From positions 1-26,112 of IMG/VR virus record IMGVR_UViG_3300029266_000155: a stretch of DNA of 26,112 bases. One strand, given 5' to 3'. This document shows positions 1 to 26,112 of the stretch, piece after piece; the stretch's first letter is position 1, and the number at the start of each line of letters is the position of its first letter. The position numbers were made by a program, and so were the translations under genes. Source of the DNA: a virus. A model generated the notes under the pieces. That model worked only from the letters and a program-made list of their open reading frames with translations. It was not told where the DNA came from and did not search any database.

Positions 1-261
1 ATTTCCTACAAAAGGAATAGGTAATTGATCTTTAAAGAAGCCGCCTAAACCTTGCTCGGCAACAGGCTCTACTTCCATGTTCATACGATTAGGGAGTATA
101 GGGCCCTCACCTTCAGGGGTTACAAAAATACCGTCGTCAACAGTTCCACCGCCTTCAACAAGATCGTCTAGAGTGACCGTGGCCCCGCCGTCCTCAAAGT
201 AGGAGACGAATCCGCCCGCTCCAAGATTTACCGCAGGACTATACATTGGCAGGCCTTCCAT
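1..261 (-). CDS. Gly-Gly-rich probable virion protein, 3' end missing (cut by window edge)
   Basis: The reading frame is open from the window edge to an ATG at 261, nine bases after the terL stop codon, so it is probably co-transcribed with terL. A second in-frame ATG at 246 (giving MYSPAVNLGAGG...) is preceded by GGAAGG seven bases upstream, a better Shine-Dalgarno sequence than anything before 261, so 246 may be the real start. About 87 codons are visible. The protein is acidic and rich in Gly and Asp, with 'LGAGGFVSYFEDGG' near the N-terminus. The same GG style is seen in the virion genes at 17952-24938, which is why a structural role is inferred. I do not recognise the family and the C-terminal part is not in the window. 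Confidence 0.6.
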   Translation of the reverse strand, partial: MEGLPMYSPAVNLGAGGFVSYFEDGGATVTLDDLVEGGGTVDDGIFVTPEGEGPILPNRMNMEVEPVAEQGLGGFFKDQLPIPFVGN

Positions 262-270
262 TAAAAAAAA

Positions 271-1734
271 TTAATAATACGCTTTCACTTTAGCATGAAT
301 CTCATCATCTTCCCAGTCATCTGTTGGCAGTTGAACAAAATTTCCTTGCCTGTAACGCATCAAAGCTTGTGTCATACTATCCACCAAATCATCGTGTTCC
401 CCGTTTGGAAACGCTGCAACTTCCTCAATTAACTCGTCCGAAAAGGTTTCGTCCGGAGCCCACACCATTCCCGCCTCAAACAACGGCGATACACTATGTA
501 CTCGTGTCACCTTATCGTTACCACGGCTCGGTGTAAAGTTAACAACAGGTATTCCCATACTTCTTAACTCTTGCGTTAAAGGTAATCCACTTGCTTTGGC
601 CTCCACAATTACAGTGTCAGGCTCCCAAAAATGAAAATTATCTAACGCCACTTGCTTCAATTCAGGAAAATCCCACCTACCTTTTTTACTATCTAATAAA
701 ATTAAGTTGGGTCCCGAACCACCTTCATTGGGATAAAATACCCCCCATGTCGTAATCGCAGAATAATCCGCAGTTTGCTTCTTACTGAAAGCAGTATCGT
801 AACTTTGGATCACATATTCTAGCTGGGGGACCCTATCTTTATCCCAAACTTTCCACCACTCCCTAGGAATGATTGCGTTTTCCTCACCCGTGGGATTTTG
901 CTGATACTGAGCGTTCCACTTAGAAGGTGGAATAGATGCCTTAACCGCGGTCAAATCATCCAAACTCCAATATTCAGGCCAACACGGGGTTCCATCCTCG
1001 AAAATTGCAGGTAATTCCACGACTTCCCATTGGTCGGCAAGCGGGTCTTTGGCCATGGCCCGTAGTAATTGGCCCGTCATGTCCTTCTCAGACCACCTAG
1101 TTTGTACTAACACAATGCTTCCGCCGGGCTGCAAACGCTGTCTAGGACCACCTGTGTACCAATCCCAAGCATCATCAAAGCCGCTATTGCTCATTGCAGT
1201 CTGCTCCGAGTGCGGATCATCAATAATAACCAAGTCTCCACCACGGCCCGCGAGATTCGAGCCAACACCCACGGCATAGTACATACCACCTTTGCTCGTG
1301 TCCCAACGACCAGACGCTTTACTATCTGCCGCTAACTTAACGTCAGGGAATATTTCTTTAAAATCGTCGCTCTCAATTAAGTTTTTTGTTTTACGACCAA
1401 AATTTACCGCCAACTCTGTCGTGTGCGTTGCCTGAATGATTTTCATCTTCGGGTTCTGGCCCATCATCCATGCCGGAAAAAGAAAGGATGCAAACTCAGA
1501 CTTCGTGTGCCGCGGTGCCATGTTGATAATCAAACGCTTTAATTCTCCGCGAGCAACGCGATCTAACTTTTCAGCAATGATTCGGTGATGACGACCAGCA
1601 ATAAAGTCCGGCCATACTGTTTTTACAAAAGTTAAAAAATCATCTTGGCACTTCTCGTTCTTTTCAAGCTGCGCGAGTCTTAGTTCAAGTTTTAATTTTT
1701 TCTCTTCTATTAAAATATTTTTTGCTTCACTCAT
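271..1734 (-). CDS. terL: Terminase large subunit (packaging ATPase-nuclease)
   Basis: This 487-residue protein is the motor that pumps DNA into the prohead and cuts the concatemer. The ATPase half shows a Walker A-like loop at residues 72-80 (MAPRHTKSE), a Walker B at 167-174 (DLVIIDDP) and the coupling-type segment LVQTRW at 209-214. The RNase H-like nuclease half shows the expected acidic residues at D313 (SYDTAF), E378 (VIVEAK) and D448/D449 (GEHDDLVDS). Length is normal for the family, which is often annotated from its C-terminal domain (TIGR01630 type). The ATG at 1734 follows a weak AGGGA. Its leader contains two parS palindromes. The small terminase candidate is unusually far away, at 6521-7120, with about 4.8 kb of other genes between. 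Confidence 0.96.
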   Translation of the reverse strand: MSEAKNILIEEKKLKLELRLAQLEKNEKCQDDFLTFVKTVWPDFIAGRHHRIIAEKLDRVARGELKRLIINMAPRHTKSEFASFLFPAWMMGQNPKMKIIQATHTTELAVNFGRKTKNLIESDDFKEIFPDVKLAADSKASGRWDTSKGGMYYAVGVGSNLAGRGGDLVIIDDPHSEQTAMSNSGFDDAWDWYTGGPRQRLQPGGSIVLVQTRWSEKDMTGQLLRAMAKDPLADQWEVVELPAIFEDGTPCWPEYWSLDDLTAVKASIPPSKWNAQYQQNPTGEENAIIPREWWKVWDKDRVPQLEYVIQSYDTAFSKKQTADYSAITTWGVFYPNEGGSGPNLILLDSKKGRWDFPELKQVALDNFHFWEPDTVIVEAKASGLPLTQELRSMGIPVVNFTPSRGNDKVTRVHSVSPLFEAGMVWAPDETFSDELIEEVAAFPNGEHDDLVDSMTQALMRYRQGNFVQLPTDDWEDDEIHAKVKAYY

Positions 1735-1771
1735 AGGGGTCCCTACTTAATTTTTCATACGCAGTTTTAAA

Positions 1772-1787
1772 TGTTTCACGTGAAACA
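1772..1787. promoter_or_regulatory. parS-like site 1 (ParB/Spo0J binding palindrome)
   Basis: The 16 bases TGTTTCACGTGAAACA form a perfect palindrome identical to the widely conserved chromosomal parS consensus recognised by ParB/Spo0J in many bacteria, including alphaproteobacteria. It lies 38 bases upstream of the terL start codon, in the probable terL leader. No parA or parB gene is in the window, so binding by the host's ParB is the simplest inference. Confidence 0.85.
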
Positions 1788-1794
1788 ATCCTAA

Positions 1795-1810
1795 TGTTCC
1801 ACGTGGAACA
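1795..1810. promoter_or_regulatory. parS-like site 2 (second palindrome variant)
   Basis: TGTTCCACGTGGAACA is a perfect 16-bp palindrome (18 bp counting the flanking A and T) and matches the other common parS form, the one typical of pseudomonads. Its centre is 23 bp from the centre of the first site. Having both half-site variants (TTC and TCC) side by side makes chance or simple duplication unlikely. Confidence 0.85.
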
Positions 1811-1818
1811 TAGCACTA

Positions 1819-1847
1819 ATTATATGCGATTTTAAGCACAAATATAA
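1819..1847 (-). promoter_or_regulatory. Possible terL promoter
   Basis: A perfect TATAAT lies at 1824-1819 on the minus strand. A -35 box is weak (TTATAT-like, about 17 bases further upstream). Transcription from it would begin within or just before the second parS site, so ParB loaded there could affect terL expression. Only the -10 element is clear. Confidence 0.35.
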
Positions 1848-1889
1848 GACAGTTAATCTTATTTCATTTAACTGGTCAATTTTCGTGAG

Positions 1890-2215
1890 AAACATGGCCC
1901 TAGCCTCCGCTTCGAGGACCGGGGGCCCGGTCGCGCGGTTTGCGCTGTTTTGTCGCTGTGCTGGGAATTATGACCCGATAGCCGGGGGACCCTGCGAAAT
2001 GTTCCGGGCTAATAGATCGCGGCCTGCTGCCAACGGATCGGGGGCAATTGGCAGCGGATAACTGGGACCGGCCACGGTGCGACGTTCGCGGTTTAACTTT
2101 CACCGGCTGGGATCGGGGACCAAGGCCAGCGCGTCGCGGCTAACTGCCACCGGCCAGCGGATCGCGGCCCGTAGGTTTGGGGAGAACTGCGCGGCCCTAG
2201 GCCCGCCTTGTTTAA
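1890..2215. repeat. GC-rich island with short direct and inverted repeats
   Basis: Exact short repeats include GATCGCGGCC at 2015-2024 and 2160-2169, GGATCGGGG at 2035-2043 and 2110-2118, and GGCCCTAG near both borders (about 1896 and 2192). Inverted repeats include GACCGG...CCGGTC (1917-1932, 4-base loop) and GCTGCCAA...TTGGCAGC (2026-2055, 14-base loop). The DNA is much richer in GC than its surroundings. It has the look of an origin, packaging site or structured RNA, or of imported DNA, but nothing decides among these. Confidence 0.55.
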
Positions 2216-2231
2216 CTGTGAAACACTAGGC

Positions 2232-2260
2232 AATAAAAAAGCCCGCACGGTGGCGGGCTT
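2232..2260 (-). terminator. Rho-independent terminator for the 2280-2851 genes
   Basis: On the minus strand an 8-bp stem AAGCCCGC/GCGGGCTT (arms 2260-2253 and 2246-2239, 6-base loop) runs into a T tract. An outer pair of arms, TAGTGTT at 2260-2266 and AACACTA at 2222-2228, could close a second stem around it. Confidence 0.85.
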
Positions 2261-2279
2261 AGTGTTGGATTGATCCGGT

Positions 2280-2435
2280 TTAGTGCCCGGCGTCAATCAA
2301 TTCCTGCGCGAATTCCTGCGCCTTAACATATGCGGCGTCGGCTTCCTCTTCACGTCCAGCCATGCCCATCACGCCCAGCCATTGAAGCTGGAACAGTAAC
2401 CGTTCGGCCAGTGTCTTTTCTGTTTGCGCGTCCAT
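2280..2435 (-). CDS. Small acidic hypothetical protein (51 aa)
   Basis: The start codon overlaps the stop of the upstream gene by one base (TAATG at 2437-2433), the usual sign of translational coupling. The product begins MDAQTEKTLAERLLFQLQWL and ends AQEFAQELIDAGH. It is Ala/Glu-rich and would be mostly alpha-helical; no signal peptide or metal site is seen. I do not recognise a family. It is the last gene of the unit driven from the promoter at 2894-2931 and is followed by a strong terminator. Confidence 0.7.
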   Translation of the reverse strand: MDAQTEKTLAERLLFQLQWLGVMGMAGREEEADAAYVKAQEFAQELIDAGH

Positions 2436-2851
2436 TAGTCAAACCTCGCGATTTTAGTTGCACGGGTTGCACGGTCGCGGATCGCCGCGATGCCGTACTC
2501 ATAAACAAAGCATTCAAAGCCGTCGAAGATGTAACGCGCCAGCGGTGCCAGTGGTTCGTCGTCGTCGTGTTCGCTTTGATACGTGCCGTTATGATCGTCA
2601 ACGGTTCCCTTGTATGGGTACGAGTTAAAGCCGCCGAACTGGTAAGCGTCATCCATACCCGACGCGATGGCGTCCAGTGTTAAAGGTGAAGCCGACAAGC
2701 AGGCCTGACAAAAGAAGTCGGGGATTAAGCCGCAGGCCTCCGCCAATTGCGCTGGCGTTGCCCCGCCAATGTCCGCGCTGTTTGCTGGATTGTAAACGCG
2801 ATCCAGTACCACGTCGGACGGTCTTAATTTCATTTCTATAATATTCGTCAT
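2435..2851 (-). CDS. Conserved-type hypothetical phage protein (138 aa)
   Basis: I chose the ATG at 2851 because it follows ACGGAG about nine bases upstream, the ribosome binding site used again before 3544, 4870, 6139 and 8168. The longer frame to 2953 would run through the promoter. The product is acidic, with a His/Asp-rich patch (HDDDEPLAP) and a basic C-terminus ending RATKIARFD. Two cysteines lie in DFFCQACLS. No family recognised. It has its own sigma70-like promoter at 2894-2931 and is translationally coupled to the next gene. Confidence 0.75.
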   Translation of the reverse strand: MTNIIEMKLRPSDVVLDRVYNPANSADIGGATPAQLAEACGLIPDFFCQACLSASPLTLDAIASGMDDAYQFGGFNSYPYKGTVDDHNGTYQSEHDDDEPLAPLARYIFDGFECFVYEYGIAAIRDRATRATKIARFD

Positions 2852-2893
2852 GGTTAATTCTCCGTAATTATGGGGCGCGTTATTGCCCCCCAT

Positions 2894-2931
2894 GTATGGG
2901 ATTATATAGGATAACTTTATAAAAAGTAAAG
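2894..2931 (-). promoter_or_regulatory. Promoter P1 (copy 1 of a 38-bp promoter repeat)
   Basis: Reading the minus strand, -35 TTTACT (2930-2925) and a perfect -10 TATAAT (2906-2901) are separated by 18 bases. The 38-bp block recurs at 3589-3626 with one mismatch. Just downstream, CCCAT-AC-ATGGG (2900-2889) is an inverted repeat suited to a repressor. Confidence 0.8.
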
Positions 2932-2936
2932 TAGCA

Positions 2937-2963
2937 TAAAAAAGCCCGCACAATGGCGGGCCT
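2937..2963 (-). terminator. Rho-independent terminator after the 2973-3149 gene
   Basis: GCCCGC (2961-2956 on the minus strand) pairs with GCGGGC (2949-2944) across a 6-base loop, followed by a T tract. It stands directly before promoter P1 and matches the terminator at 3631-3657 in stem and loop. Confidence 0.85.
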
Positions 2964-2972
2964 TAGTTCCTA

Positions 2973-3149
2973 TTATGAGTGGGTGTATCCGTCGGGCTCA
3001 ATGCCCAGCCACATACCAGACCACCGGACCATAACACAATCGAACCCCGTCGAAACGGTGCGGCGAAATGCTATATAACTAAGGCCTTGATTATCTTGCG
3101 ACCATTTACGGTGCAATGCTTTGCGCTGGGGTTTATTTAAAATAACCAT
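2973..3149 (-). CDS. Small basic hypothetical protein (58 aa)
   Basis: The frame begins at an ATG two bases after the stop of the 3152-3544 gene and ends just before a terminator. The product starts MVILNKPQRKALHRKWSQDN and ends GMWLGIEPDGYTHS. The N-terminal third is strongly basic (PQRKALHRKW), suggesting nucleic acid contact, and the middle is rich in Tyr, Arg and Trp. Coupling with the upstream gene and clean flanking signals make it real, although I cannot name a family. Confidence 0.75.
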   Translation of the reverse strand: MVILNKPQRKALHRKWSQDNQGLSYIAFRRTVSTGFDCVMVRWSGMWLGIEPDGYTHS

Positions 3150-3151
3150 AA

Positions 3152-3544
3152 TTAAACGCTCAACGTCAATTCAAGTTCAACACTAGAATAATCAACATCA
3201 ACGCAAACATCGCCGCCGTTAATCAATTCCTTTAAGATTTCGCGGACGCTCTCAATGTGGGGCACCGCATCCCTAGGGTTAAACTCTTCGAGCTTTAAAT
3301 CAATACGCGCATCAATTAACTGTTGCAGATCGTTTAAAAGTAATCGGCCCGCGCTGGCATCCGCCAACGCATTGTCGTGCAATACTTGGGCGTTTTGCTG
3401 TTCAAGTATTATGCAATGGTCGCGCAAGTTTTTAAGGTCCGCCGCGGCGGCTCTAATGTCTTTTCCAGTCTCTTCTAATCCGTCGGCCAAATACTGGGCC
3501 GCTAAACCGTCGAGGTGATCTATGTCTGTTTTAATATCTATCAT
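3152..3544 (-). CDS. Hypothetical protein, mostly helical, possible coiled coil (130 aa)
   Basis: The ATG at 3544 is preceded by TACGGAGAATTAACC, the typical ribosome binding site of this phage, and by promoter P2. Residues 10-90 are dominated by Ala, Leu, Asp, Glu and Gln in a helical pattern (for example DLKNLRDHCIILEQQNAQVL), consistent with a coiled coil. The C-terminus (VCVDVDYSSVELELTLSV) looks like beta strand. It is acidic and has no membrane segment. Function unknown. Confidence 0.75.
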   Translation of the reverse strand: MIDIKTDIDHLDGLAAQYLADGLEETGKDIRAAAADLKNLRDHCIILEQQNAQVLHDNALADASAGRLLLNDLQQLIDARIDLKLEEFNPRDAVPHIESVREILKELINGGDVCVDVDYSSVELELTLSV

Positions 3545-3588
3545 GGTTAATTCTCCGTAGGTTAAAGTTAAACGGCTTGCCCGCCGTC

Positions 3589-3626
3589 GTATGGGATTAT
3601 ATAAGATAACTTTATAAAAAGTAAAG
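3589..3626 (-). promoter_or_regulatory. Promoter P2 (copy 2 of the 38-bp promoter repeat)
   Basis: -35 TTTACT (3625-3620) and -10 TATAAT (3601-3596) with an 18-base spacer. It differs from P1 at one position of 38. Only one half (TATGGG on the plus strand) of the P1 inverted repeat is conserved downstream, so the two promoters may be regulated differently. Confidence 0.8.
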
Positions 3627-3630
3627 CCAT

Positions 3631-3657
3631 AAAAAAAGCCCGCACAATGGCGGGCCT
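3631..3657 (-). terminator. Rho-independent terminator after the DUF932 gene
   Basis: GCCCGC/GCGGGC stem (3655-3650 and 3643-3638) with a 6-base loop and a long T tract on the minus strand. The plus strand also ends in CTTTTC, so it may act in both directions. Stem and loop are the same as at 2937-2963. Confidence 0.85.
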
Positions 3658-3679
3658 TTTCGGTGTAGCTGTTTAAAGT

Positions 3680-4870
3680 TTATGCGGTGACTTTATCCAG
3701 CAGTGCGCCCGCCTTTTTTTCAACCTCTATTCGCGCATCTTGGTGCGGTATGTCTCGCGCTATTGCGGTGATTGCCTGCGCCGCATCCCAAACCGTTTCG
3801 ACCGGTCGGCCCTCTTCTGACATATGACGGGCGGCGGCGGCTTTCGCCATGCGTCCAGATAGTCCGGCGCGTTTGCTTAAAAACTCTAAACGGCTTTCGT
3901 CATCCGTCGCAATCTTGGCAGCTTTCGCGGCCATAACGCCCTCGACAAATGTAGAGGTGGCACCGTTGGCGAAGCTTTCCAAAGCTGGGCGGGCTTCCAT
4001 AGCGAAACGATCCGGCGCAAACTTAGTGTGTCGAATCTTAATCTCGTGAAAGTTCTCGACGCCCCATAGGTTTCGATTCATGCAAACGCCGCGGAGGTAC
4101 ATCGCCGCAATGCCTGCCGTTTTGCTGCCGGTCTCACTGTTCCAAGCATAGAACCCGCGGAACATTAGATCGGGTTCACCGTTGGCAAGCTTGCCCACTT
4201 CGATAGGGTTTCGATCATCCACAAGGAAAACAAACACGTCGCGATCACTTGCAAACAATGTTGTCGTGTCATTAGTAACGGGTATTTCTGGGTCATATAC
4301 CGCCATACCGTCGCGGCTCCCCGTCATCATGCCCGGCACTTTCCAACGTCCGCCGGATTGATCCACCAATTTTTTGATAGGGTCTAATATTTCCCAGTCA
4401 TAAATACGCCCATAGTCTGGACCCGTCGCGGCTCTAAGTTCGCCGCCGTCGCTTTGATGGCCGAATACCTTTATTAATTCTTTGCCCCGGTTATATTTCA
4501 AACCCCACTGAATACAATCCGCGGCCAATGGTGCGGGCAAGTCTTTAAGATACCCGGCAGGCGCTCCCGCAAGCTGGGACAATTGTCCGAAGCTCCAATT
4601 AGTTGGGCTGTTCACGTGTTCCCGGTGATTGTCGTCGGCGTACTCAATCCGCAAATCTCCGCGGCTTGGGTTCGCTTCGTCAAATTCTCCAACAATCTGG
4701 ATTTTGTGAGTGTCAACCGTGCGGCTAGTCATAAGGGCGGCGTCGTTCTTTTTGTATGCCAACATACTGTCGAGCGATAAGAATTTTTGATCGTCCGGGC
4801 GGTTAAACCACTGTGAAGATACTGCGGAATTGCCAATCCCGTGCGCAAAAGCGTTAGTTTGATAAGTCAT
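3680..4870 (-). CDS. DUF932 / phage-plasmid-like protein (TIGR03299 type)
   Basis: The 396-residue product starts at the ATG at 4870, eight bases after GGAG in TACGGAGAACATAAT; an in-frame ATG at 4921 has no such site. It resembles the DUF932 family found on phages and plasmids: an N-terminal half with 'WSFGQLSQLAGAPAGYL' and a C-terminal half with 'FRGFYAWNSETGSKTAGIAAMYLRGVCMNRNLWG' and 'RHT'. Family function is not established; it tends to lie among replication and recombination accessory genes. A possible promoter (TTGCTT at 4950-4945, TATTAT at 4925-4920) lies upstream, with a loose 19-base spacer. A terminator follows the gene. Confidence 0.85.
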   Translation of the reverse strand: MTYQTNAFAHGIGNSAVSSQWFNRPDDQKFLSLDSMLAYKKNDAALMTSRTVDTHKIQIVGEFDEANPSRGDLRIEYADDNHREHVNSPTNWSFGQLSQLAGAPAGYLKDLPAPLAADCIQWGLKYNRGKELIKVFGHQSDGGELRAATGPDYGRIYDWEILDPIKKLVDQSGGRWKVPGMMTGSRDGMAVYDPEIPVTNDTTTLFASDRDVFVFLVDDRNPIEVGKLANGEPDLMFRGFYAWNSETGSKTAGIAAMYLRGVCMNRNLWGVENFHEIKIRHTKFAPDRFAMEARPALESFANGATSTFVEGVMAAKAAKIATDDESRLEFLSKRAGLSGRMAKAAAARHMSEEGRPVETVWDAAQAITAIARDIPHQDARIEVEKKAGALLDKVTA

Positions 4871-4967
4871 ATTATGTTCTCCGTAAAAACAAAAAGGGGG
4901 CGGAATTGCTCCCTCCCCCATAATATCGCAGATAATCCTATACTAAGCAAGCTAATATTTTAAAAAG

Positions 4968-5714
4968 TTATTCCGCTCCAATATCCCCGGCGACGTGGTG
5001 CCTAATAATACTGCGCGGCGGTAAAGACTTAGCGAACCTTTTTAGCTTCTCCCCGTCGGTTTCGTCGGGCTGGTGGTGGTTGCTAGTGGCGTCCCAATGA
5101 AGGCGAACGTTTCCGCCGTCGGCATAACATCCGCCACGGGTTTCGGGGTCCGCTGCTTTTTTCTTAGCAGCACCATGCGCAGTAAATCCAATAATAAATT
5201 TACGATCTAGCCTAGCGCACAAAGGATCACCGTTTCCACAATCGCGACAGCTAAAGCCCTCGCGGTATTCTGCCGGGCATCTAACTACCGGGATATGATC
5301 CGAAACAATAAAATCCCCGCGGTTATTAGTACGACCAAACAACGGGGCGCTGGTTTTTTTCCCGTTCTCCCATTCGGATTCGGGTAGCACCACAACGGTC
5401 GGAACTGCTCGCGCCGCTGCTGCGGCTCCAACCAAAGTATCCGCGGAATAATTTACAACGGTTTTGCCCGGCTTTAATTTGTTAGCCCATAGATGCCAAG
5501 CGAAATGGGTATAAGTAAATGATTGCCCTTTAGTGGGGACCGCATCCAATAAAGCGTCGAAGTAATCGGCGTCAATCTTTTCCGACCCTTTCCCGCTGCA
5601 ATTCATTTTGCAAGCTGCCGGACATGTCCCGTATTTTTCCCCGTTGCCTGCGCGGTAGGTTACTGCAATGCCCTTAGTTTTTTCGGCCCTGCTCATTTCT
5701 ACTGTCTTTATCAT
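4968..5714 (-). CDS. Cysteine-rich phage/plasmid protein, DUF7227-like
   Basis: With the ATG at 5714 (after GGGGGC) the product has 248 residues. Conserved-looking cysteine groups are C31/C35/C39 (TCPAACKMNC), C146/C156/C159/C166 (CPAEY...CRDCG...LCA) and C196 (GGCYADGG). Other signature-like pieces are FTYTHFAWH (67-75), IIGFTAHG and RHHVAGDIG at the C-terminus. From memory this matches a protein common on proteobacterial phages and plasmids and labelled DUF7227; the assignment is tentative and no activity is known. The cysteines suggest a metal site. Earlier in-frame ATGs at 5777, 5756 and 5726 are less likely, because the first two lie in the terminator or promoter region. Confidence 0.7.
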   Translation of the reverse strand: MIKTVEMSRAEKTKGIAVTYRAGNGEKYGTCPAACKMNCSGKGSEKIDADYFDALLDAVPTKGQSFTYTHFAWHLWANKLKPGKTVVNYSADTLVGAAAAARAVPTVVVLPESEWENGKKTSAPLFGRTNNRGDFIVSDHIPVVRCPAEYREGFSCRDCGNGDPLCARLDRKFIIGFTAHGAAKKKAADPETRGGCYADGGNVRLHWDATSNHHQPDETDGEKLKRFAKSLPPRSIIRHHVAGDIGAE

Positions 5715-5757
5715 GGTTGCCCCCATAGTTGTATAAGATTTATCCCATACTATGCCC

Positions 5758-5785
5758 ATAAAAAAACCCGGAGTCAACCGGGTTT
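5758..5785 (-). terminator. Rho-independent terminator after the 5800-6139 genes
   Basis: AAACCCGG/CCGGGTTT stem (5785-5778 and 5771-5764), 6-base loop and a T tract on the minus strand. Confidence 0.85.
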
Positions 5786-5799
5786 AATATTTAAGTATT

Positions 5800-5928
5800 T
5801 TAACGTTTCCGCTTTATTCTCTTTTGCGGTCGTTTTTGCGGCTTGGGTTGTGTCCGGTTGCGTTCAAACTCGTCGAAAGCTTCAGAACCATATCGCCACC
5901 TAGTGAACCATTTTATTAAAAATAGCAT
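5800..5928 (-). CDS. Small very basic protein (42 aa)
   Basis: I place the start at the ATG at 5928, one base after the stop of the upstream gene and behind GGGG. The product opens with a short aromatic/hydrophobic stretch (MLFLIKWFTRW) and ends in a run of Lys/Arg (QKRPQKRIKRKR). The hydrophobic part is too short for a sure membrane helix. The basic tail suggests contact with nucleic acid or with negatively charged membrane. No family is recognised. It is followed by a strong terminator. Confidence 0.55.
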   Translation of the reverse strand: MLFLIKWFTRWRYGSEAFDEFERNRTQPKPQKRPQKRIKRKR

Positions 5929-5929
5929 T

Positions 5930-6139
5930 TTAACCCCAATCCTTTTGTCCGCCGTCCTCTTCGGCAGTTTTGAACCCCACACTATAAGAGGTTATTTCAG
6001 CGGCAGTCATGTCTTTAAGTTCGACACGTTCGCTGCCATGAGTAGCCCCTTTAAAAAAATGAGGGTCGTATTGTCTTCCGTACCAAAAATCAGCCCCGCC
6101 TCTATCGTGCGGCCCGCCATGTCGTGTTGAATGTGTCAT
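5930..6139 (-). CDS. Small conserved-type phage protein (69 aa)
   Basis: The ATG at 6139 has a good ribosome binding site (AACGGAGAAAACTAT). The sequence contains HDRGGADFWYGRQYDPHFF followed by MTAAEITSYSVGF. I recall similar 'DRG-AD-YYGR' short proteins in many phages and bacteria, with no known function. Aromatic, Gly and Arg residues dominate the first half; the second half is a short acidic helix. It heads a two-gene unit with the basic 42-residue protein and ends in a terminator. Confidence 0.75.
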   Translation of the reverse strand: MTHSTRHGGPHDRGGADFWYGRQYDPHFFKGATHGSERVELKDMTAAEITSYSVGFKTAEEDGGQKDWG

Positions 6140-6165
6140 ATAGTTTTCTCCGTTTATTTAGTTGA

Positions 6166-6645
6166 CTATAAGATACTATGCGATTTTGTGGGACATATCA
6201 AGCTAAAAATAACGTTCCAGTCTGCTTTGCCTTCAACATGGTGAACGGGGTCCACTTTCAAACCCGTCATCTTTAAATCAACTGCTTCCCCTCCGGGGTA
6301 CAGATACGTTTGCTCGGGGGCGTTTTTAGTTGGTTGTTTCCTAACCAGAACCCAGACACTCGCATGACCATGCGTTGTAAGCCAAGCCACCTGATGTGGT
6401 CTTAAATCCACAGCGTTACCTGCGGTCGCTTTTAGTTCTACAAAATGAAAGTTGCCTAGCTCATCACATAACACAACATCCGGTACGCCCGGCATTGCCC
6501 AAGTTTCTAATCTAGTGGCTTTAATGTTGCGTTGCGTTTTCGCCATCCCCGTCTTCATCTGCCTCCAAAAGTCGGCTTCTCGCTTTGTCGCGGTTCTGGG
6601 AATTGCTCTCTCCTTCGGGAGTAACGTCGATAGTGATCGGGGCAT
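6166..6645 (-). CDS. VRR-NUC-type nuclease (PD-(D/E)XK fold)
   Basis: The core PGVPDVVLC...FHFVELKA (residues about 52-73) shows the D...ExK catalytic pattern of VRR-NUC/Holliday-junction-resolvase-like nucleases, followed by 'LRPHQVAWLTTHG' and 'VWVLVRK' as in phage members. These usually begin with a helix like EADFWRQMK, found here at residues 23-31, so translation must begin upstream of it. The ATG at 6645 is the only ATG that includes it, although its Shine-Dalgarno (GGAG, 13 bases away) is poor; an ATT behind AAGGAG near 6604 is an alternative. The gene therefore overlaps the end of the small terminase gene by up to 125 bases in another frame. ATGs at 6558 and 6546 would give shorter products without the helix. 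Confidence 0.8.
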   Translation of the reverse strand: MPRSLSTLLPKERAIPRTATKREADFWRQMKTGMAKTQRNIKATRLETWAMPGVPDVVLCDELGNFHFVELKATAGNAVDLRPHQVAWLTTHGHASVWVLVRKQPTKNAPEQTYLYPGGEAVDLKMTGLKVDPVHHVEGKADWNVIFSLICPTKSHSIL

Positions 6646-7120
6646 AGCTTTGTTTAATCTCCTTGAGTGCTTTCAAGACTTCATCTTTATTCATGCCGTC
6701 GATGCTGCCTGTTCTTATTTCACTCTTACTTACATAAATATCACCGTGCGCTTGCCCTCGACGGTACTCGGCTTGAACGGCTGCACTATATGCACCGTTA
6801 GTTAACGCCATATCGCGGATGGTTTGTAAATCCCGCAAGTGACGTTGATAGTTTACCCCAAACTTTTCATCTAACTCCGCCCGGTAAGACTGGATAGCAT
6901 GAACAACATGAGGGCTAATATTTGAATTTGTTAGCTCATATGCTCTAGTGTGAGCGGAGCCTGCGGGATAGCCTGCATTGATAGCGGCTTCTCGCATAGT
7001 TATCTGGCCGTCTTTACTTACCAGTTCTTTAACAAACAGTTCTTGCTTTCGCGTAAGGGTTTGCACTTTGGTTGCTTTAGGTCTTCCAACCTTTCGGGTT
7101 GCTACAGATTTAGGGGGCAT
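6521..7120 (-). CDS. terS: Probable terminase small subunit
   Basis: The 199-residue protein has 'LTRKQELFVKELVSKDGQITMREAAINAGYP' at residues 22-52, followed by a second helical part (YELTNSNISPHVVHAIQSYR). This is the DNA-binding N-terminal pattern of phage small terminases, which recognise the packaging site and load the large subunit. A basic start (PPKSVATRKVGRPKATK) and a charged, disordered-looking C-terminus also fit. The ATG at 7120 follows CTGGAGAATAGA. The gene is separated from terL by several kilobases. Its leader carries a perfect inverted repeat (7144-7160), so it may be repressed early. An unrelated HTH regulator is a less likely alternative. Confidence 0.75.
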   Translation of the reverse strand: MPPKSVATRKVGRPKATKVQTLTRKQELFVKELVSKDGQITMREAAINAGYPAGSAHTRAYELTNSNISPHVVHAIQSYRAELDEKFGVNYQRHLRDLQTIRDMALTNGAYSAAVQAEYRRGQAHGDIYVSKSEIRTGSIDGMNKDEVLKALKEIKQSYAPITIDVTPEGESNSQNRDKARSRLLEADEDGDGENATQH

Positions 7121-7143
7121 TCTATTCTCCAGTTATTAAACGG

Positions 7144-7160
7144 TAGTTTGCCACAAACTA
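7144..7160. promoter_or_regulatory. Inverted repeat in the terS leader (possible operator)
   Basis: TAGTTTG-CCA-CAAACTA is a perfect 7-bp inverted repeat with a 3-base centre, 24 bases upstream of the terS start codon. It is too short and lacks a T tract for a terminator, so a repressor site is more likely. Confidence 0.45.
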
Positions 7161-7242
7161 AAACGCTTTTACATATATAGGAAGTAAAATATATATTTAA
7201 TAAAAAAAACTTTCAGGCCCTTATACGCACTTTGATCTTTAA

Positions 7243-7354
7243 GGTTACATAAACTCTGGTACGGTTACATATTTGTTTTGCACTTATGTAACTAAATATC
7301 CCTATATAGAACAACGGCTTAACTGCTAAAGTTACACGGTTACACCGGTTACAC
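7243..7354. repeat. Iteron-like (A/G)GTTACA repeats
   Basis: Direct copies are at 7243-7250 (GGTTACAT), 7263-7270 (GGTTACAT), 7330-7337 (AGTTACAC), 7338-7345 (GGTTACAC) and 7347-7354 (GGTTACAC). One inverted copy lies at 7286-7293 (ATGTAACT). The first two copies are 20 bases apart and the last three are nearly head to tail. This could be an origin bound by an initiator, or an array for a regulator such as the AlpA-like protein encoded next door. Confidence 0.6.
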
Positions 7355-7454
7355 CTTTATTTACAAAAAATATTTATTTCTTTAAATATCTCTATATATG
7401 TATATGGTGTTTAAAGTGTTTCCCGTGGGCCGTGATTCATGGATAATTGTTACC

Positions 7455-7515
7455 GGTCCAGCCTCAGTGTGGATACACCGAAGAGTTATTCTTCATGTGT
7501 CTTGGGGGTTGGACC
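7455..7515. other. Branched inverted-repeat structure (possible structured 3' UTR)
   Basis: An outer stem GGTCCAG/TTGGACC (7455-7461 with 7509-7515, one G-T pair) encloses GTGT-GGAT-ACAC (7467-7478) and GAAGA-GTTAT-TCTTC (7480-7494). ACAC at 7475-7478 can instead pair with GTGT at 7497-7500, so two shapes compete. It starts four bases after the stop codon of the 7519-7815 gene on the minus strand. It is not a tRNA and has no T tract. Confidence 0.35.
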
Positions 7516-7518
7516 ACC

Positions 7519-7815
7519 TTATTCACCTTCAATAGAAACTCTTTTCATAGGCTTCGTTCTAAAGAACCCTTTGTAGTCCGGGTATTGGTGCATGAACAAT
7601 CGTGCGTACAAAGCTATGTAGTCGTTCGAGATTTTGTATTCATCCCCTGTGGTGACGATCATTGTCTCCCACCGGATGCGGTTTACAATTAACCATGCGG
7701 AAAGTTTTCGGTGCCCTTTCCGAATAGCTTGGAAGGTGAACTTTTTAAACATCACGTAGAACTCGGGGTTTTCTTTATGCCAAACCCACCAACGTTCTTT
7801 CAGGTCATCCGTCAT
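7519..7815 (-). CDS. Conserved-type hypothetical phage protein (98 aa)
   Basis: The ATG at 7815 overlaps the TGA of the upstream AlpA-like gene (ATGA), implying translational coupling; a slightly earlier TTG at 7827 is less likely. The protein is rich in aromatic and basic residues: FYVMFKKFTFQAIRKGHRKLSAWLIVNRIRWE, then YKISNDYIALYARLFMHQYPDY and GFFRTKP. I recall similar short phage proteins with this 'IRWE...ISN-Y--YYARLFM...FFRTR' pattern near regulatory genes, without a known function. It probably works with the coupled DNA-binding protein. Confidence 0.7.
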   Translation of the reverse strand: MTDDLKERWWVWHKENPEFYVMFKKFTFQAIRKGHRKLSAWLIVNRIRWETMIVTTGDEYKISNDYIALYARLFMHQYPDYKGFFRTKPMKRVSIEGE

Positions 7816-8168
7816 CCAAACAGCCAAACACCAAGTCCCGCCAACAAACCACCTACGGCAGCCATTAAAGGATACTTATGTTTCACGTGCCATGGTTCCC
7901 AGCCCAAGTCCCAATGGTCGTCCATCTCTTCAACCGGTGGGTTAATGATAATAACTTCCGCCTGACGTGCCTTCTTCATATTTTGTGCCAGCATAAAGTT
8001 AAGGACTACATCTTCATCCCAACGGTTAACGAGCTTTGGTCCGCGGCTCGCGGTTGTCGGAACTTTTATAGGCAGGGGAAATTCATGTGCCTTTATTTTT
8101 CGGTAAATAGTTGGGGCAGACATTCGTGCGATGACGCACACTTCTTCGAGCTTAATTAATTTTTTCAT
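7812..8168 (-). CDS. AlpA/MerR-type HTH protein with a C-terminal membrane segment
   Basis: Residues 1-60 show the AlpA-like winged-helix pattern: LIKLEEVCVIARMSAPTIYR, then KIKAHEFPLPIKV and RWDEDVVLNFML. Such proteins act as phage/island transcription regulators or excisionases. The last part, after a Trp-rich linker (DDHWDLGWEPWHVKHK), is YPLMAAVGGLLAGLGVWLFG, a hydrophobic stretch long enough to cross the membrane and placed at the very C-terminus. A DNA-binding domain with a tail anchor is unusual. The ATG at 8168 follows AACGGAGATCGCT. Its promoter region carries the perfect inverted repeat CCCATA-CAC-TATGGG, a plausible self-regulatory operator. Confidence 0.75.
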   Translation of the reverse strand: MKKLIKLEEVCVIARMSAPTIYRKIKAHEFPLPIKVPTTASRGPKLVNRWDEDVVLNFMLAQNMKKARQAEVIIINPPVEEMDDHWDLGWEPWHVKHKYPLMAAVGGLLAGLGVWLFG

Positions 8169-8193
8169 AGCGATCTCCGTTTAGTAGTTATCT

Positions 8194-8228
8194 CCCATAG
8201 TGTATGGGATTTTATCTATAAAAGTCAA
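8194..8228 (-). promoter_or_regulatory. Promoter with operator for the AlpA-like gene
   Basis: On the minus strand TTGACT (8228-8223) and TACACT (8204-8199) are 18 bases apart. The inverted repeat CCCATA-CAC-TATGGG (8208-8194) covers the -10 element, the classic position for a repressor. The -35 overlaps the stop codon of the upstream gene. Confidence 0.6.
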
Positions 8229-8401
8229 CCACGCAGAATGCGTATCCAAGCTTTCTCTATCTCAAGGGATTGCTTTTGTCTGTCTTCTATGGTTAACGAT
8301 TCGTCTTTTGCAATTTTTACGAGGGTTACGTTAACCAGTTTGTTGATCCGATTAACGCACCAACTGTAGCTCATTTCATCTATTCGCTTCTCGGCTTCCA
8401 T
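8225..8401 (-). CDS. Small helical hypothetical protein (58 aa)
   Basis: The ATG at 8401 is preceded by a strong GGAGGT seven bases upstream, so I prefer it to the in-frame start at 8422. The product begins MEAEKRIDEMSYSWCVNRIN and ends SLEIEKAWIRILRG. It is charged and almost certainly alpha-helical. It overlaps the end of the upstream gene by 22 bases. No family recognised. Confidence 0.65.
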   Translation of the reverse strand: MEAEKRIDEMSYSWCVNRINKLVNVTLVKIAKDESLTIEDRQKQSLEIEKAWIRILRG

Positions 8402-8586
8402 GTGTCTACCTCCGCGTACCATTTGCCACCCTTACTTTCTTTCACCTGAACGTTAATCCATTCGTCGGTCTGGCCCGTGAGCCACGCTATAAGGTCTTCT
8501 CTTTTTATACTAAGAGCGCACTTAACGAAGTCAGGTGCTTTCTCGTTTGGTTTTTTAGCCATTAGGCCATCTACAAAATCTGCCAT
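8380..8586 (-). CDS. Small hypothetical protein (68 aa)
   Basis: The ATG at 8586 follows AGGAGAAAGATA. The longer frame to 8646 would cross a terminator. The product starts MADFVDGLMAKKPNEKAPDF and contains CALSIKREDLIAWLTGQTDEWINVQVKESKGGKWYAEVDTW. The last part reads like a short beta sheet (INVQVKESKGGKWYAEVDTW), similar in style to small phage proteins of unknown role. Translated from the same transcript as the overlapping downstream 58-residue protein. Confidence 0.7.
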   Translation of the reverse strand: MADFVDGLMAKKPNEKAPDFVKCALSIKREDLIAWLTGQTDEWINVQVKESKGGKWYAEVDTWKPRSE

Positions 8587-8603
8587 TATCTTTCTCCTAA
8601 ACG

Positions 8604-8639
8604 TAAAAACCCCCAGCCGGGGGCAACCAGACTGGGGGT
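8604..8639 (-). terminator. Rho-independent terminator between 8711 and 8586
   Basis: Minus-strand arms ACCCCCAG (8639-8632) and CTGGGGGT (8616-8609) pair around a 15-base loop that can fold further, and a T tract follows. It ends transcription from the 8711-9047 genes, or the short RNA proposed at 8604-8671. Confidence 0.75.
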
Positions 8640-8671
8640 GAGTCAACTACGGAGAACATGTTTCCATGCTC
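8604..8671 (-). ncRNA. Candidate small RNA carrying an anti-Shine-Dalgarno sequence
   Basis: A good promoter (8678-8707) and a terminator (8604-8639) flank about 68 bases without a gene on the minus strand. The predicted RNA would begin with a hairpin AGCATG-GAAA-CATGTT (GNRA loop), continue with CTCCGTAGTTGACTC and end in the terminator hairpin. ATGTTCTCCGTA within it (8659-8648) is exactly complementary over 12 bases to TACGGAGAACAT in the leader of the DUF932 gene. It is also complementary over at least seven bases to the ACGGAGA sites before 2851, 3544, 6139 and 8168. The alternative is that this is an inverted remnant of a phage gene leader, since the plus strand reads as a normal leader. 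Confidence 0.4.
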
Positions 8672-8677
8672 AAGGTT

Positions 8678-8707
8678 ATTATAAACACAACCGTATGCGA
8701 TAAGCAA
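8678..8707 (-). promoter_or_regulatory. Sigma70-like promoter with overlapping inverted repeat
   Basis: -35 TTGCTT (8707-8702) and perfect -10 TATAAT (8683-8678) with an 18-base spacer. TATGCGAT (8694-8701) and ATCGCATA (8714-8721) form a perfect 8-bp inverted repeat flanking the -35 box, a plausible operator. Confidence 0.65.
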
Positions 8708-8710
8708 TAG

Positions 8711-8899
8711 TTAATCGCATAGATCACTGGGAAATTCTCCTGCTGATATTGGATCGGTTATTGTTAGTAAACAACGCGAACACCTTCTAATAAGAACTTC
8801 ATCAGTTATCTCGACAACGCCTAATTGAGCTTCACACTTCGGACACTGGTTTCTTACCAGCCGCTTGTGTATTACGCCCTTCTCTACTATCTGCTTCAT
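8711..8899 (-). CDS. Small zinc-ribbon protein (62 aa)
   Basis: Two CxxC pairs, CPKC (residues 19-22) and CSRC (40-43), are separated by 17 residues with beta-like sequence (QLGVVEITDEVLIRR), the arrangement of a zinc ribbon. The first 18 residues are basic. Such small proteins often touch nucleic acid or RNA polymerase, but no target can be read here. It overlaps the upstream RHH gene by 68 bases in another frame. The ATG at 8899 is the only ATG before the zinc pairs; GGAG lies 13 bases upstream, which is rather far. Confidence 0.65.
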   Translation of the reverse strand: MKQIVEKGVIHKRLVRNQCPKCEAQLGVVEITDEVLIRRCSRCLLTITDPISAGEFPSDLCD

Positions 8900-9047
8900 C
8901 GCCGATATTTATCTCCGCTTCTTTATACCACTCAAAGACCAGCCGTAGCTGCCCGCCTATGGTCCTACCTTCAGCTTTAGATAGTTCTTTAATTTCTTCG
9001 TAAACTTCTCGCGGTACGAGAACGCTTTTCCAACGTGTAGTATCCAT
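8832..9047 (-). CDS. Ribbon-helix-helix-like DNA-binding protein (71 aa)
   Basis: The N-terminal 45 residues read as a ribbon-helix-helix domain: a strand KSVLVP, helix REVYEEIKELSKAEG, turn RTIGG and helix QLRLVFEWYK. Members bind operator DNA as dimers of dimers; many are phage or plasmid repressors. The C-terminus is polar and probably disordered. The ATG at 9047 is preceded by CGGAGAAAAAAAC and by its own promoter at 9085-9111. It is a candidate regulator for the inverted repeats in this region; its operator is not known. Confidence 0.7.
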   Translation of the reverse strand: MDTTRWKSVLVPREVYEEIKELSKAEGRTIGGQLRLVFEWYKEAEINIGDEADSREGRNTQAAGKKPVSEV

Positions 9048-9084
9048 GTTTTTTTCTCCGATGCCCCCGGAATATATCTACGAT

Positions 9085-9111
9085 ATTATAGGAAGATATA
9101 GAATAATGCAA
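9085..9111 (-). promoter_or_regulatory. Promoter of the RHH/zinc-ribbon genes
   Basis: Perfect -10 TATAAT (9090-9085) with TTGCAT (9111-9106) upstream. The 15-base spacer is short; TTCTTG 18 bases from the -10 is an alternative -35. It directly follows the polymerase-operon terminator. Confidence 0.55.
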
Positions 9112-9112
9112 G

Positions 9113-9141
9113 AAAAACCCGCAATCCGGAGACTGCGGGTT
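9113..9141 (-). terminator. Rho-independent terminator after polA
   Basis: AACCCGCA/TGCGGGTT stem (9141-9134 and 9123-9116) with a 10-base loop and a T tract on the minus strand, 15 bases after the polymerase stop codon. Confidence 0.85.
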
Positions 9142-9155
9142 AATTTATAAAAAAG

Positions 9156-11051
9156 TTACTTAGCTTCACCCCAAGATGGACCGATTTCAATGTCACATTT
9201 AGACGGAACCTCTAAGGGTACTGCGTTCTCCATAACGTTGGCTACTATCTGAGCTTCCTCAACATTTTTAACAGACATTGCCAGTTCGTCATGTATCTGG
9301 AGCATGGGTAATATTCCCTGCTTATACAGATCGACCATCGCTTTCTTGGTCATATCCGCGGCAGATGCTTGGATCAACCTGTTCAACGCTTTGTAAGTAT
9401 AAGCTCGTTTAAGGCGGGTCGTGGGCCCATATTCATCCACCGCTTCTCTGTACGGCATCGCTTTGTGCATGGCAAACGTGTCAGGTTCCCACAAATTAAA
9501 GCGACACTTCCTACCGAGTAGCGAGGTCAGTGATCCACCAGAAGATTTCTCGTTCAGTCTATTCATTACCCCGGTCATTAGTCCCTTAACGAAAGGCACC
9601 CTGTTGTGGTACTGCTTAACCAAACCTTTCGCCTCTTCTACCGAGATGTCTAATTGCTCCGACATTTTATTAACGCCCATGCCGTAGATTAAACCCAAGT
9701 TAATTGTCTTGGCCTGCTTTCTAGGAATGTTGGCCATCTCTGCTACCAGACTATGAAAGTCTGTTTCCGGGTCATCGTTGTATGCTTTTACAAACTCCGC
9801 AGCGCCCTCTAAAGGTACGCCTCGCGTTTTGCCGTAGACATGAGCATAATGTACCAAGATGCGTGGTTCTTGCTGAGAGAAGTCAATAGCCGCCCATTGT
9901 TCATCTTCCTCTGGGAGAAATAAGGAACGAATCATTGGTCCCATTTCTGGATCGCGGGCCGGGATTTGTTGCAGGTTAGGGTTAGACATTGAGATTCTAC
10001 CCGACACCGTACCACCATCATCCGAACGGATTTGATTTATATGGGAATGTATTCGGCCATCAGCGTGGCAGTGTTTCATGATAGTGTTGATGAAGGTGCC
10101 GGATGTTTTGTTCAGGTTCCTAGCCTGAGTGACGAGTTGCGCGAGGGGATGTTGATGCTCTTGCAAAAAGAGTTTAGTAAAGCTAGGTGCGCCTTTTTCT
10201 GTACGTGGATAATGGATTCCGACTTTATCGAACGCTTTCGAGAGCGATTGAGCAGCCCAGATTTCCACGTCACTCCCAGAAAGGCGCTTGATCTCCTTCA
10301 TGACTTCTCGTTCCCGCTTGAGAAGACTATCCCTAGTTCTTTCTACCCTGTTGGTGTTAACCCTAACCCCACGCATGGTCATGTCCACAAGACATGGCAG
10401 CAGGTCAAGTTCGAGATTGGCGACGCTCCACAAGTTTTCTTTGCCAAGTTGAACGGAGAAGTAATTCCAGAGTTCGAGGGTGAGTTCGGCATCTCCTTCA
10501 GCGTAAGGTCCAACGTACATGGCTGGCATCTTCCACATTTCTGCTTTCGGATCGACACCAAACTCGCGAGCCGCCTCCACTAAACCTTTCTCAGACTTAA
10601 CTTTGTTAAGGTGTTCGTAAGCCAGTGCGTTTAAACTGTAGCTAAACCTGTTCTCATCTAATAAAGAGGCCACCACCATAGTGTCAATGATGCGGCCCTT
10701 TACATCGAAGCCCATTCTTTTAATCCAGCCCAAGTCATACTGAGCGTTGTGCATGATCTTATCCGCAGGACATTCAAAGACTTTCTTCAGCCATTTGTTT
10801 ACCTGCTTCTCATCTAAGTTTCCACCACCGTAGTGTCGGATAGGGATATACCCTGACCAATCATCTACTGCGATGGCGTAACCCACCACCTCACCATCAC
10901 CTGTTGGCCAACCGGGCCCATGTTTCTTTAGGTTCGGGTCCCGTGTTTCCACGTCGATTGCGATCTTCTTTGCCGACGTAAGGTCGGGAAGCTCAAGGGG
11001 AGGTATCCACTCACTTTTTGGTGCGAACATTGCCATTTGTAGTTTTGCCAT
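9156..11051 (-). CDS. polA: Family A DNA polymerase with 3'-5' exonuclease, Leu762 type
   Basis: The 631-residue protein starts at the ATG at 11051 (AAGGAAAAAGATA upstream; the longer frame lacks a site). The exonuclease domain has AIDVET (D33/E35), HNAQYDLGW (D106) and YAEGD (D187). The polymerase has motif A AIDFSQQEPR (D390, E395), motif B RKQAKTINLGLIYG (R444, K448, L452, Y456) and motif C QIHDEL (D588). L452 is equivalent to E. coli Pol I Phe762; Leu here defines a group common in marine viruses that has been linked, as a hypothesis, to temperate or slower lifestyles. There is no 5'-3' exonuclease domain, as usual in phages. It overlaps the upstream gene by 41 bases. Confidence 0.97.
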   Translation of the reverse strand: MAKLQMAMFAPKSEWIPPLELPDLTSAKKIAIDVETRDPNLKKHGPGWPTGDGEVVGYAIAVDDWSGYIPIRHYGGGNLDEKQVNKWLKKVFECPADKIMHNAQYDLGWIKRMGFDVKGRIIDTMVVASLLDENRFSYSLNALAYEHLNKVKSEKGLVEAAREFGVDPKAEMWKMPAMYVGPYAEGDAELTLELWNYFSVQLGKENLWSVANLELDLLPCLVDMTMRGVRVNTNRVERTRDSLLKREREVMKEIKRLSGSDVEIWAAQSLSKAFDKVGIHYPRTEKGAPSFTKLFLQEHQHPLAQLVTQARNLNKTSGTFINTIMKHCHADGRIHSHINQIRSDDGGTVSGRISMSNPNLQQIPARDPEMGPMIRSLFLPEEDEQWAAIDFSQQEPRILVHYAHVYGKTRGVPLEGAAEFVKAYNDDPETDFHSLVAEMANIPRKQAKTINLGLIYGMGVNKMSEQLDISVEEAKGLVKQYHNRVPFVKGLMTGVMNRLNEKSSGGSLTSLLGRKCRFNLWEPDTFAMHKAMPYREAVDEYGPTTRLKRAYTYKALNRLIQASAADMTKKAMVDLYKQGILPMLQIHDELAMSVKNVEEAQIVANVMENAVPLEVPSKCDIEIGPSWGEAK

Positions 11052-11340
11052 TATCTTTTTCCTTATGAGTAAACTCCGCACCAAGGGCGGTGTATCCTGC
11101 TTTATCTAACCATGAATCAACATGGTCTATACTTTCTATTAATCGACTGGTCTTCACCCAATCCATCATCAAAGCCACGTGAGCCGCGGTTATGTGACCG
11201 TGAGACTCCAACGCACCTTTAATAATCTCGTTCCAACCCACTGCTATTCGCTTGTGGTTGAGGTAAGCGTCACCGTAATCCTTGGCGCGTGGACCATTTA
11301 TAAGCTTTTCCGCTTCACGCAAAATATCTTCTCGTTTCAT
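11011..11340 (-). CDS. DUF6378-like small protein (possible nucleotide metabolism)
   Basis: The 109-residue protein starts by ATGA overlap with the upstream gene. REAEKLINGPRAKDYGDAYLNHKRIAVGWNEI followed by HVALMMDWVKTSRL and DSWLDKAGYTALGAEF recalls a family widespread in phages and labelled DUF6378, helical and somewhat like MazG-type nucleotide pyrophosphohydrolases. The classic MazG metal-binding ExxE12-28ExxD set is not complete here, so activity is uncertain. The C-terminus is Lys/Asn-rich and probably disordered. Located directly before the polymerase in the replication operon. Confidence 0.65.
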   Translation of the reverse strand: MKREDILREAEKLINGPRAKDYGDAYLNHKRIAVGWNEIIKGALESHGHITAAHVALMMDWVKTSRLIESIDHVDSWLDKAGYTALGAEFTHKEKDNGKTTNGNVRTKK

Positions 11341-11585
11341 TCAATACTTTCTCCATCTAAGAGGTGGGCTAGGCTGCTTTTAGCATAAAAAGCCGGGGTG
11401 TGTTCTCCTACCCAAGAACCTAAAATGTTAAATTCAAAATACTCTTGGGCTTCGGGGAAAGACATTCCGTCCCGGTAAACAAGTATTTTTAAAATATCGT
11501 CAGTGGAGTACAAGATAATATCTTCTTGACCACACCTTTGGACTGTTCCCATTATTGCTTTGTTATAACCATCTGCTTTTAACAT
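11337..11585 (-). CDS. Conserved-type hypothetical phage protein (82 aa)
   Basis: The ATG at 11585 follows directly on the stop of the upstream gene (TAAATG), and its stop overlaps the next start (ATGA). The sequence contains GTVQRCGQEDIILYSTDDILKILVYRDGMSFPEAQEYFEFNILGSWVGEHTPAF. I recall the pattern 'I-R-GQE-I--YD---I-IL---DGM-YEEA-EFFE-N--GAYVGE-TP' in many phage proteins of unknown function, often in replication regions. Acidic and soluble. Confidence 0.7.
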   Translation of the reverse strand: MLKADGYNKAIMGTVQRCGQEDIILYSTDDILKILVYRDGMSFPEAQEYFEFNILGSWVGEHTPAFYAKSSLAHLLDGESIE

Positions 11586-11786
11586 TTAATGTACCGTTTG
11601 GTTAAGGGGCCCGTAGACGATCCAATCGTTTTCGTCGCTGTCCCATTTCAAAGTAAGACCGGGCATATCCTCATCTTTAATAAGAGGGTTTGACCAATCG
11701 GCGAGAGTTGGGTCCAGAACGGTCCCATGTTTTTCTTCTACATCACGCAGCATTTGCTGGTATTTTGCTAAAGTAATTTTTGTCAT
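11586..11786 (-). CDS. Small acidic hypothetical protein (66 aa)
   Basis: It starts by ATGA overlap with the helicase gene and is followed without a gap by the next gene, so it belongs to the replication operon. The sequence begins MTKITLAKYQQMLRDVEEKH (helical) and ends with a Trp-rich strand-like part, LTLKWDSDENDWIVYGPLNQ. Family not recognised. Confidence 0.65.
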   Translation of the reverse strand: MTKITLAKYQQMLRDVEEKHGTVLDPTLADWSNPLIKDEDMPGLTLKWDSDENDWIVYGPLNQTVH

Positions 11787-13300
11787 AGGTCATAACTCCG
11801 TGAAACATCTTCGGCATCGACTATATACAAGTTCTGTTTTGCACGTGTTACGGCTACGTAGAAAACACGGTGAGTATCGTCCGGGTGTCTTTGGAACTGA
11901 GTATCTGCTGCGGGACTAAGGTCCGTGAACAGTACAACGTTGTCCGCTTCACCACCTTTTGATCCGTGGATCGTGGACGCCGTAATGCGGGGTACGCCGT
12001 TAAACTTCTCGCCCCTACGTAGAAGTGCCGTAACGTAAGCACGGTCAGTGTCGGGCAATTTATTCATGGCCAAAGACCAGATCATGTCCTTATCCGCAAG
12101 CAGCCCATAGTTGTTTTTTAAAGCGTCAAAGGTAAATAGGTCTGTATCATCAACGCCGGGAAGTTTTTTAAACCCCCGCGTAAGTCTCTCACCTACCGAC
12201 ATATAGCTGTAAATTATTCGAGCGACCTTGCCTGTTATTTGTTTACCCGCCCGGACTTGCTCCCAACCATTGACCGCTTCACTTACCTTCTCACTTATTG
12301 ATCTATAGCCGCGGTAGTTAAACAAGTACCCACTAGACTTTAGGTCGTGTGCTACCGGCGTTAACTGGTAGCCTGCTTGGGACAGAATTAACCATTGTCC
12401 GTGAGCCATGTCTAAAGAGTTAATACTATTGATTCGTGTGACTTTCCCCATTTCAGACCGAGGCTCATACTTCTTTGGAAACCTTCGGCCTATTCTTCGG
12501 ACAACGTTCTCCGCTACGTCATGAACTAATTTAGGTATGCGGTAGGATTGAGTCAGGGTTTCTGACCCACCCGGAAGGTTAATAAAGTGGTCCACGTCTG
12601 CACCTGCCCAGCGATAGATAGCTTGGTCATCGTCTCCAGCGCAATACATCTTCTTAGACTTGCTGTCTATTAAGTGGGCTATGTCCCACTGCAAGGGTGA
12701 TAAATCTTGAGCTTCATCTAAAAAACATAGATCAAATTCGGGGCAAAAAGTTTCGCCACTCTTTGCAAACTGCTCAAGCATGTCGGTAAAGTCATACAGG
12801 CCCATGCTTTCTTTGTACTCTTTCAAGCATTTATCAACATGGTAAACAGTGTTCCACTCTTCTTCGATGCTGCTTTGGTTGTACTCATCACGCAATTCAG
12901 ACTTACGTAACCGAGATAAGTTAATTAATCCAAGAATAGGATCACTACTTGCCACCATGCTAGGCACGTCATCATCTATAGAAGTGTTTTTCTGTGCGCC
13001 AAGCTCGACACCAATGGTACGACTTAACTCCCGGTAATTCTCTTCCTGCATTACTTGTTCGGGGCGTATGTCAGACATTGTTAAAGCTAAACTGTGCAGC
13101 GTTCTAAAGAATATTAAATCCTTCTTAGGGTCTAGGTTAAACCTTTCCGCCGCACGTTCCTTTGCTTCATTAGCCGCCTTACGAGTAAAGGCTAGGAAGG
13201 CTATTTTGTCAGGAGAAGTGCCACTTTCCAAAGCTTTATCTACCATGTTTAATAGTGTGGTAGTCTTACCAGTCCCCGGTGGGCCAAATATCCTAAACAT
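11783..13300 (-). CDS. UvrD/Rep-like superfamily 1 DNA helicase
   Basis: The 505-residue protein has all main SF1A signs: motif I GPPGTGKTTT (6-15), motif Ia AFLAFTRKAANEA (34-46), motif II LDEAQD (194-199), motif III GDDDQAIYRWAGAD (222-235), TLTQSYRIP (motif IV region), 'TASTIHGSKGGEADNVVLF' (motif V) and 'RVFYVAVTRAKQNLYIV' (motif VI). It unwinds DNA with ATP, usually 3'-5'. It is shorter than cellular UvrD (about 720), mostly because the 1B/2B subdomains are reduced. No replicative DnaB-type helicase is seen in the window, so this or the SNF2 protein may serve the fork. The start overlaps the small HTH gene by 8 bases. Confidence 0.93.
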   Translation of the reverse strand: MFRIFGPPGTGKTTTLLNMVDKALESGTSPDKIAFLAFTRKAANEAKERAAERFNLDPKKDLIFFRTLHSLALTMSDIRPEQVMQEENYRELSRTIGVELGAQKNTSIDDDVPSMVASSDPILGLINLSRLRKSELRDEYNQSSIEEEWNTVYHVDKCLKEYKESMGLYDFTDMLEQFAKSGETFCPEFDLCFLDEAQDLSPLQWDIAHLIDSKSKKMYCAGDDDQAIYRWAGADVDHFINLPGGSETLTQSYRIPKLVHDVAENVVRRIGRRFPKKYEPRSEMGKVTRINSINSLDMAHGQWLILSQAGYQLTPVAHDLKSSGYLFNYRGYRSISEKVSEAVNGWEQVRAGKQITGKVARIIYSYMSVGERLTRGFKKLPGVDDTDLFTFDALKNNYGLLADKDMIWSLAMNKLPDTDRAYVTALLRRGEKFNGVPRITASTIHGSKGGEADNVVLFTDLSPAADTQFQRHPDDTHRVFYVAVTRAKQNLYIVDAEDVSRSYDL

Positions 13301-13445
13301 TTTTTGCCCTGCTATATATTTGTTGAACCCGTTGCTTAGATATATTAAACAACTTAGCGACCGCAGTCATTGTCATGCGCTCTTCATCAATGAGACGAAC
13401 TATTTCATTGTTTCTTTTTATTACTATATTTTCATTAAGTTTCAT
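13293..13445 (-). CDS. 50-residue HTH protein (sigma region 4-like)
   Basis: This short gene starts in the TAATG overlap with the primase stop and ends 8 bases inside the helicase gene, so both junctions indicate coupling. The product has DEERMTMTAVAKLFNISKQR and VQQIYSRAKNV at its C-terminal half, a helix-turn-helix very like the DNA-reading part of sigma-70 region 4 ('S--RV-QI---A'). With only 50 residues it is a single DNA-binding unit. It may be a regulator, an anti/co-sigma factor or a replication accessory factor; which one cannot be read from sequence. Confidence 0.75.
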   Translation of the reverse strand: MKLNENIVIKRNNEIVRLIDEERMTMTAVAKLFNISKQRVQQIYSRAKNV

Positions 13446-14986
13446 TAGAAAGGTGCCTCTTCTTGAGAACCAAACTGAGGCGTTTTTAAATCTATCTCTG
13501 CGTTTTCAAAAGCAGGTATCTTCCACACCCGCACCGCTCTACCTTTAATCTTTAATACCAAGCTATCTCCGTTAATGTCTCTCAACCGTTGTGCAATTTT
13601 GTGGGACTTATATTCAAAGAACTTATTCTTTTTTAAATAACTCTCAAAATCTTTAAGCCTAAAGTAAGTAACCTCTTCTTCTTCGTCGGTCCAAGGGCGA
13701 CGTAATAGTATCTCTTCTTTGTCTTGCGCTTGCTGCAAGTGACGGCAGAACTCTTCGAGGTAGTCATAAAACTGACCACTAATACTGGCGTCTACCGCAA
13801 CCTCCATGATTGCGCTTTCGTTATCTCGCATCTCTGTCATCAAGGTACTTATGCGGCTTTCCCATTGTTGCTTTGCAACAGACCTAGGCATGAAGTTCAG
13901 TTGTTCCATACAAGCTTTTTGAAACATTAGCTGACTCATCAGTGCTTCTGTATCAAGCTCCAGAGGCTCGCCGTTAACGTCCATAAACCAAACTGGTGGG
14001 GTACTATTGTATTTGCGGAGATTTGCGATTGTAGCGCCTGCTACAGCGGCTCCTATGCCAAACTTACGGGTACGACATAACTCTTTGTTACAGTAAGCGT
14101 TGATAGGGGCGTCGTTACATTTATAAGCGTATTCTTTGCGCTCTAACTGTTTGGCAACTATGTTGACCTCTGGTAACGGCAGTGGCGGAGACAGATACTC
14201 CATGTTGTATCGTAAAATTTCTGACTCCCAGCTATCTGGAAACGCTTTTCGTAGATAAACACCGATGTTAAACAGGCCATTGTTTCTCCCACCTTCACTT
14301 ATCCGCTGCTTACAAAGTATTTGTAGACATGGCGGACCATCCTTTGCGATTATTTCATTCGCTCCACTATCTGTTACTTGTAGCTTCACCACTTCTTCAG
14401 GGGTTTGAGCGTATTGTTCGTATAACGCTATGAACTCATCTAGGCTGGCAGAAGTGCCATCGTCTAAAAATGCGTAGCGTAGACCATTATCATGATCGTA
14501 ATAGGGTAGGTTAAGAAAGTTACCTACGTCCCCGCGATCTAAATGTAATTTGATTTGTTTAGGAAATATTTCACTTTCGCCGTAACCAAGTGCGGCGGAC
14601 ATGTGTTGTAAAGACCTTTGCATGTCTTTTGCGGCTACCCATTCTTTTGAAAACAAAAAGCAATGTGCCCCGCCTGATTTTGATCGGCATACTACTAAAG
14701 GTAATTTTAACTTTCTCACCTTTTCAATTAAAAACTTGTGATCCAGTGGATAAACATCCACATCTATACAACCCCAAACACACTGGTTGTCTTCATTTAT
14801 AGGGATGATACCTAAACCGTTGCCTTCTCCGGACAAGTGTTTTTCCCAAAGCTGTTTAGTACGGGGTTCTCTCAATACTCCTGCTTTGCCTTGCGCTTTA
14901 CCGTTAGCGCCTGTTTTTTCTATTTTGAAGTAGCCGTGAGCTTCCTTCAGACCATCAAATATGGCCATAAATTTATCTAATGACAT
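13445..14986 (-). CDS. Archaeo-eukaryotic-type (AEP/primase-polymerase) primase
   Basis: Numbered from the ATG at 14986 (GGGGG five bases upstream; an ATG at 14998 has no site), the 513-residue protein shows the AEP triad: DVD at 75-77 (CIDVDVY), SKSGGAH at 102-108 and the third region near ESEIFPKQIKLHLDRGDVGNFLNLPYY (137-163). A central segment EGGRNNGLFNIGVYLRKAF resembles PriCT-type domains, and a Cys group (YKCNDA...YCNKELCRTRKFGIG) could bind metal. The C-terminal part is helical and ends EEAPF, like an SSB tip. It would make primers for the polymerase. The small HTH and helicase genes follow directly. Confidence 0.85.
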   Translation of the reverse strand: MSLDKFMAIFDGLKEAHGYFKIEKTGANGKAQGKAGVLREPRTKQLWEKHLSGEGNGLGIIPINEDNQCVWGCIDVDVYPLDHKFLIEKVRKLKLPLVVCRSKSGGAHCFLFSKEWVAAKDMQRSLQHMSAALGYGESEIFPKQIKLHLDRGDVGNFLNLPYYDHDNGLRYAFLDDGTSASLDEFIALYEQYAQTPEEVVKLQVTDSGANEIIAKDGPPCLQILCKQRISEGGRNNGLFNIGVYLRKAFPDSWESEILRYNMEYLSPPLPLPEVNIVAKQLERKEYAYKCNDAPINAYCNKELCRTRKFGIGAAVAGATIANLRKYNSTPPVWFMDVNGEPLELDTEALMSQLMFQKACMEQLNFMPRSVAKQQWESRISTLMTEMRDNESAIMEVAVDASISGQFYDYLEEFCRHLQQAQDKEEILLRRPWTDEEEEVTYFRLKDFESYLKKNKFFEYKSHKIAQRLRDINGDSLVLKIKGRAVRVWKIPAFENAEIDLKTPQFGSQEEAPF

Positions 14987-15000
14987 TTGTGCCCCCATAC

Positions 15001-15034
15001 GGAAAAAGAAGCGGCAGGGCTTTCACCCCGCCGC
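15001..15034 (-). terminator. Rho-independent terminator after the 15043-16403 pair
   Basis: GCGGCGGGG pairs with CCCTGCCGC (one mismatch) across a 6-base loop and is followed by TTCTTTTT on the minus strand. No promoter is visible before the primase, so the downstream operon probably depends on read-through. Confidence 0.75.
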
Positions 15035-15042
15035 ATGACTAA

Positions 15043-15819
15043 TTAAAACGGTGTGTTACCAGCCGTTCCTTCATCATCCGTATGTTTAACCACAACGTCC
15101 CCGGCTGTAATACTCTCAGCAAAACCTTTTGCACGAGCGTACAGACCGCCATCTTCAATAACACCTTCGCAAGACATCTCCCATCCGTGCCAAGAACCTT
15201 TGCTGTTCTCTTCTCCCACGGTTTTCAGGTGATAGATGTGAGAGAAACGAGGCGGTGTAAACGGCCCATTAGCTCCCTGCATTGAACGAGACGCCATCAT
15301 ACTATTCCACTTCCGGCTCTTTTTAAGCTGTGTGGATTTCATCGCAATCAAGGCCGTCTCGGTAGCCCCTTCCGCGTTTATCAATAGAACAAAGTGCTGA
15401 TGAGTCTCTTCGATGTACTCACCATTACCATCGACAACATATTCTTTGTTGTCATCCGCAGACCTTTCCGTCTTAGGGCGTTCCTGTCCGGGTTCGTAGA
15501 TTGCCGTAGGCGCACCGCTTCCGCTGCCACGCGGAGCCCACTGAATAAACCTACGTTGGTAAGCACAAGGAATTACTCGAACTCCTTCTTTACCTTTATA
15601 GGGAATACCAGTGACGGTGTTATATATATCACCCTTACGAGCCGTTTCATTCTCATCCAAGACTGGATCGTTGCCAGAGAGGACCTTTAAAAACGGAAGA
15701 GCTAAATCTTCTGTTCCCATGTTCTCCATGCCTTGTCCTGCATCTTGTTCCATCATAGCGGGGTTAAATACCGCCAGTTCTTTTTTGCCTACTTCGGCTA
15801 GTTCACTTTTCTTAGTCAT
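15043..15819 (-). CDS. Candidate phage ssDNA-binding protein (258 aa)
   Basis: The ATG at 15819 overlaps the upstream stop (TAATG) and follows AAGGAGTAAGAAA. The protein starts with a flexible part, then DLALPFLKVLSGNDPVLDE, a strand-rich core with VIPCAYQRRFIQWAPRG, ETHQHFVLLINAEG and a basic/Ser segment (KSTQLKKSRKWNSMM). It ends in a flexible acidic tail, KHTDDEGTAGNTPF, like the acidic Pro-Phe tip of SSB proteins. Its place beside primase and polymerase genes also fits ssDNA binding. I recognise the family only as a recurrent marine phage replication-region protein, so the function is inference. Confidence 0.5.
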   Translation of the reverse strand: MTKKSELAEVGKKELAVFNPAMMEQDAGQGMENMGTEDLALPFLKVLSGNDPVLDENETARKGDIYNTVTGIPYKGKEGVRVIPCAYQRRFIQWAPRGSGSGAPTAIYEPGQERPKTERSADDNKEYVVDGNGEYIEETHQHFVLLINAEGATETALIAMKSTQLKKSRKWNSMMASRSMQGANGPFTPPRFSHIYHLKTVGEENSKGSWHGWEMSCEGVIEDGGLYARAKGFAESITAGDVVVKHTDDEGTAGNTPF

Positions 15820-16403
15820 TATTTCTTACTCCTTTTAATTACTGCGCGTTGACCTACCCATGCTCCAAACAATTCCATCGGAAAATCCTCTCCCGCTTCG
15901 CAACGCTCTTTTACAAAAGCACGAAGTGTTTGAGGGTGAACCGCTGTTTTTTGTTCGGGAACAAACCCTTGCTGGTGCGCAAACGCCGCAAAGGCTCCCG
16001 CTTGATCGTCTTCCCCACGGCCAAATTGACACGCGACAGTATTCTTAATAATGTCATCGTGGCCATGGTCGCGTAGCCAATCGTAGGCTTCTGGACGTTT
16101 TTCAACGAGAATGGAAGCACCATAGGTTTGTTTAACCTCGACGGTAGAACCGTCATCTAGTGCGAATGAAGCTATGCCTATTTCTGCAAGCATCGCAGGC
16201 ATCTCTTCATCCGTGAGTTTAATGAGCTTTTTCTTCGCGTTCTTGAGATTTCCCTCAAGAGACTCGATATACTCTTCTTCATCACGGATTGTTCTGGCCA
16301 ACGCAGCTATTGAAGTAAGCCCCTGCTGGTCAATTTTTTCGACAGATGATGCAATCGTTTTTTCAAAGTCTTGCTCCATCATTTGTTTCAAGTCATCAGA
16401 CAT
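15819..16403 (-). CDS. Replication-module protein, DUF7173-like (194 aa)
   Basis: First gene of the leftward replication unit. Residues 30-80 are a helical, charged stretch (EEEYIESLEGNLKNAKKKLIKL), then MPAMLAEIGIASFALDDGSTVEVKQTYGASI (beta-rich), KRPEAYDWLRDHGHDDIIKNTVACQFGRGE, and VHPQTLRAFVKERCEAGEDFPMELFGAWVGQRAVIKR. From memory this pattern belongs to a family (DUF7173) found next to ssDNA-binding proteins in many phages; no activity is known. The ATG at 16403 is preceded by AGGAGAAAAACG. It is translationally coupled with the candidate ssDNA-binding protein. Confidence 0.7.
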   Translation of the reverse strand: MSDDLKQMMEQDFEKTIASSVEKIDQQGLTSIAALARTIRDEEEYIESLEGNLKNAKKKLIKLTDEEMPAMLAEIGIASFALDDGSTVEVKQTYGASILVEKRPEAYDWLRDHGHDDIIKNTVACQFGRGEDDQAGAFAAFAHQQGFVPEQKTAVHPQTLRAFVKERCEAGEDFPMELFGAWVGQRAVIKRSKK

Positions 16404-16442
16404 CGTTTTTCTCCTTTCGTGGTTAAAGGCACCTTTCGGGCC

Positions 16443-16483
16443 TTGACAATTATGTATATTATCTTATACCATACAGAAGTCAA
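16443..16483. promoter_or_regulatory. Overlapping opposed promoters between replication and SNF2 genes
   Basis: Plus strand: TTGACA (16443-16448), 16 bases, TATACC (16465-16470), driving the SNF2 gene. Minus strand: TTGACT (16483-16478), 16 bases, TAATAT (about 16461-16456), driving the 16403 gene. Both -10 elements lie between the two -35 boxes, so polymerase on one excludes the other. The outer GACTT/TTGAC ends are themselves inverted. Confidence 0.65.
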
Positions 16484-16507
16484 GCAAATATTTCAATAGG
16501 GTTAAAG

Positions 16508-17959
16508 ATGAAAAGCTACGTATATGAAACTCAACCATACGACCATCAACGTCAGGCTTTTGAAGAGTCGTGGGACGCGGATTACTTTGCGTTACTTATG
16601 GAGATGGGCACCGGTAAGTCTAAAGTAGCAATAGACACCATGGGTGCTTTGTTCGAGTCCGGGCAGATAAAGGCAGCCCTTATTGTAGCGCCAAAAGGGG
16701 TTTATGATAACTGGGTAAAGGGTGAAATCCCGATTCATTTACCCAAGCGCATACCTAGAAAGGTACTGCGTTGGATTCCATCTACCTCAAAGAAGTACGA
16801 TACGGAGCTTAAAGACTTCATTGTTGACTTTGATCCCACGTTTTTAAAGGTGTTTGTAATGAACATAGAGGCTTTTTCCTCTGTCAGGGGGACGGAAGCG
16901 GCTTTAGCTTATTTACACCAAAACCAAGACAACATTGTTATTGTTGACGAATCGACTACAATTAAAAATAGGAAGGCTGCGAGGACGAAGAATATTATTG
17001 CTTTGCAGGAACGGGCTAAATACCGCCGGATATTGACCGGCTCCCCTATAACAAAGAGCCCTATGGACCTGTTCAGTCAATGTAACTTCCTTGCCGAAAA
17101 AGCATTAGGCTTTAATAGCTATTTTGCTTTTCAAGCGCGTTACGCCAATGTTCAAAGACGAATGATGGGTCATCGCAGCTTCCAACAGATTGTGGGCTAT
17201 CGTCGGTTAGAAGAACTTTCTGAAAAGTTAGATCGGTTTAGTAGCCGGGTTCTAAAAGTCGATTGCCTTGATCTTCCACCTAAAGTTTATATAAAGCGCG
17301 AAGTTGCTTTGACTCCGGAACAAGCCAAGCTTTACGTGCAGATGCAAAAGTTAGCTTTAGCTAAACTTGAAAGCGGTGAGCTTGTTACGACAGCTAGTGT
17401 TTTAACACAGATAATGAGATTACAACAGATTTGCTGCGGTCATTTGCAGCCAGATGAGGGTGAGATACAACCGGTTAAAAGCAATCGGTTAAACGAATTA
17501 CTCGACCTCACTGAAGAGTTTCAGGGTAAAGCAATCATTTGGGCGACGTATACACACGACATCCAACAGGTAGCTTATGCCCTGCGCGACCGGTTCGGGC
17601 CCGAATCGGTCGCAACCTATTATGGCGCTACACCACAAGATGAAAGACAAAGTATTGTGGAACAGTTCCAAGACCCGGAGTCCCCTTTAAAGTTCTTTGT
17701 AGGACAGCCCAAGACAGGTGGATATGGTATTACACTTACCGAAGCGACTACTGTTATCTATTACAGTAATAGTTACGACCTTGAAATACGCTTACAATCT
17801 GAAGATAGGGCACATAGAATCGGTCAAAAGAATAAGGTCACTTATATAGACCTAGTTTCTCCCGGAACAATAGACGAAAAAATATTAGAAGCTTTGCGCA
17901 ATAAAATTGATATTGCGGGAAAAGTTTTGGGTGAAGATGTTAAAGGCTGGCTTACCTAG
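16508..17959 (+). CDS. SNF2-family superfamily 2 helicase/translocase
   Basis: The only plus-strand gene. The 483-residue protein shows a Q-like motif YDHQRQAFEE (11-20), Walker A MEMGTGKSK (31-39), motif II VDEST (146-150), motif III LTGSP (176-180), a second RecA domain with 'KAIIWATYTHDI', 'KTGGYGITLTEATTVIYYS' (motif V) and QSEDRAHRIGQ (motif VI). The HRIGQ signature is typical of SNF2 proteins; DEST in place of DEAH is usual in phage members. It is compact, with no accessory domain, and may remodel or translocate on DNA during replication or recombination. GGG lies about 9 bases before the ATG. Its stop overlaps the end of the opposite 132-residue gene by 8 bp. Confidence 0.95.
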   Translation: MKSYVYETQPYDHQRQAFEESWDADYFALLMEMGTGKSKVAIDTMGALFESGQIKAALIVAPKGVYDNWVKGEIPIHLPKRIPRKVLRWIPSTSKKYDTELKDFIVDFDPTFLKVFVMNIEAFSSVRGTEAALAYLHQNQDNIVIVDESTTIKNRKAARTKNIIALQERAKYRRILTGSPITKSPMDLFSQCNFLAEKALGFNSYFAFQARYANVQRRMMGHRSFQQIVGYRRLEELSEKLDRFSSRVLKVDCLDLPPKVYIKREVALTPEQAKLYVQMQKLALAKLESGELVTTASVLTQIMRLQQICCGHLQPDEGEIQPVKSNRLNELLDLTEEFQGKAIIWATYTHDIQQVAYALRDRFGPESVATYYGATPQDERQSIVEQFQDPESPLKFFVGQPKTGGYGITLTEATTVIYYSNSYDLEIRLQSEDRAHRIGQKNKVTYIDLVSPGTIDEKILEALRNKIDIAGKVLGEDVKGWLT

Positions 17960-18350
17960 GCATTACGGGCAAAGAACCTATGCCCCCTTGGACGCCGTAG
18001 TTGTGAGCCATGTTTTCAAACATACCACCAATTCCGGGAACCATACCACCTTGAGCAAACCCGGCTAAGTTAACATTTCCAGCAGTTCCTCCACTGGTAT
18101 GACCACCATAACCGGCCAAACTAATGTTTGGTGCGGTACTAGAAGTGCCTCGGCCAGCGTAGCTATAGGGTATTGCGTCGGAGGCATAACCTTCAGCCTC
18201 TGCTCTACTCTGTGCTTTTTTTATAGCCCCTGCGGAAAACGCATCGTATTGGGCCTGATCGTAGTTATACTTTTCAGGGTTCTCCAAACGATCCTTTTCG
18301 TCAGCGGTGTAATAATTTGCCCGGCCAGCGTATTCTTGAAATATACTCAT
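17952..18350 (-). CDS. Gly-rich probable virion protein (132 aa)
   Basis: Last gene of the right-hand structural unit; its ATG overlaps the stop of the 1278-residue gene (TAATG). The first 55 residues are polar with many Tyr and Ala (YYTADEKDRLENPEKYNYDQ), and the rest is low complexity, rich in Gly, Ser and Asn (SLAGYGGHTSGG, NVNLAGFAQGGMVPGIGG). This Gly-Gly style is shared with the other virion genes. The family is unknown; a small tail or internal component is the natural guess. There is no terminator between it and the converging SNF2 gene. Confidence 0.7.
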   Translation of the reverse strand: MSIFQEYAGRANYYTADEKDRLENPEKYNYDQAQYDAFSAGAIKKAQSRAEAEGYASDAIPYSYAGRGTSSTAPNISLAGYGGHTSGGTAGNVNLAGFAQGGMVPGIGGMFENMAHNYGVQGGIGSLPVMPR

Positions 18351-21300
18351 TAAGCTTGACCCATCAAACTTCCAATCCCAAGAAGTTCTGCGTCTTCTGG
18401 GAATAAAGCTGCATACCTACGTCTATCAACTGGCCCTGTGTTAGGGGAAGGCGGTGAAGCCGCAGAGGCAAATTGATTAGACGTAGGAGCAGCACCCGGA
18501 CCTTGAGCGGGAATGTTCAAGGCATTCGGATTAAGTGCCCCTTGTTGGTTATCAAGGGGTAAATTGGTAGGAACTTTCTTTTCGCTTTCTACGGGAGGAA
18601 TTACTTGTCCTTCTAACTTTTCATCGGAAGAAGTTGTTTCTTGTATAATTTCACCACCAAGTCGCCTAGCGGGCATTATAACGTAACTCTGAAGCATCAT
18701 TTCTGCAAACTGAGCAGCAAGAACGTCTTTTTCACGTTGAGTTTTTCCTTTACGAAGTGCTTGTTTTAAAAGCGTCTCGTTTTCTAAAACCATTTGAACT
18801 CTGTTGACCTGAAGAGATTGAGGTAACTCAGCAAAGTATCGTTGGGCTACATCTTGACCAAACTTAGCAAAACGTCCTGCAAAGATAATTTCACCAGCGC
18901 CACTGTTTAAGCCAATTTTGTCTCTAAGACTAGAACCCACCGCAGAACCACCCATTGCAGCAATAAGTTTAAAACCTTCACCAAGGTCTTTATAAAGCAC
19001 GTCAGTGTCACCGGGTTTGGCTTTCATTGTAAACATTTCAATTTCGGCCATTTTTTTCAAAAAGAGTTTTGTGTCCTCTATTTGATCGGCACCAACTAAA
19101 TCGTTCTCTAACATCCAATCTGCAACTGAAACACCGTTACCGTTTTTATGTGGAACAAACATCTTGTTAAAAGCTGCTGCGGGGCTAAAACGTTCCCCGT
19201 TTGCCGAAACTTCAAAAATGCTGTCATACAAAGCACTACGCATACCGTTTTTTAAATCAGCTTGTGTCCACGCCTTACCTGAATTTGGGCTAATAAAACG
19301 TTTGTCACCACTTGTGGTAGGTAAAACAGTAAAACCATCCTCTCCTACCCTGTTAATCATGTTCATGTATCGGTTTAGAATAGCAAAAGGCCGATTTTGA
19401 TTAGCGGACAAAGCGGAGGTTACTGCTGTAACGGCGTTAGAGGTTTTATCTGGCAAAAGTTCAGACAAGCCTACTTGGTCTAGATCGTTTTTAAGATCAA
19501 AAGCGTTTTGTTTTTTTGTTTGTGTAATTAAATTAGAGGCTCTACGAACATCTCCAAGATCGGCTTTTATGGCCGGAAACATATCTAACAAACGTTTATT
19601 ATTTTCGTTGTTCATCCAGTTAGACAAAGCTCCGGTATTTAAAGTACCGTCTTCGTTTAAAGTATTAGCCCTAACTACTCGTAGTAAATTTTCCTCACCC
19701 GCACGAATGTTATTGGCCGTGTTTAGTGCTTCAACAATACGACCGTTTAAATTCGGAACAGTTTGAATCAATTCTTGGTTTTTAGAATACCATCTGCGCA
19801 TTTCAGGTAAGTTTATTACACCTGTTACAGGGTCATATTGCTCTTGCAGATCAACCATTAATCTTTGGCCTAGAGCCGCGAATTGCCCGCTAGTTTCCGA
19901 TTCTAAAATGTTCGTAAGAGCTTGACCCGCTTGGAACTGAGCCACACCATCTAGTGCTGCTGCTTTCATAAAAGCCGCGTCACCTTTCATTAGGTTATTG
20001 GCTAAAGTCTCAATTGGAACACTTGGAGCCCCATTTTTTTTAGTCCCCAGCACGTCTCCCGCATAAGCACGGGTAAACACGTCATTAAACGCCGCCGAAA
20101 AACTACGGGCCGTGTCGTATGCTTGGTTTTCTCCCAAAGGCATACTATTCATGTCGGCCAGTATAGCGTCCGCAAAGTCTGAGGCAATTCTACCCTCGTT
20201 GTTGCGGCTTTCTGAATATAGTTTTTTAGACATATTTAAAGCGGCGCTTCTAGCTTTGTTTAGCTCACCAATTGTTATACCGGTGTCAAACTCTACTCCG
20301 TCAACGGCGTCTTCACCTATACCTAAGTCTTTAGTTTTTCTTTCTACAAACCGTTTTAAAACACTGAGATCACTTCCTTCGACAACATCTCTAGTTTCTT
20401 TTAAAAGTTCATCCATGTTTCCGTTGTAGCTAGTTATAAAATTAGGGACATTTTGTGTAGTCCCTGTTTCATCAATAAATTGACTAACTTCTGTATTTTG
20501 AGGTATTTTTTTCCACAAACTAGTTTCTTCTGCACGACCTGCTTTATATTGAGAAAGTAACGTATCAAAGATGTTTTGCGCAGAAGTAATATCCGCGTCT
20601 TTGTCTGTACCCCGAACTTTTTTTATGGCTTCTACGGTATTATCGGTAGCAAGTGCCAGTTTGGACTCTAAAACGCCCTCGAATAAAGAGGTTTGTATAA
20701 TAGCCGCATCTTGCAAAGCTTCGGGAGAGCCGTCGGCGTAAAGAGCCAATAATCCACGACGCAAAGCATCTATGGACGATCTCATTTTACTTTGGGCGTC
20801 TGCACCTATAGAAGTATTAGCCGAGGCAAATTGGTTCTGTAACCCCAGCAGTGTCACACTAGCCGCTCTGGTAGCAGGGTCTAATTGAATTTGGTTGCCG
20901 TCCGGGCCGATCATAAATTTATCAAATTTCGGATCGTTAAGCATTTCAAGAATGGCTAAAGGGTCTTCCCCGTTTTTTTCTAACTGTTCCGTAATAAAAG
21001 TAGCAACGCTCTCTTTATCGGCTTCCGTAAGACCAAAACCATCTGTTCGTTCCGGGTCCATTATTCTTTTGTACAGGCCTTTTACACCGCGGGCGCTCCA
21101 TTTTGCTATAGCAGGAATCCTGTTTGCAGCTAAATCGGCAACTAAAGCACCCGATACGCCTCCAGCAGTTTCAAATCCAAAACGTACCCAAGGGTTTCCG
21201 GGAGAAACGTCTTCTGCTTTTCCCGCAAGCAAGGTTGTACCAATCAGTGCGCCACCTTCTACTATTGCAGTTGGTATCGGCTTGTCACGCGCTAGGCGTC

Positions 21301-22186
21301 CCATTCCTTCACCTATTTTTTCTACCCCTTGTACAAACCTAGCGGACAGTGGTGAACGGGATTGCCCCTTCATTATAGGGCCAATAAAGTTTGTGGCGTT
21401 TTTTAAGACTTCTTGTCCACCAAGGCTAAAACCTTTAGCAGGTATGGCCCACGGCGTAAAAATGAAAGGTAAAGTGTCCGCAAACGTTTTTCCGGCTTCA
21501 TATGAACTTGCTCCCGGTAAAACAATAGGCTCTTCACCCATTAAAGCTACAGTAGCTTTGTCTCCAAAGAAGGCAGCACCAATTCCGCCCACTGTACCGG
21601 TAAAAAGGGGGACTCCAATACGGGCCGCAGCAGTCCACGGTGTAACAGGAGGTACACCAGACATGGCCAAATTACCCACTTTTGCACCGGCATAAAAACC
21701 ACCCGCAAAACTTGCACCCGGAAGCGCACGTCTTTTAACACCTTGGAAAAAACCGGGATCAGCTTCAATGTCACGGCCTTGATCGTCTTGTGCAAAAAGT
21801 TCTATAATCTGCTTATCGGTAAGAGCTTTTCCCGCGATCCCTAATTCTTCTAAAATAGGCGCGGTCCCTGTGCGTAGAGCGTTGTAATCCATTCGAGTGC
21901 TTAGATAAGGATCATAACTTAGACTTTCCACCAATGCAGACGCAAACCCTTGTAAAGGGGTATCAAAACCAGCATCCGGTTGTTGAGAGGCTTCGTCAAA
22001 AGTGTCGTACAAATCCACAAACTCTTGTGGTGTAAAACCCATCCTGAAAGAACCTGTAAACTGCGGCTGAGACACTGTTTCTTCAGTTACAGTTATTTCT
22101 TCTCCGGCTACAACTTCCGGCTCGGACACTGTTTCTTCAGTTACAGTTATTTCTGCAAGCTGATTGTCTAGTTCTTCGTCTGCCAT
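18350..22186 (-). CDS. Large probable internal virion / DNA-ejection protein (1278 aa)
   Basis: The ATG at 22186 lies one base after the upstream stop, behind GGGGG. The N-terminus is acidic with a twice-repeated EITVTEETVS (residues 12-21 and 30-39). Residues about 150-350 hold Gly/Ala-rich hydrophobic stretches (for example FAGGFYAGAKVGNLAMSG and LFTGTVGGIGAAFFG) that could enter membranes. The long centre is helical and polar, and the last 90 residues are Pro/Gln-rich and disordered. Size, position among virion genes and mixed amphipathic character resemble the ejected internal proteins of podoviruses, but no lytic transglycosylase motif is seen. Homology is not recognised, so the role is inference. 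Confidence 0.65.
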   Translation of the reverse strand: MADEELDNQLAEITVTEETVSEPEVVAGEEITVTEETVSQPQFTGSFRMGFTPQEFVDLYDTFDEASQQPDAGFDTPLQGFASALVESLSYDPYLSTRMDYNALRTGTAPILEELGIAGKALTDKQIIELFAQDDQGRDIEADPGFFQGVKRRALPGASFAGGFYAGAKVGNLAMSGVPPVTPWTAAARIGVPLFTGTVGGIGAAFFGDKATVALMGEEPIVLPGASSYEAGKTFADTLPFIFTPWAIPAKGFSLGGQEVLKNATNFIGPIMKGQSRSPLSARFVQGVEKIGEGMGRLARDKPIPTAIVEGGALIGTTLLAGKAEDVSPGNPWVRFGFETAGGVSGALVADLAANRIPAIAKWSARGVKGLYKRIMDPERTDGFGLTEADKESVATFITEQLEKNGEDPLAILEMLNDPKFDKFMIGPDGNQIQLDPATRAASVTLLGLQNQFASANTSIGADAQSKMRSSIDALRRGLLALYADGSPEALQDAAIIQTSLFEGVLESKLALATDNTVEAIKKVRGTDKDADITSAQNIFDTLLSQYKAGRAEETSLWKKIPQNTEVSQFIDETGTTQNVPNFITSYNGNMDELLKETRDVVEGSDLSVLKRFVERKTKDLGIGEDAVDGVEFDTGITIGELNKARSAALNMSKKLYSESRNNEGRIASDFADAILADMNSMPLGENQAYDTARSFSAAFNDVFTRAYAGDVLGTKKNGAPSVPIETLANNLMKGDAAFMKAAALDGVAQFQAGQALTNILESETSGQFAALGQRLMVDLQEQYDPVTGVINLPEMRRWYSKNQELIQTVPNLNGRIVEALNTANNIRAGEENLLRVVRANTLNEDGTLNTGALSNWMNNENNKRLLDMFPAIKADLGDVRRASNLITQTKKQNAFDLKNDLDQVGLSELLPDKTSNAVTAVTSALSANQNRPFAILNRYMNMINRVGEDGFTVLPTTSGDKRFISPNSGKAWTQADLKNGMRSALYDSIFEVSANGERFSPAAAFNKMFVPHKNGNGVSVADWMLENDLVGADQIEDTKLFLKKMAEIEMFTMKAKPGDTDVLYKDLGEGFKLIAAMGGSAVGSSLRDKIGLNSGAGEIIFAGRFAKFGQDVAQRYFAELPQSLQVNRVQMVLENETLLKQALRKGKTQREKDVLAAQFAEMMLQSYVIMPARRLGGEIIQETTSSDEKLEGQVIPPVESEKKVPTNLPLDNQQGALNPNALNIPAQGPGAAPTSNQFASAASPPSPNTGPVDRRRYAALFPEDAELLGIGSLMGQA
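22071..22154. repeat. 30-bp exact direct repeat at the start of the 1278-aa gene
   Basis: The same 30 bases are at 22071-22100 and 22125-22154, 54 bases apart, so the frame is kept. They encode ITVTEETVS-type sequence twice, an 18-residue tandem duplication in the acidic N-terminus. Confidence 0.9.
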
Positions 22187-22187
22187 A

Positions 22188-24938
22188 CTAACCCCCGCCG
22201 CCTAAATTCTTAGCTTTTTGCTTTAACAAGTTCTTGGCTCCTGAAAGGTCTTTAACTGTAGTACCTGACCCCATTTGAGAAACCGGTCCTAAAAGTTGTT
22301 TCAACCTAGCTATTTCGCCCAGTTTTTGTTCTGCGGTAGCCAGAACTGCTGAATCTACCGGAGAATCCGAAGCTCTCATTCTCTGCAATCTTATTGTTTC
22401 ATTATCCAACGCTTCCATAAGACTTACAATCTTATTCATTTCAGATACAGGGTTGCCAAAGAATTTGTCTGGGTTAGGGAATAATTGGCCGGTAACTTCA
22501 AGGTCCGTAACAGCAAATCGTGGAGAGGACGCTAAAGCGGACCTACCTAAAACGTAGACCAGTTTAGAAAACTGACGACCTTCTTCGGTTTCTTTAAACA
22601 TTGCAGAGAAAGTTTCGGGAGCAACGAGGCCACCAATTGTGGCGTTGACACCTGCAAATAGCGCAGACCATGGTCCAACACCGTTACGAATTTGTTGCAA
22701 AGTATTTTTAACCAGTTTCCTGTCGTCTTTCGTGATTTCTTCAAAACCACTCGTTCCTGTTCCAATCCCTGCTTCAAGGGACGTGTCATTTGAACTAAGA
22801 AATTCCATTGCATCTGCACGTACTTTTTCACGCTTGTAAACATCGTATGCAACCTGATCTCCAACAGGAACCACATTAGAGGGTAATTTTCTTGGAAGAC
22901 CGTCTGACCCAATATAAGTTTTTCCACCGTCATAAGACATTTGCATTGTTGCGCCACCGCCGGGTGTAGAATTAGGCACCAAGAAAGCAGACATCTGCAT
23001 ACTTTCCGTACCGATTTTCTGCATAGAGGCCACACCGGGTTCCGCTTTGTTAGCTTCATTAACTTTAGCAAGTAAAGCTCGACCGTTTGGTGTACTAATG
23101 TCCGCAATAGTAGACGTGACAATACCCTCATCATTAGGAAGAGTAATTTTGAATAGATCAGGGTCTTGCACAAGATCGTCAGAGTAAATGCTAATTCCCA
23201 CCGCCTCTGGATCGTTTTTATCAAACCTAAGAATATCTATTGTCTTGCCGTTATCAATCTTTTCAAATCTGTACTCAGTTTCAATACCTAACAATCTCTG
23301 TCGCGTAAGTGGGGTTTGAGTAAGGAAAGTATTTTTATCCATACCAAACTTCTGGAAGTACATTTGATCGGATATTACCGGCAACCCTTGTAAGTATTGT
23401 TGATCGCCTTTTGGTAGAGCAGCAAACTGCGCTTTATCCATACCAAACTTAGAGAAATAATCTTTATCGTTTACCGGAGCTACATATTCGGTAAGAACGT
23501 CGTTACCAAAACTTTGCGCTAGGGTCGCGAACTCCATTTCACTAAAGAAAGGAGAAGAACCCGCAGCATAAGTCTTATCACCAATAGTTACGGCTTCGTT
23601 TAAAGTGTACTGCTTACGTGACGTAACGGCATTTGCTGGTACGTCACCCGCAGCAGGAGCGCCTGCCGCGACTAACTGCGAATATATGGCTGTTCCGGGA
23701 ACAGCGGAAACAATCCCGCCGTTATACATAAAGTTTTCTGCTTTAGATGCCGCACTCGGCTTATACAACTTCGATACGGACACATTGCTATCGCCGTGTT
23801 TTTGTACTAACCCCGAAAACTGACCTTGAGTTAAAGGACGATCTGTTGAAGTGGTTGTACCGTCTGCATTTGTAATGGTAACGGTAAAGGTGTCTGTAAT
23901 GGACTTGTCGTCTCGTGATATTTCCGCAGCCCTTTCTGCTCCGTATAATGTACCGGTGCTTTGCAACGCCGCCAAATCTAATTGACGGTCTTCGGCTTTT
24001 TGAGCTTGTTTAAACTTGCCAAACTCACCCGCTCTTGCACCAATGTTACCTAAAACAGGGCTAAAAGATTGAGCGAGTTTTTCGGCACCGCTCATGTTTC
24101 TGTCAGTAGGTGAAGCAAACGCCAAAGCGCCTTGAGCCACGTCAAACAGCATTTGAGCTTGTGTTAAATTCTTTTGTTCCGCTAATTCTTCTTCTCGCGC
24201 GGCTGGATCACTCAACTGCCCAAAAAGCGCCCGTTGTTGATCGAATATCGTTTGTTGTCTTGGATCAGGCATGGCGACACCGCCCGGAGCCATATATTGA
24301 ACCGCGCCGCCTTGATTAAAATTTACTGGAGCAGGCCCTCCGGGGACCTGTGCTTGAGCTTCTGGACCGCCCATATTAACAGTAGACATAATGCCTTCTG
24401 CCAGTGCGCCCTCTACGGGAGCTTGCATCTCTTCGGCAGCTAACCCGCCTATTCCTTCATCTACCATTGCGATCTGCATAACAGGCTGCAACAATGTTAA
24501 GACTGATTCAGGGGTAGCTTGAGAGTCTTCAGGCCCAACCACTGAGGCTAGTTCCTGATAACGCTGCTCAATAGGCAAAGTATCGCCTCTAATACCGTTT
24601 ATTACCGTTTCGTAATCTTCGGCATTTTCTAAATCGTCCATATTACCGGCATATTGAGTCAACATACCCTCTAGTTGAGCCGGATCAATACCTTGCTGCA
24701 TAGCACCTTGAGCCGCTTGCTCCATATCAACAGCGTTGGGGTCAAACGGGGGCATACCGGGAGGTTGCATGGATGCTTCTGGAGCCATAGGCATTGGAGC
24801 CATACCTCCGTCTTGCATCGGTATTACACCACGACCCATTAATATGTCTTTTTGCGTAACTTGCCCGTCCTTACTTAGGTCGGGGAATGCTGCGCCTCCG
24901 TTAGCAAACATTTGTCTGCTCATTACTTCTCTATTCAT
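22188..24938 (-). CDS. Large virion protein with N-terminal EF-hand-like loop (916 aa)
   Basis: The start overlaps the upstream stop (TAATG at 24938); an internal ATG at 24923 (MSRQMFANGG) is an alternative. Residues 20-31, DLSKDGQVTQKD, match a calcium-binding EF-hand/dockerin loop at positions 1, 3, 5, 6, 8 and 12. Next come Met/Pro/Gly-rich segments (MQDGGMAPMPMAPE), FNQGGAVQYMAPGG, a helical region, beta-rich middle pieces and a duplicated YF-KFGMDK motif about 33 residues apart. The C-terminal 150 residues are helical and end LGGGG. I recall this N-terminus ('FANGGAAFPDLSKDG...MGRGVI') in uncultured marine phages, without a function. Probably an internal or tail component, given its neighbours. 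Confidence 0.7.
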   Translation of the reverse strand: MNREVMSRQMFANGGAAFPDLSKDGQVTQKDILMGRGVIPMQDGGMAPMPMAPEASMQPPGMPPFDPNAVDMEQAAQGAMQQGIDPAQLEGMLTQYAGNMDDLENAEDYETVINGIRGDTLPIEQRYQELASVVGPEDSQATPESVLTLLQPVMQIAMVDEGIGGLAAEEMQAPVEGALAEGIMSTVNMGGPEAQAQVPGGPAPVNFNQGGAVQYMAPGGVAMPDPRQQTIFDQQRALFGQLSDPAAREEELAEQKNLTQAQMLFDVAQGALAFASPTDRNMSGAEKLAQSFSPVLGNIGARAGEFGKFKQAQKAEDRQLDLAALQSTGTLYGAERAAEISRDDKSITDTFTVTITNADGTTTSTDRPLTQGQFSGLVQKHGDSNVSVSKLYKPSAASKAENFMYNGGIVSAVPGTAIYSQLVAAGAPAAGDVPANAVTSRKQYTLNEAVTIGDKTYAAGSSPFFSEMEFATLAQSFGNDVLTEYVAPVNDKDYFSKFGMDKAQFAALPKGDQQYLQGLPVISDQMYFQKFGMDKNTFLTQTPLTRQRLLGIETEYRFEKIDNGKTIDILRFDKNDPEAVGISIYSDDLVQDPDLFKITLPNDEGIVTSTIADISTPNGRALLAKVNEANKAEPGVASMQKIGTESMQMSAFLVPNSTPGGGATMQMSYDGGKTYIGSDGLPRKLPSNVVPVGDQVAYDVYKREKVRADAMEFLSSNDTSLEAGIGTGTSGFEEITKDDRKLVKNTLQQIRNGVGPWSALFAGVNATIGGLVAPETFSAMFKETEEGRQFSKLVYVLGRSALASSPRFAVTDLEVTGQLFPNPDKFFGNPVSEMNKIVSLMEALDNETIRLQRMRASDSPVDSAVLATAEQKLGEIARLKQLLGPVSQMGSGTTVKDLSGAKNLLKQKAKNLGGGG

Positions 24939-26112
24939 TAAAATAACCCCGCTCTTGATGCGCCCGCCGCTGCCGACAGACCCGCTACGCCCAATCCGAG
25001 TAAAGATTGAGCGGGTGATGTACTGCCTCCAGAATTAGAGGCTAAAGTCATTTGACTTGATGGTGCGCCTTTATAAATGTCGGACAAGAAGGCCACACGC
25101 TTATAAGGCTCGTTTTGTTGTTCTACAGTAGTCAAACGTTCTGCTTCCAGAACTGCCTGATCTTGCGCTTGTTGTTGTTTACCAACATCAAATATAAACC
25201 CAGCTTCTTTCTGACCAAGTTGTTGACCAAGTTCTCCCAAAGCCCCTTGACGTATGCCAAGTTGGCTAAGAGCGTCGCCTTGCTGAAGATTAAGTTGTCC
25301 ATAAGATGTTCCAAGACCACCAATACCTTCACCCAATCGACCTTGTAACTCGGCACCTTGAATACCCATTGATCCGGCTTGATTTGCGCCTTGCATCGCC
25401 ATTCCGGCCTGACCTTGACCCAACTGACCTGCTTGACCTGCAAGCTGACCGGCTAGTTGTTCGGCAGAAATACCAAGTTGCGCGGCCCGTGAGGCGATGT
25501 CCGCCTGTTGTCCTACGCCTTGCATGGCTAACGCGCCTGTTTGTTGGTTCATTTGCCCGGCTAACTGCGCTGCACTCATTCCTTGCTGTGCGGCTAACTG
25601 TTGCAAGTTCATACCTGTGTTGGCTAAAGCTTGTGCGTTTGCAGAGGACATTTGCTCCGCATTCATGCCTAATGTTCCAGCCTGTTGTAGTGCGCTTAGA
25701 CCCATTTGACCGCCAGCTTGAGCGCCACGTTGTGCCATTTCAGCGGCACTCATACCTAGTTGTGCGCCCTGACCTGCTAAGTTACCTTGCAGTTGTGAGG
25801 CCGACATCCCTAGATTACCGGCCAATTGTTCGGCAGATATTCCAGTAGAGGCTTGGTTTTGCGCTGTTGAAGCCGCCAATTGCTCTGCGGAAAGACCTAA
25901 CTGACCTGCCTGCTGAGAAGATTGAGCTAATAACTGATTTGCACTTATACCCGTTGCAGCTTGCTGTTGTAGCAATTGACCTGCAAATTGCTCTGCATTC
26001 ATGCCTAAACCAGCCGCTTGATTGGCTAAAGTACCTTGTAATTGTGCCGCAGACATTCCTAGCTGACCTGCTAATTGTTGCGCAGATTGTCCTAACTGAC
26101 CGCCTTGGGAAA
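24938..26112 (-). CDS. Gln/Ala-rich repeat virion protein, 5' end missing (cut by window edge)
   Basis: 390 residues are visible and the frame is open to the window end, so the N-terminus lies outside. From the window edge to about 25400 the sequence is a string of units beginning G-(M/I/L)-(S/N)-A-x-Q-(L/M), spaced 18 or 11 residues apart. These are helix-compatible and consistent with a long coiled coil. Then Gln/Gly-rich linkers lead to a helical part (FIFDVGKQQQAQDQAVLEAE...RVAFLSDIYKGAPSSQ) and a small hydrophobic C-terminus (LLGLGVAGLSAAAGASRAGLF). Its stop overlaps the next start (TAATG). A tail-fibre, internal or tape-like role is possible; no known family is recognised. Confidence 0.65.
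   Translation of the reverse strand, partial: SQGGQLGQSAQQLAGQLGMSAAQLQGTLANQAAGLGMNAEQFAGQLLQQQAATGISANQLLAQSSQQAGQLGLSAEQLAASTAQNQASTGISAEQLAGNLGMSASQLQGNLAGQGAQLGMSAAEMAQRGAQAGGQMGLSALQQAGTLGMNAEQMSSANAQALANTGMNLQQLAAQQGMSAAQLAGQMNQQTGALAMQGVGQQADIASRAAQLGISAEQLAGQLAGQAGQLGQGQAGMAMQGANQAGSMGIQGAELQGRLGEGIGGLGTSYGQLNLQQGDALSQLGIRQGALGELGQQLGQKEAGFIFDVGKQQQAQDQAVLEAERLTTVEQQNEPYKRVAFLSDIYKGAPSSQMTLASNSGGSTSPAQSLLGLGVAGLSAAAGASRAGLF
25405..26112 (-). repeat. Degenerate 54/33-bp tandem repeats inside the coding sequence
   Basis: Units such as GISANQL, GLSAEQL, GISAEQL, GMSASQL, GMSAAEM, GMNAEQM and GMSAAQL recur at 18- or 11-residue steps. The nucleotide copies are diverged, so selection acts on the protein pattern. 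The steps of 11 and 18 (11+7) are those of hendecad/heptad coiled coils. Confidence 0.75.

Follow-up and report, generated by a model that had tools for sequence, protein, structure and literature searches.

The window, that is, the whole stretch of DNA analysed in this work (a viral contig of 26,112 bases from IMG/VR), appears to carry the gene of a small phage RNA (sRNA) that would act in trans as a two-site antisense RNA, blocking the translation of those genes of the phage that are controlled by a common operator; we assign to this reading a probability of about 0.83. Since the RNA has changed in step with its targets in related phages, it is probably the phage's own brake on the matched genes. 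The anatomy of the gene, its conservation, the complementarities to distant leaders, their co-variation and the shared operator can all be read directly from the sequences. The features around the sRNA gene are the following:

8604-8671, minus strand: small RNA, about 68 nt
8654-8671, minus strand: 5' hairpin P1 (GAGCAUG-GAAA-CAUGUUC), with compensatory changes
8640-8656, minus strand: seed/linker UUCUCCGUAGUUGACUC, complementary to the target Shine-Dalgarno regions
8604-8639, minus strand: intrinsic terminator hairpin and U tract
8619-8628, minus strand: terminator loop GGUUGCCCCC, which is proposed to be a second pairing site (complement in leader loops; co-variation)
8678-8707, minus strand: sigma70-type promoter TTGCTT-18-TATAAT, kept in relatives as TTGCTT..(TG)TATAAT
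8694-8721, minus strand: operator, an inverted repeat (TATGCGAT-N12-ATCGCATA) that flanks the -35 of the sRNA promoter and overlaps it
8380-8586, minus strand: P0001, a gene of 68 aa behind the sRNA
7812-8168, minus strand: gene 8168, excisionase/transcriptional-regulator-like

The promoter (-35 TTGCTT at 8707-8702, an 18-bp spacer, -10 TATAAT at 8683-8678) and the terminator that the initial annotation had claimed are both present on the minus strand, the predicted transcript extending from G8671 (+1) to 8604. Only three of the six bases of the -35 fit the consensus, for which reason the promoter is absent from the list of an automatic promoter scan; this -35 is weak by itself, and the promoter owes its credibility to being conserved in relatives. 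The promoter is followed, in transcribed order, by GAGCAUGGAAACAUGUUC-UCCGUAGUUGACUC-ACCCCCAGUCUGGUUGCCCCCGGCUGGGGGUUUUU, and the 68-nt RNA is predicted to fold (-30.7 kcal/mol, z = -4.25, none of 200 shuffles being equally good) into a hairpin with a GAAA loop, an open stretch UCCGUAGUUGACUC and the terminator hairpin, in agreement with the GNRA-loop hairpin and the exposed stretch proposed earlier; the stretch exposed between the hairpins is UCUCCGUAGUUGACUC. The U tract is short in the window and longer in most relatives. The opposite reading, in which the plus-strand copy would be the leader of a plus-strand gene, was rejected, as no such gene was seen and the promoter, the hairpins, the terminator and the compensatory changes all lie on the minus strand.

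The conservation of this arrangement was analyzed starting from 80 P0001 loci in viral contigs. Nearly all the P0001 homologues are preceded by the same module of operator/-35, -10, hairpin, CUCCGUAG and terminator, of which about 39 distinct versions were collected from uncultured phage contigs; dozens of other contigs match a covariance model of the sRNA strongly, the window copy scoring 81.5 bits. The sequence of P1 varies freely while its pairing is kept, each of positions 1-7 showing three to five types of standard pair, and when the arms were exchanged among versions the pairing was never as good (0/2000). These pairs were counted by fold, anchored at the 3' end, because the MAFFT alignment, which covered 26 versions, misplaced the 5' arm of P1 between groups. 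Conversely, CUCCGUAG and the terminator loop UUGCCC (constant part UUGCC) are nearly invariant among the versions, a constancy which is expected of pairing sites, and these too are altered in some lineages (G033, G034, and G026). Two further pattern matches (the first one in L162 and that in L174) were discarded, since by their sequence they were judged to be target-leader antisense and not sRNAs. In another contig (L045, around 1100-1182), only the 3' half of the terminator is left of the sRNA before P0001 and unrelated sequence replaces the rest, so that this locus looks like a recombinant.

The leaders to which the RNA might pair are the following:

4870-4885, minus strand: leader of the DUF932 gene, UACGGAGAACAU (12 nt)
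6139-6167, minus strand: leader of gene 6139, AGUCAACUA and AACGGAGAA, a bipartite match
3544-3582, minus strand: leader of gene 3544, loop GGGCAA (3582-3577) and CUACGGAGAA
2851-2890, minus strand: leader of gene 2851, GGGGGCAA (2890-2883) and UUACGGAGAA
8168-8180, minus strand: leader of gene 8168, ACGGAGA
5715-5724, minus strand: possible target, GGGGGCAACC adjoining the gene 5714 (DUF7227) start, where CUACGGAGGGCAAACC stands in relatives

All the complementarities claimed by the initial annotation were recovered, namely 12 nt to the DUF932 leader (TACGGAGAACAT, 4885-4874), two adjacent matches of 9 and 8 nt to the 6139 leader (AGTCAACTA at 6167-6159 and ACGGAGAA) and, where at least seven bases had been proposed, 9 nt to the 2851 leader, 10 nt to the 3544 leader and ACGGAGA in that of 8168. 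The five genes 2851, 3544, DUF932, 6139, and 8168 have ACGGAGA as their Shine-Dalgarno sequence; this (U)ACGGAG type is unusual and complementary to the sRNA seed, the other genes of the window, including the one directly behind the sRNA, having AGGAG-type sequences. Indeed, ACGGAGA occurs eight times in the window versus 2.4 expected (none of 100 shuffles reaches eight), five of the copies being Shine-Dalgarno sites and one belonging to the sRNA itself. Linker matches of at least 8 nt involve four leaders versus 0.51 in shuffles that keep the anti-Shine-Dalgarno CUCC, seven out of 300 of which reach four. The homologous target leaders in relatives keep CUACGGAG.

Support also comes from the comparison of each sRNA with its own leaders. 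In the swap test, in which the pairing of own sRNAs with own leaders is compared with that of relatives' sRNAs (the relatives being statistically non-independent), none of 2000 permutations was equally good for the target families, versus 77 of 2000 for the control families; the figure for the gene 6139 leader family was 1/2000. Because choosing the targets by their pairing was to be avoided, they were also defined solely by an upstream operator TATGSGAT, which gave 66 leaders in 26 genomes. The duplexes of these leaders with their own sRNA reach -16.8 kcal/mol, versus -11.9 kcal/mol for 606 other leaders (P 2.5e-14), on energies that leave out folding inside each RNA and, for relatives' contigs, on genes called with a home-made caller; when the sRNAs were permuted among genomes, none of 3000 permutations was as good as the own ones. 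The leaders of several genomes (G010, G016, and G022) are no better than shuffled seeds, a short contig accounting for some of them, and terL bears the operator, yet lacks an sRNA target site.

A natural compensatory experiment is provided by the divergent genome G033, where the seed/linker, ACCUUUAGUUGGUUAGUGAG, and the leaders have been altered jointly. Five of its leaders, with a CUCACUAAC...AAAGG-type sequence, pair to the G033 seed over 15-20 bp, and each of them pairs better with its own sRNA than with all 24 other sRNAs; these five were selected as strong pairers, but the G033 leaders defined by the operator, an unbiased subset, follow the same trend. The targets of the window pair poorly with the G033 sRNA. 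Moreover, the loop of this sRNA is UUGCCU, and AGGCAA loops are found in two of the five strong-pairing leaders. Conservation and co-variation of seed and targets in relatives, which had been suggested as a check, have thus given a positive outcome (swap tests and G033), and they speak for the original proposal that one RNA might block the Shine-Dalgarno sequences of a whole gene set, the repression itself being what such pairing would be expected to cause.

Two elements were absent from the initial annotation, that is, the site in the terminator loop and the operator common to the sRNA and its targets. As for the former, it is likely that the terminator loop represents a second pairing site. 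The leaders of the 2851 and 3544 homologues start with a hairpin whose loop, GGGCAA, is the complement of UUGCCC in the sRNA, the complementary leader loops reading GGGGGCAA(CC)/GGGCAA; in G012 and G029 the sRNA loop CUUGCCCGC corresponds to GCGGGCAAGC in the leaders, and in G013 GGUUGCCCCC corresponds to GGGGGCAACC, over 10 nt each. In many leaders, the seed site and the loop site are in colinear order. When the sRNA model was run on contigs chosen only for an unrelated motif, 14 of the 16 weak matches were leader antisense, which implies that the model detects targets in reverse, with both sites colinear; the antisense of the 3544 leader in the window (3539-3600, plus strand) is also a weak match. 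By simple counts, the loop match stands clearly above shuffles in part of the genomes only (G003, G009, and G029), and the second site is therefore less certain than the seed.

Concerning the operator, TATGSGAT is present in eight copies in the window versus 1.18 expected, that is, upstream of 1734 (terL), 2851, 3544, 5714, 6139, and 8168, plus two in the sRNA promoter, and TATGCGATTAAGTGTTGCTTATCSCATA is conserved upstream of the sRNA in relatives. Across contigs, the operator and (A)CGGAG/AUGGAG sites co-occur with an odds ratio of 19 (P 4e-29, relatives being non-independent). Gene 8168, whose product matches phrog_66 (E 5.5e-6) and which has an operator half-site at 8203, is itself both operator-linked and sRNA-linked, and its protein is a candidate for binding the operator. 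In the leader of its homologue in another genome (gene 34487 of G014, contig L114), a sense copy of the seed, CACTCCGTAGTGC, precedes the Shine-Dalgarno sequence, which it could mask internally.

On this basis, the sRNA would be made from its own operator-controlled sigma70-type promoter and would end at its own terminator; the exposed CUCCGUAG linker would pair with the ACGGAG Shine-Dalgarno region of several phage mRNAs and, on many targets, the terminator loop UUGCCC might also pair, as an anchor, with the GGGCAA loop of the hairpin in the 5' leader. This pairing should keep ribosomes off and lower the translation of the genes with the common operator. As one operator controls both the sRNA and its targets, the RNA might either shape a pulse of the target genes or hold them at a low level. 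From the comparative data we infer that the RNA is transcribed, that it pairs in the cell and that it represses its targets, and any timing or involvement of a chaperone (e.g. Hfq) is likewise inferred.

It might be argued that the sRNA acts mainly on host mRNAs, or that the phage leaders are titrating sponges that are not repressed. Sponge leaders are known in bacteria, and the pairing comparisons reported here concern phage leaders only; however, the pairing covers the Shine-Dalgarno sequences of several phage genes that share the operator of the sRNA, and a sponge site has no need to coincide with a Shine-Dalgarno sequence, which makes this idea improbable in our opinion. Slightly less probable still is that the RNA serves chiefly as a 5' leader for P0001, its terminator being an attenuator and the complementarity to other leaders a secondary matter. 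In most contigs the sRNA does immediately precede a P0001 homologue, but the linkage is not obligate: six contigs (G044-G049) have lost P0001 and kept the sRNA, and L036 has a further coding stretch between sRNA and P0001. The sRNA persists where P0001 is lost and is thus more than its leader; besides, attenuation predicts no co-variation with distant leaders, and we rejected it. Finally, that an ordinary promoter and terminator enclose a CUCC matching Shine-Dalgarno sites by chance is hardly credible and was discarded, because, although any CUCC fits a Shine-Dalgarno sequence and single short matches are cheap, the leader matches exceed shuffles preserving the CUCC core, and the compensatory changes in P1, the swap tests, G033 and the second site are not expected by chance.

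P0001 itself matched no Pfam or PHROG family and had no match in named phages, and its AlphaFold model has a pLDDT of 58, too low for a structure search; its longer homologues (L071, L079, and L080) end in DDIPF/DVPF, a tail typical of single-strand DNA-binding proteins.

An antisense RNA of the phage acting on the phage's own leaders can be compared with several known systems. In P1 and P7, a phage mRNA is kept from being translated when short exposed stretches of the small phage RNA c4 pair around the ribosome binding site of that mRNA (PMC12197685). The RNA described here, as predicted from its sequence, is likewise a small phage RNA whose exposed stretches face ribosome binding sites, but c4 has one target, the antirepressor operon, with which it shares a common transcript, whereas the present RNA, with a promoter and a terminator to itself, has many targets, which lie kilobases away. 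It belongs neither to the c4 family nor to any other family in Rfam 15, which gave no match above the gathering threshold for the window or its relatives, and nothing, c4-like or otherwise, at E up to 10. PreS of lambda and VpdS of VP882 are separate phage sRNA genes acting in trans (PMC12197685), as we predict for this one; PreS targets the host dnaN and VpdS changes phage and host mRNA levels through Hfq, whereas here the evident targets form a co-regulated group of leaders of the phage itself. P22 sar and lambda OOP are also small phage RNAs that dampen the translation of phage regulators (PMC12197685), the effect proposed here for phage genes, but they act on the gene that they overlap or adjoin and not kilobases away. 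A resemblance in form is also seen with the enterobacterial trans-encoded sRNAs that block Shine-Dalgarno sequences, which share the 5' hairpin, the single-stranded seed, the intrinsic terminator and the multiple targets; like them, this is an independent gene having a promoter and an intrinsic terminator of its own; it persists in contigs that lack the downstream gene and, by prediction and co-variation, it would pair imperfectly with several distant ribosome binding sites. Unlike in them, the terminator loop is here an apparent second site that would meet the hairpin loops of the targets.

A search, at blastn sensitivity, of the collections of named phages and plasmids gave only chance matches to the sRNA, and two matches of its pattern in bacterial genomes were also judged to be chance (Pseudonocardia, 16 bits; Paenibacillus, nothing with the model). 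According to the DNA polymerase, the nearest named phages are Pelagibacter HTVC027P and HTVC023P, together with DSL-LC04 and 023Pt_psg01, all of them distant.

To our knowledge, few phage sRNAs with target sets in their own phage are known, most of them from a small number of model temperate phages. In the present case, the comparison of sequences alone has yielded the sRNA, its target set, a second pairing site and the control of its promoter; this suggests that uncultured phages may commonly use antisense control on sets of their genes, and that the co-variation of seeds and targets is a way to find it. More tentatively, and with a probability that we consider low, one gene set might be governed by a two-layer circuit, consisting of a DNA-binding regulator and a two-site antisense RNA whose terminator loop would make kissing contacts with a standard 5' hairpin on each target, in which the RNA could serve immunity or maintenance in an episomal phage. 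The latter role is conceivable because parS adjoins terL and no integrase or ParB was recognised (neither ParB_N nor a tyrosine integrase was found in ten contigs). The parS tandem, upstream of terL, consists of the perfect chromosomal consensus TGTTTCACGTGAAACA and the variant TGTTCCACGTGGAACA (1772-1787 and 1795-1810), versus 0.02 expected; it lies in the same place in relatives and occurs in 44 viral contigs. It is possible that the phage uses the ParB of its host at these sites.

Two other non-coding elements of the window are worth mentioning. Upstream of gene 16403 (16404-16450), the leader CAAGGCCCGAAAGGTGCCTTTAACCACGAAAGGAG is almost unchanged in every relative and may fold CCUUU against the Shine-Dalgarno sequence AAAGG, possibly representing a cis-regulatory RNA. 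Upstream of gene 5714, a terminator (5764-5785) has a conserved loop (CCCGGTTGACTCCGGG, similar in relatives) that resembles GUUGACUC of the linker.
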